A program made the position numbers and the translations under genes. Below are positions 1 through 64,000 of a stretch of 64,000 nt of DNA, piece after piece. The notes below the pieces were generated by a model. The model had not been told where the DNA came from, did not search any database, and saw only the letters and a list, made by a program, of their open reading frames with translations. Position 1 is the stretch's first letter. Each line of letters starts with the position of its first letter. Origin of the DNA: Anaerobacillus alkalidiazotrophicus (GTDB lineage Bacteria; Bacillota; Bacilli; Bacillales_H; Anaerobacillaceae); contig NZ_MLQS01000001.1 in assembly GCF_001866055.1 (NCBI RefSeq), positions 204,646-268,645 on the forward strand, given 5' to 3'.

Positions 1-30
1 CCCCCACTGATTGAAGTTCAGCTTTATAAA
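1..30 (-). repeat. Edge copy of the 217-bp hairpin element (partial)
   Basis: The first 30 bases are the reverse complement of the left arm of the elements at 4509 and 60181 (TAAAGCTGAACTTCAATCAG followed by a G-run). The rest lies outside the window. Seen directly by comparison with the other copies. Confidence 0.6.
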
Positions 31-156
31 TAACCGCCACGAAGAAAAGAATAATTTCCCAAGAATAATAGGACTTTATTTCAACTTTAAAGTGACTCAT
101 CTAAACTTTAATAATTCCCTAATTATTTCATAATCATTTGACGTGAGGCTCTTTAT

Positions 157-3156
157 TTATAAGTGGGACATAGAATAATAATTGGTTGATAATTCAGATG
201 TCATAAATGGATGACAAGTAAAAAATATAATTTGATGTTTTTTTGACATTTCTTTTATTAATGATATGGATTGTAACCGTCTTTTTGAATCAAAATTAAC
301 AAATATATCATCAATAAAAATTGGATAAGAATCTTCCTTAGAATGAACAGTAGCCAGTGCTAACCTTACTGATAAATAGAGCTGTTCTTTCGTACCTTGA
401 CTTAATTCATTTGGTTCAAATCTCAGCCCATCTATCCGTTCAACAATAAATTTTTGTTCTCCAATGGGAGCATAAAGTTTCTTATATTCGCCATTAGTCA
501 TAAATGAAAAGAATTTATTTGCTTCCTTTAAGACAAGTGGCTGTCTTTCCTTCTCATAAATAGCTTTTGCTTCGCCAATTACTAATTGGACTGTACGATA
601 AAAAGCCCACTTTTTAGTTTCTTCTTTTAGAATACCCTTTTCGTTTTCAAAATTATGTAAACTATTTGAATAGCTACTCCCATCTTCCAATTCCTTTAGT
701 TCTATATCAATTTGAGCACTACGTTCATGAATTTTTTTTTCTTTTTCCCAACATGTTTTTATTTGTCCTTCTAACATGTGAATTTCTTCTTCTAGTATAT
801 TGCGATACTGAATGACATCGCCTTCTAATTGTTCTAATTTTTCATCTGTATCAACAATAGGAATTAATTGGCTTTTTAAGACACGAAGTTGAATTAATAG
901 TTCGCGACCCTCATTCCAAGCATTTCCTTTTCGCAAAAACTCTTCTTCAGTGTTAATAGTAGCTGCATCAAACAATTTCTGAATTTCCTGTTTATAATGT
1001 TCAGCTCTTAAGTTTAGCGTTTTATATTTTTCAATTAATTCATCTTTTTGATCTTTATAGCGAAGGTAACGCTTTTCTCTCTCTTTATCTTGTTTGAGCA
1101 ATATAGATAACCTTTCAATAATTTGATGGTGTTGATCCTTATTATAGGGGATTTTAAAGTTGTGACAAAGTTCTTTCGCTTTACATAACATTGCTTCAAT
1201 ATCTTTATTAATAATTACTAACTTATCATTTAATTGAGTTATTTCGCGACATTTCTTTTTCATCTGTTCGAGCAATTTAAGTAACTTTAAATAATTACTT
1301 GCAGCTAACCCATTTGGATAATGATAATTAGTTACCCAACTCTGAAGTTCATCTTGAAAGTTTCCATAGGCTTGCTCCCACTTATCAAATTCTTTACACA
1401 CTTTTTCATAACCTTCATTTGCTTCCTTTAATTGTAACTCTTTTAAAAAAAGCTGTTCTCGAATTCGGTCATCCTTTTTAAGGATATCATTTACTGGACT
1501 TTCTTTTTCTCTACTAATCGCTTCAAGTTCAACTTCTAGCTTTTGTCTACGTTTAGATAGTTGCTCTCTTTGATTGTGCATATTCTCTACGACTTTTGCA
1601 TAGATATTCTTAGGATTACGTTTTAAAGCAACTAAGATACCAATTGCTAAACTAATTAAAGATATACTTACATACCAATTATGTGAAATAACAAAATAGA
1701 TTGCAGCTAGAAAAACTATAAATGCACCAATGAAAAAGTATAATTTGTATGAATTTTTAGGTTGTGAAAATAAGTGTAATTGGCTTGTAATTTGTTGCAT
1801 TGAATCGTCAACATAATGTATCTCTTGTTGAAGTTCAAGCTCTGATCGTTGTTCAGATCTCTTTTTTTCTAATTCTTTTCTTTCACCTTCATCTAGTAAC
1901 TGAACAGTTAATTTATCTACTTGTATTTCCTTTTCTTCAAGGATGTCCTGAGATTGTTTTAGTTGAGTTTGGAGAAGTTTTTCCTGTTGTTTGAGTGTAA
2001 CTTCTTCATCCATTAACTTTTCTAATTTTTGTTCAGCTAAAAAACTAGTATCAAAACTAAACACATCAACACTTTCGATACCTAGTTTTTCCTTCATCAC
2101 TTCATATTCTTTTTGTTCGAAGCGAAGCTGTTGTATAAGTAATCCTTTTTCTTCATGCTTACTCTCATATATTTTCCCTATTTCCCTTACATTTACAATT
2201 GCTTCTTCAAGTTCTGGTAGATCTTCACGTATGTGAAGCTTGGCTAATTCTTCATTTATTTGTTCAAGCCTCTCCTTTACCTCTGAGACTTCAGCTTCAA
2301 CTAACAAACAATGATCTTTTAATTTTTCAAAACGTTGCATTCCATTTTCAGGAAAAGGCTCAAAATCCGGTAATTGTTGCAATCTATTTTCATACATTTT
2401 TATATCTAAAACGATTGGAGTGATTGATTGAAGTTTTTCTAAATAACGTAATTTTTTGTTTAAATCCATCTTTTTATCGGTTAACGTTTGTAAATTCTCA
2501 GTTAAACATACTTTCTCATTTACTAGTATCTCGTGCTTAGAAAGTTTATTTTTCCATGCATTTACTTTATCTTCTATGTTAGAAACTTTTTTTAAATGTT
2601 GATTAATCACAGGTTTTCTTCCAGTAGGTTTATATAATTCTTGTAATGCTTTATCTGTTTTTTTCTCAATTTCTAAAAGGCTGTGCATTCCCGATATTCC
2701 TACACCATACAAAAAACGATTAAACTCTTCTGAATCAAGTTGCTCGATATTTTGTAAATCTGTAAGTCCAAATGAATAAATACCTAAGAAATGGTTTCGA
2801 TCCAATCCTCCTAAGACGTGTTTCAACGTCTCTTCTCTTCCGATGTTTCCATTACTAAAATAAACTTTTACATCTCCAACCGCTTTTCCACGCACACGCT
2901 CAACAGTTACCTTACCGTATCTTTGAGTATCGATTTCAATACTTCCTCCATAACGTCCACCTAATCGTGGTTCATAGCGAATTTCACTTTGCAACTTAGT
3001 AGGAAACCCAAATAAAATACAGCGAATGAATGCCATAATCGTTGACTTACCTGCCTCATTATCTCCTAAAAAACTGTGAATAGGCCCTTTTGAAAACTCA
3101 ATTTGACAATCTTGAAAGCGACCAAAACCGTATATATGTAACTTTACTAGTTTCAT
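157..3156 (-). CDS. yhaN: YhaN-like SMC/SbcC-type AAA ATPase
   Basis: Large P-loop ATPase of the RecN/SbcC/Rad50 type, 999 aa. Walker A GDNEAGKST is at residues 31-39. A very long coiled-coil middle follows, interrupted around residues 470-510 by two hydrophobic stretches that could be a membrane hairpin. Near the C-terminus are an ABC signature-like LSQGTKEQ and a Walker B IFIDDIF. In this family the ATPase pairs with an SbcD-like nuclease to process DNA ends. The partner is present: the yhaO stop overlaps this start by 4 bp (ATGA), so the two are translationally coupled. Slightly longer than B. subtilis YhaN. The DNA-repair role is inferred from family; the membrane hairpin suggests the complex may sit at the membrane. 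Confidence 0.88.
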   Translation of the reverse strand: MKLVKLHIYGFGRFQDCQIEFSKGPIHSFLGDNEAGKSTIMAFIRCILFGFPTKLQSEIRYEPRLGGRYGGSIEIDTQRYGKVTVERVRGKAVGDVKVYFSNGNIGREETLKHVLGGLDRNHFLGIYSFGLTDLQNIEQLDSEEFNRFLYGVGISGMHSLLEIEKKTDKALQELYKPTGRKPVINQHLKKVSNIEDKVNAWKNKLSKHEILVNEKVCLTENLQTLTDKKMDLNKKLRYLEKLQSITPIVLDIKMYENRLQQLPDFEPFPENGMQRFEKLKDHCLLVEAEVSEVKERLEQINEELAKLHIREDLPELEEAIVNVREIGKIYESKHEEKGLLIQQLRFEQKEYEVMKEKLGIESVDVFSFDTSFLAEQKLEKLMDEEVTLKQQEKLLQTQLKQSQDILEEKEIQVDKLTVQLLDEGERKELEKKRSEQRSELELQQEIHYVDDSMQQITSQLHLFSQPKNSYKLYFFIGAFIVFLAAIYFVISHNWYVSISLISLAIGILVALKRNPKNIYAKVVENMHNQREQLSKRRQKLEVELEAISREKESPVNDILKKDDRIREQLFLKELQLKEANEGYEKVCKEFDKWEQAYGNFQDELQSWVTNYHYPNGLAASNYLKLLKLLEQMKKKCREITQLNDKLVIINKDIEAMLCKAKELCHNFKIPYNKDQHHQIIERLSILLKQDKEREKRYLRYKDQKDELIEKYKTLNLRAEHYKQEIQKLFDAATINTEEEFLRKGNAWNEGRELLIQLRVLKSQLIPIVDTDEKLEQLEGDVIQYRNILEEEIHMLEGQIKTCWEKEKKIHERSAQIDIELKELEDGSSYSNSLHNFENEKGILKEETKKWAFYRTVQLVIGEAKAIYEKERQPLVLKEANKFFSFMTNGEYKKLYAPIGEQKFIVERIDGLRFEPNELSQGTKEQLYLSVRLALATVHSKEDSYPIFIDDIFVNFDSKRRLQSISLIKEMSKKHQIIFFTCHPFMTSELSTNYYSMSHL

Positions 3157-4391
3157 TCGTCCTTCTCCTTTAATAGTATTGCTAAAAGATAATTTTCTGC
3201 TTCTTGTAGCAATTGTTTTTGTTCTTCAACCGTTAACGTCTCAACATAACGCTTTACCTTCGGATTACTGTACAGTTCATCTAATATTTCTCTCATGGGC
3301 TCTTCACGATCAAACAATCGGTCGACAACAGTAACGATATCTTTTACTAAATGTTGCTCCCTTTTTAATTGCTCTCTATCCCATTGGCCAATGGTTTCTA
3401 CTTTCTTATCGATAACATATGTAAATGAACTCTTTTCTTCTTGGCCGATATTTAAAATTTCAATTAAATCATCGACTTCTTCAATTAAATAATCATGTAA
3501 TGGACCTACACCAGTAAAACGTAATATAGCAAATAGACCCTTTTGAAATCTATTAGCTTCTTCTAAAATAACTTCACAACGATTTTTTAGTATATCAACT
3601 TCTTCAATTCCGTCTATTGATACAACGAACTCTTCCCAATAAATTTGTGATGTGGGTAAAAAAGTTAGTGTTGTTGTATTTGTATCTGATAACTCTACTA
3701 AATACACCCCTTTTTCACCTAACTCTTTTTTATGTCTTCCTTGAGTGTTACCTGAATAAACGATATATGGCTTCTGATGTAAAATTTGCTTTTTGTGAAT
3801 ATGTCCTAATGCCCAGTAGTCAAAGTTCTTTTCTAATAGTTGTTTTACAGAGAAAGGTGCATATGAATCATGTCCCTCTTGACCTTCTGCTGTTCCATGT
3901 AAAATACCAATATGAAAGTTAGCATTCCCAACCTTTTGATAATAGCTTGTCATATTCTCAGTTACACTTTTTTCTGGATAACTAAATCCGTAGATATGTA
4001 CAGTAATTTCTTCTTTTTTATAATCAAAACACTCTACTTGACCCTTGAAAAAAAAGACATTTTTAGGCCAAGTAAGCGATATCCAATTTCCTTTTAAATG
4101 ATCGTGGTTACCATGAATAATATAGCATGCGATCCCATAGTAATCTAATTCTTCAAAAGCTTTTTTTAATCTAGATTGAGCTTTATAACTACGATTTTCA
4201 CCGTCAAAAAGGTCCCCGGCAAATATAACGAAATCTACTTGATATTCAATTGCATGTAACACAATCCTTTGTAATGCTTCAAAGGTGCTTTCTTTCACTC
4301 GATCTACTAATACTTCGGGCAAATTTTTCAACCCTTGAAAAGGACTATCCAAATGTAAATCTGCTGCATGGATAAAACGAATGTTTTTCAT
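3153..4391 (-). CDS. yhaO: YhaO-like metallophosphoesterase (SbcD/Mre11-type exonuclease)
   Basis: 412-aa calcineurin-like phosphoesterase of the DNA double-strand-break repair nuclease group. Metal-binding motifs are visible in order: AADLHLDSPFQG near residue 10, FAGDLFD, GNHDHL, GILHGT and GHIHKKQ. The C-terminal half is charged and helical and probably caps or contacts the YhaN partner. It is the first gene of a two-gene operon, with its TGA overlapping the yhaN start codon. The upstream 520 bp carries a repeat element rather than a gene. Nuclease activity follows from the family; polarity and substrate cannot be read from sequence. Confidence 0.9.
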   Translation of the reverse strand: MKNIRFIHAADLHLDSPFQGLKNLPEVLVDRVKESTFEALQRIVLHAIEYQVDFVIFAGDLFDGENRSYKAQSRLKKAFEELDYYGIACYIIHGNHDHLKGNWISLTWPKNVFFFKGQVECFDYKKEEITVHIYGFSYPEKSVTENMTSYYQKVGNANFHIGILHGTAEGQEGHDSYAPFSVKQLLEKNFDYWALGHIHKKQILHQKPYIVYSGNTQGRHKKELGEKGVYLVELSDTNTTTLTFLPTSQIYWEEFVVSIDGIEEVDILKNRCEVILEEANRFQKGLFAILRFTGVGPLHDYLIEEVDDLIEILNIGQEEKSSFTYVIDKKVETIGQWDREQLKREQHLVKDIVTVVDRLFDREEPMREILDELYSNPKVKRYVETLTVEEQKQLLQEAENYLLAILLKEKDE

Positions 4392-4508
4392 TCTTCTCCC
4401 CTTACTAAAAAATTCTTTCTTTAATCTATTATAACATTATAGACAAAACATTTGTTCTTATAAGCTGTTTTTATACGATTCTTTTCTAACGGTGGATACA
4501 ACTCTTAC

Positions 4509-4725
4509 ATAAAGCTGAACTAACATTCAGTGAGAGTTTTCCTTTCCCCCCACTGAATGTTAGTTCAACATATACCACGGGCATAAGAATAACTAATCAT
4601 CAGCTTTCGCCGATGAAAGTTATTCTATATCGGACCTTTAGGGGCAGTTAATCCCCCACCTAAACCTCTCGATTTTCTTACGTTTTGAGGTGGGGGTCTT
4701 ACTTGCCCCTTAAAAGTGGGATAAA
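4509..4725 (+). repeat. 217-bp multi-hairpin dispersed element, full copy 1
   Basis: The 520-bp gap between yhaO and the HAD gene is largely this element. It opens ATAAAGCTGAAC and closes GTGGGATAAA. Inside are three strong inverted repeats: TGAACTAACATTCAGTG with its exact complement (17-bp stem), AGAATAACT/AGTTATTCT, and AGGGGCAG plus CCCCACCT paired with AGGTGGGG plus TTGCCCCT. The copy at 60181-60397 has the same length and is nearly identical outside the first arm. No coding potential. The stem layout resembles IS200/IS605-type ends or palindromic mini-elements (inference). The remainder of the gap (4726-4911) shows no gene. Confidence 0.8.
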
Positions 4726-4911
4726 TCATGGATTTGTTTATGATACATGCCTACCTCCTACTTCCTAGATAGGATATTCAGAAGCTGGGCTCTAGGCTAC
4801 ATATGTTTTTCCATTTTGGGAGGGTGATTCTAACTTAAAGATTTTATCATTTATAACAAAAAAAAAGAAAGGAAAAGACTAATGTTTAGTCCTCCCTCTT
4901 TTTATTTGTGC

Positions 4912-5754
4912 TTAAAATTGCATATTTAACTGTTTACGGAATACTTCTCTTACCATGTAAGCAACTCCATGCTGATCGTTTGAACGCGTTACCCAATCAG
5001 CCTGATCACGAATGATCTTTGGTGCATTTCCCATCGCGACACCTAAACCGACTTGAGTTATCATCTCAATATCATTTTCTGAAGAGCCAATAGCGACCAT
5101 TTCATTTAGACTAATCCCTAATTTTTGTCCTAATATTTGTAATCCCCTAGCTTTAGAAATACCTTGCGACAAGATTTCTAAAGCACCTTCGGACGATGCC
5201 GTTAATTGGATACCTGGTATTTCCTTTATTAGTTGTTCCTTAGCCTTTATTCGGTCTCTCTCATTAAAGAAATACGCATGAATTTTTGGTGGCATTACAG
5301 GCTCATTTAATAAATAATTGCTTACCGAGTCAACAAAAGTAACTGGATAAAATAAAGGATCACCGATGCCAATCGTCATCTTTGCAATTAAATAGTTTTT
5401 TTGACGAACTTTATTACCAATTGCATACTTTTCATGCATGACACGAATGTGACAGCGATATTTTTCCAATAATTCAACTATGTGATAGGCTTTTTCATTA
5501 TTCAATCTTCTCTCAAATGTCGGGGTTTCAAACGATGAAGAAATAAATGCCCCATCATGGGTAATTAAGTCAGTATCAAGTTTTAATGCATTTGCTACTT
5601 TTTGTGCTGACGGAAAAGCTCGCCCTGTTGCCAAAGTTACATATACACCTTTCTTTTTAACAAATTCAATTGCATCTTTTGTTTGTTTTGCTAGCCTGTG
5701 ATTCGAACGCAACAGAGTACCATCTACATCTAATGCTAATAAACGATAAGCCAC
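4912..5754 (-). CDS. Cof-type HAD-family phosphatase
   Basis: HAD superfamily hydrolase of the Cof/YkrA type, which dephosphorylates small phosphorylated metabolites such as sugar phosphates. Motif I ALDVDGTLL starts about seven residues in; motif IV is AIGSSENDIEM near residue 230; a type-IIB cap lies between. An upstream in-frame ATG would add six residues, but the GTG at 5754 is preceded by AAGGGGG at the right distance and gives the typical N-terminus (V/M)AYRLLALDVDG, so I place the start there (280 aa). Its position beside yheA matches the neighbourhood of B. subtilis yhaX. The actual substrate is unknown. Confidence 0.85.
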   Translation of the reverse strand: MAYRLLALDVDGTLLRSNHRLAKQTKDAIEFVKKKGVYVTLATGRAFPSAQKVANALKLDTDLITHDGAFISSSFETPTFERRLNNEKAYHIVELLEKYRCHIRVMHEKYAIGNKVRQKNYLIAKMTIGIGDPLFYPVTFVDSVSNYLLNEPVMPPKIHAYFFNERDRIKAKEQLIKEIPGIQLTASSEGALEILSQGISKARGLQILGQKLGISLNEMVAIGSSENDIEMITQVGLGVAMGNAPKIIRDQADWVTRSNDQHGVAYMVREVFRKQLNMQF

Positions 5755-5944
5755 TTTAATCCCCCTTTTCATAACATTTACTGTTTGGTAAAAGCCTATG
5801 ATAGATTTTGGGATTATAGAACATTGAAAGCCATGTTGATATTATCATTAGCAAACTTAATTTCTTTAGATATAATTCCTTACTCACTAAGAAAAATCAG
5901 TACTAGTCAAATTTCCAAGTTAGAAATTATCTTTCTTACCTTTT

Positions 5945-5990
5945 AAAAAAAGATGACTCCCTACTTTATAAGTAGAGTGTCATCTTTTTT
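5945..5990 (-). terminator. Rho-independent terminator after yheA
   Basis: AAAAAAGATGAC and CTACTT pair with AAGTAG and GTCATCTTTTTT around a small internal mismatch. The hairpin ends just before the yheA stop codon side, and its U-tract faces away from yheA on the minus strand. Confidence 0.8.
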
Positions 5991-5991
5991 A

Positions 5992-6339
5992 TTATTCGCC
6001 TTCTCCGTATAGCTTTTCAAGTGGTTCTGCGATAATTCTGTTTAAATCTCCAATTAATTGGCTCATACGTTGTTCTGCTTGCATAAGCTGTGAGATTAAC
6101 TCTTGCTGTTGAACAAGTTCAAAAACACTTTGTGCTTTTTGAATTTCTTCGTCAGTTAATTCCATACCTTGCATTTGCTTTTGTTGAAGCTCGATTTGAA
6201 TAGCACGAAAATTATCAAGCATTTGTTTTGCTTGTGAATCTGCCTTTACCTTCGCGTGAAGTTCTTCTAGTAGTTTAAACTCACTACTCTCTTTTAGTAC
6301 ACTACTAAGCTCATGAGCCTTTTCATAAGGGTTAGACAT
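5992..6339 (-). CDS. yheA: YheA family YlbF/YmcA-like helical protein
   Basis: 115-aa, almost entirely alpha-helical, Gln/Glu-rich protein of the YlbF/YmcA (Com_YlbF) family. It contains AKVKADSQAKQMLDNFRAIQ and a terminal AEPLEKLYGEGE. Relatives YlbF and YmcA form a complex that affects RNase Y and sporulation phosphorelay output; the specific task of YheA is not established. A clear TAGGAGG ribosome site precedes the ATG. It is monocistronic, followed by its own terminator, and lies in the conserved yheB-yheA order. Confidence 0.85.
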   Translation of the reverse strand: MSNPYEKAHELSSVLKESSEFKLLEELHAKVKADSQAKQMLDNFRAIQIELQQKQMQGMELTDEEIQKAQSVFELVQQQELISQLMQAEQRMSQLIGDLNRIIAEPLEKLYGEGE

Positions 6340-6462
6340 TGAACAAAACCTCCTAAATTTTAGCTTACTACTTTATTCTATGTATGAAGTAATACGCTTT
6401 TTATTAATGCTCCCACACGACTATAACATTTTTCTTCATTTAATTCATCCTTTAAAGGAAAT

Positions 6463-7587
6463 TTATTGTAAGAAAACAAGGAAAATCCCTTGTAATAAAC
6501 CAATAAAACCACCTAATAAAGCCCCTAAATAAGTAATTAGCTTAAATTCTCTCTTCGATATTGAGAGAATCATTTCTTCAAGTCGCATAACTGGAAATTG
6601 CTCAACCTCATTTTTTACTACATCTTCCAATTTCAGTTTCGTTAAAAAGGTAGCAAGTTCCCTCGAAATAGCAGTTTGTCCATTTTGAACTAAATAAGGA
6701 ATGATTTGATAAATTACAATATCGTATTTGTTCATCCATTTATATAATGGCATTTCTAAAAAATAGGTAGGTATATTTTCTTTTATTTTCTCTTTAGTCC
6801 AAACTACTAACCCGGTTAAATTAATGTGTTTTTCTATTTCTTCTATTTTAAATTCCTTAAGGGTTGTCCATTCTTTTCTTATAAAATCTTCAATCATTTC
6901 ATGTGTCCCTTTATCAGTTAACATTTTCACCATTTCCGGTTGAAGCTTTAATACTAATTGATCACGACTAATAAACATCGATAACATGCTTCCAAGTGTA
7001 CCCTTTCCGATTAAAAATCGATCAACCATATGACTTAATCTTTCAACACCTTCGTCACTGTTAAAATAATCTTTTCCTTTTTCTACAAAAATCGTTGTTA
7101 GTTTAGGAATATACAGCTCAATTTTTTCATCCAATGCTTCCGGTATAATGTCCTTTATATACTGCGGTCTTAGTTCTTCTAAAAGTTCGTCACTCCTTGA
7201 AGTAAGCCAGTTTTCTAACTGAAGCTCAATGATTTGCTTTCCACCCGAAACCCCAAACCATTTTTCCAATATGGATGAAATATTTTCTTCACTTCTTAAA
7301 AGGCCCTTTATTTCCCTATTGAGCCAATCGGTCATTTCAGAAATAAATATAGAACTTTCTAATTTCTTTTTTAACCCTTCAACTGTAAGTAGATGGTTGA
7401 CAACAAGTTTCCCAAGCTGCTTTGCTAGCTCCTCGCGCCGTTTAGGAATTAATCCAGGTGTAAATGGCAATCGAATTCTTCCAACATATATCGCTCGATA
7501 AGGTCGAAACAACATTTTAATTGCTATCGAATTGGTAATTCCACCTATTAAAGCTCCGACTGCAACCATGATGAATAAAACGTACAT
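6463..7587 (-). CDS. yheB: YheB family DUF445 membrane protein
   Basis: 374-aa DUF445 protein. An N-terminal hydrophobic segment (FIMVAVGALIGGITNSIAI) and a C-terminal one (YLGALLGGFIGLLQGIFLVFL) bracket a long helical extracytoplasmic or cytoplasmic domain. The NSIAIKMLFRPY motif after the first helix is typical. A TTG four codons upstream is also open, but the AGGAG site abuts it with no spacing, so the ATG at 7587 is preferred. The gene is divergent from the YheC/D cluster, as in B. subtilis, where it belongs to the sporulation-associated yhe group. Molecular function is unknown. Confidence 0.85.
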   Translation of the reverse strand: MYVLFIMVAVGALIGGITNSIAIKMLFRPYRAIYVGRIRLPFTPGLIPKRREELAKQLGKLVVNHLLTVEGLKKKLESSIFISEMTDWLNREIKGLLRSEENISSILEKWFGVSGGKQIIELQLENWLTSRSDELLEELRPQYIKDIIPEALDEKIELYIPKLTTIFVEKGKDYFNSDEGVERLSHMVDRFLIGKGTLGSMLSMFISRDQLVLKLQPEMVKMLTDKGTHEMIEDFIRKEWTTLKEFKIEEIEKHINLTGLVVWTKEKIKENIPTYFLEMPLYKWMNKYDIVIYQIIPYLVQNGQTAISRELATFLTKLKLEDVVKNEVEQFPVMRLEEMILSISKREFKLITYLGALLGGFIGLLQGIFLVFLQ

Positions 7588-7767
7588 ATATATCTTCAAC
7601 TCCTCAATAAATTATTAACTTTCTTCACACTTACCCATAACCTAACATAGAATACGGTATCAACAAATGCCTATCTCCTCTTATGTAGAATGAGAAATGC
7701 TTTTTGAAAAATCCAGATAAACAGTCCATTCTACGTAATATAACTTTTTATAAATGAGTGGTCAAAT

Positions 7768-9159
7768 ATGTTCAATAGAAAAATAATTGTTCAAGCTACA
7801 GAAAATGGTTCACTACAAAAGAGTGATCAAATAAAAATTTCCCAATCTCTTTGTAAAAAGTGGGCTATACGCGATGGAGAGCAAGTCTCTATTAAGTTTG
7901 GAAATCACCTCGAGAAAGTTTATGTTAATGAAACTCCGTCACTTAAAACACCAACAATAGTAATCACTTTTGCCCTAAAGGAAAAATTATCGATACCCTT
8001 TGAAATATTACCAATACATTGTCTATATAATTCCAACGAGAATACACTTAAATTAGGACCAATTCTTACTTGTATTACTAATCAGATGTATCATGAACAA
8101 ACCCAATTTGGCACTATAACAACATTTTTTGAGGAAATGGCTCGTTTTGCAAAGAACCATCATATATTTTTTTATATTAAACCTTTGATCAATTGGGATG
8201 GAAGTTTTTTTGGTTATACATTTGAACAAGACAAATGGCAAGAGTATTTATTACCTTATCCCGATGCTGTCTATAACCGGATCGGATCACGTGGTTTCGA
8301 GGCATCTAAAGTATATCAAGAATTTTCATCACACTTACGAGAAAATGGAATTAATTATTTCAATCATAGTTTTTTAAATAAATGGGAAATAAATCAAGCC
8401 TTATCTAGTTTCCCTGAAGTGCAACCATATTTACCTGATACAACTTTATTTGGAGATTACGATACATTTGCAGAAAAACTCACCATTTACAATTGTATTT
8501 TCGTTAAACCTGTAAACGGTAGTCAAGGAAGACAAATCTTAAAGATTGAGAATAATGATCATGAATATAGCGTTTACTACTCGTCGTTCACACAGGAAAT
8601 TTCAACTAAATTTCAATCTAGCTACATTCTTTATCAGCGATTAAAAGAACGTCTAAAAAAGAAAACTTTTATCGTGCAACAAGGTATTGATCTTATTCAT
8701 ATTCAAGGCCGTCCACTTGATTTTCGCGTCTTATGTGTAAAAGGAGGCGAAAACGAATGGAAAGTCATATCTTCCGTTGCAAGGATTTCCCCGAAAGAAA
8801 AAATGGTTTCAAACCTTGCACAAGGCGGTGAACAGAAACGTCCACTCGATGTATTAACAGATTTATTTGATGAAAAGCTAGCACAACAATATGTAAAACT
8901 AATGAGCGAACTTGCTATTGAAGTAGCATATTTAATTAGTGAAAGTTATGAAGGACTCTTTGGCGAGCTTGGAATTGACATTGCATTAGATACTGAAGGA
9001 AAGCTTTGGATAATCGAGGTGAATTCAAAGCCATCTAAATCAGAAATAGAAATTGGAACTGAGCGGATTCGACCTTCAACTAGAGCAATCATAAATTATC
9101 TAGCCTTTTTATCAGGTTTTCCCATTCAAAACAACAGAAGGGGAAAAAAGGAGCGATAA
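7768..9159 (+). CDS. YheC/YheD-type ATP-grasp protein, copy 1
   Basis: 463-aa member of the YheC/YheD endospore-coat-associated family. The first 110 residues form a variable N-terminal domain; an ATP-grasp fold follows. Visible ATP-grasp landmarks are FVKPVNGSQGRQI (phosphate loop), IVQQGIDLI, RPLDFRVL, FGELGIDIAL and WIIEVNSKPS (metal-binding Glu/Asn pair). ATP-grasp enzymes ligate a carboxylate to an amine; the substrate of this family is unknown. It is the first of four co-directional paralogues and is followed after 4 bp by the next gene. The sub-assignment to YheD rather than YheC is uncertain. Confidence 0.85.
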   Translation: MFNRKIIVQATENGSLQKSDQIKISQSLCKKWAIRDGEQVSIKFGNHLEKVYVNETPSLKTPTIVITFALKEKLSIPFEILPIHCLYNSNENTLKLGPILTCITNQMYHEQTQFGTITTFFEEMARFAKNHHIFFYIKPLINWDGSFFGYTFEQDKWQEYLLPYPDAVYNRIGSRGFEASKVYQEFSSHLRENGINYFNHSFLNKWEINQALSSFPEVQPYLPDTTLFGDYDTFAEKLTIYNCIFVKPVNGSQGRQILKIENNDHEYSVYYSSFTQEISTKFQSSYILYQRLKERLKKKTFIVQQGIDLIHIQGRPLDFRVLCVKGGENEWKVISSVARISPKEKMVSNLAQGGEQKRPLDVLTDLFDEKLAQQYVKLMSELAIEVAYLISESYEGLFGELGIDIALDTEGKLWIIEVNSKPSKSEIEIGTERIRPSTRAIINYLAFLSGFPIQNNRRGKKER

Positions 9160-9163
9160 TTTC

Positions 9164-10240
9164 ATGGACAGTCTTGGAATTTTAGTAACGAAACATAATC
9201 AGGAGCAATCTTATTTTACTGATATAGCAATCGAAGGGAAAAAAGATAATATAACTATTTATTTATTTTTACCGAATGATGTCGACCTGCTAACTAAAAC
9301 AACTAAAGGAAGAAAATTTTGTCATATATCGAACAGCTGGATAGAAGACACCTTCCCAATTCCACCTTATATTTATGATCGGTGTTTTTATGAAAATAAA
9401 GTCGCTTATCTGAAGTACTTCCCTTATGTCTCCTGGCTTAAATCACAGTCCGATATCCACTTTCTTGGACACGGGCTCCCAAACAAATGGATTATATATA
9501 ATGCACTATTAGACGATGAAATTATCAAGGCTCATTTACCTAAAACTGCGGTGTTAGAAAGTTCAAATCAAATATTAACTTTTCTAGCTAATCAAACTTC
9601 GATTTTACTAAAACCCTCAAGTGGTTCTCAAGGAAAAGGCATTTTTATTTTATCAAATAATCAAGATGGTTTTACCTTACTCGCCAAAAGAGAAGGTAAG
9701 CCATTTTACAAACCTTTAACCAAAAAGCAACTTCAACATTTAGTTTTTAAAATAAGATCATATCAATATTTAATACAACCATTATTAACTTTAACTGATC
9801 ACGAACAACGCCCATTTGATTTACGTGTTTTTTTACAAAAAGATGAGAATGGAGATTGGAAAGAGGTTGGTAGAGGAATTCGTAAAGGAAAATTAGGTGA
9901 TTATACATCAAATCTAGGAAGCGGTGGGCAAGTAGCTACGTTTGAATCCTGGTACAATTCCTTGACTAATGAATATCAACATGCATTCCAACTCTCATTG
10001 CACAAATTATTACTACGAATACCTAGAATACTAGAAAGAAAAGGATACCAACTATTTGAGTTAGGCTTAGATTTTGGTATTGACAAGAATGGGAGACTTT
10101 GGCTCCTAGAAGCAAATTCAAAACCCGGTAGAAAAGTGGTTATGAGTCTATATCCACATAAAAAAGCCTTTCTAGCAAAAGCTCCGATAAAATATAGTTT
10201 ACTGCAAGAAAAGCGCAAGCGCCTTGGTCACGAGCGATAG
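9164..10240 (+). CDS. YheC/YheD-type ATP-grasp protein, copy 2 (3' end supplied by a repeat)
   Basis: 358-aa paralogue with a shortened N-terminal region. Motifs: LLKPSSGSQGKGIFI, YLIQPLLTLT, RPFDLRVF, FELGLDFGID and WLLEANSKPGRK. The strong AAAAAAGGAG site and the 4-bp gap to the previous gene show co-translation. The last residues, EKRKRLGHER, are encoded by the dispersed repeat beginning at 10206. The native C-terminus has therefore been replaced by repeat sequence. The catalytic core is intact, so the protein may still work. It lacks the roughly 90-residue N-terminal domain seen in copies 1 and 3. Confidence 0.85.
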   Translation: MDSLGILVTKHNQEQSYFTDIAIEGKKDNITIYLFLPNDVDLLTKTTKGRKFCHISNSWIEDTFPIPPYIYDRCFYENKVAYLKYFPYVSWLKSQSDIHFLGHGLPNKWIIYNALLDDEIIKAHLPKTAVLESSNQILTFLANQTSILLKPSSGSQGKGIFILSNNQDGFTLLAKREGKPFYKPLTKKQLQHLVFKIRSYQYLIQPLLTLTDHEQRPFDLRVFLQKDENGDWKEVGRGIRKGKLGDYTSNLGSGGQVATFESWYNSLTNEYQHAFQLSLHKLLLRIPRILERKGYQLFELGLDFGIDKNGRLWLLEANSKPGRKVVMSLYPHKKAFLAKAPIKYSLLQEKRKRLGHER

Positions 10241-10340
10241 GCACTGGAAGGCCTTTGACAGAAGCTGATTTTTACCTTTCAAAGAGGCGTGATGTACCTG
10301 GGCTCGTAGGATTGGAGCTAGACTGTTTTCTTACTTCAGA
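10206..10340 (+). repeat. GCGCAAGCGCC dispersed repeat, copy A
   Basis: Starts AAGAAAAGCGCAAGCGCC, continues TTGGTCACGAGCG and GCACTGGAAGGCC, and ends GGAGCTAGACTGTTTTCTTA. The same landmarks recur at 15912, 49935 (right half only) and 50772. The left end lies inside the preceding ATP-grasp gene and supplies its stop codon. Confidence 0.75.
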
Positions 10341-10451
10341 ATTTAATACCTTTTTTCCTTGGTAGTTCGTGCTAAAAGTAACAGTAAATTTGCTGTTTTT
10401 AAATAATAGGCTCAATTTATTTACTAATGCAATAGAAAGGGAGTTGGAATA

Positions 10452-11849
10452 ATGAAGCCAATTACTTTACCATTAAAGAAAGCCAAAAATATTTCAAAAA
10501 CATTTTTTGTACCATTAGAATTATTTAAAGAGTATGTAGAACGTGTTCAATTTCCTAAAGCTATTTCCTTTGGGACAAAAACTGTTCAATGTGAAGTTGC
10601 CCCTCATCCAGATAAAAAAAATGAATATTTACTTTCAAGTGATTTATGGGATGAACTTATGATTCCACAAGAAAGCATGATACATTTATTTCAAAAAGAT
10701 GAAACTATTTATATCGGTCCTCTTGTTGGGATATTTACTGCTGGTTTTACTCAGTTCCACTTACGTCCAATTGGAGAACGTTCATTATTTTTTGCCAAAC
10801 TCCTATCTGCTGAAAGAAAAGTAGGAGCCTTTTATTTCGTATTCGGTGCCCACCAAATTGACTGGGAAAGTGGAACAGTAAAAGGGTATTTCTATACAAA
10901 AGATGGTTGGAAGCAAATAAGAGTTCCACTTCCTAGCGTAGTTTATGATAGACTTCCTAATCGAAAGGTTGAAAGCTTAGAAATATCAAAACAAGTAAAA
11001 GATCGATTACAAAAAGAATACGACATTCCATGGTTTAACCCTGGTTTTTTTAACAAGTGGGATATTCATCAATTACTTATTGATGATGAGACCGCAAGCA
11101 AACATTTACCCGAGACCTATTTCCAACCTACGAGCTCAGATGTCCAAAAGCTGCTAGAAAAGTACAAACAAGTGTATATAAAGCCCGCAAATGGAAGTCT
11201 CGGACTTGGGATTCAACAATTAATTCAAAAAAAAGATGAACCACTCGTTTATTGTCGTTTTCGAAGTAATGAAGAAAATCGCTTAAGGAGATATTCTTCG
11301 TTAAAAAGATTAATTCGTCAACAGTTTCCTTATGGACTTAATGAGATGATTGCCCAACAAGGGATTAACTTATTAAAATGGAACAATAATCCGATCGATT
11401 TTCGTATTCACACAAATAAAAATGGGTATGGTGAATGGTGTGTTAGTGCCGTCGCAGCAAAAATTGCCGGATCAGGTAGTGTAACTACCCACGTAAAAAG
11501 CGGCGGTGAAATAAAGACAGTAAATGAAATTCTTCATGATATAGGGATTAACTCTGCCCTTAATAAAAAATTACATGCCACAGCGCTTTTACTCAGTGAA
11601 AAAATTGATAAAAAAATGTCGGGATTTATAGGAGAGATCGGTTTTGATATTGGTGTTGACCAAAATGAACACGTTTGGATGTTTGAGGCAAACTCTAAGC
11701 CTGGAAGAACTATTTTTTCCCACCCTAAATTAAAAAGTGACGATTTGTATTCAAGAAAACTACCTTTGCATTATGCTGTTTACTTATTTAAAAAGTCGAT
11801 AGAAAAACAGCCTGAGCTTGTGAATGCCAATGAACATTTTTTACGATAA
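10452..11849 (+). CDS. YheC/YheD-type ATP-grasp protein, copy 3
   Basis: 465-aa paralogue with the full N-terminal domain (residues about 1-110) and the ATP-grasp core: YIKPANGSLGLGIQQ, MIAQQGINLL, PIDFRIH, GEIGFDIGVD and MFEANSKPGRT. GAAAGGGAG precedes the ATG. It is separated from copy 2 by repeat A and about 110 bp of AT-rich DNA and overlaps the next gene by 26 bp. Family members associate with the spore coat; the enzymatic substrate is not known. Confidence 0.85.
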   Translation: MKPITLPLKKAKNISKTFFVPLELFKEYVERVQFPKAISFGTKTVQCEVAPHPDKKNEYLLSSDLWDELMIPQESMIHLFQKDETIYIGPLVGIFTAGFTQFHLRPIGERSLFFAKLLSAERKVGAFYFVFGAHQIDWESGTVKGYFYTKDGWKQIRVPLPSVVYDRLPNRKVESLEISKQVKDRLQKEYDIPWFNPGFFNKWDIHQLLIDDETASKHLPETYFQPTSSDVQKLLEKYKQVYIKPANGSLGLGIQQLIQKKDEPLVYCRFRSNEENRLRRYSSLKRLIRQQFPYGLNEMIAQQGINLLKWNNNPIDFRIHTNKNGYGEWCVSAVAAKIAGSGSVTTHVKSGGEIKTVNEILHDIGINSALNKKLHATALLLSEKIDKKMSGFIGEIGFDIGVDQNEHVWMFEANSKPGRTIFSHPKLKSDDLYSRKLPLHYAVYLFKKSIEKQPELVNANEHFLR

Positions 11850-12996
11850 TAAAAAACAGGAATGGCAAAGTCTAGTTAAAAAGCCTTTAAATTTCGGAAA
11901 AAATCTCCTTCCATTAAACTATGAAAATAAACCTAGTGGTAGTTGTTTTCATGTAAAAACAATTAACAACAAGGTTGGCCCTCTTATCGGTATATTAGCG
12001 AGTAGAGCGAATGGGAAGGAGTTCTATGGTAATCGTTCTACCTTCATAAAAATTCAAGATCAGCTACAAAAACATGGAGGTATTTCCTTTGTAATGACAC
12101 CTGAGCGAATAGATGAAGTATCAGTTGAAGGTTATTTTGTTCATGAAGGGAAGTGGCAAAAAGGGCTCTTCCCTCTCCCTGATATTTTCTATAACCGAAT
12201 TGCAACTTACCATGAAGAAAAAAGTAGTGAGATGCGAAAAGTTCAAGAAATTGCTAACAAAAATAGGATACCAATTTATAATCCGCACTTTTTTGAAAAA
12301 TGGGAAACATACAAACACCTAATCGAAAATAATGTAATTAAATATCATTTACCTGAAACAGACATTTTTACCGATAGGAAGCAACTTAAATCTTGGCTAG
12401 AAGACCATCAATCCTTGTTTATCAAACCCGTCCTTAGCAATCAAGGAAATGGTATTTCCGTTATTTCTAAAATTGAAGATAAATATATAATAAAGACAAA
12501 TAAATGGTGTAAATCCTTTAAAAACTTTGATGATGCATTTGCAAAAGTAAGTGAGAATTTACGAAAACGAAAAGCAATCATACAAAGAAAAGTTCACTTG
12601 AAAGAATACGAAGGTAACCCATACGATTTTCGTATTCTCGTTCAAAGAGTAAAGGACAAATGGTTTATGAGTGGTATTGGAGTCCGTTGCGCGAAAAAGG
12701 GTGGAGTCACTACTCATGTTCCCCAAGGCGGAAGAATCATTCCTTTAGTAGAGGTAAATCAAGAAATAAATACTGACCTAATTAGCAAAATTGCCATTGC
12801 AACTGCACATCAACTTGAACGCTCATACGGCTACTTATGTGAATTTTCCATTGACTTAGGAATAGACACTAATAATCAACATTGGATTTTTGAGGTAAAT
12901 GCAAAGCCAATGAAATTTGATGAGCCAGACATTGAAATGAAAGCATTAAATACGTTAATCAAATGTTTCTATAATGACTCTGGATTTGAGCTGTGA
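11824..12996 (+). CDS. YheC/YheD-type ATP-grasp protein, copy 4
   Basis: 390-aa paralogue whose start lies 26 bp inside copy 3. An alternative ATG two codons later would serve equally. Core motifs: FIKPVLSNQGNGIS (Ser-Asn replaces the usual Gly-Ser before the final glycines), IIQRKVHLKEY, PYDFRILVQ, CEFSIDLGID and WIFEVNAKPMK. The altered phosphate loop and QRKVH in place of QQGI suggest it has diverged in substrate or activity. A terminator overlaps the stop codon, so the cluster ends here. Confidence 0.83.
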   Translation: MPMNIFYDNKKQEWQSLVKKPLNFGKNLLPLNYENKPSGSCFHVKTINNKVGPLIGILASRANGKEFYGNRSTFIKIQDQLQKHGGISFVMTPERIDEVSVEGYFVHEGKWQKGLFPLPDIFYNRIATYHEEKSSEMRKVQEIANKNRIPIYNPHFFEKWETYKHLIENNVIKYHLPETDIFTDRKQLKSWLEDHQSLFIKPVLSNQGNGISVISKIEDKYIIKTNKWCKSFKNFDDAFAKVSENLRKRKAIIQRKVHLKEYEGNPYDFRILVQRVKDKWFMSGIGVRCAKKGGVTTHVPQGGRIIPLVEVNQEINTDLISKIAIATAHQLERSYGYLCEFSIDLGIDTNNQHWIFEVNAKPMKFDEPDIEMKALNTLIKCFYNDSGFEL

Positions 12997-13025
12997 ATGG
13001 TTATACAAAAACCATTTACAGCTCT
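12988..13025 (+). terminator. Terminator of the ATP-grasp cluster
   Basis: GAGCTGTGAATGGTT pairs with AACCATTTACAGCTC across a 6-base loop, followed by TTCTT. The hairpin overlaps the stop codon of copy 4. Confidence 0.7.
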
Positions 13026-13069
13026 TCTTGCATATGCCCTTATCATAATTCATTAAAGTTTTACACACA

Positions 13070-13177
13070 ATAAAGCTGAACTTCAATCAGTGGGGATTTT
13101 CTTTCATCCCAACTAAACTTCTCGATTTTCTTAAGTTTTGAGGTTGGGGTCTTACTGCACCTTCAGAGTGGGATAAA
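13070..13177 (+). repeat. Internally deleted copy of the 217-bp element
   Basis: 108 bp with the same ends (ATAAAGCTGAAC and GTGGGATAAA) and the same ACTTCTCGATTTTCTTA core as the full copies, but lacking the central AGAATAACT hairpin. It fills most of the gap between the ATP-grasp cluster and the small ORF. Confidence 0.75.
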
Positions 13178-13310
13178 ACTTAACTGATCAAACCTTAAAA
13201 GGATGCTCCCCTCTTTTTATCAACTAACTAATTTCTTGAGTTTCAAGAGGTGTTGCTAAGTACCCCAAAGGTGAGATATATGTATATTCGTATAAAGGAG
13301 GGTAAATAAA

Positions 13311-13481
13311 ATGAAAAAGAAAGATTCAAATTACGAAGGTAGAGAAAACGTATTTTTAGATGTCGATAGAATGACAAATGAAGGTTTGGCTGGTGGAACT
13401 GTAACAGGCAAATACGATCATCCACAAATAGAGGAAGCTCAAGACTTCAAAGAAGAAGAAGAAGAACCAAAGGAAGTATAA
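13311..13481 (+). CDS. Small acidic protein, unrecognised (56 aa)
   Basis: A 56-codon frame with an excellent ribosome site (AAAGGAGGG, 8 bases before ATG). The product starts MKKKDSNYEGRENVFLDVDR, has a central MTNEGLAGGTVTGKYDH segment and ends in a run of five glutamates and PKEV. It is strongly acidic, with no membrane segment or cysteine. The composition and mid-protein Gly motif look like other small sporulation- or stress-associated Bacillus proteins, but I do not recognise the family. Its TAA stop is formed by the first bases of a repeat element (13478), so the original end may have been trimmed. Confidence 0.65.
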   Translation: MKKKDSNYEGRENVFLDVDRMTNEGLAGGTVTGKYDHPQIEEAQDFKEEEEEPKEV

Positions 13482-13534
13482 AGCTGAACTTCAATCATTA
13501 GGGGGCCATACTGCCCCTTAAGAGTGGGAAAAAG
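13478..13534 (+). repeat. Short remnant of the 217-bp element
   Basis: 57 bp joining the left end (ATAAAGCTGAACTTCAATCA) directly to the right end (TGCCCCTTAAGAGTGGGA). All internal hairpins are lost. It overlaps the stop codon of the small acidic gene. Confidence 0.6.
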
Positions 13535-13610
13535 TAGTTATTTTAGAAACATGAATTTCCACAAAAATATTGTCTTACTATTACGAGTTTGATACCCTTT
13601 CAATAAGTTT

Positions 13611-13662
13611 AACTTTCAATTAATTGGGGGAAGTTGTATCTCCCACTGATTGAAGGTTTTGC
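13611..13662 (+). repeat. Terminal hairpin remnant of the 217-bp element
   Basis: CTTTCAATTAATTGGGGGA and TCTCCCACTGATTGAAGG form an imperfect hairpin matching the first arm of the element. The rest of the interval 13482-13779 has no gene. Confidence 0.45.
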
Positions 13663-13779
13663 TATCCGAACTTTTTGGACAACATTTTCACCTAATTTTT
13701 TTGATTTTTCATAGTTTTAAGCATGATTTAGCAGTTCATTAAAAGTTGGATATTACTTTCGATTTGAAGGGATTAAGTT

Positions 13780-14679
13780 ATGATAGAACATTTAAAATTA
13801 ATTTTAAAAGACGCGATTTTAGAAGAAAAAGAAGCACTACTAAACGATAATCTCAAGATCCTACAATATGAATTTCCTAACAAAGAAATATTAACATTAA
13901 ATGCAAATTTACTAACAAAAGAACAAGTTCAATTACTAAACGTATTCTTGAAATCTGTAAAGCACTTAAACAACACCGATCAGCGATTCTGGAAAACTCT
14001 AGTAGAAGAAAACCAAGTAATTGGTAAACTACCTGTACAATCAGATGAATTTCGCTTTATACATTTTCACATTAATGGGACACTCCAAGATGAACTAGAG
14101 TTTGAGGATGCTCTAAAAAATTACTTCCCAGAAAATGTTACACTTGTTTGGAATAACAATAGTAAAGGTTTTATCGTCGAATATATAACAGACAAAAAAA
14201 CGGAAGATTATTGTGATAGTAGTATAGCTGAAGCAATCATGTCAGACTTTTATGTTAAACTGTCAATATTTCAAGGCACTAGATTTTGTGAGTTAAAAGA
14301 AGCTAAAGAAATATATACATGGGAAATAAGCACGTTCTCTCTTGCAAGGCGTATTTTACCAAATCTTAATGTTATTCAAAAAGAACAGCTCATTCCCTTT
14401 ATTTTAACGAATGAAATTAGTGGTATGACAAGGAAAGTGCTGTTACAAACAATTCACTCTTTTCAAGAAGATAAAGAATTGCTAAGAACAATAAAAATAT
14501 TTTTTGAATGTAATTTAAATACGACTTTAGCTGCCAAAAAATTATATATGCATCGAAATAGTCTCCAATATAGAATTGATAAATTTATTGAAAAAACCGG
14601 GATAGATATTAGGCAATTTCAACAAGCTGCCGCAATGTATATGCTATTAACATTAGAAGAAACAAATAGGAAGCTTTAA
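13780..14679 (+). CDS. PucR/CdaR-type helix-turn-helix regulator (YxkF-like)
   Basis: 299-aa protein with an unassigned N-terminal 200 residues and a C-terminal HTH_30 domain of the PucR/CdaR type (FFECNLNTTLAAKKLYMHRN followed by SLQYRIDKFIEKTGIDIRQF). It is preceded by GAAGGGA and directly precedes the msmX gene. The yxkF-msmX arrangement is the same in B. subtilis. It may control msmX or other sugar genes; its effector is not known. Confidence 0.8.
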   Translation: MIEHLKLILKDAILEEKEALLNDNLKILQYEFPNKEILTLNANLLTKEQVQLLNVFLKSVKHLNNTDQRFWKTLVEENQVIGKLPVQSDEFRFIHFHINGTLQDELEFEDALKNYFPENVTLVWNNNSKGFIVEYITDKKTEDYCDSSIAEAIMSDFYVKLSIFQGTRFCELKEAKEIYTWEISTFSLARRILPNLNVIQKEQLIPFILTNEISGMTRKVLLQTIHSFQEDKELLRTIKIFFECNLNTTLAAKKLYMHRNSLQYRIDKFIEKTGIDIRQFQQAAAMYMLLTLEETNRKL

Positions 14680-14712
14680 TTTAGCAAAGAATTGGCCAAG
14701 CTTTCTTGCATT

Positions 14713-14770
14713 GTGCACAAACGAAACAATCTATCTTTGTGCACGCTTACAATTTACTAAAACGCTTTCA
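14713..14770. promoter_or_regulatory. Inverted repeat and cre-like site upstream of msmX
   Basis: GTGCACAAA (14713-14721) and its exact complement TTTGTGCAC (14736-14744) are separated by 14 bases; the first copy is part of the perfect palindrome TTGTGCACAA. At 14757-14770 the minus strand reads TGAAAGCGTTTTAG, 12 of 14 matches to the CcpA cre consensus. No U-run follows, so an operator is more likely than a terminator. The binding protein is unknown. Confidence 0.45.
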
Positions 14771-14819
14771 AAGGCTACAATTAGGACATAAATTAATCAC
14801 AATATTGGAGGCGTTATAA

Positions 14820-15911
14820 ATGGCAGATATTTCGTTAAAACATATTTATAAAATTTATGAAGGTGACGTAACAGCAGTTACTGATTTTAACTTAGAAATT
14901 AAAGATAAAGAGTTTATCGTTTTCGTTGGTCCATCTGGTTGTGGTAAATCTACTACTCTACGTATGATCGCTGGTCTTGAAGATATTTCTAAAGGAGAAC
15001 TTTACATTGGAGATCGTCTTGTAAACGATGTTGCGCCTAAAGATCGCGATATCGCAATGGTATTCCAAAACTATGCACTTTACCCACACATGAATGTATA
15101 TGATAACATGGCGTTTGGTCTTAAACTACGCAAATTTAAAAAGGAAGAAATTGACCGTCGTGTTAAAGAAGCTGCAAAAATTCTTGGTTTAACAGAAATG
15201 TTAGATCGTAAACCTAAAGCTATGTCTGGTGGTCAGCGTCAGCGTGTTGCTTTAGGACGTGCAATCGTACGTGATCCTCAAGTGTTCTTAATGGATGAGC
15301 CGTTATCAAACCTTGATGCAAAATTACGTGTACAAATGCGTGCTGAAATTACAAAACTTCACCAACGCTTACAATCAACAACAATCTATGTAACGCATGA
15401 CCAAACAGAAGCAATGACAATGGCAAGCCGTATTGTTATCATGAAAGATGGAGTTATTCAACAAGTAGGGGCTCCAAAAGAAGTTTATGACTTACCAGAA
15501 AACGTATTCGTAGGTGGATTTATCGGATCACCAGCTATGAACTTCATAAATGGTAAACTTGAAGATGGGTACTTCCACATTGGTAGCTTAAAAGTAAAAG
15601 TACCTGAAGGAAAATTAAAAATGTTAGAGTCATATAAAGGCCAAGAAATTCTATTAGGTATTCGTCCTGAAGATATTCATGATGAGCCAGTATTTATTGA
15701 ATCTTCACCTGAAACAAAAATTTCTGCAAAAATTGAAGTTGCTGAGTTAATGGGTGCTGAAACTTTCTTATATTCAAAAGTTAGTGAACAAGACTTCATC
15801 GCTCGTGTAGACTCTCGTACTGATATTAAGAATGGTCAAAGTATTGATCTTGCATTTGATATGAATAAAGTTCATTTCTTTGATCCAAAAACTGAATTAC
15901 GTATTCGTTAA
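14820..15911 (+). CDS. msmX: MsmX-type multi-sugar ABC transporter ATPase
   Basis: 363-aa ATPase of the MsmX/UgpC/MalK class, which energises several carbohydrate ABC importers encoded elsewhere. Walker A GPSGCGKST is near residue 38, then the Q-loop VFQNYALYPHM, signature SGGQRQRVALGRAIV, Walker B VFLMDEPLSNLDA and H-loop YVTHDQTEAM. A C-terminal TOBE domain follows (GIRPEDIHDEP). Ribosome site TTGGAGGCG. No permease gene is adjacent, as expected for a shared ATPase. Codon use is unusually regular, suggesting high expression. Carbon-catabolite control is suggested by the upstream cre-like site. Confidence 0.93.
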   Translation: MADISLKHIYKIYEGDVTAVTDFNLEIKDKEFIVFVGPSGCGKSTTLRMIAGLEDISKGELYIGDRLVNDVAPKDRDIAMVFQNYALYPHMNVYDNMAFGLKLRKFKKEEIDRRVKEAAKILGLTEMLDRKPKAMSGGQRQRVALGRAIVRDPQVFLMDEPLSNLDAKLRVQMRAEITKLHQRLQSTTIYVTHDQTEAMTMASRIVIMKDGVIQQVGAPKEVYDLPENVFVGGFIGSPAMNFINGKLEDGYFHIGSLKVKVPEGKLKMLESYKGQEILLGIRPEDIHDEPVFIESSPETKISAKIEVAELMGAETFLYSKVSEQDFIARVDSRTDIKNGQSIDLAFDMNKVHFFDPKTELRIR

Positions 15912-16055
15912 TAAGAAAAGCGCAAGGCGCCCACCTATCGGCGACAAACACTGGAAGGCCTACTCTAGCGGTCGGTTTTTGACCGAAAGAGTAGGGCTGA
16001 AGTGGTCGAGCCGATGGCGCCTGGAGCTAGACAGTTTCTAAGTTAGAAATTTTAT
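15912..16055 (+). repeat. GCGCAAGCGCC dispersed repeat, copy B
   Basis: Begins on the base after the msmX TAA with AAGAAAAGCGCAAGGCGCC and ends GGCGCCTGGAGCTAGACAGT then TTCTAAGTTAGAAATTT. The GGCGCC ends are complementary, and an internal ACTCTAGCGGTCGG ... CCGAAAGAGT hairpin is present. Confidence 0.75.
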
Positions 16056-16071
16056 ACTTTCTTACCTTGGA

Positions 16072-16103
16072 ATAAAGAAGCTGGCCTTGGTCAGCTTCTT
16101 TAT
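16072..16103. terminator. Bidirectional terminator between msmX and the zinc-ribbon gene
   Basis: ATAAAGAAGCTG pairs with CAGCTTCTTTAT around an 8-base loop. It lies between converging genes and overlaps the stop codon of the minus-strand gene. Confidence 0.75.
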
Positions 16104-16345
16104 ATTTCATCAATTAAAATCGTATTTTCCATATGACATTGATAACAATAAAAAACATGAGGACACTGATTATTTTTTTGATCATCGGTAATTCCATCAA
16201 ATAACTTCATTCCATCAATATCTAAGTATGCACTATAGTCGTCAAAATAATCTAACAGTCTCCCTTTATCGCTCATCTCACTATGACATTGTTCACATTG
16301 TATTTCGACCGAGGTTAATCCATTACATATAGGACACATAGCCAT
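16100..16345 (-). CDS. Small zinc-ribbon-like protein
   Basis: 81-aa protein with paired cysteines: CPICNGL and CEQCH at the N-terminus and CPHVFYCYQCH near the C-terminus, enough for one or two zinc knuckles. The middle (GRLLDYFDDYSAYLDIDGMK) is acidic and conserved-looking. AAGGAAG precedes the ATG. I do not know a function. It sits next to the SASP gene and converges with msmX. Confidence 0.7.
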   Translation of the reverse strand: MAMCPICNGLTSVEIQCEQCHSEMSDKGRLLDYFDDYSAYLDIDGMKLFDGITDDQKNNQCPHVFYCYQCHMENTILIDEI

Positions 16346-16429
16346 CGAATATTACTTCCTTTTAGGTATAATTATTACAAGAGGGGATGGAATATTCCAC
16401 CCCCTAAAAGCCATGATATTTACTTTTTG

Positions 16430-16630
16430 TTAACGTGATCCACCAAGCTGTTGCTCAGCCATTTGAACAAGACGCTTTGTGATTTCTCCACCAACTGAAC
16501 CATTTGCACGAGCAGTAGCATCTGGACCTAATTGTACTCCAAATTCAGAAGCAATTTCATACTTCATTTGATCTAAAGCTTGTTGTACGCCAGGCACTAA
16601 TAATTGATTTGAACTATTGTTGTTTGCCAA
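16430..16630 (-). CDS. Alpha/beta-type small acid-soluble spore protein
   Basis: 66-aa alpha/beta SASP that coats DNA in the forespore and is degraded at germination. Hallmarks: the GPR protease site region [32 protein letters not shown] and a Gln-rich tail. The start is the TTG at 16630: GGAGGTG lies 7 bases before it and gives the usual short ANNNSSN leader. A GTG three codons upstream overlaps the ribosome site and is rejected. A forespore-type promoter lies upstream. Confidence 0.92.
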
Positions 16631-16654
16631 GATAATCACCTCCTCTTGTACTAC

Positions 16655-16684
16655 TATTTTGTTTCATTTCGTCTAATCTATGCA
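16655..16684 (-). promoter_or_regulatory. Probable sigma-G promoter of the SASP gene
   Basis: On the minus strand TGCATA (-35, 16679-16684), 17 bases, then CAAAATA (-10, 16655-16661). Both boxes are close to the forespore sigma-G consensus (TGMATA / CATAMTA), as expected for an ssp gene. Confidence 0.6.
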
Positions 16685-16723
16685 CCTAATAATTTAGTAA
16701 TATTTGACAACAATCAGTTGTCA

Positions 16724-16747
16724 GTTGCCCCTAAAGAATGGGATAAA
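16724..16747 (+). repeat. Right-end scrap of the 217-bp element
   Basis: GTTGCCCCTAAAGAATGGGATAAA matches the right terminus of the full elements with few changes. Confidence 0.4.
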
Positions 16748-16827
16748 TCTATATCTAATTACGAACGGTTCAACTTAGCTAGAAATAATATTTTAGTGGC
16801 AATAATGATGAATCATGAGATTTATTA

Positions 16828-18135
16828 TTATACATTTTTTGCTGTTTCATTCAGGTTTTCTGCCGATTCAGCAACAGAAGATGTCGCTTTTCCTATCTCT
16901 TCAATAACAAGAACTAAGTCTTTAAAGCCACCTTCCACTTTTTTTACTTCCTCCATACTTACCTCTAATGAGGATACAATTTCATTAAAGTTTTGTTTTG
17001 TATTTATTGTTTCTTTCTCACCTTCCCCAATAAAACCTTCAACTTCATTTAAGGACTTAAAAACATCGTTCATAAATTGAGAAGATTCTTTAATTAACGT
17101 TTTAATATTTTGCACCGAATTTTTTGTCTGCTCTGATAGCTTACGAACCTCATTTGCAACAACCGCAAATCCCTTGCCATGTTCTCCTGCTCTCGCAGCT
17201 TCAATAGCTGAATTTATAGCAAGTAAGTTTGTTTGTTCAGCGATATTTTGGACAATATTCACTACCTGTTGAATTTGCTCAGAAGAATGCATCAATTGCT
17301 CGACAACATTACTCATTTGAAGTGCACTCTCTTTAATAGTTGCCATTTTGATCTCTAAATCAATAATGCTTTTATTTCCTTTCATTGCAGCTTCTTTTGT
17401 TTCTTGGGAAGTATTGGAACTCTTAACCACTCGCTTACTTAAATCCATCGTACTTGAAATTAATTGCTCAACTGAGGCACTTGTTTCCTCAGATAAAGCA
17501 GCTAGTTCTTCACTTATATCAGTTATGCTATATTTTAGTTCATTTTTGACTTTTTCATATTCGACTTCTCTTTGAAGCAGATTTTCCTTCTCATATGCTT
17601 CAAGTACTAATTGCTGTTCAAAATTTAATAATTTACTGATTACATTAACACTGTCAGCTTGAGTAGACGGATCTGTAATATTTTTTTGGATGACTTGTTG
17701 TATTGAACTAAAAAGATTTTGAAAAGCACCCATATACCATTTTGGTTCTAAACCAATATGAATATGCATTTTTGCAACTTTAATTCTTTTTTCAATATAA
17801 TGGTAATCAATCACACCATTAAACATCTCAAAAATATGTGTTTCAAGTGTTTGGCGAAGACGATTTACGGAACTATGTTTTTCAATTATTTCCTTTAGGT
17901 TTTCCGCTTTTAATATTGTTTCATAGAATGTATCTACTAACGCTCCTTTATTTTCATTTAAAAGTGGCTGAAGTCCTTTAATTAATTTTAAATCTTCTAA
18001 TGTTAAATCAATAATTTTCAACTGTTTAATAATATCATCATTGTCTGTCATTATTATGCTCTTAAAATTTTGATCTACATTTATATGGTAGCCAGCATCC
18101 TCTGGTTTTTGTTTTAATGCATTAAAAAAATTCAT
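16828..18135 (-). CDS. hemAT: HemAT-type heme aerotaxis transducer
   Basis: 435-aa soluble chemoreceptor. Residues about 35-190 form a protoglobin sensor domain ([32 protein letters not shown], which holds the likely proximal histidine). Residues about 215-435 are an MCP signalling domain with the hairpin tip [18 protein letters not shown]. No transmembrane segment, as in B. subtilis HemAT. It binds oxygen at heme and signals to CheA. The che operon is not in the window. Monocistronic. Confidence 0.9.
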
Positions 18136-18280
18136 TTAGTTGCCTCCTAATTTGTCTTGCATTCATTATAAAGTCATTAAACAACATATGTATAGTTTTA
18201 AATATCAAAACACTATTTATTTAGTGTTTAAAAAATCAAGGAATTTACATAATGTGGACCGACTAAAATACATTTGGATA

Positions 18281-18306
18281 ATTAAAGTATGTTTGCATAC
18301 TTTAAT
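18281..18306 (+). promoter_or_regulatory. Perfect inverted repeat upstream of the SDR gene
   Basis: ATTAAAGTATG-TTTG-CATACTTTAAT, an 11-bp perfect stem 33 bases before the SDR start. No U-run, so it could be an operator or a 5'-UTR hairpin. Confidence 0.4.
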
Positions 18307-18338
18307 TTTGAAATAATTATTTTGTAAGGAGGGTTTTT

Positions 18339-19202
18339 ATGGAAATTCAATTACCCACAGCTTTTCCACCCCAACATCAAACGAAACAACCAGGAATAGA
18401 AACAGAAATGAAGCCTCGCCCAATATTTGATGATCCATCCTATAAAGGCAGCGGAAAGCTAACTGGAAAGGTTGCATTAATCACTGGAGGGGATAGTGGA
18501 ATTGGACGGGCTGTTGCTATCGCATTTGCTAAAGAGGGGGCTAATGTTGCTATTGCCTATTTGGATGAAACTGTCGATGCAGAGGAAACAAAAGAGTTAG
18601 TAGAAGCAAAAGGTGTACAATGCTTACTCCTTCCAGGGAATATTGAAGAAGAAGCAGTATGCAAAAAGATAGTCGCTGATACAGTTTCTCATTTTGGTAA
18701 GCTTGACATACTTATTAATAATGCCGCTTGGCAGATAGTTCAAAATAATATAAAAAACATAACTACCGAACAACTAGAGAAAACTTTTCGGGTTAATATT
18801 TTTTCTGTTTTTCACTTTGTTAAAGCTGCCTTGTCTCACTTAAAACAAGGAAGTTCCATTATTAATACTACTTCAGTAACGGCTTATCACGGTCATGAAC
18901 AATTAATTGATTATTCTTCAACAAAAGGTGCAATGGTCACTTTTACAAGATCATTGTCCATGCAACTAGCTACTCTTGGAATACGGGTAAACGGTGTTGC
19001 ACCTGGACCGATATGGACTCCATTAATTCCCTCTTCCTTCCTTGCTAGCCAAGTTGCAAATTTCGGTAGTAACACGCCAATGAAACGTGCAGGACAACCT
19101 TTTGAACTTGCTCCAACCTATGTATACTTAGCTTCTAATGATTCTTCTTATGTATCTGGACAAATTATTCATGTAAATGGAGGAGAAATTGTAAACGGAT
19201 AA
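18339..19202 (+). CDS. SDR-family oxidoreductase (YdaD/YhxC-like)
   Basis: 287-aa short-chain dehydrogenase with the N-terminal extension seen in the YdaD/YhxC general-stress group (PTAFPPQHQTKQPGIE, then KPRPIFDDPSYKGSGKL in variant form). NAD(P)-binding TGGDSGIGRAVA is near residue 49, NNAAWQ follows, the catalytic Ser is in NTTSVTAY and the YxxxK is YSSTKG; the C-terminus is VSGQIIHVNGGEIV. Strong AAGGAGGG site. Acts on alcohols or aldehydes by family; substrate unknown. Relatives are sigma-B dependent, but I could not recognise a sigma-B promoter here. Confidence 0.87.
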   Translation: MEIQLPTAFPPQHQTKQPGIETEMKPRPIFDDPSYKGSGKLTGKVALITGGDSGIGRAVAIAFAKEGANVAIAYLDETVDAEETKELVEAKGVQCLLLPGNIEEEAVCKKIVADTVSHFGKLDILINNAAWQIVQNNIKNITTEQLEKTFRVNIFSVFHFVKAALSHLKQGSSIINTTSVTAYHGHEQLIDYSSTKGAMVTFTRSLSMQLATLGIRVNGVAPGPIWTPLIPSSFLASQVANFGSNTPMKRAGQPFELAPTYVYLASNDSSYVSGQIIHVNGGEIVNG

Positions 19203-19359
19203 AAGGAAATGAAAATAGATACGCATCTAAAGACAGCTAATTGCGTCCATTACATGAAGTACTTTCTTTAGCTTCTTGTAATGGGCCAAATTGACCAGAT
19301 TATGTATATTCAACCTAGGCAGCTTTCCATTTATAAAAATTTAATATTTTCCTAACTAA

Positions 19360-19390
19360 AAACTGGTACCCCATTGAGGAGTACCAGTTA
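19360..19390 (-). terminator. Terminator of the dps gene
   Basis: AACTGGTAC and GTACCAGTT pair across 11 bases, with a T-run on the minus-strand downstream side. A second imperfect hairpin (CCATTACATGAAG/CTTCTTGTAATGG, about 19234-19275) follows the SDR gene. Confidence 0.65.
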
Positions 19391-19394
19391 ATTT

Positions 19395-19835
19395 TTATCC
19401 TAAATAAGCTTTAAGCATCCAAACATGTTGCTCTAAAGAAGTCTTAATACCGATGAACATATCAGCAGTTGATTCATCACCAGCAGCTTCAGCAAGTTCA
19501 ATAGTTTCATTTGATTCTGCAATTACTTTTTCAAAATCAGCAGCTAAAACTGAAACCATTTCTTTTGCCCCTTCATTACTAGAAGCTTCTTCAATAGATG
19601 ATGCTTCTAAGTATTCTTTTAGAGTCGCAAGTGGTTTACCTTCAATTGTTAAAATACGCTCTGCAATTGAATCAATATAAGTAGCAGCTTCAGTATAGTA
19701 TTCTTCAAATTTTGCATGTAGTGTAAAGAATTCTGGTCCAGTTACATACCAATGATAATTGTGAAGCTTTGTAAATAATACATTCCAGTTTGCTAATTGA
19801 GAATTAAGTGAATTAACTAGTTTTTCATTTGCCAT
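19395..19835 (-). CDS. Dps-family ferritin-like protein
   Basis: 146-aa Dps/miniferritin. The inter-subunit ferroxidase ligands are visible in [20 protein letters not shown] and the following [17 protein letters not shown]. It forms dodecamers that oxidise and store iron and protect DNA from peroxide. Strong AAGGAG site. The upstream region holds two direct repeats that resemble PerR/Fur operators. Without a lysine-rich tail, direct DNA binding is uncertain. Terminator present. Confidence 0.9.
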
Positions 19836-19884
19836 TTTTCGAAAAACACTCCTTATTTTTTAATGATATATGTTATCTTAACGC

Positions 19885-19929
19885 AGATTATAATTAATAT
19901 CAAATGATATAGATTATAATTAGCGTCAA
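19885..19929 (-). promoter_or_regulatory. Twin PerR-like repeats upstream of dps
   Basis: AGATTATAATTAATATCAA (19885-19903) and AGATTATAATTAGCGTCAA (19911-19929) are direct repeats 26 bp apart, each containing TTATAATTA, the left half of a Per box. mrgA, the B. subtilis dps homologue, is PerR-controlled. The minus strand also has TTGACG at 19924-19929. Confidence 0.5.
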
Positions 19930-20073
19930 TTTACTCATACCTTCTAATATTTTTAGTATAATATATTTTTCTATAATATGGGTTAATTTCCACAAAAAAA
20001 ATGAAAATAAAACAAATTAGACACAAAATGTCACTTTGAAGATTCCCTTACAAATATATTCAATATTAAACGT

Positions 20074-20117
20074 AAAAAAAACGCTCCTTGAGTCAGTTAC
20101 GACTAGAAGCGTTTTTT
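20074..20117 (-). terminator. Terminator of the desaturase gene
   Basis: AAAAAACGCT pairs with AGCGTTTTTT, with GACTAGAAG and CTCCTTGAGTC closing part of the inner stem. U-tract on the minus strand. Confidence 0.75.
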
Positions 20118-20138
20118 CTACTAATGTGGGTAATAAAA

Positions 20139-21185
20139 TTATAACTTACGGTATTGAATTTCCTTTACATTTAATCCATTTCCTAAAGTACTATAAACTT
20201 TTTTATCATGTGGGTCCAAGAGTTCATTCTTCTCATGATAAACTCTTGGCGTTTTATATAGGGTCAATAAAGCTCTTGCAAACGGCATCTGATGATAGCG
20301 CTCAGGCCACTTTTGTAAAATAAGATCTTTTACTAAAGGATAATATTTAGGATTCATTGCTGGAAAGAGATGATGTTCAGTGTGGTAAGAGAAATTAAAG
20401 TGCAACACATCTACCCACTTAGGAACAGTCACTGTTAGACAATTAGCCAATGGATCGTTAACATCTACTAAGGGGTTTAAGCGATGATTAGTTGAGATAT
20501 ACCCCATTACAATAGAATTAGCAATGAATAACGGTAATAAATAAGCAAAAAACCAAGCTACAGGTCCAATTATAAAAAGTAACCCTATCCAAAACATCCA
20601 TGGTAACACAAGTTGGATGAAAACGGCTGAACGATTTTTCATATTGAACTCTTTAAAATATAGAAAGAACATATTTATTGAGTGTATCGAAAACGATATC
20701 GCTAAATATAAAAAGCCAAATATAGAACGAACTTGTAAAGGTAATTTATAAACTAACCGGACAATCCAATTTTTTGAAAATTTATTTGCACTTGGCCAAG
20801 CGTCTGGGTCCTTAGTTTCATCTTGAGTGTGAACATGGTGCTCCATGTTATGCCATTTTCTCCATAAACGTGGACCAGTACATAGTGGCCAGAAAAAAAT
20901 TGCACCTAACAAATTTCTAATTCTCGGATTTCTAATTACTGTACCATGAAGAATTTCATGTCCTAAAAAACCCATTGCCGAAAAACTAAACCCAATGATT
21001 ATTGAAATAAATAAATTGACAATTATCGGTAATTGAATTTGACTAATCAATAACATTCCAGTAATGACAGTGATTAAATATGCTATTCCTCCAAATAACC
21101 TTGTTGGAACTGGCTTAAATGCCTCCTTTGGTAATTCTGGAGAAATTCTTGCTGCGTACCATCCAAACGTCTTAAGATCGTTCAT
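20139..21185 (-). CDS. Membrane fatty-acid desaturase
   Basis: 348-aa acyl-lipid desaturase. Three histidine boxes bind the di-iron centre: GHEILHG, HNMEHHVH and YHTEHHLFP. About four to six hydrophobic helices surround them (for example ITVITGMLLISQIQLPII, IGLLFIIGPVAWFFAYLLPL). Introduces double bonds into membrane acyl chains and needs oxygen and reduced ferredoxin; it typically maintains fluidity in the cold. A cold-shock gene lies nearby, but there is no operon link. Regiospecificity cannot be read. No DesK/DesR two-component pair is adjacent. Confidence 0.87.
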   Translation of the reverse strand: MNDLKTFGWYAARISPELPKEAFKPVPTRLFGGIAYLITVITGMLLISQIQLPIIVNLFISIIIGFSFSAMGFLGHEILHGTVIRNPRIRNLLGAIFFWPLCTGPRLWRKWHNMEHHVHTQDETKDPDAWPSANKFSKNWIVRLVYKLPLQVRSIFGFLYLAISFSIHSINMFFLYFKEFNMKNRSAVFIQLVLPWMFWIGLLFIIGPVAWFFAYLLPLFIANSIVMGYISTNHRLNPLVDVNDPLANCLTVTVPKWVDVLHFNFSYHTEHHLFPAMNPKYYPLVKDLILQKWPERYHQMPFARALLTLYKTPRVYHEKNELLDPHDKKVYSTLGNGLNVKEIQYRKL

Positions 21186-21304
21186 AATATCGTCTCCCTC
21201 TTAACTTCCTATCTTTAGCACTATGTTAATAGTACAAATTAATAATACCAAGACAACATAAGAGTTTCAATGTTTTTTTTATTACCAGGTAATAATAATT
21301 GGTT

Positions 21305-21592
21305 TTAATATTGTTGTAATTGTTTTACCGACTGAATAAATAATTCAGGGCTTGAGTGAACCTGAAATGGAAAAACTCCTTCATTGGTATGTAAGTAAAG
21401 GGTTCCATATTTATTACTAGACGTCTTCCTATACGAGACATCAAACACATCTTTTAGTTTATAAGTTTTGTATGGAGAAACAATTTTTGTTTCGTATAAA
21501 TACAAATAATACACATTTTCAATATACTTTTGTTCTATACCATTAATTTCTCTAAATACTTTTACATACGGCTGTTTTAAAATTAGTGACAA
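21305..21592 (-). CDS. Hypothetical small beta-rich protein (possible PH-like fold)
   Basis: 95 aa from the TTG at 21592, which has GAAGGAG at the correct distance. Upstream codons add only a Leu/Ile/Arg-rich tail without a ribosome site. The product alternates short beta-like segments (YYLYLYETKIVSP, TYKLKDVFDVSYRK, YGTLYLHTNEGVFPFQV) and ends in an amphipathic helix (PELFIQSVKQLQQ), a layout typical of bacterial PH-like domains. I do not recognise a named family. Monocistronic. Confidence 0.65.
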   Translation of the reverse strand: MSLILKQPYVKVFREINGIEQKYIENVYYLYLYETKIVSPYKTYKLKDVFDVSYRKTSSNKYGTLYLHTNEGVFPFQVHSSPELFIQSVKQLQQY

Positions 21593-21810
21593 GTTAAGGC
21601 TCCTTCTTATAATTATTATTAGTAATCTTACCACTCATCGTTGTTCAATAAAACTCCTGGATAGAAACGAGTAAGTACTTTGTTCTTCTACGGATCGTTT
21701 TATAATCTTTTAAAATTAACTATAAAGCCTAATATAAAATACCTACCAAATAGGAAAAATAAATGGTACACTCAACAATAGAAAATTACAATTCATTAAA
21801 GGAGAAATAT

Positions 21811-22005
21811 ATGTCTACAAACGATCAAGATCAACCAAACAAGAAAAAAATCTCTTTACAAGAAGCCATTCAACAACAGTTAGCTAATAAAAAAGCAAAA
21901 CAAACACAAAACAAAGAAAATAACAAATGGAGTAATACAAATCAAACAATGAAAAGCCAACAAACAAAAAAAATAAATAATCAGCGAAAGAGACAGGGAG
22001 TTTAA
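21811..22005 (+). CDS. Small basic Gln/Asn/Lys-rich protein
   Basis: 64 aa from the ATG at 21811, preceded by AAAGGAG. An in-frame ATG 16 codons upstream lacks a ribosome site. Low-complexity, hydrophilic and disordered (KKKISLQEAIQQQLANKKAK, then Asn/Gln/Lys repeats, ending QRKRQGV). Composition resembles small spore or nucleoid-associated proteins, but no family is recognised. Followed by a terminator. Confidence 0.6.
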   Translation: MSTNDQDQPNKKKISLQEAIQQQLANKKAKQTQNKENNKWSNTNQTMKSQQTKKINNQRKRQGV

Positions 22006-22024
22006 CAAACACTTCGCACAAGCA

Positions 22025-22056
22025 AAAACAATACTTTATAGTAGTATTGTTTTTTT
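22025..22056 (+). terminator. Terminator of the small basic protein gene
   Basis: AAAACAATACT pairs with AGTATTGTTTT, followed by a T-run. Confidence 0.75.
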
Positions 22057-22104
22057 TATTTAAAGGAAATACTATATAAAAAAATAATATTTAGGGGGAA
22101 AGTA

Positions 22105-22962
22105 ATGAGTTACGTTCAGAACATAAATGAAAAATCTTACTGTGTCAATGAATACGGTGTGCTCAGAAAAGTTATTTTATGTGAACCTAAACATATGACT
22201 ATTCGTGATGTTATTAATGATACTCAAAAACATTTTAAAGATGTAGGAATCCACATAGAAAAAGCTATGGAGCAACATAAGCATTTCGCTCAAGTATTAA
22301 GGGATAACAATATCGATGTTATTTTACTACCACCTGCAAAGAAATTCCCAGAACAAGTATTTACTCGCGACATTGGGTTTACTCTCGGTCATACAATCTT
22401 TGTAGCTGATATGGCAAACAACATTCGTCGTGGTGAAGAACAAATATTAAAGGATTGGCTAAAAGGCGAAGAAGTTTCTTATTATAATATTATCGGTGAC
22501 CAAATTGAAGGTGGAGACGTCATAATAGACGGTGGTATGATCTATGTAGGTATTAGTGACCGTACAAATGAAGCAGCAATTGCTCACCTGACAAGGCTAC
22601 TACCTTCCTTTACTATTATTACAGTTCCTTTTCAAAATAAATATTTACATTTAGACTGTATATTTAACATTCTTTCTCCTTCAGAAGCACTCATTTATCC
22701 GGGAGTTATTGATAAAAAGAAAGAGGAATTAATAGCTTCTCGTTACGAACTAATTGAAGTAACAAAAGAAGAACAATTTACGCTTGGAACAAATGTACTT
22801 TCTATCGGTAACAAAAAAGTAATTAGCCTACCAGTTAATAAAAACGTTAATAACGAACTACGCAAAAGAGGTTACGAGGTCATTGAGGTTGATATTACAG
22901 AAATAATTAAAAGTGGTGGATCATTTCGTTGCTGTTCGATGCCACTTGTGAGGGAAAAGTAA
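22105..22962 (+). CDS. DDAH/amidinotransferase-family hydrolase
   Basis: 285-aa guanidino-modifying enzyme (dimethylarginine dimethylaminohydrolase / arginine deiminase fold). Substrate-binding FTRDIGF, EGGDVII, catalytic His in HLDCIFNIL and the C-terminal catalytic Cys region GGSFRCCSMP are all present. Members cleave guanidine groups to citrulline and an amine or ammonia. In B. subtilis the closest named type is YkgA. AGGGGGAAA site. No other arginine gene is adjacent, so the physiological substrate is uncertain. Confidence 0.85.
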   Translation: MSYVQNINEKSYCVNEYGVLRKVILCEPKHMTIRDVINDTQKHFKDVGIHIEKAMEQHKHFAQVLRDNNIDVILLPPAKKFPEQVFTRDIGFTLGHTIFVADMANNIRRGEEQILKDWLKGEEVSYYNIIGDQIEGGDVIIDGGMIYVGISDRTNEAAIAHLTRLLPSFTIITVPFQNKYLHLDCIFNILSPSEALIYPGVIDKKKEELIASRYELIEVTKEEQFTLGTNVLSIGNKKVISLPVNKNVNNELRKRGYEVIEVDITEIIKSGGSFRCCSMPLVREK

Positions 22963-22987
22963 AATAGAGAAAATTTTTTGAACATAC

Positions 22988-23015
22988 AAAAAGGTATCCC
23001 CAAAAGGATACCTTT
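22988..23015. terminator. Bidirectional terminator (DDAH-like / csp)
   Basis: AAAGGTATCC pairs with GGATACCTTT over an 8-base loop, between converging genes. Confidence 0.8.
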
Positions 23016-23033
23016 ATTCATTAGTTTGGTTAA

Positions 23034-23234
23034 TTAAGCTTTAGTAACGTTAGCAGCTTGTGGTCCACGGTTACCTTCAACGATTTCGAAGTTAACTTTT
23101 TGACCTTCTTCTAAAGACTTGAATCCATCAGATTGAATAGCTGAGAAGTGTACGAATACATCGTCTCCGTCTTCGCGCTCGATAAATCCGAATCCTTTTT
23201 CTGCATTAAACCATTTAACTGTACCTTGTAACAT
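23034..23234 (-). CDS. CspA-family cold-shock protein
   Basis: 66-aa single cold-shock domain. RNP1 KGFGFIER and RNP2 VFVHFSAI are intact, and the N-terminus [18 protein letters not shown] is that of B. subtilis CspB/C/D. It acts as an RNA chaperone. AGGAGG site. About 130 bp of upstream AT-rich sequence could be the long 5' leader typical of csp genes; a short GTGTGCATTTCCACAC hairpin lies in it. Confidence 0.93.
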
Positions 23235-23527
23235 GTGTTTTCCTCCTGATTTGTGTGCATTTCCACACGGTTTTATTCACTATCCTTGTTCATTCATAAC
23301 ATTTAAGAGGAAAACTTTTTAAAGCCATCCATCCAATAACATTAAAACGATCAAAAATAATTACTCTTAGTATAACACTAATAAATGAAAAAATAAACCT
23401 TTTCATTATTTTTATAATAAGAAGATTATCCTTCTATATGTTAAGCGAACGTAAATCAAAAAGCCGCTTCTCCACACCTTACATAGATAAACTTTCAGAT
23501 ACTAATATGATACGTAGATATTACCAA

Positions 23528-23644
23528 AGAGAACTCGTTCTAGCTTCGCTAGAACATCGGAAATTCAGATGGAGTCTCAACTTCACCTGAATGGAAGTTC
23601 CCACCTACGCTACGCTTAGAGGTGGGGTCTATGACCCTTAAGTT
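23528..23644 (-). repeat. About 120-bp hairpin element, copy 1
   Basis: Read on the minus strand: AACTTAAGGGTCATAG, CCCACCTCTAAGCGTAGCG TAGGTGGG hairpin, GTTGAGACTCC, GAATTTCCGAT, then GTTCTAGCGAAGCTAGAAC and GAGTTCTC. The copy at 59984-60103 is nearly identical, in opposite orientation. Noncoding. The rest of the gap 23235-23681 shows no gene. Confidence 0.75.
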
Positions 23645-23681
23645 CAAATCAGTTTGATCAACTGAATGAGGAGATGGTTTT

Positions 23682-23798
23682 ATGTATATAGGAAGCAAAG
23701 GATGGTATGTTCATTAGTTAAAAAAATTAGGGATTTATGTTTTAATAGGCATTTTTATCTTTTATTGTTTAGGTTTGTACTTTAATGCAAAAAATTAA
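23682..23798 (+). pseudogene. Remnant of a YflJ/DUF2639-like small protein
   Basis: A ribosome site (GAGGAGAT) leads to ATG and MYIGSKGWYVH, then an in-frame TAG (codon 12), then LKKLGI followed by an unrelated hydrophobic tail. GSKGWYV-xxLKxxGI is, from memory, the N-terminal signature of the YflJ-type family, which normally continues with a basic His-Pro segment. The in-frame stop and divergent second half indicate a decayed gene. Confidence 0.45.
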
Positions 23799-23826
23799 AT
23801 TGTAGTATGAAAAGGAGCGATCAAAA

Positions 23827-24513
23827 GTGAACACAAACATTTTCCATTTAAGTATTGAATTATTCGTAGGTTTCCTGGCTTTATTAATTATTACGAAGGT
23901 TTTAGGTAAAACACAAATTACTCAAATTACTCCTTTCGATTTCATTTCAGCACTAGTGTTAGGTGAGCTTGTTGGGAATGCAATTTATGACAAAGATATT
24001 AGCGTTTGGTATGTACTTTATGCAATAACCTTGTGGGGTATGCTCATTTATGCAGTGGAATTACTTACACAAAAATTTAAAGGGACAAGAAAGATTTTAG
24101 AAGGAAAGCCGGCCATCGTTATACGAAATGGAAAACTCGATCGTGATGAATTAAAGAAAAATAAATTGGATATTAACCAACTACAGCACCTTCTGCGGGA
24201 CAAGGATGTATTTTCAATTCGTGAAGTTGAATTTGCAATTTTAGAAGCAAACGGCTCTGTGAATGTGCTAAAAAAATCTAATTATGTAACCCCGACAAGA
24301 AAAGACCTTAACATCACACCACAACAAGTAAACTTACCAATATCTATTATTTTGGATGGTGAGGTACTTTGGGATAATTTATCTGAAGCGGGCTTTAATG
24401 AAATATGGCTTAATCGTCAATTAAGTTACCATGGCATTACCAACCCAGAGCAAGTGCTTTTTGCTGAATGGCTCGAGGGAGAACCCCTATTTGTTACTTC
24501 CTATCATTTATAA
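23827..24513 (+). CDS. DUF421 membrane protein (YetF-like), copy 1
   Basis: 228-aa YetF-family protein. Three N-terminal hydrophobic helices (about residues 5-25, 35-55, 58-80) are followed by the conserved cytoplasmic DUF421 domain: LEGKPAIVIRNGKLD, LRDKDVFSIREVEFAILEAN and TPTRKDLN. AAAGGAG precedes the GTG start. Related DUF421 proteins (2Duf in heat-resistant spores) sit in the spore inner membrane. Copy 2 lies 2.1 kb downstream and the ger operon just beyond, suggesting but not proving a spore role. Confidence 0.83.
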   Translation: MNTNIFHLSIELFVGFLALLIITKVLGKTQITQITPFDFISALVLGELVGNAIYDKDISVWYVLYAITLWGMLIYAVELLTQKFKGTRKILEGKPAIVIRNGKLDRDELKKNKLDINQLQHLLRDKDVFSIREVEFAILEANGSVNVLKKSNYVTPTRKDLNITPQQVNLPISIILDGEVLWDNLSEAGFNEIWLNRQLSYHGITNPEQVLFAEWLEGEPLFVTSYHL

Positions 24514-24735
24514 ATCAAAATAATAAAACTAATTGTTTTTATATTTATAGTATTTATTGTGCTGGATTATTGTTAAAACTAATAAAAGAATTATTTAATA
24601 AAATCAAACTAAAGGTTCGTAATTGTATAGAATATTATTACACAGGACTTTCTTTTTGAACCATGACTTTCTTGAATTTATTAGTTCACTGAGTTATCTT
24701 AAAAGAATAAATGATTATTAGAGGTGTGTTTCATA

Positions 24736-25446
24736 GTGCGGATTAATAAATATTTAAGTGAATCAGGGATAACGTCAAGACGGGAAGCTGATAAATGGAT
24801 TGCAGATAAAAGAGTAACAATCAACGATACAATTGCCGAATTAGGAAGTAAAGTTGAAGAAGGAGACGAAGTCAGAGTAGACGGAAAACCAATTACGTTA
24901 GAACAACAACACGTCTATATTGCACTTAATAAACCTGTAGGAATAACGAGTACAACGGAAAAACATATTAAAGGGAATATTGTTGATTTCGTTAATCACC
25001 CCCTTCGAATTTTTCATATTGGAAGACTGGATAAAGAATCAGAAGGATTAATATTATTAACTAACGACGGGGATATCGTAAATGAAATATTGCGTGCAGA
25101 AAATAAACATGAAAAAGAATATATTGTAACTGTAGACAAGCCTATCAATTCTGTATTTTTAAGAAAGATGTCTGATGGTGTAGAAATCTTAGATACAAAA
25201 ACATTGCCCTGCAAAATTACAAAAATATCTTCACATGTCTTCCGAATTATCCTAACTCAAGGATTAAATCGCCAAATTCGCCGTATGTGTTCAGCTTTGG
25301 GATATCAAGTGCGTAGGTTACAACGAATTAGAATTATGAACATTCAATTAGACGGACTTGCTAGTGGCCAATGGCGAGATTTAACAAACAAAGAACTTAA
25401 GTGTTTATTTAAAGAGTTAAATTATAATCCTAAAAAACGATCATAA
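24736..25446 (+). CDS. RluF-type 23S rRNA pseudouridine synthase
   Basis: 236-aa RsuA/RluF-family enzyme. An N-terminal S4 domain ([20 protein letters not shown]) is followed by the catalytic domain with the motif-II Asp in [20 protein letters not shown] and the [13 protein letters not shown] motif. The GTG at 24736 follows AGAGGTG and gives the canonical [10 protein letters not shown] start; an earlier GTG four codons upstream is part of the ribosome site. It isomerises a specific uridine in rRNA. RluF-like by similarity of motifs; the exact target nucleotide is inferred. Confidence 0.88.
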
Positions 25447-25541
25447 AAGTACGATTACTTACCTTACTCCCACCCTAAAGGTAAATGACTTAACTCTTGT
25501 AGGTAAATTTAAATATTCTTAGGAATGTAATGAAACGTCAG

Positions 25542-25570
25542 ACAGGGACTTACTTAATAGTAGTCCCTGT
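25542..25570 (+). terminator. Possible terminator after the pseudouridine synthase gene
   Basis: ACAGGGACT pairs with AGTCCCTGT over 11 bases, followed by TTTAATC; about 95 bp after the stop codon. Confidence 0.5.
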
Positions 25571-25574
25571 TTAA

Positions 25575-25859
25575 TCATATTGTATAAAGCTCCTTCCAAT
25601 TCAATAAGAAAGGGGCTGCCTCTACGTTCGGTTCATTAACAACCTCTTTTGTCATTCCATTTTGAATAACTTTCCCATCAATAACAACAGCTAAACTATT
25701 CGTTATATGGTTTATTTCAATGAGGTCATGACTCATAAAAAATGTTGTAGTACTAGTTTCATATAATATTTCCTTTAATTCTTTTAGCAACTGTACCTTA
25801 GTCGGGAAATCTAAAACAGAAAATGGTTCATCAAGAAATAATACTTCCGGTTCTAAAAT
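25575..25859 (-). pseudogene. C-terminal half of an ABC transporter ATPase
   Basis: The frame reads ILEPEVLFLDEPFSVLD (Walker B and D-loop), then FFMSHDLIEINHITN (H-loop) and VIDGKVIQNGMTKEVV. It begins right after an in-frame TAA; the Walker A and signature regions are missing upstream. It is the 3' half of an importer-type ATPase, without the usual partner permease genes. It lies antisense between the pseudouridine synthase and the second DUF421 gene. Decayed gene. Confidence 0.75.
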
Positions 25860-25957
25860 TTACTTTTTCTTTCAATGATGATTATTATAAAATTTGTAAA
25901 TACTAAACCTACTCTACGAGAAACAAGAACAAAATACATTAAGGTAGGAATTAAAGT

Positions 25958-26623
25958 ATGGTGATTGAAACTTTAAAATTGTCTTGTTTATTTATTTTAG
26001 TATTTATTGTTATGAGGCTTCTAGGAAAAACGCTCTTATCACAATGGACAGCCTATGATTTAGTAACAATTATTTTTTTATCCTACGCTGCCCTAGGTGC
26101 AGTAAAAGTAAAAAGCTTCTACCATGCGATTATATGCATTCTATCAATTGGTATATTATATATGATTTTATCTAGATTAAGCCTTTGCGGAAGATTAACT
26201 TCCATTATTATTGGAGAGCCTACTATTTTAATTAAGCACGGCAAGATTATTGAAAAAAACTTAAAGAAACTTCGGTACTCATTAACAGAATTACTTTCGA
26301 CAGTTCGCGCATTTGGGTTTCCGGATATACAAGATATCGAATACGCTATTTTAGAGCCAAACGGAAAAATTAGCGTAATACCCAAAAATAATTTACGTCC
26401 TTTAACACCAAAAGATTTAAATATTGATTGTCAGTATATAGGTTTACCTATTACTTTAATAGCAGAAGGGAAAATTGAAAAAGATAACTTAGCTCTTATA
26501 GATAAGTCAGAAGAATGGTTAATAAACGAGTTAAACCTTAATGGTTATCATGACTTACAAAACATTTTTTATGCCTATATAAAAGATGACATAAATTCCT
26601 TAACTGTTTTTCCTTATCAATAA
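25958..26623 (+). CDS. DUF421 membrane protein (YetF-like), copy 2
   Basis: 221-aa YetF-family protein. Three N-terminal membrane helices, then IGEPTILIKHGKIIEKNLKK, DIQDIEYAILEPNGKISVIP and LTPKDLNID, the same DUF421 landmarks as copy 1. AAGGTAGGAA precedes ATG. It has its own terminator and lies 200 bp before the germination receptor operon. Function unknown; a spore-membrane role is suggested by relatives. Confidence 0.83.
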   Translation: MVIETLKLSCLFILVFIVMRLLGKTLLSQWTAYDLVTIIFLSYAALGAVKVKSFYHAIICILSIGILYMILSRLSLCGRLTSIIIGEPTILIKHGKIIEKNLKKLRYSLTELLSTVRAFGFPDIQDIEYAILEPNGKISVIPKNNLRPLTPKDLNIDCQYIGLPITLIAEGKIEKDNLALIDKSEEWLINELNLNGYHDLQNIFYAYIKDDINSLTVFPYQ

Positions 26624-26672
26624 TTTACATTCTTTTGTACTAATTATTTCACCTTTAATAATCTTTTACTAC

Positions 26673-26705
26673 ACTAAAAAGTCCGGTACAACCGGACTTT
26701 TTAGT
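26673..26705 (+). terminator. Terminator of DUF421 copy 2
   Basis: ACTAAAAAGTCCGGT-ACA-ACCGGACTTTTTAGT, a 15-bp perfect stem. Confidence 0.88.
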
Positions 26706-26820
26706 GGTTCGAGTTAAATTAACAGAATAAGTTTATTGACTCTAGGGATAATATTACCAACTCATCTTATCACGCTAAACTTTTTAATAACCATATGACA
26801 CGTTAACAAGGTGAAAGACG

Positions 26821-28449
26821 ATGAATAAAATCAAAAAGAAAAAGCCAAAATCATTAGCTTCCTTATTAAACAAAAAAAAAGTTGAAACGATCGAATTTAT
26901 TGAAGACGATTACGGCTTGGAAACTAATATTGTTACAGAAAATTTAATAAATAACATAAACTATTTAAAAGAGACTATGGGTTTCAGTAACGATTTAGTC
27001 ACTCGAGAATTGATCATTAATCATCACCCATTCGTAAAGGGTTTTGCCTGTTATATTGCTGGACTCGTTGATGAAAAATTAGTAAGTGAATTTATTATTA
27101 AATCTTTAATTGAAGAGCCAATGGAAATACATTCAAATTTTAAAGATGAACTTTTGATGGCCATTCAAAAAAATACGCTTACTGTTGCTAATGTTAGCGA
27201 AGCAAATGAGTGGAATGAAATTATCCATGGTTTACTTTCAGGAAAAACAATTTTGTTTATTGAAGGAATCAATCAAGCGATCTTAGGAGGAACTCAAGGT
27301 GGTGAATGGCGTTCTATCGAGGAGCCAACTAGTGAAATTACTATTCGTGGTCCGAAAGACGGGTTTAATGAATCATTAAAAACGAATATTTCTTTAATAA
27401 GGAGACGAATAAAAAGTCCCCACTTACGACCAGAAATTCTTCAATTAGGTACCGTAACTCAAACAGATGTAGCTATTGTCTATATTGAAGGAATCGCCAA
27501 TCCAAAGCTCGTACAGGAAGTGAAAGATAGAATTAACAGAATTGAAATTGATGAAGTATTAGCTTCGTTGACTATAGAGGAACTGATTCAAGATCATTCT
27601 TTTACACCATTTCCTACTATCTTTAATACAGAAAGACCTGATATTGTCGCAAATACACTAGTGGATGGAAGGGTGGTAATCATCGTCGATGGAACACCAT
27701 TTGTCCTTATCGCTCCTACTAGTTTTGCGCAATTCTTTAAAGCAGCAGAAGATTATTATCAGCGCTATGATTTATCAACACTAATACGTATTTTAAGATA
27801 CCTTGCCTTTTCTGCCGCCTTATTAGGACCATCTATTTATATTGCACTCATTACGTTTCATCAAGATCTAATTCCAACAACATTAGTCATTTCTTTAGCC
27901 GCACAAAGGGAAGGAATTCCATTTCCTGCTTTTATTGAAGCTTTGATTATGGAAGTTATGTTTGAGGTGTTACGTGAAGCAGGGGTACGAATGCCCCGAG
28001 CCATAGGGCAAGCAGTTTCAATTGTAGGTGCATTAGTAATCGGTCAGGCTGCAGTTCAAGCAGGTATTGTTTCAGCCGCAATGGTAATTGTGGTTGCAGG
28101 AACTGCGATTTGTAGCTTTACCACTCCAGCCTACAGTTTAGCAATAGCCGCTCGTATTTTAAGGTTTGCAATGATGATATTAGCGGCAACCATGGGATTA
28201 TACGGGATCATCCTTGGTCTTATCATTTTTGTGGCACATTTATGTAGTTTAAGATCGTTTGGATACCCTTACTTAGCTCCTTTTGCACCGTTTATCTTAG
28301 AGGATCAGAAGGATGGTTTGTTTCGTTTTCCATTGTGGGCTAGAAGAAAACGTCCACGGTTAGTCAGTCAAATAAGATCGACAAGAATGAAACAAGGTTT
28401 AAAGCCTACCCTCCAAAACAAAAAAAGTGAGGCAAATGATAATGTTTAA
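26821..28449 (+). CDS. Spore germinant receptor A subunit (GerKA-like)
   Basis: 542-aa GerA-family A subunit. The N-terminal hydrophilic domain (about residues 1-290) includes SGKTILFIEGINQAI and RGPKDGFNESLKTNISLIRR. A membrane domain of about five helices follows from residue 325 (for example ILRYLAFSAALLGPSIYIAL), with the conserved RMPRAIGQAVSIVGALVIGQ, and a basic C-terminal tail. It assembles with B and C subunits in the inner spore membrane to sense nutrients. AAGGTG site. First gene of a three-gene operon. The germinant cannot be predicted. Confidence 0.93.
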   Translation: MNKIKKKKPKSLASLLNKKKVETIEFIEDDYGLETNIVTENLINNINYLKETMGFSNDLVTRELIINHHPFVKGFACYIAGLVDEKLVSEFIIKSLIEEPMEIHSNFKDELLMAIQKNTLTVANVSEANEWNEIIHGLLSGKTILFIEGINQAILGGTQGGEWRSIEEPTSEITIRGPKDGFNESLKTNISLIRRRIKSPHLRPEILQLGTVTQTDVAIVYIEGIANPKLVQEVKDRINRIEIDEVLASLTIEELIQDHSFTPFPTIFNTERPDIVANTLVDGRVVIIVDGTPFVLIAPTSFAQFFKAAEDYYQRYDLSTLIRILRYLAFSAALLGPSIYIALITFHQDLIPTTLVISLAAQREGIPFPAFIEALIMEVMFEVLREAGVRMPRAIGQAVSIVGALVIGQAAVQAGIVSAAMVIVVAGTAICSFTTPAYSLAIAARILRFAMMILAATMGLYGIILGLIIFVAHLCSLRSFGYPYLAPFAPFILEDQKDGLFRFPLWARRKRPRLVSQIRSTRMKQGLKPTLQNKKSEANDNV

Positions 28450-29641
28450 ATGGGCATTAATCGTAATGATTATATTTCAATTTTCGGTTTTATCAGGCTG
28501 TTGGAACGCTAAAGAAATAACGGAACTTTCAATTATCTCTGCAGTTGGAGTTGATAAAACTGATAAAGGTGAATTTTTAGTATCGTTTCAACTCATTAAC
28601 GCTAGTGAAGTTGCCACTGGACAAGAAGGCGGATCAAGAAACGCTAGCACAACCGTTGTAGTTTCTTCTACAGGAGATACACTATTTGAAGCTATTAGAA
28701 AAGCTACCCAAAGTGTACCGAGAAAACTGTATTTCCCCCATACGAATTTAATTGTCATTAGTGAAGAAATTGCTCAAAAAGTAGGTATAGAGAAAATCAT
28801 AGATTGGTTTGAGAGAGACCACGAAATTCGAACAAATATTCAAGTAGTGATAGCTAGAGGAACAAGAGCTGAAGATGTCTTAATGGTGCAATCAGCTGTA
28901 GAGAGAATCTCTGCAAAGAAAATTACAAATGAGCTTGAAACCTCAGAAAAAGCCTGGGGGGAAAATTTGGTAACTGAAGTTGACGATATTATCCAAGCAC
29001 TCGTCAGTAACGGAAAAGAAATCACAATTACCGGAATAAAATTAGCGGGTAATAAAATAGAAGCCAGAAAGGTTGAAAATCTACAGCAATCTAAACCACC
29101 TACAATTCTTGAAGTTAGTGGAATTGGAATGTTTAGAGAAGGAAAATTAGTACAATGGATTGATAATGAAGCAGCAAGAGGACTATTGTGGATACTTAAT
29201 CGCATAAAAAGTACCATTGTCAACCTTGACTATCAAGATCAAAGAAATTGTATTTCTATTGAAGTCCTTCGCTCACAAACAAAGGTATCTTCTGTTATTA
29301 AAAATGGGAAACCTACCTTTTACGTTTCTATTAATACGGAAGGAAATATTGCTGAAGTCGATTGTCCAGTAGAACTTGAAAAACACGAAACAATTAAGGA
29401 GCTAGAAATAGCACTAGAAGAGATTATTGAAAATGAAGCTATGAAGGTAGTCACTATCTCCCAGAATGAAAAAAGTGATATTTTCGGCTTTGGAAACGTC
29501 TTACAAAGACAGTATCCTCGTTATTGGAAAAAAAATGAGGAAAATTGGCCTAATTTATTTTCGACTAGTGATGTAAATATTGTTGTCAATGCATTTATTC
29601 GAAGAACAGGAATGCGCACAAATCCTTTCAACGTTGAATAG
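28442..29641 (+). CDS. Spore germinant receptor C subunit (GerKC-like lipoprotein)
   Basis: About 399-aa GerC-type lipoprotein. The signal peptide FKWALIVMIIFQFSVLSGC ends in lipobox LSGC, and the mature part has the GerAC fold: WNAKEITELSIISAVGVDK and a C-terminal Pfam-type Spore_GerAC region. Starts 8 bp before the A-subunit stop. I choose the ATG at 28442, 9 bases after GTGAGG; in-frame ATG 28436 and GTG 28427 are alternatives that only lengthen the signal peptide. Confidence 0.92.
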   Translation: MFKWALIVMIIFQFSVLSGCWNAKEITELSIISAVGVDKTDKGEFLVSFQLINASEVATGQEGGSRNASTTVVVSSTGDTLFEAIRKATQSVPRKLYFPHTNLIVISEEIAQKVGIEKIIDWFERDHEIRTNIQVVIARGTRAEDVLMVQSAVERISAKKITNELETSEKAWGENLVTEVDDIIQALVSNGKEITITGIKLAGNKIEARKVENLQQSKPPTILEVSGIGMFREGKLVQWIDNEAARGLLWILNRIKSTIVNLDYQDQRNCISIEVLRSQTKVSSVIKNGKPTFYVSINTEGNIAEVDCPVELEKHETIKELEIALEEIIENEAMKVVTISQNEKSDIFGFGNVLQRQYPRYWKKNEENWPNLFSTSDVNIVVNAFIRRTGMRTNPFNVE

Positions 29642-29671
29642 TAATGTTGATTGCAAGAGAGGAGGATAAAT

Positions 29672-30772
29672 GTGGAACAGGGCAAGATAAATCCTTTCCA
29701 GTTATTCGTATTAATGGTACTTTTCGAATTAGGAAGTGCCATCGTGATTTCTATTGGAGCTGGCGCCGAGCAAGGTGCTTGGATAGCTATCTTACTAGCG
29801 TTAGGTGGGGGACTCATTATGTATTCAATCTATTACTATTTGTATAAACAATACCCTCACCTCCCATTAACAGGGTACCTCCCAATGATTTTAGGGAAAT
29901 ACTTAGGCAAGACGATTGGAGTTTTATACATCCTTTATTTTTTCTATATTTGTGCAAGAGTACTTAGAGATTTTGGCGATCTTCTTTTAACATCAACATT
30001 ACCAGAAACACCTATATTTGTAATCAATTTACTAATGGTTTGTACGATTAGCTATGTCTTATACCTAGGTATTGAAGTCCTATCTAGAACAGGTGAATTT
30101 TTCTTTTTTATTATCTTGTTATTTGGTGTTGCCGCATTTATATTGATAGTTGCATCTGGAATTATTGATCTACAGAATCTACTCCCTATTTTAGGTAATG
30201 GGTGGATGCCAATTATCACCACGGCCTTTCCATCGGTGCTTACTTTTCCATTTGGCGAAGTCATTGTTTTTACAATGCTATTCCCCTATTTTAATAATCA
30301 AACTTCTGCTCTTAAAGTTGGTTTCTTTGCATTAATATTTAGTGGATTTTTAATTTCTATTACAACAATTGTGAACATTTCCGTACTTGGAGTAGATATT
30401 GCTAATCGTGCCATCTTTCCCTTACTTACAACTGTCGGAAAAATACGAGTTCTTGATTTTTTAGAAAGACTAGATGCTTTAGTAGTCGTAACCTTAGTTG
30501 TCTGTATGTTTTTCAAAATAGCGATTTTTTTTTATGTAGGATTAATTGGGATCACTGAAATGTTTCAGATTGAGAGACACCAAAAATTAATACTTCCAAT
30601 AGGACTCATCATTTTATTTTGCTCACTATCTATCGCTAACAACTTTTCTGAGCATATAGAAGAAGGAATAGTGATTGTCCCTTATTACATACACTTACCA
30701 TTCCAAGTCTATATACCAATATTCTTATTCATTATTGTACTAATCCGTAAAAGACTTAAACAAAAAAACTAA
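29672..30772 (+). CDS. Spore germinant receptor B subunit (GerKB-like permease)
   Basis: 366-aa GerB-type integral membrane protein of the amino-acid/polyamine transporter fold, with ten hydrophobic helices. N-terminus EQGKINPFQLFVLMVLFELG and helix VLYILYFFYICARVLRDF are typical. The GTG at 29672 follows AGAGGAGG with 6-base spacing. An upstream TTG frame start would include the ribosome site and is rejected. Completes the A-C-B operon order. Its 3' end overlaps a convergent small membrane protein gene by 4 bp. Confidence 0.92.
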   Translation: MEQGKINPFQLFVLMVLFELGSAIVISIGAGAEQGAWIAILLALGGGLIMYSIYYYLYKQYPHLPLTGYLPMILGKYLGKTIGVLYILYFFYICARVLRDFGDLLLTSTLPETPIFVINLLMVCTISYVLYLGIEVLSRTGEFFFFIILLFGVAAFILIVASGIIDLQNLLPILGNGWMPIITTAFPSVLTFPFGEVIVFTMLFPYFNNQTSALKVGFFALIFSGFLISITTIVNISVLGVDIANRAIFPLLTTVGKIRVLDFLERLDALVVVTLVVCMFFKIAIFFYVGLIGITEMFQIERHQKLILPIGLIILFCSLSIANNFSEHIEEGIVIVPYYIHLPFQVYIPIFLFIIVLIRKRLKQKN

Positions 30773-30999
30773 CCTTTCTTTTTTTTATAGAGCTTGTAAC
30801 AGTAAAATAATGGGATAACCAAGGAGATGACAATTAATAAAAGTAAAATAATAAATTCTGCATCCTCTATTACACTAAAAGGGTTCAGTACATTTTTAAC
30901 AGTCACATGTAGCGGAATGCCCAATAGTAAATCCATTGTTATTAGAAAAGTTTGTAAAAGAAGGAAAAACAAAATAAATATTAATAAGATTTTGCTCAT
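30769..30999 (-). CDS. Small two-helix membrane protein beside the ger operon
   Basis: 76-aa protein with two hydrophobic segments (ILLIFILFFLLLQTFLITMD and FIILLLLIVISLVIPLFYC), a short polar loop and a YKLYKKKKG tail. A good ribosome site (GAGGTG, 7 bases upstream) supports translation. It converges on the B-subunit gene with a 4-bp overlap. The yfk germination operon of B. subtilis also carries a small extra gene (yfkS); homology is unproven. Possibly a receptor accessory (D-like) protein. Confidence 0.6.
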   Translation of the reverse strand: MSKILLIFILFFLLLQTFLITMDLLLGIPLHVTVKNVLNPFSVIEDAEFIILLLLIVISLVIPLFYCYKLYKKKKG

Positions 31000-31149
31000 T
31001 TTAAATCACCTCTATTTATTGTTCTTAAATTACGAAAATTATATGTAAGTATAAGCAGCTAACATAGAATAGCCCTTCAGATTAGGAAAAGCTTGTGTCA
31101 CTCTATGATGCTTGATAAAAAAAATAAAAAAAAATTTATTGAAATCCTC

Positions 31150-31208
31150 TTGACTCAACTTGTATATACAAGTTATAATTTATTCACAACCGACTTGTAT
31201 ATACAAGT
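31150..31208 (+). promoter_or_regulatory. tre promoter with two TreR operators
   Basis: Promoter TTGACT (31150-31155), 18 bases, TATAAT (31174-31179). The perfect palindrome AACTTGTATATACAAGTT (31157-31174) fills the spacer, and a second ACTTGTATATACAAGT (31193-31208) lies 35 bp downstream. Both match the TTGTATATACAA operator bound by TreR, whose gene ends the operon. Confidence 0.85.
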
Positions 31209-31252
31209 TTATAAAAAGCGGTCCTATGTAACCGCTATCAGGAGGGGATAAA

Positions 31253-32668
31253 ATGGCAAATTTTACAAAAGAAACAATTGAACAAATCGTTCAAGCCATT
31301 GGTGGAAAAGACAATATTTCATCTGCTACTCATTGTGTAACGAGACTTCGCTTTGTCCTACATGATGAGTCAAACGTTAACAAAGAACAATTAGAGAATC
31401 TTGATATTGTAAAAGGTACGTTTAGTTCGAACGGACAGTTTCAAGTAGTCATCGGTCAAGGGTTAGTCGATAAGGTTTATAAAGAAATGGTCAATGTTAC
31501 AGGAATTGGTGAAGCATCAAAAGAAGAAACAAAAGCTGCTGCTGAACAAAAATTAAACCCTATACAACGTGCTATTAAAACGTTAGCTGATATATTTATT
31601 CCGATTTTACCCGCTATCGTAACTGCTGGTTTATTAATGGGGATTAATAACATTCTAACAGGACCTGGGATTTTTTATGATGAACAATCCATTATTGACG
31701 TTCATCAGCAGTGGGCTGATTTTGCTAGTATTATTCATTTAATCGCAAATACAGCATTCGTCTTTTTACCTGGTTTGATCGGTTGGTCAGCTGTCAAAAA
31801 GTTTGGCGGTAACCCTTTACTAGGGATCGTACTAGGATTAATGCTCGTACACCCTGACTTATTAAATGCTTGGGCATATGGGGCTGCCAAAGAGGCTGGT
31901 GAAATTCCTTATTGGAACTTATTTGGTCTAGATATTGCCAAAGTGGGATATCAAGGTCAAGTTCTACCAATTTTATTTGCATCTTATATCTTAGCAAAAA
32001 TGGAAATTGTTTTACGCAAACGAATACCAGATGCTTTCCAATTGCTACTAGTAGCACCTATCGCACTTCTTGTTACCGGTTTCTTAGCTTTTATACTCAT
32101 CGGACCTTTTACATTTGCAATTGGTAATGGAATTACGTCATTATTTGTAAATATCTTTGAAAACTATGCAGCATTAGGTGGTTTATTGTACGGGGCTATT
32201 TATGCACCGTTAGTGATCACAGGAATGCACCATACGTTCCTTGCTGTTGACATCCAGTTAATCGGTACATTAGGAGCTACTTTCTTATGGCCAATATTAG
32301 CTTTATCAAATATTGCTCAAGGTTCTGCCGCATTAGCCATGATGTTCGTGACGAAAGACGAGAAGTTAAAAGGATTATCATTCACATCATCAGTTTCTGC
32401 TTACCTAGGTATTACGGAACCCGCAATGTTTGGTGTAAACTTACGATTTAAATACCCATTTATTTGTGCAATTATTGGGTCAGCAATTGCCGCTACTGTT
32501 ATCACACTAAGTAAGGTTGTAGCGTTATCAATCGGTGTTGGAGGACTTCCAGGAATTTTCTCTATTGTTCCTGATAAGTGGGTACCATTCTTTATCGGAA
32601 TGCTAATCGTAATCATCGTACCGTTTGTTCTAACGTATACGGTTGCAAAAATAAAAAAGCAAGCATAA
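31253..32668 (+). CDS. treP: Trehalose-specific PTS enzyme IIBC
   Basis: 471-aa phosphotransferase permease. EIIB domain at residues 1-90 with the phosphorylated Cys in ISSATHCVTRLRF. The EIIC domain follows with about ten helices and the conserved GITEPAMFGVNLRFKYPF. No EIIA domain, so it must use a glucose-type IIA in trans, as in B. subtilis. Imports trehalose as trehalose-6-phosphate. Strong AGGAGGGG site. First gene of treP-treA-treR. Confidence 0.93.
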   Translation: MANFTKETIEQIVQAIGGKDNISSATHCVTRLRFVLHDESNVNKEQLENLDIVKGTFSSNGQFQVVIGQGLVDKVYKEMVNVTGIGEASKEETKAAAEQKLNPIQRAIKTLADIFIPILPAIVTAGLLMGINNILTGPGIFYDEQSIIDVHQQWADFASIIHLIANTAFVFLPGLIGWSAVKKFGGNPLLGIVLGLMLVHPDLLNAWAYGAAKEAGEIPYWNLFGLDIAKVGYQGQVLPILFASYILAKMEIVLRKRIPDAFQLLLVAPIALLVTGFLAFILIGPFTFAIGNGITSLFVNIFENYAALGGLLYGAIYAPLVITGMHHTFLAVDIQLIGTLGATFLWPILALSNIAQGSAALAMMFVTKDEKLKGLSFTSSVSAYLGITEPAMFGVNLRFKYPFICAIIGSAIAATVITLSKVVALSIGVGGLPGIFSIVPDKWVPFFIGMLIVIIVPFVLTYTVAKIKKQA

Positions 32669-32759
32669 TAACCACGTTTTGACTTTTATTAACTGAGAGG
32701 GGCCAGGAGCAATCCTAAGTCCCTCCTTGGAGTAAAAAATCATCTTATACTATGGGCGG

Positions 32760-32785
32760 TACCGTTGGTTTATTAACCAATGGTA
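32760..32785 (+). other. Intergenic hairpin between treP and treA
   Basis: TACCGTTGGTT-TATT-AACCAATGGTA (one G.U) in the 160-bp treP-treA gap, not followed by a U-run. A nested AGGGGCCAGGAGC...CCT hairpin precedes it. May be an mRNA stability or processing element. Confidence 0.4.
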
Positions 32786-32829
32786 TTCTCACTTTAGAAA
32801 ACTAAAATGTAAACCGGAGTGATTATTTT

Positions 32830-34518
32830 ATGAAACGAAATGAATGGTGGAGAAAAGCAGTAGTTTATCAAATTTATCCGAAAAGCTTTAACGATACAAC
32901 TGGTAACGGAGTTGGAGATATTCAAGGAATTATTGATAAACTCGATTACTTAAAAAATCTTGGTGTAGATGTTGTTTGGCTGACACCTATATACTCCTCT
33001 CCACAAAAAGATAATGGCTATGATATTCGTGATTATTTCTCTATCCATGAGGAGTATGGGACAATGGAAGATTTTGATCGCCTTTTAGAAGAAGCTCACA
33101 ATCGAGATATTAAAGTCATTATGGATATAGTAGTTAACCATACTTCTACAGAACATGAGTGGTTTATTAAGTCAAAAGAATCCTATGACAATCCTTATCG
33201 TGACTTTTATATATGGAAAGATCCTGTTGACGGACAAGAACCTAACAACTGGATATCCAAGTTTGGCGGTTCAGCATGGAAGTTTGATGAAAATACACGT
33301 CAATATTACCTTCATTTATTTGACGTTACACAAGCAGACTTAAATTGGGAAAATGAAATGGTAAGAAATAAAGTGTATGATATGATGCACTTTTGGTTTA
33401 AAAAAGGTGTAGACGGTTTTCGCCTCGACGTTATTAACCTCATTTCAAAAGATCAACGCTTTTTAAACGATGATAAATCAGTTGCGCCTGGTGATGGACG
33501 GAAGTTTTATACCGATGGACCAAGAGTACACGAATTTATGCGTGAAATGAATGAAAAGGTATTTTCTAAATATGATGCCATGACTGTAGGTGAAATGTCT
33601 TCGACGACGATAGATCATTGTATTAAATATACAAATCCAGATCGAAAGGAATTAAGCATGACCTTTAACTTCCATCATTTAAAGGTTGATTATCCAAATG
33701 GTGAGAAGTGGGGAATTACTGATTTTGATTTTCAAGCTTTAAAGCAAATTTTATCAAAATGGCAAGTGGAGATGCATAAAGGCGGTGGTTGGAATGCCTT
33801 ATTCTGGTGTAACCATGATCAACCACGAGTTGTCACACGTTACGGAAATGATGGTGAATTTCATCAACAATCGGCAAAAATGCTAGCAACAACCATTCAT
33901 ATGATGCAAGGAACCCCTTATATTTACCAGGGAGAAGAATTCGGAATGACTGATCCAAAATTTGAGGATATTTCCGAGTACCGTGATGTTGAAACTTTAA
34001 ATTATTTTAAAATCATGAAAGAAAATGGCTCTACAGAAGATGACATAATGGAGATCATTAAACGTAAATCTCGTGATAACTCTCGTACACCAGTGCAATG
34101 GAACAACTCGGTTAATGCTGGATTTACAACAGGAACACCATGGATTGGGATTCCAGATAACTATAAACAAATAAATGCAAAAGCGGCAGTAGCTGATCAA
34201 AATTCCATTTTCTATCATTATAAAGCTCTTAATGAGTTAAGAAAAAAATATGAAATTGTTACGTCTGGTGATTATCAATTAATTCTAGAGAACCATGAAC
34301 AAATATTTGCATATATACGAACCTATCAAGATGAACTATTACTCGTTGTTAATAATTTTTATGAAAAAGAAACAGTCTTTGAATTACCACCACATATACC
34401 TTTATCAGAATATAATAGTAACATTTTACTATCAAACTATGAGGCATCCTCAAATTTATCAACACAAGTTAGCTTACGACCATACGAGTCAATTGTTTAT
34501 CATTTAAAAAAGAAGTGA
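32830..34518 (+). CDS. treA: Trehalose-6-phosphate hydrolase
   Basis: 562-aa GH13 alpha-phosphotrehalase. Catalytic landmarks: MDIVVNHTS, the nucleophile Asp in GVDGFRLDVINLI, general acid in VGEMSS and CNHDQPR. N-terminus WWRKAVVYQIYPKSF is typical of the oligo-1,6-glucosidase/TreA group. It cleaves trehalose-6-phosphate to glucose and glucose-6-phosphate in the cytoplasm. Context between treP and treR decides against a generic alpha-glucosidase. Ribosome site CCGGAGTG. Confidence 0.92.
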   Translation: MKRNEWWRKAVVYQIYPKSFNDTTGNGVGDIQGIIDKLDYLKNLGVDVVWLTPIYSSPQKDNGYDIRDYFSIHEEYGTMEDFDRLLEEAHNRDIKVIMDIVVNHTSTEHEWFIKSKESYDNPYRDFYIWKDPVDGQEPNNWISKFGGSAWKFDENTRQYYLHLFDVTQADLNWENEMVRNKVYDMMHFWFKKGVDGFRLDVINLISKDQRFLNDDKSVAPGDGRKFYTDGPRVHEFMREMNEKVFSKYDAMTVGEMSSTTIDHCIKYTNPDRKELSMTFNFHHLKVDYPNGEKWGITDFDFQALKQILSKWQVEMHKGGGWNALFWCNHDQPRVVTRYGNDGEFHQQSAKMLATTIHMMQGTPYIYQGEEFGMTDPKFEDISEYRDVETLNYFKIMKENGSTEDDIMEIIKRKSRDNSRTPVQWNNSVNAGFTTGTPWIGIPDNYKQINAKAAVADQNSIFYHYKALNELRKKYEIVTSGDYQLILENHEQIFAYIRTYQDELLLVVNNFYEKETVFELPPHIPLSEYNSNILLSNYEASSNLSTQVSLRPYESIVYHLKKK

Positions 34519-34542
34519 TAAGCTAATGTAGGGTGGTTTTTA

Positions 34543-35253
34543 ATGAACAATAAATATATAAAAATTTACGATGAATTGGTCGGTCTCATTCAAGAAGGGA
34601 ATCTGAAACCTAATACAAAGCTCCCTTCTGAAAATGAGTTAAGAGAAAGATATCAAACAACAAGAGAGACAATTCGTAAGGCGTTACATCTCCTTTCAGA
34701 GCATGGTTATATCCAAAAGGTTCAAGGGAAAGGATCCATCATCTTAGACGTAAAAAAATTCGATTTTCCAATTTCCGGTCTAGTTAGCTTTAAAGAATTG
34801 GCTAGTAAGATGGGACAACGCGCAAAAACAACTGTAGAAAATCTAGATACAATTACTCCTAGTGACTATTTAAAGGAGCAATTAAAATTAAAAAAGGCTC
34901 AAAAAGTCTGGGAAGTTATTCGTGTTCGTGATTTGGATGGTGAAAAAGTCATTTTAGATAAGGATTACTTTAACAAAAAAATGATCCCTACCTTAACAAA
35001 AGAAGTCTGTGAAAATTCTATTTATGAATATATCGAAGGTGACATGGGACTTGCCATCAGCTTTGCAAAAAAAGAAATTACTGTAGAAGAACCCACAGAA
35101 GAGGACCATAAATACTTACACATAAAAGGGTATTCAAATATTGTCGTTGTGAAAAATTATGTGTATTTAGATGATGCAAGTTTATTTCAATACACGGAAT
35201 CACGACATAGACCAGATAAATTTCGATTTGTTGATTTTGCAAGGCGTAAATAA
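34543..35253 (+). CDS. treR: Trehalose operon repressor, GntR family
   Basis: 236-aa GntR/HutC-type repressor. Winged-helix domain residues 1-72 (LPSENELRERYQTTRETIRK), then a UTRA effector-binding domain (residues about 90-230) that binds trehalose-6-phosphate in this family. Separated by 24 bp from treA. Its predicted operators are the two palindromes before treP. Operon ends with a strong terminator. Confidence 0.92.
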   Translation: MNNKYIKIYDELVGLIQEGNLKPNTKLPSENELRERYQTTRETIRKALHLLSEHGYIQKVQGKGSIILDVKKFDFPISGLVSFKELASKMGQRAKTTVENLDTITPSDYLKEQLKLKKAQKVWEVIRVRDLDGEKVILDKDYFNKKMIPTLTKEVCENSIYEYIEGDMGLAISFAKKEITVEEPTEEDHKYLHIKGYSNIVVVKNYVYLDDASLFQYTESRHRPDKFRFVDFARRK

Positions 35254-35260
35254 CATAAGG

Positions 35261-35307
35261 ATACGGCATAAGTTTAATTACCTTCCAAACTTATGCCGTA
35301 TTTTTTT
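35261..35307. terminator. Terminator between treR and uspA
   Basis: ATACGGCATAAGTTT pairs with AAACTTATGCCGTAT across 11 bases, followed by seven T. It also overlaps the stop codon of the opposing gene, so it probably works in both directions. Confidence 0.88.
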
Positions 35308-35725
35308 ATTTTATAATCATTACTGGGCATTTAGCTCTTTTGGCAACTTTATGGCTTACTCCACCCAATACCATACTTTGCAGACGGTTTAGCCCTCTAC
35401 TTCCTATAACTAAACAATCAAAAGAATTGTTATTTGCATAATCTACAATTGTTTCACCAGGATCGCCGTGTAAAATTATATAATCATGGTTAATGTTCGA
35501 AGTTTCTAACAACGACAAAATATCCTTAACCTTTTCTCTTCGTTTTTCTGCTATGTCCTTGCTATCTTTATTATGTAAAACATCTGACTTGGATGTAGAG
35601 CCATCTACTACATAAACCACTTTGATAGAACCCGTTTCTTTATTTGTTAGTAAATGAATGGCATTGTTCGCCGCTCTTAATGAATGAGCTGAACCATCAG
35701 CCGCTAGTAAAATATTTTGAAACAT
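35306..35725 (-). CDS. Universal stress protein, UspA family
   Basis: 139-aa UspA fold protein. N-terminus FQNILLAADGSAHSLRAANN and the ATP-binding GSRGLNRLQSMVLGGVSHKV (G-2x-G-9x-G-S pattern, ending in KCPVMIIK) suggest an ATP-binding type. The gene is separate from the neighbouring SulP transporter by 230 bp including a terminator. Usp proteins often neighbour SulP-family transporters; role here unknown. Confidence 0.88.
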   Translation of the reverse strand: MFQNILLAADGSAHSLRAANNAIHLLTNKETGSIKVVYVVDGSTSKSDVLHNKDSKDIAEKRREKVKDILSLLETSNINHDYIILHGDPGETIVDYANNNSFDCLVIGSRGLNRLQSMVLGGVSHKVAKRAKCPVMIIK

Positions 35726-35864
35726 AAAATTCCTCCCACCATAAATTTAAGATATTTTCTGAACAGGTGATGCGTAATTCTCAACATCGATACGTAATCA
35801 AAAGAGATTTTCTTACACAATTATCTTAAACTACTTTCCAAAAAATTCATACTTTTTACAATAA

Positions 35865-35937
35865 AAAATATCTACTTGCTTCTAAATATATAGAGTTTTT
35901 CCCTCTATATACACTTACAGAAGCAAGCAGATATTTT
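35865..35937 (-). terminator. Branched hairpin after the SulP gene
   Basis: AAAATATCTACTTGCTTCT pairs (18 of 19) with AGAAGCAAGCAGATATTTT. A second hairpin TATATAGAG/CTCTATATA lies within the loop. Confidence 0.6.
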
Positions 35938-35957
35938 AAAATCAATACTCTTATTTT

Positions 35958-37418
35958 TTAGTGGCCTGAATTTTTCGATAAACCACCAATTTTATTCATT
36001 AATACTGAACTTTCTTTATTCATTCCTGTTAAATGAACGTTAATTCCATTTTGTTCATACTTCATTTCTACCTTATCAATCGCACCAATAGCAGAATCAT
36101 CCCAAAGATGTGCTCGGCTAAAATCAATCTCTACTTCTTTCACATCATCTTTAAAATCAAATGATTCAATAAAATCCGTAACAGATACGAAGAATAGTTG
36201 ACCTTCTACAAAATATGTCTTTTTCACACCTGAATGTGAAAGCTTTGAAGAGACATGAACTTTTGAAATTTTTGCACCAAAGAAAAGTGCACTTAAAACA
36301 ACACCTGTTAAAACTCCAATTGCTAGATTATGAGTAATAACTACGGTTAATACTGTAACAACCATAACTGTTGCATCCGTTCTTGGAACTTTGTGCAATG
36401 TCTTTAAAGAATTCCAATCAAATGTTCCAATAGATACCATGATCATGACCCCAGCCAAAGCAGCCATTGGAATTTGAACAACAACAGAACCTAGTACAAT
36501 AATTAAGAACATCAGGAAGACACCGGCTACTAAAGAAGATAACCTTCCTCTACCACCAGACTTTACATTTATAACAGATTGACCAATCATCGCACAACCA
36601 GCCATACCACCAAAAAATCCAGCTATAATATTGGCAATACCTTGTCCCCGACTTTCTTTATTTTTATCACTTTCAGTATCAGTCATATCATCAACAATTT
36701 GAGCTGTTAATAACGACTCAAGAATACCTACAATCGCTAATGCTAAAGAATATGGTAAGATAATCATTAAAGTTTCAAGTGTTAATGGAATAGATGGGAT
36801 CAAAAACATTGGCAGCGTACTTTGGAGCGCCCCCATATCACCAACCGTACTTACACCTAAATTACCGAAAATTGCTAACATAGTTACTACAATAATTGCT
36901 ACTAACGTAGATGGAATAGTTGTAGTAAACCTAGGTAAAATATAAATAATAGCTAATGTTAACCCGACTAACGCATACATCACCCATGTGACATTCACAA
37001 AGTGTTGAAGTTGAGCCATAAAAATTAAAATCGCTAACGAATTTACAAATCCTACCATAACTGATCTTGGAACAAACTTCATATATTTCGCTAACTTAAA
37101 TACACCAAAAAATATTTGTATAATTCCCGTTAAAATTGTAGCAGCTAATAAATATTGAAGTCCGTGATCAGCTACCAACGTAATCATTACCAAAGCCATC
37201 GCACCTGTAGCAGCAGAAATCATCCCTGGACGCCCACCAATAAATGCAATAACTACAGCAATACAAAAAGAAGCATACAAACCAACCATCGGATCGACTC
37301 CTGCGATAATTGAAAAGGCTATTGCTTCTGGAATCAATGCTAACGCAACTACCATTCCTGCCAATGTATCTCCTTTGACATTGCTAAACCATTCTTGTTT
37401 AATTGCTTGTAAATTCAA
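35958..37418 (-). CDS. SulP-family anion transporter with STAS domain
   Basis: 486-aa SLC26/SulP permease. About 12 membrane segments carry [19 protein letters not shown] and [14 protein letters not shown]; a cytoplasmic STAS domain follows from residue about 395 ([20 protein letters not shown]). Members move sulfate, bicarbonate or dicarboxylates, often with sodium. BicA-like bicarbonate transport is one possibility, but the substrate cannot be decided. Ribosome site GAGGTG. Monocistronic. Confidence 0.88.
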
Positions 37419-37669
37419 GCTAACACCTCTTTCTTATTTTGTTTTTATTTCGACTTTCGACTCTCACGAAAGTCAGTCCGTTATCAACAAAATGAATTCT
37501 ACCACGGAAACGCCAAAAACAAAATTCGTATGTAAGCGTGAGACAAGACTCTTATTCTTCAGTTTTCTTATAATATCTCTCGTATACTGTTATTATTATA
37601 AAATACTATAAAAAACTAAAGTTGAATTAATAAAAAAATAATACGTTATCCACCTTAATTTTACTTAAG

Positions 37670-37900
37670 TCACGTTTCGAGGCTGCTTTTCCTTTCAATC
37701 CCAATATTGTTTATTTTTTGTTTTTCATCATATTTGATATTCTTATCTTTTTGCTCTCTAATCCATAAACGCTCTTTAGCTATAAGTAGTTTTGTATAGT
37801 ACTTTCTTATTTCTTTCTCTTCGGTTGTATCAAACAACTTCCCTTTTAACTCTTCAATAATTTCATTTTCGTAATTCTGCACTTCTTTTGTCATTTTCAT
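37670..37900 (-). CDS. Small charged helical protein, unrecognised
   Basis: 76 aa, highly charged and probably alpha-helical (NYENEIIEELKGKLFDTTEE, RKYYTKLLIAKERLWIREQK). GAAAGGTAG precedes the ATG at short spacing; the second ATG two codons later is an alternative. No cysteines or membrane segment. Between SulP and a Spo0E-like ORF. No family recognised. Confidence 0.5.
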   Translation of the reverse strand: MKMTKEVQNYENEIIEELKGKLFDTTEEKEIRKYYTKLLIAKERLWIREQKDKNIKYDEKQKINNIGIERKSSLET

Positions 37901-38155
37901 TCTACCTTTCTAACATTTGTCTCCTTCTTAGGAATTCTTATCTATACTACTTTCAACTATTAATATTTATTGACATATTACGTTATTCCAAACCTATCCC
38001 ATTAATTTTTTGAAAAATATCTAGGATTTTTTTGTCGAATCTATTAACAGTTTTTAATAGCTAATATAAAATAGTTTCTGTTGTCTAAAAATTAAGTTCA
38101 TTTATCCATTAGGCGATAAGTTATTAAAATAGAACTACTTAAAAGTAAATTAGAA

Positions 38156-38302
38156 ATGAAAATAAACTCACTACGTGCATTGATGGTTTCTACAGCTCAG
38201 TTAAAAGGGGTTACTCATCCTGATACGATTAAAAGTAGTCAAGAATTAGATGTCTGCTTAAATGAATACCTCAAGATATCCATTCCCTATATTCCTTCTT
38301 AA
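38156..38302 (+). CDS. Spo0E-like aspartyl-phosphate phosphatase (short)
   Basis: 48 aa from ATG: INSLRALMVSTAQLKGVTHP then DTIKSSQELDVCLNEYLK. The family signature SQELD and the two-helix hairpin pattern are intact. Spo0E proteins dephosphorylate Spo0A~P and delay sporulation. The frame stays open to a TAA about 11 codons upstream with only ATT/ATA codons there. The ribosome site before ATG is weak, so the first helix may have been shortened by loss of the original start. Flanked by a terminator downstream. Confidence 0.6.
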   Translation: MKINSLRALMVSTAQLKGVTHPDTIKSSQELDVCLNEYLKISIPYIPS

Positions 38303-38344
38303 TTTTGGTCCCTTACTAAATTATGCAATGCTAGATCCAAAAAT

Positions 38345-38387
38345 AAAAAGTAGTGATTGATACAAAGTGATCAACCACTACTTTTTT
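38345..38387. terminator. Terminator between the Spo0E-like gene and the NlpC/P60 gene
   Basis: AAAAAGTAGTG and TTGAT pair with ATCAA and CACTACTTTTTT, with a T-run on the plus strand and an A-run on the other side. Confidence 0.8.
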
Positions 38388-38466
38388 ACTAATAAAAACC
38401 ACCTAAATAACTCACTGAAAATGATATAACCTCGTTTTGTAAAAAACAGTAAGCAGTTCTACTTAA

Positions 38467-39528
38467 TTATTCAATTATTCTTTTTGAGAATAAATAATTA
38501 GCTCCCCAATAAGGATTTCCTAATACATTGTCCGTAATATCAACTCCCAGTGAAGTAGAAGCATGAATCATGCTACCATCCCCCATGTAAATTCCAACAT
38601 GTCCAACTCTACCGTCTGAGTATAGTTCATTATTTGTAAAGAACATCAAATCCCCTGCTTTTAAATCCGTTACATACCTTCCTTTTCTCGCTTGATCTCT
38701 AGACACACGGGGGATATCAATACCGACATACTTAAATACTAGTTGAGTATATGAAGAACAGTCAAAAAGATGTGGCGCTTCATCAAGTGTTGCTCCAAAC
38801 TTATATCCGGCACCAATAAACTGAGTTGCTTGATTAAGTAGCTTTTCTCTATGAACTTCAACTGTTTCATTTCTATCCCAACTATCAACCGGTTCTTTTT
38901 CACGGATAGGCTCTATTTCTTTTGTTTTTTCCTTAGCAGGGATTTTCAATTTCTGACCACTAAAAATAATATTCGATTTCAAGTTATTTATTGTTTTTAA
39001 ATCATGGACGGTCGTATGGTGTGCTTGTGAAATTGCCCATAACGAATCTCCACTTTGTACTACATAATGCTGTGCTGGTTTTTGTACTTGAATTGAACCA
39101 TTTTCTGGTTTGAAAGTAATATAAGCATTAAACAATGAACTAGCGGCATTTAATGACACATATGCAGTTTTATTTATCCACCTCGGCGGCTCAATGTTTA
39201 TGTACTCATCACCTTTTTTGGCTTTAGTCCCACCCATTGTGGCTCTTATCGAAGAAGAACCATCGGTCACGTCGTATGTCAATGTTCCTTCTTCAAATTG
39301 GATATGATTATACCCTAATATTTTTGATAAATTCACTAGAGGAAGGTAATAATCCCCATCTAAAATGATCGGGTCAATACCGTCAACCACTTCGCCATTA
39401 ATTTCTATTCCAGCCGTTGGAACTTTTTCGTATTGCGCAATGACCGTTATAGTACCATTTACAAAAAGAGTAAACAGCATTAAAGTAATCATCGTTAACC
39501 GAAGTCTAACCTTTTGTTGTTTTTTCAT
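38467..39528 (-). CDS. Secreted LysM - NlpC/P60 cell-wall hydrolase
   Basis: 353-aa exported protein. Signal peptide (LRLTMITLMLFTLFVNGTI, residues about 8-30), a copper-amine-oxidase-N-like domain (residues 35-150, DGIDPIILDGDYYLPLVNLS), one LysM (HYVVQSGDSLWAISQAHHTT near 155-200), a charged linker and a C-terminal NlpC/P60 domain. Catalytic Cys is in LFDCSSYTQ and His in GRVGHVGIYMGDG. Cleaves peptidoglycan stem peptides (D-gamma-Glu bonds by family). GGGAGAAATT site. Confidence 0.88.
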   Translation of the reverse strand: MKKQQKVRLRLTMITLMLFTLFVNGTITVIAQYEKVPTAGIEINGEVVDGIDPIILDGDYYLPLVNLSKILGYNHIQFEEGTLTYDVTDGSSSIRATMGGTKAKKGDEYINIEPPRWINKTAYVSLNAASSLFNAYITFKPENGSIQVQKPAQHYVVQSGDSLWAISQAHHTTVHDLKTINNLKSNIIFSGQKLKIPAKEKTKEIEPIREKEPVDSWDRNETVEVHREKLLNQATQFIGAGYKFGATLDEAPHLFDCSSYTQLVFKYVGIDIPRVSRDQARKGRYVTDLKAGDLMFFTNNELYSDGRVGHVGIYMGDGSMIHASTSLGVDITDNVLGNPYWGANYLFSKRIIE

Positions 39529-39646
39529 AGTAATTTCTCCCTTTTTTAAAAGTCTACTTTATCTTGTGTAGGGCATTATTTTTTATACCTTACTTACTAT
39601 GAGGGAAATTACTATAAAGTTTTCATATTTATGTTGTTTCTAAATA

Positions 39647-39678
39647 AAATAGGCTGCCTCCCTTGAGACAGCCTATTT
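39647..39678 (-). terminator. Terminator of the spoVR gene
   Basis: AAATAGGCTG pairs with CAGCCTATTT over a 12-base loop, immediately before the spoVR stop on the minus strand. Confidence 0.75.
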
Positions 39679-39681
39679 CTC

Positions 39682-41082
39682 CTATAAATACCTTCTATGA
39701 ATTTTCTTACCGTCATAAATAAACACAATTTGTTTTTCTGATACACATGTTTCTATGTGTACTGTTCGGCCCCATAGTTGATGAATATAAGGCATTACTT
39801 TTTCTAGATATTTGACATCAAGTTCAATTCCCTCGTAGTAATGCGTTAAATATAGCTCACCATTTTTCAAATAATCACCGTCTGTAACAGAGATGAACGG
39901 GAAGCCACCGTTAACACGCATATTGACTAATTGATCACGTACTTCCTGCCACTGTTTATCAACAATTTTATAATCACGACCTTGTTTTTGGAACAGGTAC
40001 ATATCTTCTCGTAACACTAAATCCTTTGTTAAATAGTTTCTAATAAACGAAATGTCCGATTCAATTTCTCGTACTTCAAACATTTTTTCACGCCCACTGT
40101 TTGGCTCAACACCTAATTTCTTCATTTTTTCTGTTGGATTGTTGTACCTCTCTTCGATATCCTCAAAGATCTTCAAGCCAAGGTAATACGGATTTATCGA
40201 TGTTTTGGATGGCTGTACAACACCAGCATTTAATTTAGCAAATTCGATCGATTCATCAGAAGTAAGATCTAGTTCACGTAAAATTCGTTGATGCCAATAA
40301 GAAGCCCAGCCTTCGTTCATAATTTTTGTTTCTAGTTGTGGCCAGAAATAAAGCATTTCTTCTCTCATCATTGTTAGTATATCTCTTTGCCAAGGTTCAA
40401 GTTCTCTACTATATTCTTCAATGAATAATAGAATATCCTTTTCTGGTTGAGGAGGGAATTTCTTTTTCTTTTTTCTTTGTATTGGTGCAACATCTTTTTT
40501 CTCCAAATTCCACAAATCATCATAAGGAGTTTCTGTAGGTGTTTCTTCCTCTTCTAAATCGTCTAGAGACCACGCTAACTTTGGTCGTACTAGACTTGGA
40601 TCAATATGTTCTTGGATGGAGAGAACAGCATCTAAAAATGTTTCCACTTCATCTTTTCCGTGGACCATTTCATAATGAGATATACGTTCTGCTGTCGCTG
40701 TCATACTCTCAACCATATCACGTCTAGTATTAGAAAACCTCACATTATTTTTAAAAAAGTCACAGTGAGCCAATACGTGGGCAATAATTAACTTGTTTTG
40801 AATAAGTGAATTTGTGTCTAATAAAAAAGCATAACAAGGATTTGAATTAATAACCAATTCATAAATTTTGCTGAGTCCTAAATCGTAATGAAGTTTCATC
40901 TTATGGAATTGCTTCCCAAAACTCCAATGCGCAAAGCGCGTTGGCATTCCGTATGCTCCAAACGTATAAATAATATCGGCCGGACATATTTCATATCTCA
41001 TTGGATAAAAATCTAATCCAAAACCTTCTGCAATCTCGGTAATTTCATCAATAGCCTTTAATAATTCACGGTCATCTGTCAT
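39682..41082 (-). CDS. spoVR: SpoVR family protein
   Basis: 466-aa SpoVR protein, nearly the length of the B. subtilis protein (468). Visible hallmarks: [59 protein letters not shown]. Involved in spore cortex formation by an unknown mechanism. GGGAGGGAAAT precedes the ATG. It lies downstream of the BadF/dehydratase-like pair but is separated by a hairpin, so co-transcription is uncertain. Its terminator follows directly. Confidence 0.92.
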
Positions 41083-41195
41083 AAGTTATTTCCCTCCCTC
41101 GAATGTTCTTATCACAATTTATGATAGGAAAACGAAAATGATGAGGGATGTCTAAAATTTGATTAAGATATTGGTAGACAATTCCTAAAAATAGC

Positions 41196-41234
41196 AAAAA
41201 GGTGGCACGAATTAATTTGAATCCGTAACCACCT
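41196..41234 (-). terminator. Hairpin after the dehydratase-like gene
   Basis: AGGTGG pairs with CCACCT; ACGGATT with AATTCGT inside. The minus-strand side ends TTTTTGC. Confidence 0.55.
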
Positions 41235-41247
41235 CTTGTTTAAAATA

Positions 41248-42867
41248 TCATTTAGCTCCTTCAAGTTTCGTACTTTTAGGAGAAAAGTGTTTCATAAAGC
41301 GATTAACCCCGTAAACCATATTAGCTGCAGTACAAGCAACAACATGATTACTTGTAGCTAGCGAATGAGTCCTTTTGGAAGCATGTACTGAACGTAGCGA
41401 CTCTTCATCTAACCCTTTAAAAGCAAGGGCTTCTGAAAATTCTTTTTGTGCTGCTTGTTTTGCCTTAAACAACATCATTTGAATACGACTATAAACATTT
41501 ACGGCTCCATCTCCTGTCGTTTCAATTGGAAGAAAAATAGCCTCCGGGTATCTTTCTGTGATTAACGATTGAACTCCATCTGATACTCCCGATGAAGGCA
41601 TACAACCAAATGGTTTCACTGAGATCGTCATATTAACCTTCTTTTTCATAACATTTAATATTAATTTTCCCACTTCCATATGTCCTTCGCCACCTCGGAG
41701 CTGATTATTATAGTGTTTGTTAGCTACGCTTGCAACCTCATCCATATCTGGTAAGTGATAATCATGTAAACCAATAATTTTTGCATAGGCTTGAAACCAT
41801 GCCTTAACCGTGAAGTCCGCTATTTTTAATAACGCTAAACGCTTAACAGGATTTTTTCCCTTTAATCCGAAACGACCTTCATCATCTTTACGCAACTGCA
41901 TACGCTTCTTTGTATCGTAACGTCCTTCCCAAATTAAGAACAAGATCCATGCTGTCAATGATTGTACATCAACTTCAGCGCCTTCCTCTTCTAAAAACTT
42001 CTGTAGTTGATAGTTTCCATCGCCCTCAGTTGTCATCGCCCAAAATTCCCCAATGATACTTACTTTCGGTTTAACGATACTTCGGTCTACCTTAACGGCT
42101 TCTAGAATTTTACGACAGTTATATAGTGACTTTATAATTGATTTCCTTTCACTAAAGGCATCATATAAAAGTGTTTTACATCTTTCTAACGCAGCATTTG
42201 TCGTCCCAGGAGTTACTTCATACGGGCGAATTCGGTAGCCTATCGCATTTAAAATATCACCTATTAATACCGCTTTTAAAAACGTAATGAAAAATGAACT
42301 ATCAAGCTTTAAAGCAGATTCTTCCCCAGTTGCTTGTTTCAAGCCACTTTGTTGTTGAAAGAGTAAGACTCGAAATCCATCAAAACCAGCATCACGAAGC
42401 GCCTTTCGATATTCAGTCACATATGTCCCAAACCGACATGGTCCACAAGATCCGCTTGTTACAAAAAGATATTTTTTTACTATTTCTTCTTTCGTTTTAC
42501 CTTCTACATCTCTTAAATACGTTAAATGTTTAATTAAATTTCCTACTGTAAAATAAGTTGGGTTACATTGCCCGCGGTTTCCAAATTCTTTTCCGAAACG
42601 TAATGCTTCAGTATCTGGGCATTCAAGATGAGCAACATTATAACCAATACCTTTTAATCCACCCGCCACTAAATAATCGTGAGCCATAGTAAGACCACCA
42701 AACAATATCGTTGTAGAATCTTTATCTTTTGCAAAAAACTGTCTTGGTACTGGATCAAACCAGTGTTTTTTCGTTTCATTCAGACCTAAAGCAACCTCTT
42801 GTTCTTCTCTGTAACGAAATAGCTCTTCTTCAAAGTTTTTTTCAACATTACTAACCTGCTTTTTCAT
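41248..42867 (-). CDS. 2-hydroxyglutaryl-CoA dehydratase D-component-like Fe-S protein
   Basis: 539-aa protein of the 2-hydroxyacyl-CoA dehydratase / double-cubane-cluster superfamily. Cysteines that could ligate Fe-S clusters: ECPDTEALRFGKE, NRGQCNPTYF, SGSCGPCRFGTYV (near residue 140), a late PFGCMPSSGVSDG and VVACTAANMVYG. It lies 23 bp downstream of the activase-like gene, with an AAAGGAG site between, so the two are co-expressed. In several anaerobes these two halves are, to my knowledge, one roughly 1400-aa protein. No acyl-CoA pathway genes are adjacent, so a catabolic dehydratase role is unsupported; substrate unknown. Confidence 0.82.
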   Translation of the reverse strand: MKKQVSNVEKNFEEELFRYREEQEVALGLNETKKHWFDPVPRQFFAKDKDSTTILFGGLTMAHDYLVAGGLKGIGYNVAHLECPDTEALRFGKEFGNRGQCNPTYFTVGNLIKHLTYLRDVEGKTKEEIVKKYLFVTSGSCGPCRFGTYVTEYRKALRDAGFDGFRVLLFQQQSGLKQATGEESALKLDSSFFITFLKAVLIGDILNAIGYRIRPYEVTPGTTNAALERCKTLLYDAFSERKSIIKSLYNCRKILEAVKVDRSIVKPKVSIIGEFWAMTTEGDGNYQLQKFLEEEGAEVDVQSLTAWILFLIWEGRYDTKKRMQLRKDDEGRFGLKGKNPVKRLALLKIADFTVKAWFQAYAKIIGLHDYHLPDMDEVASVANKHYNNQLRGGEGHMEVGKLILNVMKKKVNMTISVKPFGCMPSSGVSDGVQSLITERYPEAIFLPIETTGDGAVNVYSRIQMMLFKAKQAAQKEFSEALAFKGLDEESLRSVHASKRTHSLATSNHVVACTAANMVYGVNRFMKHFSPKSTKLEGAK

Positions 42868-42890
42868 TTTAGAAGTCTCCTTTAAGTTTT

Positions 42891-45800
42891 TTAGGATTGA
42901 GCTTTCTTTCTAGATAGCTCATCTATCGATTGAAGAATTTGGTTTCTTTCAAGCGATTTTCGCTTTTTCTCAATTAATTTTTCTAATTCTTCTTTTTTCC
43001 TTGCTAAATCTTGCAGGCGTTCTTCATTTAAACTTAGGCTATGAGCATAAGTTTTCACACGAATTTTTATCGACCCACTTGGTTTATTGGCATCAATATC
43101 ATGTAAAGCGGAATACGGAGTTCCAGCTGTTGATATGATCGAATCAATCAAACCATACGTCGGTGCATCATGACCACACTTAAAGCTAGATAAGTCCAAG
43201 ACTGCTACATGTGGGTGACGTGCCGCAAATTTTGCAGCCCAAACCTTTTGTACACTATTAGAGCTAAAGTTTTCCGGCCAAACATCTGTAACATCCAACG
43301 CATAATCGACTTTTTTACTTTCTAGATCCTCTTTAAAAAATCTCTTTAACCAAGCTTCATCTTTCGGTATAGAACGCATCGATAAAATCGGATAACCTAA
43401 CACCTGAAATTCATCCAAAACACCATGATTTAAGCCTGGATCAGAGTGATATGGTCTTCCTATCATTAAGATGGCTACTCGATTTTCAGCTTCTACCAGT
43501 TCTAATATTTCCTTACCTTTTTGCTGCATTTCTGCATCAAACTCACGCATTGCTTTCGTTGCTTCGTCTGCTGCAAAATCACTTTCATCTTCGGTTATTT
43601 GTAAGAACGATTCAAACGCTTCAAATAACTGTTTCTTTAGTAAGTTAGGTTCAGTAAAAGTGACTGCTGGGTCGAAATACTGTATATTTCTTTCTTTAAA
43701 AAAGTCTGTTTCTTTTGTAAACGCAGCTTTAATTACATTTGGAGCTCCAGCTACAATTGGACAACTCGCAGAATCAATGACATTTTTCATATGGCTATCG
43801 ATATGAGTAATACAAGGAAAAAAGATGCCATCTAGTGGCTTATTTTCTTTGTGATGTTTAAAAAGTAAATTATGAATGTGGGCTTGAGCAACCTTTGAAG
43901 GATAACACGGATCAATTGAACCGTATTTTCCACCAGCTTGCCACATTTCCTCACTTGTAAAATCACTAAAAACAATATTTTTCTCTGGTACACCTAGTGC
44001 CTCAAAATAGGTTCGCCAAAATGGTGCGGTTGACCAAATATTAAGTACCTTTGGAATACCAATACGTAAATTTTTCCGATGTTCTATTGCCGTTTCAGAA
44101 GAACGTTGAAACGTTCTCGTATAAGTAACCTTTTTTGTCCCTAATCCAAACATTGATGATTTTACTTTTACATCCTGAATCATAGTTGTTTTACTAGGTA
44201 AAGATCTAGGCTCATAAAAATGTTTATACATTCTTTTTGCTTCATAATCCACTAAGTTGGGATAATGTTTTTTTAGTTGATTCCGCTCTTTTGTCAAAGC
44301 TATTAATGCATCTTTATCTTCAACCGTTCCTTTTTCACAACTAAAACCTGAAATATAACGAGCGGTTTGGCCATCAGGAGTCTGTGTATCAATAAACGTC
44401 CGACTACATAAGTTAGGACAAAAGTTGCAACGAGTCGATTCATCATTTCGTGATTCGTAGGTCATTCCAATAGCAGATTCTAAACCGAGGAACGTTGAGT
44501 ACCCTCTTCTTTTTACAACACGAATTGTTTCCATTGCAGCCCCAATCGCACCTGCTTCCCCTGTGTGAGGGTGTACAAATACTTCAGCATCCGGCACACG
44601 TTCTTTTATGTAATCGACTTGTGCTTTTACGGCAGCTAAGTTATGTTGGGTACCACCTTGAAGTACAAACTTCCTACCTAATTCCGCCATCCTTGGTACT
44701 TGAACGACGTACTGCCACACATTTTTCGGTAATACAAGAGCTAAACCAGCTAATAATTCTTCTTTTGCATACCCTTCTTTTTGAAAATTCACACGGTCTG
44801 AATCTAAAAATACGGCGCACCCGTAAGAAAATTTCGGTGATAAATCTGCTCTAAAAGCAGCATCTGCATACTCTTGTATTGGGATACCAAATTGATCAGC
44901 CATTGCTTGTAAAAGCATGCCATTCCCTGCAGAACATTGGTTCGATAAACGAAAATTACGAATATCTCCATTTTTTAAAAAGAGAACTTTTATGTCTTGT
45001 CCACCAATGTCACATATAACATCAACATGACCGAAAAAGTGAACAGCACTCATCATATGGGCAACAGTTTCAACGATATTAACGTCAGCATTTAACGTTC
45101 TTTCTAATACGTCTGCAGCATATCCAGTTGCTCCAAATCCCATTACTTCAAGAATAGCCCCACTATCATAAATTTTGTTACGGATTTTTCCTAGTAACTC
45201 TCTAGTATCTTCAATCGGGTTACCTTTTGATAGTTGGTATTCTTTTAATATAATATTTCCTTCCATATCTACGAGGACAGCTTTAGATGAGGTTGATCCC
45301 CCATCTAACCCAATAACCGCTTGAATTTTTTGACCTTCTTTAAATTGCACTGGTGTAAATTTCGGAATGCTATATTCAATTCTAAATTTATCTAGCTCTT
45401 CTGCATTTTTTACTAAAGGAGCCCCTGCTTTTTCCCCTAATTTTGCTTTTCTACCGTGAGAAATAAAGGTTTTTAATTCCTCAATTCCTTTATAAACTCC
45501 AACTTCAGCTGGTTCATGCATACCATACATGACCGCTCCAAACGCAGCGTAATATTGAGCATTTTTCGGAATGAAAATTAACTCTTCTATCGGAACATCT
45601 TTAGGATATTCATAGCCTCTTTGGTCCCAGCTTTCAGGAATACGTTTTCTCCAACACTCTTGTAAGAAAGGTAGATAAGTGTTTGGTCCCCCTAGTAAAA
45701 GGACTTTATGTCGCAACGTATTCCCTCTTGTAAGTACAGATAAATTTTGCATAACAATTGCATCTGCTAGTGAACACATTATTTCAGAGGAAGGTATACT

Positions 45801-46379
45801 ACTTTTTACTAAATTAACAATATCAGTTTCAGCAAAAACACCACATTTCGCAGCTACATGATGTAACTTCGAATCATCAAAATGTAATTTTCCTACTTTC
45901 TCCTCCGGCATACCTACTTTTATCATACATTTATCAATGGTAGCTCCAGTTCCTGAAGCACATTTATCGTTCATCGAAGTAATTGCTTGCTTATCTCCTG
46001 TTTCTTCATTTTCTTTAAAGATAATAATTTTAGCGTCCTGCCCACCTAACTCGACAACACTACCAACATCTGGGTGTAATTCTTCGACTGTCATAGTGAC
46101 CGCATTTACTTCTTGAACAAATTTTGCTCCAATATGTTCAGCAATTGGACTTCCACCAGAACCTGTAATAAAAACTCGAATGTTTTCACTATTTATGTAT
46201 GAAAACTCATTACCAATTCGAATTAAAAATTCTAATACCATTTCTGCTTGTTTTGTATGATGCCTCTGATAATCAGACCATAAAATTTGTTTGTTAATAG
46301 GATTTACAACGGTAGCTTTAACCGTAGTCGAACCCACATCAATTCCTATAAGAATTGAATTTAGTTCCTCATTTTTCAC
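42891..46379 (-). CDS. Tandem BadF/BcrAD-type activase with DUF2229 region
   Basis: 1162-aa protein. Two consecutive ASKHA-fold ATPase domains: domain 1 (about residues 10-290) with GIDVGSTTVKATV, VELGGQDAKII and NDKCASGTGATID; domain 2 (about 340-620) with GLDGGSTSSKAVLVD, DIGGQDIKVLFLKNG and QCSAGNGMLLQAMA. Each has the Cys that normally holds a bridging [4Fe-4S] in activases. Then a TRCNFCPNLCSRTF cluster and a DUF2229/dehydratase-like region with PCYPSKVAQAHIHNLL and FPCITHIDSHMKN, ending in a charged coiled coil (residues about 1110-1162). ATP-driven electron injection into the partner is inferred from family. Confidence 0.85.
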   Translation of the reverse strand: MKNEELNSILIGIDVGSTTVKATVVNPINKQILWSDYQRHHTKQAEMVLEFLIRIGNEFSYINSENIRVFITGSGGSPIAEHIGAKFVQEVNAVTMTVEELHPDVGSVVELGGQDAKIIIFKENEETGDKQAITSMNDKCASGTGATIDKCMIKVGMPEEKVGKLHFDDSKLHHVAAKCGVFAETDIVNLVKSSIPSSEIMCSLADAIVMQNLSVLTRGNTLRHKVLLLGGPNTYLPFLQECWRKRIPESWDQRGYEYPKDVPIEELIFIPKNAQYYAAFGAVMYGMHEPAEVGVYKGIEELKTFISHGRKAKLGEKAGAPLVKNAEELDKFRIEYSIPKFTPVQFKEGQKIQAVIGLDGGSTSSKAVLVDMEGNIILKEYQLSKGNPIEDTRELLGKIRNKIYDSGAILEVMGFGATGYAADVLERTLNADVNIVETVAHMMSAVHFFGHVDVICDIGGQDIKVLFLKNGDIRNFRLSNQCSAGNGMLLQAMADQFGIPIQEYADAAFRADLSPKFSYGCAVFLDSDRVNFQKEGYAKEELLAGLALVLPKNVWQYVVQVPRMAELGRKFVLQGGTQHNLAAVKAQVDYIKERVPDAEVFVHPHTGEAGAIGAAMETIRVVKRRGYSTFLGLESAIGMTYESRNDESTRCNFCPNLCSRTFIDTQTPDGQTARYISGFSCEKGTVEDKDALIALTKERNQLKKHYPNLVDYEAKRMYKHFYEPRSLPSKTTMIQDVKVKSSMFGLGTKKVTYTRTFQRSSETAIEHRKNLRIGIPKVLNIWSTAPFWRTYFEALGVPEKNIVFSDFTSEEMWQAGGKYGSIDPCYPSKVAQAHIHNLLFKHHKENKPLDGIFFPCITHIDSHMKNVIDSASCPIVAGAPNVIKAAFTKETDFFKERNIQYFDPAVTFTEPNLLKKQLFEAFESFLQITEDESDFAADEATKAMREFDAEMQQKGKEILELVEAENRVAILMIGRPYHSDPGLNHGVLDEFQVLGYPILSMRSIPKDEAWLKRFFKEDLESKKVDYALDVTDVWPENFSSNSVQKVWAAKFAARHPHVAVLDLSSFKCGHDAPTYGLIDSIISTAGTPYSALHDIDANKPSGSIKIRVKTYAHSLSLNEERLQDLARKKEELEKLIEKKRKSLERNQILQSIDELSRKKAQS

Positions 46380-46632
46380 AAGACCACCCCACCAAAAATT
46401 AATACCCTTTTAGTATGTCATTACTTTTCCAACATATTCATAGTGTAAAGTGTAATATATATTTTAGTATGACCTTATCAATGTTCTGTTTAAGACTATT
46501 ATTATGAATAAGTTCGATTCCTGATTGGTTTCGAGATACAATAATTCTGCACGCTTCTCTTTTTATGCTCGACTTTGACCGTTTTTGCTATTTTGTGCGT
46601 GTCGTTTTTAAATGACCTTTTTATCTAATCAA
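46380..46632. other. Upstream region of the activase gene, no gene seen
   Basis: AT-rich spacer between the activase start and the tRNA terminator. I see no open frame with a ribosome site and no clear riboswitch. A redox-type (Rex/FNR-like) operator might be expected but I could not find a convincing palindrome. Confidence 0.5.
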
Positions 46633-46666
46633 AAAGGTACACTACTTTTTTTAGTAGTGTACCTTT
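46633..46666 (-). terminator. Terminator of the tRNA operon
   Basis: AAAGGTACACTACT and AGTAGTGTACCTTT form a 14-bp perfect stem about 120 bp after tRNA-Arg on the minus strand. Confidence 0.8.
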
Positions 46667-46785
46667 CTAAAATTCTATATATTATGTAGATTAACAATTA
46701 GGTCAATCCAAAAATTAATCTGTAAATTAAAAAGAGAACTAACCAAATTATCAGTTCTCTTTAATGCTCAAACGATCTCCAATTA

Positions 46786-46862
46786 TGGCGCGCCCTGAGA
46801 GATTCGAACTCCCGACCCTGGCATTAGAAGTGCCATGCTCTATCCAGCTGAGCTAAGGGCGC
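46786..46862 (-). tRNA. tRNA-Arg(TCT)
   Basis: 77 nt, acceptor stem GCGCCCT / AGGGCGC, anticodon loop CTTCTAA with anticodon TCT, T-loop GTTCGAATC, encoded CCA. Last gene of the five-tRNA operon. Confidence 0.95.
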
Positions 46863-47007
46863 ATGTTGTTTTACCAATGATGCTTTTCATGAAGCTTACG
46901 GACGATGTTACGCTCCGTAGATATCCTGTCTCTTCCTCTTCTAGCTTTGCTTCGTAGTTTGCTGTGTCGAGACAACTCGTAGCTAGTTCAGATAAGTTTC
47001 ACTCGTC

Positions 47008-47029
47008 GCTGAGCTAAGAGCGCATGTTG
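47008..47029 (-). pseudogene. Duplicated 5' fragment of tRNA-Arg
   Basis: 22 bp (minus strand CAACATGCGCTCTTAGCTCAGC) matches 21 of 22 bases of the tRNA-Arg 5' end and its leader at 46847-46868. No tRNA body follows; the next 140 bp are unrelated. Confidence 0.6.
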
Positions 47030-47040
47030 CTAAGATTAGG

Positions 47041-47076
47041 TCAAGAGAAACTTGGCTCAAGCCAAGTTTCTCTTGA
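47041..47076. other. Perfect 16-bp hairpin between tRNA-Leu and tRNA-Arg
   Basis: TCAAGAGAAACTTGGC-TCAA-GCCAAGTTTCTCTTGA, starting 5 bp from the tRNA-Leu 3' end. No U-run on either side, so it is more likely a processing structure or a small insertion than a terminator. Confidence 0.6.
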
Positions 47077-47081
47077 GTTAG

Positions 47082-47167
47082 TACCGAGGGCCGGACTTGA
47101 ACCGGCACGATAGTCACCTACCGCAGGATTTTAAGTCCTGTGTGTCTGCCAATTCCACCACCCCGGC
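47082..47167 (-). tRNA. tRNA-Leu(TAA)
   Basis: 86 nt class II tRNA with long variable arm. Acceptor GCCGGGG / CCTCGGT, anticodon TAA in ACTTAAAAT. The 3' end is followed by CTA rather than CCA, so CCA must be added by nucleotidyltransferase. Confidence 0.95.
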
Positions 47168-47207
47168 ATATTTCAAAAAAGGACTTGCTAGTTATTATAA
47201 TTATTAA

Positions 47208-47283
<76 letters not shown>

Positions 47284-47301
47284 GTTTTTGCTTAGAATAA
47301 A

Positions 47302-47377
47302 TGGCGGACCCGACCGGGATCGAACCGGCGATCTCCTGCGTGACAGGCAGGCATGTTAACCGCTACACCACGGGTCC
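47302..47377 (-). tRNA. tRNA-Asp(GTC)
   Basis: 76 nt, acceptor GGACCCG / CGGGTCC, anticodon GTC in CTGTCAC, encoded CCA. Confidence 0.96.
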
Positions 47378-47387
47378 AAATTGAATA

Positions 47388-47480
47388 TGGCGGAGGAAGA
47401 GGGATTCGAACCCCCGCGCGGTTTAACCCGCCTGTCGGTTTTCAAGACCGATCCCTTCAGCCAGACTTGGGTATTCCTCC
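47388..47480 (-). tRNA. tRNA-Ser(TGA)
   Basis: 93 nt class II tRNA, acceptor GGAGGAA / TTCCTCC, anticodon TGA in CTTGAAAA, long variable arm, encoded CCA. First gene of the operon. Confidence 0.96.
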
Positions 47481-47558
47481 AAAAAATATAAAAGTCAGTC
47501 ACAAGAATATATATTACCAGGGAGTTTTTTATTTGTCAACAAATAAAAAATAATATAT

Positions 47559-47762
47559 TTAAAATTGATAACTAGGTAAATCATTTTCCTGCTTTTCAAT
47601 AATGATTCTAGAGTATTTGTTTAATAGCTCGTCCAGTTCTTGACTATGCTGAATTGTTATCTCTGCGTTAAACCCATAATCATAGGCAGCGTTAATCATC
47701 ATCGTACGTTTATGTTCTATATATAGCCTCAATATGTTTTTTGAAGTCAATAGAATCTCCAC
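47559..47762 (-). CDS. Spo0E-like aspartyl-phosphate phosphatase
   Basis: 67-aa Spo0E-family protein: helix 1 ILRLYIEHKRTMMINAAYDYG, loop FNAEITIQ, helix 2 with the signature SQELDELLNKY. Such proteins dephosphorylate Spo0A~P. The gene lies just upstream of the tRNA operon on the same strand. CAAGGTGGAGAT (ribosome site GGTGGAG) precedes the ATG. Second Spo0E-like ORF in the window (see 38156). Confidence 0.82.
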   Translation of the reverse strand: MEILLTSKNILRLYIEHKRTMMINAAYDYGFNAEITIQHSQELDELLNKYSRIIIEKQENDLPSYQF

Positions 47763-47868
47763 CTTGAAAGATATTATTTATCTCATTTTACATTATTTCC
47801 AAATTAATGCTGTGACAAAAATCACACTATTTTTCATTATTTAAGTACTATATTTCAAAAATTTCATA

Positions 47869-47904
47869 GTGAAGGCACATAGATTTAAATCTATGTGCCT
47901 TCAC
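47869..47904 (-). terminator. 36-bp perfect palindrome after pgcA
   Basis: GTGAAGGCACATAGATTT followed directly by its complement; 18-bp stem with no spacer. Lies 90 bp beyond the pgcA stop, with AAATTTTTG downstream on the minus strand. Confidence 0.65.
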
Positions 47905-47993
47905 TTCTCTCATTATATTACAGAAAACAGATAATTCCATGTCTAAATAATGAACTTTTTTGTGAAACGATAAAATCCCACTAGAAAACAGGA

Positions 47994-49736
47994 CTAATTT
48001 ACCAGTTGGACTTGATCTAGTAATGCTGTCTTTAGCTCTTCAAGCTGATTTTTACTTTGCGCTAATGAGCTACTTGTTGTTCCCATATAAAACTTAATTT
48101 TAGGTTCAGTACCTGATGGACGTACACAAACCCACGAATCCCCCTCAAGAATGTATTTAAGAACGTTTGATTTTGGTAAATCAATATCTTCTACTGAACC
48201 AGACTCAACTTTCGTTCTTTTCTTAGTTAAATAATCTTCAACAGATACTACCTTCATACCAGCAAACTCTGTTGGTGGATTCTCTCTTAAAGAAGTAATA
48301 ATCGTATTCATTTTTTCGATACCTGTCTTACCTTTTAAAGTGATTGAATGTAGGCCTTCTAAGTAATATCCGTATTTTTCAAACACTTCGATTAAACCTT
48401 CATACATTGTTTTATTTTGCGACTTATAAAAGGCCGCAAGTTCAGCTGCCAATAATACCGCCTGGATCGCATCTTTGTCTCTAGCAAAATCTTTAACTAA
48501 ATAACCATAGCTTTCCTCATAGCCAAATAAGAAAGTATGCTCCTTAGTTACTTCATATTCTTTAATTTTTTCTCCGATAAACTTAAAGCCTGTTAATGTG
48601 TCTAATGCACTTAAATTATAATGATTAGCGATCACTCTACCTAATTCTGAAGTAACAATTGTTTTAATAACAATCCCATTCTCAGGTAAAACACCTTGAC
48701 TTTGTTTTTGAGAAAGTAAATATTCAAGCATTAGTGCTCCCGTTTGGTTTCCTGTTAATACAACATATTGCCCGTCTGGATTTTTCACTGCTACTCCGAC
48801 ACGATCGGCATCAGGATCCGTAGCGATTAATACATCCGCATTGCTTTTCTCACCATATTGGATAGCCATCTCAAACGCTGCATGCTCTTCTGGATTAGGT
48901 GACTTAACAGTTGAAAATTTCGGATCCGGAATTGCTTGCTCCTCAATAATTTCGTAGTTAGTAAACCCAACGGCTTCAAACGCTCGTTGTACTGGTAACG
49001 TTGCTGTTCCATGTAGTGGTGTAAAAACTATTTTTACATCCTGACCATGTTTTTGTACCAGTTCTTCGTTTACTACAACAGTCTTTAATTTCTCTACATA
49101 TTCATTATCAATCTCTTCTTCAATCATTACAAGTAGTCCACTATCGATCAACTCTTCTTTGTTAGCGATTTCAACCAATAACTCATTTTCTACTTCATTA
49201 ACTTTCTGAACTAACTCTATTGCTGCATCTGGTGTTAATTGCGCCCCATCGTCACCATAAACTTTAAAACCATTATACTCTGGAGGATTATGACTTGCTG
49301 TAATAACAATTCCAGAAAATGCTTGTAAAGTTCGAACTGCAAAAGATAATTCAGGTGTAGGACGTAGATTTTTAAATAAGTATGTTTTAATACCATGTTT
49401 ACCTAATGTTAAGGCAGATTCTAAAGCGAATTCCTTTGATTTAAAACGATTGTCATATGCAATAGCTACTCCTTTTTCCATTGCAGTTGCACCGTTTGAT
49501 ATTATGTATTGCGCTAAACCTTCAGCTGCTTTACGAATAGTATAAACATTCATACGATTCGTACCAACGCCAATTTCTCCTCTCATACCACCTGTACCGA
49601 ACTCTAAATTTTTATAAAAACAATCCTCAATCAATTGATCATTACCAGACATTTGCTCAAGCTGCACTTTTAACTCGCTGTCTAAACCTTCATGATTAAC
49701 CCAAACTTCATATGTACTTTTCCAACCCATTGCCAA
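47994..49736 (-). CDS. pgcA: Phosphoglucomutase / phosphomannomutase family (PgcA-like)
   Basis: 580-aa alpha-D-phosphohexomutase. Active-site phosphoserine loop [17 protein letters not shown], metal-binding [12 protein letters not shown], sugar-binding [10 protein letters not shown] and phosphate-binding [12 protein letters not shown]. Interconverts glucose-6-P and glucose-1-P, feeding UDP-glucose and teichoic acid synthesis. The glpD-pgcA order is as in B. subtilis (yhxB/pgcA), although here 1.3 kb of decayed sequence separates them. Confidence 0.92.
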
Positions 49737-49934
49737 ATACCTCTCTTCTCGATAGTTTTTTAACTACATGAAACATTTTATCAAATTATTACTGGATGAT
49801 GACAACAGTTCCTTGTCATAATATATAATTTTCAACACTTATGTTAAAAACTCCTTTTAAAATGGAAATTTTTTAGGATACTATTTTTTTTATGCAAATG
49901 AATATTAAAATACAGCTTTTCACATCACATCGAG

Positions 49935-50028
49935 GAAGTCATTGAAGTCAGAAACTTGACTGAAGTTACCAAGCTCGTAGGCTGCTTGCGCTAGACAGTT
50001 TCCAAGTTAGAAATTTATAAATTCTGAT
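49935..50028 (+). repeat. GCGCAAGCGCC repeat, copy C (right half)
   Basis: Shares AGTCATTGAAGTCAGAAACT and AGACAGTTTCCAAGTTAGAA plus TTTATAAATTCTGAT with copy D; the left GCGCAAGCGCC end is missing. Part of the 1.3-kb pgcA-glpD gap. Confidence 0.65.
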
Positions 50029-50343
50029 TACATAAAAAAATACGGAGATAACAAGTATCCAGAAGACTGGAATAATTTGTGCAAACTACTCAGAAGAATT
50101 ACTGGGAAGAAATTTTCATAAGTTATATGAACTGTTTCGTGCATGTATTTAAGTATGTGTTTATAAATTCCCTTGAATTATTTCCTAATTAGAACTATAT
50201 TGCTGTTATTATTTATCATACTTGTAATGCAGTAGTTACTATACGAACAAACAGTTAAGTGTTTCTTGCGTGAAGGTTGTATAAGATTTACAAAATAATA
50301 AAGGTTAATAATCAACCAGAAATGTTTCACTTAGCTAAAGTAT

Positions 50344-50548
50344 TCTTCGAATTGTTGCGGCAGAGTTAGATTATCCTGATGATTTACTTGTATGGTATGA
50401 GATTAGTGAAATGATAGATAGACTTCAATATGATAATGTACCTCTAGGGTTTAATGAAAAGGATGTTATATCAAAAATAAAAAACGAGGCAATTTCTTTT
50501 TTGAGGTTAGATGTTTATTATTTTAAACAACTGGCAATGAGGGCAGGT
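50344..50548 (+). pseudogene. Gene fragment, unrecognised (about 65 codons)
   Basis: An open frame with protein-like composition: ILRIVAAELDYPDDLLVWYE, ISEMIDRLQYDNVPLGFNE, KDVISKIKNEAISFLRLDVY. It starts right after a stop without a start codon or ribosome site, and from about 50549 runs into repeat-like DNA. A second short fragment (50037-50120, KYGDNKYPEDWNNLCKLL) lies upstream. Family not recognised. Evidence of gene decay in the pgcA-glpD gap. Confidence 0.4.
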
Positions 50549-50629
50549 TTCTACCTTGGGGGCAAAGTTCGCTTTCTTGCGGACACAGAAGCCCTTATTT
50601 TGCTGATTTTGATCATATTCTTGTTTAAA

Positions 50630-50706
50630 AGGACACCAGGTTCCTTATTTCATTAAAATCTACTAAAAAAGAAGTAAAACTAGCCAAATAGCGAACCTGG
50701 TGTCCT
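50630..50706. repeat. Inverted repeat in the pgcA-glpD gap
   Basis: AGGACACCAGGTTC (50630-50643) and its exact complement (50693-50706) enclose 49 bp. The flanks (TTCTTGCGGACACAGAAG, AACGGCTCTCTTGTCCGATA) look like a degraded mini-element. Only one copy in this window. Confidence 0.5.
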
Positions 50707-50771
50707 CTTACTTTGATAAAACACTGGTTTGTTCACAAATAACGGCTCTCTTGTCCGATATAAATATAATT

Positions 50772-50998
50772 AAGAAAAGCGCAAGCGCCTTGGTCACGAG
50801 CAGCTGCTCCTGTGCCACTCCGTTTGCCCAAGAGCAATTGTTTTCCGTGCGACGAGTAATCGCAGGAGCAAAGCTGCATGAAGCTAATCGACCAAGGATC
50901 TCAAGCAGTCATTGAAGTCAGAAACTTGACTGAAGTGATCGAGCCGATGGCGCCTGGAGCTAGACAGTTTCCAAGTTAGAAATTTATAAATTCTGATA
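50772..50998 (+). repeat. GCGCAAGCGCC repeat, copy D (227 bp)
   Basis: Both ends present: AAGAAAAGCGCAAGCGCCTT and GGCGCCTGGAGCTAGACAGT ... AATTTATAAATTCTGAT. Contains an extra inner hairpin (GCAGCTGCTCCTG ... CAGGAGCAAAGCTGC) that copies A and B lack. Confidence 0.75.
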
Positions 50999-51064
50999 CT
51001 ATTAAAATAGCGTGACTACTAACATTCTAATTAGCAGCCACGCTTTCTAACAAAATACAATATA

Positions 51065-52741
51065 TTAAGCATTTTTCCTTAAATGTAATTTCTCATTAAC
51101 AGGCACTGTTGCATGCTCAATTTCTTCCTCTACTTTATCTTTATAGTAAAAAAGTTCTTCAGATGACCAGTTATAGTAATCTTTCATATAGTTTAATACA
51201 GCTCCTTTCCATTCCTTTACCCAGTTAATATTAAAGAAAATTGCACTTGTACGGCGATTAAAGAAATCTACAGGTGTAGCTACCATTTCTTCTTCAATTC
51301 CATAAACTAATGCAGCAAATACTTCCGGGCTTAAATTATATTGTTTAGTCTTTTCACCCGACAAACGAATAATTTCAAACACTTTATCAACATTTGTTCC
51401 ATATAGTTTTGCAAGCTTTCGTGCTTCCTTGTTAGATAAACCTAAACGTTTCCCTTCCTTAACTTTATCTTCTAAAAATTTAGGAAGATTTTCTGAGCCA
51501 CCGAGATCCCCACCTGAAAGTTTTATTTTATCTGTAATACAAGGGTGATTCACTCCTAAATCTTTCCCTACAATATCAACAATTCTTTCTGCCATTTTAC
51601 GATAACCAGTAAGTTTCCCACCAGCTATAGAAATAAGACCAGATGTCGAGAAAAAGATTTCGTCTTTTCTTGAAATTTCAGAAGCACTTTTCCCTTCTTC
51701 ATGAATAAGTGGACGAAGCCCAGACCAGCATGACTCAATATCATCTACCGTTAGTTTCACTTCTGGAAACATATAATTGACAGCCCTAATAATATAATCA
51801 CGATCTTCTACAGTCATTCGTGGATGAGTAATATCATCCTTATAATACGTATCAGTAGTACCTACATACGTTTTTCCATCTCTAGGAATAGCAAAACACA
51901 TTCTACCATCGCTTTCAGTATCAAAGTACACTGCTTGCTTTAATGGAAAACGTGATTGGTCAATAACTAAATGTACACCTTTTGTTAAATATAAATACTT
52001 ACCTTTTTTAGATTGATCCTTATCTCGAAGTGTATCTACCCATGGTCCAGCTGCATTAACAATTTTTTTAGCTCGGATAACCGTTTCCTCTCCGGATAAC
52101 TGATCGACTACCGTTACTCCTACCACTTTACCATTCTCATAAATAAACCCATCAGCTTTTGTATAGTTTACAGCTAAAACACCACGAGCCACAGCTTCTT
52201 TCATTATTTCTAAAGTAAGTCTAGCATCATCCGTTTTATATTCTACGTAAACTCCTCCACCTTTTAATTTATCTTTACGTAGTAGAGGCTCTTTTGCCAT
52301 AGTTTCTCCCCGGTTTAACATGTAACGACGTTCAGATTTTTTGACACCCGCTAAATAATCATATACCTTTAACCCAATGGAAGTAGCAAATTTACCGAAT
52401 GTTCCACCTTCAATCATTGGTAAAAGCATCCACTCGGGACTTGTTACATGAGGAGCATTTTCAAAAACAATAGCTCGTTCTTTCCCTACTTCTGCAACAA
52501 GTTTTATTTCGAGCTGTTTTAAGTATCGCAAACCGCCGTGAACAAGTTTGGTTGATCTACTAGAAGTTCCCGCTCCAAAATCTTGCATCTCAATTAGTCC
52601 TGTACGTATCCCTCGAACTTGTGCATCTAGCGCGATCCCTGCACCAGTTATTCCTCCTCCAATTACTAGTAAATCAAGCTCATTGTTGCTCATTTCATGT
52701 AAAATATTTGAACGCTCTTTACCTGAAAACTTTTTCCCCAT
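51065..52741 (-). CDS. glpD: Aerobic glycerol-3-phosphate dehydrogenase
   Basis: 558-aa FAD enzyme that oxidises glycerol-3-phosphate to DHAP at the membrane, feeding the quinone pool. Dinucleotide-binding LLVIGGGITGAGIALDA near residue 25, GTSSRSTKLVHGGLRYL, and GKLTGYRKMAERI. AGGAGAGG site. Follows glpK with a 148-bp gap containing a leader terminator of the same type as that before glpF, indicating GlpP antitermination of glpD as well. B. subtilis has the same order. Confidence 0.95.
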   Translation of the reverse strand: MGKKFSGKERSNILHEMSNNELDLLVIGGGITGAGIALDAQVRGIRTGLIEMQDFGAGTSSRSTKLVHGGLRYLKQLEIKLVAEVGKERAIVFENAPHVTSPEWMLLPMIEGGTFGKFATSIGLKVYDYLAGVKKSERRYMLNRGETMAKEPLLRKDKLKGGGVYVEYKTDDARLTLEIMKEAVARGVLAVNYTKADGFIYENGKVVGVTVVDQLSGEETVIRAKKIVNAAGPWVDTLRDKDQSKKGKYLYLTKGVHLVIDQSRFPLKQAVYFDTESDGRMCFAIPRDGKTYVGTTDTYYKDDITHPRMTVEDRDYIIRAVNYMFPEVKLTVDDIESCWSGLRPLIHEEGKSASEISRKDEIFFSTSGLISIAGGKLTGYRKMAERIVDIVGKDLGVNHPCITDKIKLSGGDLGGSENLPKFLEDKVKEGKRLGLSNKEARKLAKLYGTNVDKVFEIIRLSGEKTKQYNLSPEVFAALVYGIEEEMVATPVDFFNRRTSAIFFNINWVKEWKGAVLNYMKDYYNWSSEELFYYKDKVEEEIEHATVPVNEKLHLRKNA

Positions 52742-52777
52742 AATTACCTCTCCTTTATGAAGTCAAAAAATACAAAA

Positions 52778-52823
52778 AGACCACAACAGCTCTACTGCAT
52801 TTCGCAACAGAGTGTTGTGGTCT
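52778..52823 (-). promoter_or_regulatory. glpD leader terminator, probable GlpP target
   Basis: AGACCACAAC and GTTGTGGTCT pair, with inner CTCTGTTGC/GCTCTACTG pairing partly, then a minus-strand TTTTTG run, 40 bp before glpD. Upstream CGGAGAATAGGAGAGACCAC closely matches CGGAGATATGGAGATCAAAA in the glpF leader. Confidence 0.75.
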
Positions 52824-52889
52824 CTCCTATTCTCCGACCGATCTATTAACTTAATTTTATCCTATCATTTTTTGAACATTTTGTGAATA

Positions 52890-54422
<1,533 letters not shown>

Positions 54423-54476
54423 TTATGATTAATAACATATAATTAGTTTTAAATACCTTATGTTATGCCTTGTGGT

Positions 54477-55301
54477 CTATGCTACAAGGTTCTTTTTTTC
54501 AACATCTTTTACTAAGGCTTTGTTTGCAGCTATCGATCCTATCATGACTATTAAAAATGCACCTAAGAAAATCCAAATCGAAGAATGTATAATCCCCCTA
54601 AAAGCTGCCTCGTAAAACAACGCCCCTAATCCACCACCAATAATCGGTCCAACTACCGGGATCCACGCATATTTCCAATCAGATCGACCTTTTCCTACAA
54701 TCGGTAATACAAAATGAGCAATACGTGGTCCAAGATCACGAGCAGGATTGATTGCATAACCAGTTGTTCCACCTAAGGATAAACCGATTACAACAATTAA
54801 GAAACCTACGATTAATGGATTTAAACCTTCTGTAAATTGATTAGCCCCTATTGCTAATATTCCAAGAACTAAAATAAATGTCCCAAATATTTCACTAAAA
54901 AGATTTGCTGGTGTATGACGAATAGCAGGACCAGTTGAAAAAACAGCTAACTTTGCCCCTTGATCTTCTGTTTCCTTCCAATGAGGATAGTAATGTAACC
55001 ATACTAATGTAGCTCCGATAAAAGCCCCAATCATTTGTGCAGCAATATAACTAGGTACTTGTGACCAAGCAAACTCACCAATTAAGGAAAGTCCAATTGT
55101 TACAGCTGGATTTAAGTGAGCTCCACTAATACCACCTACTGCATAAATTGCTGTGGCGACCCCAAGTCCCCACCCCATTGTAATAACAATCCAACCTGAA
55201 TTTTCTGATTTTGATCCTTTCAACACAACACCAGCTACAACTCCACCACCAAAAATAATCAAAATCATTGTCCCTATTACTTCACCTAAAAATGTCGACA
55301 T
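54477..55301 (-). CDS. glpF: Glycerol uptake facilitator
   Basis: 274-aa aquaglyceroporin with six membrane helices and two half-helices. NPA motifs: GAHLNPAVTIGLSL and GYAINPARDLGPR (the Asp after the second NPA is typical of glycerol facilitators). First structural gene of glpF-glpK; preceded by a regulated leader and a promoter overlapping a cre site. Confidence 0.95.
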   Translation of the reverse strand: MSTFLGEVIGTMILIIFGGGVVAGVVLKGSKSENSGWIVITMGWGLGVATAIYAVGGISGAHLNPAVTIGLSLIGEFAWSQVPSYIAAQMIGAFIGATLVWLHYYPHWKETEDQGAKLAVFSTGPAIRHTPANLFSEIFGTFILVLGILAIGANQFTEGLNPLIVGFLIVVIGLSLGGTTGYAINPARDLGPRIAHFVLPIVGKGRSDWKYAWIPVVGPIIGGGLGALFYEAAFRGIIHSSIWIFLGAFLIVMIGSIAANKALVKDVEKKNLVA

Positions 55302-55461
55302 AAATCATCCCCCTTTAATTTTATTTTTATAGTAAAACTTCGGCTTAAAAAAATAGCTTGTAAAAACCAAAGTTTAACTTTTGACACAAAGTTCAAAATC
55401 CGCATCGAGGTATGCGATTTTTCACTAAATATTAATACTTTCCTAATTCACAACAAAAAAA

Positions 55462-55516
55462 GAGACCAAAAACACCCTATCTAGTAATTTACTAAATAAG
55501 CAATTGTTTTGATCTC
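55462..55516 (-). promoter_or_regulatory. glpF leader terminator, probable GlpP target
   Basis: On the minus strand GAGATCAAAAC pairs (with G.U) with GTTTTTGGTCTC, followed by TTTTTTTG. It sits between the promoter and glpF. The GlpP protein with glycerol-3-phosphate prevents termination at such leaders in B. subtilis. Confidence 0.75.
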
Positions 55517-55549
55517 CATATCTCCGTCACAAAATATTAACTTATTTAT

Positions 55550-55578
55550 ATTAAACCACCAGGTGAAAACGCTGTCAA
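55550..55578 (-). promoter_or_regulatory. glpFK promoter with overlapping cre site
   Basis: Minus strand TTGACA (55573-55578), 17 bases, TTTAAT (55550-55555). The plus-strand TGAAAACGCTGTCA (55564-55577) fits the cre consensus TGWAANCGNTNWCA at all 14 positions and covers the -35, so CcpA would block this promoter. Confidence 0.8.
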
Positions 55579-55660
55579 TATCTTTTTGAAATTTCTTTGA
55601 AGTTTAAACAGCTACAAATTACTAGAAAAGTTATATCAAAACAAAAAAGTAAAATAAACA

Positions 55661-55707
55661 GACAAAAACCCTAATGTTGTTATCCTAACAACATTAGGGT
55701 TTTTGTC
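55661..55707 (-). terminator. Terminator of glpP
   Basis: ACAAAAACCCTAATGTTGTT and AACAACATTAGGGTTTTTGT form a 20-bp stem with a 5-6 base loop; overlaps the glpP TAG. Confidence 0.9.
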
Positions 55708-56300
55708 TAAAAATCCTTCCATAATTCTTTCCTTGAAGTCGTACAAGCTATTGCCCCTGCTTCAATCGCCTCGTTGATTTCTCGCTTTTCCCTAATTAGC
55801 CCACCTGCAACGATAGGAATACCTGTTTTTTTATAAACTTCATTAATAATATGTGGCATCACACCAGGTAATACTTCAATAAAGTCAGGTTTTGTAGTTT
55901 CTAGCAACTTATAACTTGACTCTAATGCAATTGAATCTAATAAAAATAAACGTTGAACTGATATCAGACCATGCTTCTTTGCAGTTAGTACAACATTTTT
56001 CCTTGTAGAAATTAATCCTGTTGGTTTGATATCTTGACATAAAAATTGAGCAGCATATTCATCGTTTCGTAACCCTTGAACTAAATCTGCATGTAATAGG
56101 AGCTTTTTCCCTTTCCCCTTTGCTAATTGTACTAAACTTTTGAGTTGACCGATGTGACTATTTAACAAAACAATATACGTTAAGTTACTATTGACCATTT
56201 GTTCTAAGTCTCGTAAGTTATGAGCTGCAGGTAATATTTTCTGTCCATTAAAATCCACACTAACACCGCCAATTCCCTTAGTTATGATATTAGCTATCAT
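55707..56300 (-). CDS. glpP: Glycerol operon antiterminator GlpP
   Basis: 197-aa TIM-barrel-like RNA-binding antiterminator. Hallmarks: LHADLVQGLRNDEYAAQFLC, GLISTRKNVVLTAKKHGL, EVLPGVMPHIINEV and PIVAGGLIREKREINEA. Binds the glp leader RNA when glycerol-3-phosphate is high. Lies upstream of glpF as in B. subtilis; overlaps its own terminator. Preceded by a FixH-like gene 13 bp upstream, so it is probably co-transcribed with it. Its two target leaders are both in this window. Confidence 0.93.
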   Translation of the reverse strand: MIANIITKGIGGVSVDFNGQKILPAAHNLRDLEQMVNSNLTYIVLLNSHIGQLKSLVQLAKGKGKKLLLHADLVQGLRNDEYAAQFLCQDIKPTGLISTRKNVVLTAKKHGLISVQRLFLLDSIALESSYKLLETTKPDFIEVLPGVMPHIINEVYKKTGIPIVAGGLIREKREINEAIEAGAIACTTSRKELWKDF

Positions 56301-56313
56301 ACTAAAAAGATTA

Positions 56314-56748
56314 CTACCTAGCTACAATTAATGAGAGATTTTTTTTGTATTGGTGGTTTCCTACCTTCACTTCAATTTCAGCATCCCATTTACCCCAATG
56401 TAAAAATTGAACTTCCGTTTCATAAAGTCCACTATCAATATAGTTAAGATTTTGTTTTAAAGGTTCAGTTACATTATTAACATCACTTAAGTGGATAGCT
56501 ACTGCAGCCTTTTCTATAGGCCCTTCCTTTTTATCGTAAACTAGCACTTGAAGCGTAGACCCGTTCCCTACCACTATTGGTGAAACTAATGCATGTAGCT
56601 CTATTTGAAGTTCCTCTATTGGCTCAATGTTACTGTAGGTAAAAATAGAAGTTATCAAAATCACATAAAAAAATAATGCAATAATCAAAATGGATAAAAA
56701 AAGTTTTTTTTCCTTTAATTGTTCATTAAAAATTTCCATATTATTCAA
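56314..56748 (-). CDS. FixH/YtkA-like membrane-anchored protein
   Basis: 144 aa. One N-terminal membrane segment (LFLSILIIALFFYVILITSI, residues about 16-36) and an extracytoplasmic beta-sandwich of the YtkA/FixH type (LQVLVYDKKEGPIEKAAVAI, SGLYETEVQFLHWGKWDAEI). Related proteins accompany cytochrome oxidase assembly or copper handling, but no such gene is near. Thirteen bp upstream of glpP; likely co-transcribed. Confidence 0.7.
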   Translation of the reverse strand: MNNMEIFNEQLKEKKLFLSILIIALFFYVILITSIFTYSNIEPIEELQIELHALVSPIVVGNGSTLQVLVYDKKEGPIEKAAVAIHLSDVNNVTEPLKQNLNYIDSGLYETEVQFLHWGKWDAEIEVKVGNHQYKKNLSLIVAR

Positions 56749-56810
56749 CCCCTTGTCGTTATGACTAGGATGAACGGAAATTCCACTAATTAAACGTGAT
56801 AATTATATTT

Positions 56811-56842
56811 TACAAAAGCTCGCCGTTTGGCGAGCTTTTGTA
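56811..56842 (-). terminator. Terminator of the yhcX-like gene
   Basis: TACAAAAGCTCGCC-GTTT-GGCGAGCTTTTGTA, a 14-bp perfect stem directly after the stop codon. Confidence 0.92.
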
Positions 56843-58381
56843 TTATTTCTTATAATTAATTTCGTAAATATCCTTTCTTCGATCTTTTAATTGTGTAACA
56901 TTCCCCGACTTTCGATGTCTCCGTAAGATTTCTAAATCAACATCACCAACGATAACCGTTTCAATATTTGTCGGACACTCACCTTCAATTCCATCTCTAG
57001 GAAATGTAAAATCAGATGGTGTAAAAATTGCTGATTGTGCATACTGAATATCCATATTTTCTGCCTCTGATAGATTACCTACAGTTCCTGAAATGACTGT
57101 ATACACTTGATTTTCAATAGCTCTTGCTTGAGCACAATATTTTACTCGTAAAAACCCTTGTCGTTCATCTGTACAAAAAGGGGTAAAAATAATATTAGCA
57201 CCCTTGTCTGTAGCAATTCGGGCTAATTCTGGAAACTCAATATCATAACAAATTTGGATCGCGATTTTTCCACAATCTGTGTCAAAAACCTTCACTTCAT
57301 CTCCGCCAGTTATCCCCCAGTACTTTCTTTCATTTGGAGTAACATGTAGTTTGTATTGTTTTTCAATTGTACCGTCACGTCTAAATAAATACGCAATATT
57401 ATAGATTTTTCCTTCTTCCTCAACAAAGTGTGAACCACCAATGATATTTACGTTATATTTTACAGCAAGACCATTAAATAGTGATATGTATTCTTCTGTA
57501 AATTCTGTAAGCCTTCTTATCGACTGACTCGGTGATTTTTCCTCTATAAAAGATAAAAGCTGTGTTGTAAAGATTTCTGGAAAAACTGCAAAGTCCGACT
57601 GATAACTCGAGCTTACGTCTACATAGAATTCGCATTGTTGTGCAAAATCATCAAAGGAATCTATTTTTTTCATGCTATATTGGATGACACAAATTCTAAC
57701 AGGAAATGAAGTTTTAAAGTGGCGCTTTGAATTAATAGGTTGGTAATCTACGTTATTCCATTCCATTAATGTTGCATATTTCATGGATGCATTATCATCA
57801 GCTAAATAATTTTTATTTACTCGCTTTAATGTAAAACCATTCATAATTTGAAATGTTAAAACAGGATCATAAATATTGTGATGGATCACTTCTTCTACAT
57901 ATTGCCTAGGGGTATATTGGTTAGCGTATTCGTAATATTTAGGAATTCTGCCTCCAATAATAATACTTTTTAAATTTAAATTCCTTACCAAATCTTTTCT
58001 AGCCTCATACAACCTTCTACCAATTTTCATTCTTCGGAATTCTGGATGAACCATGATCTCCATTCCATATAAATTATAACCTTCCGGGTCATGGTTAGTT
58101 ATGTACCCATTATCAGTTATCTCATCCCATGTATGTTGATCATCATATTCATCAAAATTAACAATTAAACTAGAAGAAGATCCAATAATTTTCCCGTCAT
58201 ACTCAACACAAAATTGTCCTTCTGGAAAAATTTCTATATGACTTTCTAATTGCTCAATTTTCCAAGGTTCCATATTCGGAAAACATTGTTTCTGTAGTTG
58301 AAGTATTTCCTGAAAGTCATTTTTTGCTATATTTCTCAACTCAATTTTCTTTTCGTATTTTGAAACATCAATTTCTTTCAT
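56843..58381 (-). CDS. yhcX: YhcX-like GNAT - nitrilase fusion
   Basis: 512-aa two-domain protein. Residues about 12-205: GNAT acetyltransferase (YGMEIMVHPEFRRMKIGRRL). Residues about 225-500: carbon-nitrogen hydrolase of the nitrilase family with Glu in FAVFPEIFTT, Lys in YKLHVTPNE and the nucleophile Cys in IAIQICYDIEFPE. Joined in B. subtilis YhcX (513 aa), which also lies next to glpP. The reaction is unknown; both active sites look intact. Confidence 0.9.
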   Translation of the reverse strand: MKEIDVSKYEKKIELRNIAKNDFQEILQLQKQCFPNMEPWKIEQLESHIEIFPEGQFCVEYDGKIIGSSSSLIVNFDEYDDQHTWDEITDNGYITNHDPEGYNLYGMEIMVHPEFRRMKIGRRLYEARKDLVRNLNLKSIIIGGRIPKYYEYANQYTPRQYVEEVIHHNIYDPVLTFQIMNGFTLKRVNKNYLADDNASMKYATLMEWNNVDYQPINSKRHFKTSFPVRICVIQYSMKKIDSFDDFAQQCEFYVDVSSSYQSDFAVFPEIFTTQLLSFIEEKSPSQSIRRLTEFTEEYISLFNGLAVKYNVNIIGGSHFVEEEGKIYNIAYLFRRDGTIEKQYKLHVTPNERKYWGITGGDEVKVFDTDCGKIAIQICYDIEFPELARIATDKGANIIFTPFCTDERQGFLRVKYCAQARAIENQVYTVISGTVGNLSEAENMDIQYAQSAIFTPSDFTFPRDGIEGECPTNIETVIVGDVDLEILRRHRKSGNVTQLKDRRKDIYEINYKK

Positions 58382-58511
58382 TTTCAGAACTCCTTTTCAA
58401 CTATTTAACTTAGTTCTTACTAATAATTTAAACATAAATAGAATATCTATCCAATTGATCTGCTTTTTCTAATAAATACCCCACACTTTTCAAGTACGAT
58501 TGATCAAAACA

Positions 58512-58542
58512 CAAAAAGACCACAGTTTTTTTACTGTAGCCT
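58512..58542 (-). terminator. Terminator of the CheX-like gene
   Basis: AGGCTACAGT and ACTGTGGTCT pair (two G.U) around a short loop, then TTTTTG on the minus strand. Confidence 0.65.
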
Positions 58543-58560
58543 TAAATAATGTATATATGA

Positions 58561-59025
58561 TTATTGCCCTTCTTCTTTAACTGAAATATGAACATCTAAC
58601 AAACCAATTTGAGTTTGTAAAGGGACAGTGATAAACAATTTACTCGAACGGTACTTTGATGTACCCTCGTTTATTATAGGCGGTGTTACATCAATTATTA
58701 CGTCTTCTTTAGATAGTTCAGTTGCTGTAGTTCCAGCTACCCAATTACCAAACTCTTGAATGGCACTCCATGCCATATCATCTAACTCGTCGATAGTCAT
58801 TCCACCCATCATAACACCGACAATGTTTTTTGCAGTTTGGACATCCAACGAACAAATGATTTGTCCATTTAATTGACCATTAATTCCTAAAATAACTGAT
58901 ACTTGGTTAGAAGAGACCTCTGAATTCTGAACTCTTGGTTTAAGCGGTTTAACCTCTACTCCAAAGTGATTTACAAAAATAGATTCAGTAGCACGACAAA
59001 TTGCATTAACATGTTTTGCGTTCAT
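58561..59025 (-). CDS. CheX-like chemotaxis phosphatase domain protein
   Basis: 154-aa CheX/CheC-family protein. The start is the ATG at 59025, preceded by AAAGGGGAAGA; 14 upstream in-frame codons lack a ribosome site. DDMAWSAIQEFGNWVAGTTA carries the CheX signature E...N used to dephosphorylate CheY~P. Monocistronic, away from the main che operon (not in the window). With HemAT, it is the second chemotaxis gene here. Confidence 0.75.
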   Translation of the reverse strand: MNAKHVNAICRATESIFVNHFGVEVKPLKPRVQNSEVSSNQVSVILGINGQLNGQIICSLDVQTAKNIVGVMMGGMTIDELDDMAWSAIQEFGNWVAGTTATELSKEDVIIDVTPPIINEGTSKYRSSKLFITVPLQTQIGLLDVHISVKEEGQ

Positions 59026-59116
59026 ATTCTTCCCCTTTACATAATCACCACTATTCAAAAGCAGCAAAAACTTTATTAACTATTTCTACCTGTTATCATT
59101 CATATAGGAAATACTT

Positions 59117-59809
59117 TTATATAACTTTATCATTTTCTCGGATTAAATACCATTGTTCTCTAGCCATTTCTACTAATTTACTTTCCATAGAGCGGTTTTT
59201 ATGGTTGATTACTTTTGAAAAAAACTTAACCGCTCCGTCTCGATCACCAATTTGTCTACTTAATTCCCCAATTAGATAAAACAAACGCATCTCTGTCATT
59301 TGTGTTCCACTATAGTCGGAATTTGCGTAGGAATTTTTATAATTCTCTAAAGAAAGTTTTAAAAATCGATGTTCTTGCTCCTTAATTTTTATTATTCGGT
59401 ATAACCAAGCTAACCTTAAACTTATTCCAGCTAAGACTACGCTCGTTTCTTGTTTAATTGAACCCGATAGGATTGCTAACTTATATGTATCAATCACTTG
59501 CTGAATTGTACGCTCACTTCCAAAATCTCTTTCCTTCCATTTGTTCGTAATCTTACTTTTAATACTATCAATAATAGTAGGTGAAAAGGAATTCGAGAAT
59601 GTATCTGCAAATGCATAACCACACTTTTTACAAACACTAACCTCATAAAATACGGGATTTAGTTCTTCATCTTTATATTTAGTAAAAAAATCAGCTTCAA
59701 TTTTTTCTACTCTTATAAATCTAGATCGAACTTTTGTGGTCGTATAAGTAAAAGAACAGACTGGACACTTAACAGTTTTATCATAAAATGGTCTTAGTTT
59801 TTCTGACAT
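59117..59809 (-). CDS. DUF2225 zinc-ribbon and helical-repeat protein
   Basis: 230-aa DUF2225 protein. N-terminal zinc ribbon CPVCSFTYTTTKVR ... VCKKCGYAF (residues about 15-66), then a TPR-like helical region (AILSGSIKQETSVVLAGISL, RLFYLIGELSRQIGDRDGAV). Upstream of the CheX-like gene on the same strand with a 91-bp gap. Function unknown. Confidence 0.8.
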   Translation of the reverse strand: MSEKLRPFYDKTVKCPVCSFTYTTTKVRSRFIRVEKIEADFFTKYKDEELNPVFYEVSVCKKCGYAFADTFSNSFSPTIIDSIKSKITNKWKERDFGSERTIQQVIDTYKLAILSGSIKQETSVVLAGISLRLAWLYRIIKIKEQEHRFLKLSLENYKNSYANSDYSGTQMTEMRLFYLIGELSRQIGDRDGAVKFFSKVINHKNRSMESKLVEMAREQWYLIRENDKVI

Positions 59810-59983
59810 AATAAATCACCCTCAACAATTTCTAGATTAAAAACCTAAGTTACCAACTATAGACTCAGTAGAAACTCATGACGAAAGTATCAGTTCCCCT
59901 TACACTAACCATTGTAACTTGTTTTTTACCACAAATCATAAGAAAATAGTACTAATCTTATCTAACTACACGAGAAATATCAA

Positions 59984-60103
59984 AACTTAAGGGTCATAGC
60001 CCCCCACCTCTAAGCGTAGCGTAGGTGGGAACTTCCACTCAGGTGGAGTTGAGACTCCATCTGAATTTCCGATGTTCTAGCGAAGCTAGAACGAGTTCTC
60101 TTC
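59984..60103 (+). repeat. About 120-bp hairpin element, copy 2
   Basis: Same as 23528-23644 read in the opposite direction; differs at only a few positions. Key hairpins CCCACCTCTAAGCGTAGCG / TAGGTGGG and GTTCTAGCGAAGCTAGAAC. Confidence 0.75.
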
Positions 60104-60180
60104 ACCTAGAGTTAGGAATGTATACTATAAACTACAAGTGATATGTTTAGGAATTCCTAATGCACCAAATACAAGCCACA

Positions 60181-60397
60181 ATAAAGCTGAACTTCAATCA
60201 GTTGGGGGTTTTCCTTCATCCCCCACTGATTGTTAGTTCAACTTATACCACGGGCATAAGAATAACTAATCATCAGCTTCACTGATGAAAGTTATTCTAT
60301 ATCGGACCTTTAGGGGCAGTTTATCCCCCACCTAAACTTCTCGATTTTCTTACGTTTTGAGGTGGGGGTCTTACTTGCCCCTTAAGAGTGGGATAAA
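60181..60397 (+). repeat. 217-bp multi-hairpin dispersed element, full copy 2
   Basis: Same length and boundaries as 4509-4725, 78 bp after the preceding hairpin element. Together they occupy the 716-bp gap between DUF2225 and the nup genes, which contains no gene. Confidence 0.8.
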
Positions 60398-60423
60398 CTC
60401 TACATTTTGAAATTTATTAATAT

Positions 60424-60464
60424 AAAAAAAGGCGTTTAATACTGCAGTCCAGTTTAAACGCCTT
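60424..60464 (-). terminator. Terminator of the nup genes
   Basis: AAGGCGTTTAA pairs with TTAAACGCCTT, with AAAAAAA on the plus side forming the minus-strand U-tract. Confidence 0.85.
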
Positions 60465-60525
60465 CTTCTATATTAATTTTATTTAGTTAACTAAATCACT
60501 TTATATAAAAGACAGTTGCCTTCTA

Positions 60526-61488
60526 TTATCTACTTCCTTTTTCGTATGGTTTCCCAATAGCTCTTGGAGCTTCCGCTTTACCTACAAAACCTGTTAATGC
60601 TAAAATTGTCAGAACGTATGGTGCAATTAATAAATAAACTTGAGGTACATTTTGAAGAAATGGAATCGTTTGTCCTGTAATACTTAAAGATTGAGCTAAT
60701 CCGAAAAATAAGGCAGCTCCCATTACTCCTAACGGATGCCATTTCCCAAAAATTAATGCTGCTAATGCCATAAACCCTTGTCCTGCAATCGTATTTCCTG
60801 CAAAATTACCAGCTGTCGTTAAGGCAAAGACCGCTCCACCCATTCCGGCAAAAGCTCCACTTAACAATACTCCAATGTATCTCATTCGATTAACCGCAAT
60901 CCCCATAGTATCTGCTGCTGTAGGATGCTCACCTACTGAACGAAGACGTAAACCAAACGGTGTATAAAAAATGATATACCAAACGATAATAGCGGCTGCT
61001 ATTGCAATAAATGAAGTAAAATAAACTCTTTGAAATAATAGCGGTCCAATAAAAGGAATTTCTTGTAATAACGGAATATTTTCTCTTGAAATTCGATGGG
61101 TAACATAATCGGTTTGCCCTTTACCATAAATATTTCTTACTAAGAACACTGTTAAGCCAACCGCTAAAAAGTTTAATGCTACACCACTTACAATTTGATC
61201 TGCTTTAAAAGTAATAGATGCAACTGCGTGAAAGAGCGAAAATACCGCACCTACAATTACGGCAGCTACTAGTGATAACCATGGAGACCAGGCACCGAAG
61301 CCTAAACCTTCAAAATAGAGAGTAGCAACGATTCCAGTAAAAGCTCCGACCACCATTAGTCCTTCTAACCCAATGTTAACAACACCTGAACGTTCACTAA
61401 ATAGACCACCTATAGCAGTAAAAATGAGCGGTGCTGCTAAAAATATTGTTGCCGGTACGACTAATGCTAATATATCCATGAAACTCAT
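60526..61488 (-). CDS. nupQ: Nucleoside-type ABC transporter permease (NupQ-like)
   Basis: 320-aa BPD_transp_2 permease with about eight helices. GGLFSERSGVVNIGLEGLMV and MGIAVNRMRYIGVLLSGAFA are hallmarks of the nucleoside/guanosine BmpA-NupOPQ class. Last gene of the operon; its start is 1 bp beyond the nupP stop. Substrate assignment (nucleosides) is by family. Confidence 0.87.
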   Translation of the reverse strand: MSFMDILALVVPATIFLAAPLIFTAIGGLFSERSGVVNIGLEGLMVVGAFTGIVATLYFEGLGFGAWSPWLSLVAAVIVGAVFSLFHAVASITFKADQIVSGVALNFLAVGLTVFLVRNIYGKGQTDYVTHRISRENIPLLQEIPFIGPLLFQRVYFTSFIAIAAAIIVWYIIFYTPFGLRLRSVGEHPTAADTMGIAVNRMRYIGVLLSGAFAGMGGAVFALTTAGNFAGNTIAGQGFMALAALIFGKWHPLGVMGAALFFGLAQSLSITGQTIPFLQNVPQVYLLIAPYVLTILALTGFVGKAEAPRAIGKPYEKGSR

Positions 61489-62550
61489 TTATTTTCCCTC
61501 CTTTTGGAGTCGGTTAATAACGAGTCGAATTAAATAGCTAGACGCTACAAAAAAGATAATTAACGCGATCACAATATCAACTAGCTCTGGTGGTATTCCT
61601 GCTTGTGATTGCATATTCGGAGCCCCTACTTTTAAAGAACCAAATAAAGCCGCAGCTAATAACACACCAATTGATGTATTAGCACCTAGTAAAGCAACTG
61701 CTATACCATCAAAACCGACTCCAGTAAATCCAGCAAGTATAGACATATATCCGTAAGTTCCTAATCCTTCCATCGCACCTGCCACTCCTGCAAATCCACC
61801 TGAGATAACCATAGCTAAAATAATGTTTCCATTTACATTCATACCAGCATAATGTGATGCATGCTTATTATATCCTACCGCTCGAAGTTCATAGCCCAAT
61901 GTCGTCTTCCATAATAAAAACCACAGAACTAAACATGCGAATATAGCAATAAAAAATCCATAATGTAACCTTGAAAAATCAGTTAACGATTGTAAAAATG
62001 GCGATGCCAATGAAGCTGTTGCATGAATCCGATCAGTTCTCTCACCAGGTACTAATAAATAAGTACGAATAATGTAGTTACTAACAAATAGTGCAACGTA
62101 ATTCATCATAATAGTGACAATAACTTCATGAACGTAAAAACGTGCTTTCAAAAAACCAGGAACTAATCCCCAGATTGCTCCCGCTAATGCACCCGCTCCT
62201 ATGGCTAAAGGCAAATGAATGATCATTGGTGCATCTACCAAAATCCCTACTGAGACACTAGCAAGCCACCCAACAATTAATTGACCTTCTACTCCAATAT
62301 TAAATAAACCTGTACGAAAGGCAAATGCGACAGCTAGACCTGCTAAAATAAGAGGTGTCATCATTCTTAGCATTTCACCAAAATAATAAATATCTCCAAA
62401 AACACCATCTAATAGGGCCCAGTATCCAATAAAGGGGTTTTGACCAATAAACAACATAATAATAGCACCAACAAGAACACCTAATAATACAGAAATTAGT
62501 GGTACTAAGAAACTAGTTATTTTACCACGGTTCAACCATTTATGAATCAC
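61489..62550 (-). CDS. nupP: Nucleoside-type ABC transporter permease (NupP-like)
   Basis: 353-aa BPD_transp_2 permease. N-terminal hydrophobic segment, FRTGLFNIGVEGQLIVGWLA, LRAVGYNKHASHYAGMNVNG and TGVGFDGIAVALLGANTSIG are family landmarks. Its first codons overlap the stop of the ATPase gene by 4 bp. Confidence 0.87.
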   Translation of the reverse strand: MIHKWLNRGKITSFLVPLISVLLGVLVGAIIMLFIGQNPFIGYWALLDGVFGDIYYFGEMLRMMTPLILAGLAVAFAFRTGLFNIGVEGQLIVGWLASVSVGILVDAPMIIHLPLAIGAGALAGAIWGLVPGFLKARFYVHEVIVTIMMNYVALFVSNYIIRTYLLVPGERTDRIHATASLASPFLQSLTDFSRLHYGFFIAIFACLVLWFLLWKTTLGYELRAVGYNKHASHYAGMNVNGNIILAMVISGGFAGVAGAMEGLGTYGYMSILAGFTGVGFDGIAVALLGANTSIGVLLAAALFGSLKVGAPNMQSQAGIPPELVDIVIALIIFFVASSYLIRLVINRLQKEGK

Positions 62551-64000
62551 TTTGCCTCACCTACTCTCTTACTTTCCCCACCGGCCATTAATAAACCTAA
62601 CTCTTTTTCATCTGTTTCTTTTGGATCAACAATTGCCACTATTTTTCCTTCGTAAATAACTGCGATACGATCACTAACATTCAAAACCTCATCTAACTCT
62701 AATGAAACTAAAAGTACCGCCCTTCCTTTGTCTCGTTCTTCAATAAGTTTACGATGAATAAACTCAATAGCACCAACATCGAGACCACGTGTAGGTTGTG
62801 CAGCTATAAGTAGCTCAGGAGATCTGTCAACCTCCCTTGCAATAATCGCTTTTTGCTGGTTCCCACCAGATAAAGCGCGAGCAAGAGTATGTTCACTAGG
62901 GGTACGTACATCATATTCTTCAATTAATTTTCGAGACTTTTCAAATACAACTGGAAAATTTATCACCTTATTTTTCGAATACGGTTCTTGATAATATGTT
63001 TGTAAAACAATATTTTCTGCAATAGAAAAGTCTAAAACAAGACCGTGCTTATGACGATCTTGGGGAATATGACCAATACCTGCTTCTGTAACTTTCCTCG
63101 TTTTTAACTTCGTTAAATCTTTTCCATTTAATGTGATTGTTCCATTGTTAATTTTCCGTAAGCCAGTAATAGCTTCGATTAATTCAGTTTGTCCATTTCC
63201 ATCTACACCAGCAATCCCTAAAATCTCTCCAGATTTCACTTCTAAATTTAATCCGTTCACTACTGAGACTTTTCGGACATCTTGAACAACTAAATCGTTA
63301 ATTTCTAATACATTGTGCTTAGGTTCCGCTTTCTTTCTGTCAACTTTAAAATTCACTTCACGACCTACCATCATTGCAGCTAGAGCATCTGGGTTCGTTT
63401 CTTTTACTTCTACCGTACCTATACCAACTCCACGTCTTATAACTGTACAACGATCACATACAGACATAATTTCCTTTAATTTATGTGTAATAAGAATGAT
63501 TGACTTTCCTTCTTTTACTAATGCTTTCATAATTTGAATAAGTTCATGAATCTCTTGTGGTGTTAGAGCGGCAGTTGGCTCATCAAAAATTAATATTTCC
63601 GCACCACGATATAATGTTTTTATAATTTCAACTCTCTGTTGCATACCTACAGATATATCTTCAATCTTTGCTTTTGGATCAACACTTAAACCATATTTTT
63701 CGGAAAGCTCTCTGATCTCTTTTTCTGCTTTTCTTATATCAATTCTTCCCGCTTTTGTCGGTTCGCTACCTAATATAATATTTTCAGCGACAGTAAAGTT
63801 CTCAACGAGCATAAAATGTTGATGAACCATTCCGATTCCGAGTCGATTAGCAACATTAGGATCGGTAATATTAACCTTTTCTCCCCTTACTTTTATTTCG
63901 CCTTTATCAGGTTGGTATAGGCCAAACAAAATGTTCATTAAAGTTGACTTTCCTGCTCCATTCTCTCCAAGAAGTGCATGAATTTCACCCTGTCTTAGCT
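62547..64000 (-). CDS. nupO: Nucleoside-type ABC transporter ATPase (NupO-like), 5'-truncated by the window
   Basis: Two ABC cassettes in one chain, typical of NupO/RbsA-like sugar/nucleoside ATPases. The first Walker A GENGAGKST is encoded at 63938-64000, beyond the internal Met, so the true start lies outside. First signature is SVGMQQRVEIIKTL, first Walker B LIFDEPTAALT; second cassette has GVDGNGQTEL, LSGGNQQKAIIAREV. The frame is open to the window edge. Upstream a BmpA-type binding lipoprotein would be expected. Confidence 0.9.
   Translation of the reverse strand, partial: LRQGEIHALLGENGAGKSTLMNILFGLYQPDKGEIKVRGEKVNITDPNVANRLGIGMVHQHFMLVENFTVAENIILGSEPTKAGRIDIRKAEKEIRELSEKYGLSVDPKAKIEDISVGMQQRVEIIKTLYRGAEILIFDEPTAALTPQEIHELIQIMKALVKEGKSIILITHKLKEIMSVCDRCTVIRRGVGIGTVEVKETNPDALAAMMVGREVNFKVDRKKAEPKHNVLEINDLVVQDVRKVSVVNGLNLEVKSGEILGIAGVDGNGQTELIEAITGLRKINNGTITLNGKDLTKLKTRKVTEAGIGHIPQDRHKHGLVLDFSIAENIVLQTYYQEPYSKNKVINFPVVFEKSRKLIEEYDVRTPSEHTLARALSGGNQQKAIIAREVDRSPELLIAAQPTRGLDVGAIEFIHRKLIEERDKGRAVLLVSLELDEVLNVSDRIAVIYEGKIVAIVDPKETDEKELGLLMAGGESKRVGEAK

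Follow-up and report, generated by a model that had tools for sequence, protein, structure and literature searches.

A predicted two-gene iron–sulfur reductase of Anaerobacillus belongs to a third lineage that may act on membrane lipid esters

Two adjacent genes of Anaerobacillus alkalidiazotrophicus, here called A and B, probably encode a radical reductase that is driven by ATP and belongs to the benzoyl-CoA reductase/2-hydroxyacyl-CoA dehydratase superfamily, in which they represent a lineage of their own, the third after the PlsA-type and Haliovirga-type chains. We infer that the likeliest substrate is a fatty-acyl ester of a membrane glycerophospholipid, which would be converted to a vinyl or alkyl ether. 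The pair lies in a window, the whole stretch of DNA analysed, of 64,000 nt (GCF_001866055.1, NZ_MLQS01000001.1, positions 204,646–268,645, forward strand). The original prediction, in which the two genes form a split, ATP-driven Fe-S system within the BadF/2-hydroxyacyl-CoA dehydratase superfamily, agrees with the domains, fold and cysteines described below.

Results

A conserved pair of genes

Both reading frames are intact on the minus strand, where the gene for A precedes that for B (Table 1), and the predicted gap of 23 bp between the 1162-aa and 539-aa frames was borne out by the ORF list. Upstream of A, the interval to the next gene holds only tRNA genes and no ORFs of at least 80 aa. 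Downstream, B is separated from spoVR by a terminator-like hairpin (−19.6 kcal/mol, z −4.8) whose stability was equalled by none of 200 shuffled sequences.

Table 1 Features of the A/B locus in window coordinates
Feature	Position	Strand	Description
Protein A gene	42891..46379	-	Intact ORF, GTG start, 1162 aa, Act1-Act2-Red1
Activase domain 1	45687..46352	-	A residues 10-231; Cys140, Cys179; 9gai_C alignment to 10-231
Activase domain 2	44532..45317	-	A residues 355-616; Cys482, Cys521; PF01869, TIGR00241 above cut-off
CX2CX3C...C motif	44337..44429	-	A Cys651, 654, 658, 681
DUF2229 domain, first part of Red1	43371..44066	-	A residues 772-1003; Cys825 and Cys873 within
Long C-terminal helix of A, predicted	42897..43079	-	Residues 1101-1161; AlphaFold2, mean pLDDT 81.9
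Protein B gene	41248..42867	-	Intact ORF, ATG start, 539 aa, reductase half Red2
Terminator-like hairpin ending in T run	41197..41237	-	Between B and spoVR

One genome scan gave 384 tblastn-confirmed relatives, and in another Bacillaceae genome the identity of A reaches 90%; such resemblance is far beyond chance. The best 80 of the 384 relatives were kept for analysis. The two-gene layout occurs in all 66 complete loci. The hosts are mostly Bacillales and metagenome-assembled genomes labelled Myxococcota, and the genera concerned are for the most part aerobes or facultative. Brevibacillus brevis has a homologue of A at 80%, and Paenibacillus apiarius also carries the pair. Our literature search found no ether-lipid report for any host shown to carry the pair.

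Protein A carries two activase domains and half of a reductase

Pfam recognised PF01869 in two stretches of A and PF09989 at residues 772–1003, and the activase structures matched by A were 1hux, 4eht, 9gai and 7yyl. Across 67 pair rows, one for the window and one for each of 66 loci, Cys140, Cys179, Cys482 and Cys521 of the activase domains are present in every row, as are Cys825, Cys873 and Cys1068, the last of which lies in Red1 beyond the DUF2229 domain. All four cysteines of the CX2CX3C...C motif are found in 67/67 pair rows and in 16/16 PlsA-type rows. The two activase domains with their Cys pairs, the CX2CX3C motif at 651/654/658 and the DUF2229 region had all been predicted and were confirmed. 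A Cys pair of the kind that holds a bridging [4Fe-4S] cluster in an activase domain is a mark of the superfamily, and such a cluster is predicted for A from its sequence.

The segment running from A residue 1139 to B residue 38 is family-specific and missing in PlsA-type chains; together with the C-terminal helix of A, it may possibly form an A–B docking element.

Protein B has the reductase fold but fewer cysteines than a double-cubane protein

Neither Pfam nor NCBIfam gave a match for B, and a PDB sequence search returned none at E ≤ 0.001. Structural comparison of predicted B gave 13 PDB fold matches at E ≤ 0.001, all of them DCCP, HadBC, BzdNO or MbdON chains, at 8–14% identity. The modelled fold of B thus points to the 2-hydroxyacyl-CoA dehydratase/benzoyl-CoA reductase/double-cubane superfamily. 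Four cysteines of B (101, 141, 144 and 422) are invariant in 43 rows; Cys101, Cys144 and Cys422 are present in 67/67 pair rows and are common to PlsA-type chains. Candidate cluster cysteines are conserved in every pair row, as the original prediction had called for, and the three-Cys [4Fe-4S] sites in a reductase fold, again a superfamily mark, are predicted to bind clusters. The description of B as dehydratase- or double-cubane-type stood as regards the superfamily fold and failed as regards the double cubane, since BzdN uses six Cys ligands for its double cubane (PMC11971306) against the four invariant cysteines of B.

The fold likeness of both B and the activase domains to HadBC, BzdNO/MbdON and DCCP with their activases, and the TIGR00241 score of the activase part, would suit a 2-hydroxyacyl-CoA dehydratase, benzoyl-CoA reductase or double-cubane protein acting, as those enzymes do, on CoA esters or small molecules. 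We regard this as improbable: B escapes all the sequence searches and lacks the full ligand set of BzdN, and the benzoyl-CoA reductase equivalogs of NCBIfam score far below their cut-offs (104/578, 96/380 and 86/313 bits). Moreover, no CoA-transferase or ligase was recognised near A and B among 49 ORFs of at least 100 aa and in a Pfam scan of 14 window proteins, in line with the predicted lack of CoA-transferase and acyl-CoA genes nearby. CoA-transferase families are likewise not among the 25 families listed for each of two sets of neighbours, 150 Bacillota and 118 other ORFs. Acyl-CoA dehydrogenase domains occur in 2/118 of the non-Bacillota neighbour ORFs.

A weak match of the activase part to methanogenesis marker 15 (74 bits, cut-off 456) could hint at an ATP-driven device that delivers electrons to, or activates, another metalloenzyme and is not an enzyme itself. 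Both three-Cys reductase sites are nevertheless kept in all pair rows and a metalloenzyme partner is not prominent among the 25 neighbour families listed per set, which makes such a role very improbable.

The pair is collinear with PlsA-type single chains

The PlsA/PlsR plasmalogen synthase has been described as a two-gene unit in C. perfringens (CPE1194/1195) and as single-gene PlsA in E. faecalis, L. cremoris and B. longum. Published accounts also cover Listeria, with plsA/plsR orthologues, and Enterococcus and Lactococcus, where plsA is a single gene. The PlsA-type chains compared here are homologues and not the assayed PlsA proteins. One from Listeria aligned over 96% of the length of A at 28.6–28.8% identity; across 16 such chains, A shows 27–30% identity, and B shows 23–26% identity to their C-terminal part. 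The domain order Act1-Act2-Red1-Red2 is common to A+B and the PlsA-type chains, and 14 candidate Fe-S cysteines are shared by the 67 pair rows and 16 PlsA-type rows, with Cys140 found in 15/16 of the latter and the remaining row lacking that stretch. The original prediction had regarded the pair as a split form of a single chain of about 1400 aa. Chains of that kind with the same order do exist, but the split is not peculiar to this locus, as all 66 complete pairs share it; a PlsA-type homologue in Fusobacterium is likewise a two-gene unit.

Differences are also evident. The pair (1701 aa) is longer than the PlsA-type chains (1312–1593 aa, n=16, mechanical ORFs); position B141 is Cys in the pair and Gly in 15/15 PlsA-type rows, whereas A486 is Asn in the pair and Cys in the PlsA-type. 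A TetR-type regulator directly upstream has been described for PlsA/PlsR of facultative anaerobes (Goldfine 2022); A is preceded by tRNA genes. Such a regulator is a weak marker: TetR was found in 2/10 tested upstream ORFs of PlsA-type chains, and is annotated in Collinsella.

Three deeply separated clades

Single chains of the Haliovirga/Spirochaeta/Fibrobacter type (1441–1554 aa, 'acyl-CoA dehydratase activase', among 120 listed) have the same domain order as the pair and share Cys B141 with it in 8/9 rows. They form their own clade, with 36.0% identity to PlsA-type chains versus 28.1% to the pair. The pair and the PlsA-type each form one clade (SH-aLRT 100), the pair lying outside the PlsA-type clade and separate from both others by a branch of 4.39 + 2.13 substitutions per site, at a mean identity of 27–28%. 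Diagnostic columns tell the same story: 68 are common to the Haliovirga-type and PlsA-type sets, versus 4 and 7 common to the pair and either set. Across all three clades, 14 Cys are kept and 159 columns are conserved. Within the pair set (22 rows, at least five phylum labels), mean conservation is 67.7%, compared with 56.2% and 54.7% in the other two. In one Bacilli genome, a pair-type B coexists with a PlsA-type chain. We found no earlier separation of the pair lineage in the literature. Given the deep branch and the few columns shared with the pair, transfer of the substrate from the PlsA-type is uncertain.

Cardiolipin synthase genes recur beside the pair in Paenibacillaceae

Of the 47 complete pairs in Bacillota, 17 have a cardiolipin-synthase-like gene no more than 1 kb away. 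Three arrangements occur, always in Paenibacillaceae, where 18/35 loci have such a match in their 8-kb flanks. All seven linked genes tested passed TIGR04265. The linkage is clustered on the tree. It occurs at 0/6 Brevibacillus and 0/5 Aneurinibacillus loci and at none of the remaining 16 Bacillota loci or of the non-Bacillota loci, and in the window A and B have no cardiolipin-synthase-like neighbour. In 17 of the Bacillota genomes there are 1–5 PLDc_N matches each, and the 14 Paenibacillaceae genomes checked hold 2–5 per 4.4–8.1 Mb; with so few matches per genome and three arrangements, the linkage is hard to explain by chance. PLDc is also the top family among the 150 Bacillota neighbour ORFs (14 occurrences; next family, 5). 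Other glycerolipid-type genes in the flanks are mostly non-adjacent (an MGDG_synth-type cluster at 6 loci and a DAG-kinase cluster at 4), and no Pfam family exceeds two occurrences among the 118 non-Bacillota ORFs. At one locus, a CMAS gene follows the pair. The neighbourhood comparison that the original prediction proposed revealed no recognised acyl-CoA catabolic linkage among the families listed, and a recurrent cardiolipin-synthase-like gene in Paenibacillaceae.

The deep split from PlsA-type and Haliovirga-type chains, the few residues shared with either alone, the stronger conservation of the pair set and the lack of recurrent lipid neighbours outside Bacillota, or of adjacent ones in the window, would all suit a third-clade ATP-driven Fe-S reductase of a non-glycerolipid substrate (another acyl ester, a thioester or a cofactor) that merely sits beside the synthase gene in Paenibacillaceae. 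Set against the three arrangements of that linkage and the retention of every shared Fe-S cysteine, we consider this unlikely.

Discussion

We favour a glycerophospholipid ester as substrate, with phosphatidylglycerol, cardiolipin or phosphatidylethanolamine as candidates. By analogy with the known chemistry of the family, one [4Fe-4S] cluster would be held between Act1 and Act2 by Cys140/179/482/521, and ATP would drive low-potential electrons, one at a time, from there into putative clusters of Red1 (A Cys825/873/1068) and Red2 (B Cys101/144/422). On reaching the ester carbonyl, the electrons would generate a ketyl radical that would then be protonated and dehydrated.

A published parallel is Ger, the glycerol ester reductase of T. 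maritima and Desulfatibacillum alkenivorans, which is PlsA-like with two activase domains; D. alkenivorans contains ether cardiolipins. By this published description Ger may resemble the pair, and the T. maritima control genome gave a PF09989 match. The accessions in print are Tmari_0479 for T. maritima, SHJ90043.1 for D. alkenivorans and, for the C. perfringens plasmalogen synthase, Q8XL48/Q8XL47 (PMC8788747, PMC11150832). A published survey counted genomes that have Mss as well as Ger homologues; they include 5 Paenibacillaceae and 1 Bacillaceae species, whose Ger homologues could be pairs or single chains (PMC13274423). The published criterion of one or two activase domains is non-discriminating in our Pfam scan, as two stretches were also found in 5/5 PlsA- or Haliovirga-type proteins tested.

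We tentatively suggest that the pair may be a third lineage of ATP-driven reductases of lipid esters, whose products would be ether lipids and perhaps ether cardiolipin, and that it may serve this purpose in Myxococcota, other phyla and spore-formers that are largely aerobic. Ether-lipid synthesis in largely air-breathing bacteria would be unexpected. If true, a conserved two-gene system would confer ether-lipid capacity on many Paenibacillaceae, other Bacillales and members of several other phyla, with a bearing on where bacterial ether-lipid biomarkers come from and on how enzymes of an O2-sensitive class can be of use to aerobes or their spores. Radical Fe-S chemistry that is sensitive to O2 would then build membranes in organisms in which nobody had looked for it.

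Architecture and fold of the gene pair

The larger protein (A) carries two activase domains, a CX2CX3C motif and a DUF2229 region, and is followed by the second reductase half (B), giving the order Act1-Act2-Red1-Red2 across the two genes. Directly 3' of B lies a stable hairpin with a T run (-19.6 kcal/mol, z -4.8), beyond which come spoVR (PF04293) and then an NlpC/P60-LysM gene, both from the Pfam scan; five tRNA genes precede A on the same strand. In A, Pfam matched PF09989 together with PF01869 in two stretches, and the NCBIfam activase model TIGR00241 scored above its cut-off, while the benzoyl-CoA reductase models stayed far under theirs. Activases were the only PDB sequences matched by A; B matched neither a Pfam family nor a PDB sequence.

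AlphaFold2 models (mean pLDDT 81.9 for A and 79.5 for B) were compared with known structures. All 13 matches to the B model at E <= 0.001 were chains of the double-cubane cluster protein DCCP, HadBC, BzdNO or MbdON, and the nine best matches to the A model were activases of those systems, in agreement with the original prediction of a BadF/2-hydroxyacyl-CoA-dehydratase-like type. Membership of A and B in the ATP-driven benzoyl-CoA reductase/2-hydroxyacyl-CoA dehydratase superfamily is well supported.

Features of the window
Feature	Position	Strand	Description
A	42891-46379	minus	GTG start, 1162 aa
B	41248-42867	minus	539 aa; 23 bp after A
FNR/CRP-like palindrome	47811-47826		TGTGACAAAAATCACA; between tRNA array and phosphoglucomutase gene; pattern matched exactly nowhere else in the window
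Inverted repeat	47041-47076		perfect, 17 nt; between tRNA-Arg and tRNA-Leu genes
ATP-grasp-like genes	7768-12996		four in a row; the one scanned (7768-9159) is of YheC/D type, the other three similar by eye
Chemotaxis-protoglobin fusion	16828-18135		methyl-accepting chemotaxis domain fused to protoglobin; likely an oxygen sensor
Fatty acid desaturase	20139-21185		PF00487; probably an O2-dependent lipid gene

The split pair is a widespread family

A scan of genome contigs for B confirmed 384 relatives, and the 80 best loci among them were retained. Complete A and B were present in 66 of these 80, on one strand in every case and with A first in 65; the exception, L079, contains an over-long mechanical ORF. 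The split into two proteins, noticed here at first, is therefore a property kept across these loci. Their record labels were Bacillaceae, Paenibacillaceae, Alicyclobacillaceae and Myxococcota, alongside a few Pseudomonadota and one MAG each labelled Acidobacteriota, Planctomycetota and Nitrospirota. One pair-bearing metagenome contig labelled Klebsiella pneumoniae (L072) groups among Myxococcota-labelled sequences in the tree and is presumably mis-binned. Across host groups in this set, A is 63-90% identical to that of the window; for A and B joined end to end, identity to the Anaerobacillus arseniciselenatis pair is 89%. Among 151 Bacilli genomes, this species also has the glycerol kinase nearest to the one in the window (87%), which makes a relative of Anaerobacillus the probable host.

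Matches to B occurred in 28 of 151 Bacilli genomes, centre genome included: 14 were of the pair type, their best match reaching 72-85%, 11 had a single chain at 26-30% identity, and 4 gave short weak matches alone. One genome (G085) counts in both of the first two sets, as it encodes a single-chain PlsA-type protein of ~1450 aa in addition to a pair-type B (L106, L107). The open frames of the 11 single chains (1318-1462 aa) bear out the expectation of one-chain relatives of about 1400 aa. Within the same order, 14 of 299 genomes matched (9 pair type at 62-88%, 4 single chain, 1 fragment), and three of the same-order genomes (G231, G260 and G001, the last being A. arseniciselenatis) encode a second B at 64-67% identity. 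A. arseniciselenatis has two complete pairs (L001:4254-9517 and L044:4501-9452, the latter with the second B at 67%); a FeoB-type ferrous iron transporter (L001:2063-4156) adjoins the first upstream on the same strand. PF09989 also matches in the control genomes of Thermus composti and Deinobacterium chartae, both aerobes.

Shared cysteines and separation from PlsA-type chains

We aligned 67 pair rows (66 loci plus the window) with 16 PlsA-type (plasmalogen-synthase-type) rows, the set as first collected, Haliovirga chain included. A and B are collinear end to end with these chains, and conservation of the cysteines held up: A140, 179, 482, 521, 651, 654, 658, 681, 825, 873 and 1068 and B101, 144 and 422 are kept in all 67 + 16 rows, save A140 in one PlsA-type row lacking that stretch. 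Four further cysteines, A151, A242, A456 and B141, never vary within the pair but do so among PlsA-type chains; 8 of 9 Haliovirga-type rows likewise have Cys at B141. B had been described as a dehydratase/double-cubane-type protein. According to one study, the BzdN double cubane has six Cys, whereas the BzdO active-site cluster has three plus a water or hydroxide ligand (PMC11971306). With its three shared Cys, B thus appears to hold a three-Cys site rather than a double cubane. The segment that runs from A 1139 into B as far as residue 38, absent from PlsA-type chains in the joint alignment and largely helix in the models, may possibly be a docking element.

In a tree of 46 pair and 16 PlsA-type rows, each set formed one clade (SH-aLRT 100). 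Adding eight Haliovirga-like proteins, hand-picked from the 120 listed, gave three clades, each again at SH-aLRT 100, and the longest internal branch (4.39 + 2.13) leads to the pair; both trees are quick searches with midpoint rooting, without an outside outgroup, and carry a long-branch warning, foremost for L099. Mean identity was 36.0% between Haliovirga- and PlsA-type chains, 28.1% between pair and Haliovirga type and 27.3% between pair and PlsA type. Of the columns reaching 90% conservation or more in every set, 159 were common to all three, 68 to Haliovirga and PlsA types only, 7 to pair and PlsA type only and 4 to pair and Haliovirga type only. Since the pair falls outside the PlsA-type clade, its identification as PlsA itself is not supported. 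All five PlsA- or Haliovirga-type proteins scanned contained two PF01869 stretches, so the published one-versus-two activase criterion fails to separate the clades here.

A cardiolipin-synthase-like neighbour in Paenibacillaceae

Genome neighbourhoods were compared for a linked pathway, as proposed in the original prediction. A PLD-family gene occurred in the flanks (up to 8 kb) of 18 of the best 80 of 384 loci, as direct neighbour in 16, at 827 bp with one ORF between in one, and at 6.9 kb in one. All seven such neighbours tested exceeded the NCBIfam cardiolipin synthase cut-off. With 1-5 PLDc_N matches per genome in 17 pair-bearing genomes, some in short frames, chance alone is estimated to give such an adjacency in roughly one of a thousand loci. 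Leaving the window aside, 17 of 47 complete Bacillota pairs had the gene within 1 kb, in three arrangements (11 upstream and divergent; 6 downstream, of which 5 share the strand of the pair and 1 is on the opposite strand). Mapped onto the tree, these states took 11 changes, where shuffled states took 15.6, and are thus clustered by kinship; for presence or absence of the link, well-supported branches forced at least 5 changes.

When 150 ORFs close to the pair, drawn from 40 of 51 Bacillota loci, were tallied by Pfam family, PLD families also came first (14, followed by a methyltransferase with 5). Neighbour clusters, typed via one representative each, included an MGDG_synth-type glycosyltransferase (6 loci, 1.3-6.0 kb away), a DAG kinase (4 loci, 0.1-5.5 kb) and a phosphodiesterase (9 loci); in L045, a CMAS gene lies 3' of the pair.

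The link was confined to Paenibacillus (14/18), Cohnella (2/3), Fontibacillus (1/1) and Chengkuizengella (1/1); flanks up to 8 kb lacked it in Brevibacillus (0/6), Aneurinibacillus (0/5), one unassigned locus and 16 other Bacillota loci, and in the window no PLD-family gene stands beside the pair. Among 118 neighbour ORFs of non-Bacillota loci, heuristically called on GC-rich contigs, no Pfam family appeared more than twice. We count this restriction to four genera and the lack of a recurrent non-Bacillota family against a lipid reading of the neighbourhood.

Relation to ether-lipid synthesis

For the known enzymes compared here, the discovery papers are cited as Jackson 2021 and Sahonero-Canavesi 2022. 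A 1989 report is said to describe plasmalogen in Bacillus firmus OF4, by which at least one Bacillaceae species would be able to make plasmalogens.

Plasmalogen synthase is encoded by the two-gene unit plsA-plsR in C. perfringens; E. faecalis, L. cremoris and B. longum have it as a single gene (PMC12838417), and Listeria has plsA/plsR orthologues (PMC9702350). Other papers report glycerol ester reductase (Ger) and ether cardiolipins in Desulfatibacillum alkenivorans (PMC11150832), Ger homologues in Black Sea MAGs of Myxococcota, Planctomycetota and Nitrospirota (PMC11868695), and PlsAR homologues hypothesised to make the ether bonds of Solibacter usitatus (PMC10087280); T. maritima, for the Ger comparison, is covered by PMC8788747. 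Titles and abstract openings of the open-licence literature, where absence elsewhere is unproven, yielded no paper that treats the pair as a separate lineage and none on ether lipids from a demonstrated carrier of the pair. Homology, the cysteines and the Paenibacillaceae gene linkage favour one reading over others: we consider it rather probable that A and B act on phospholipid esters in the manner of PlsA/Ger.
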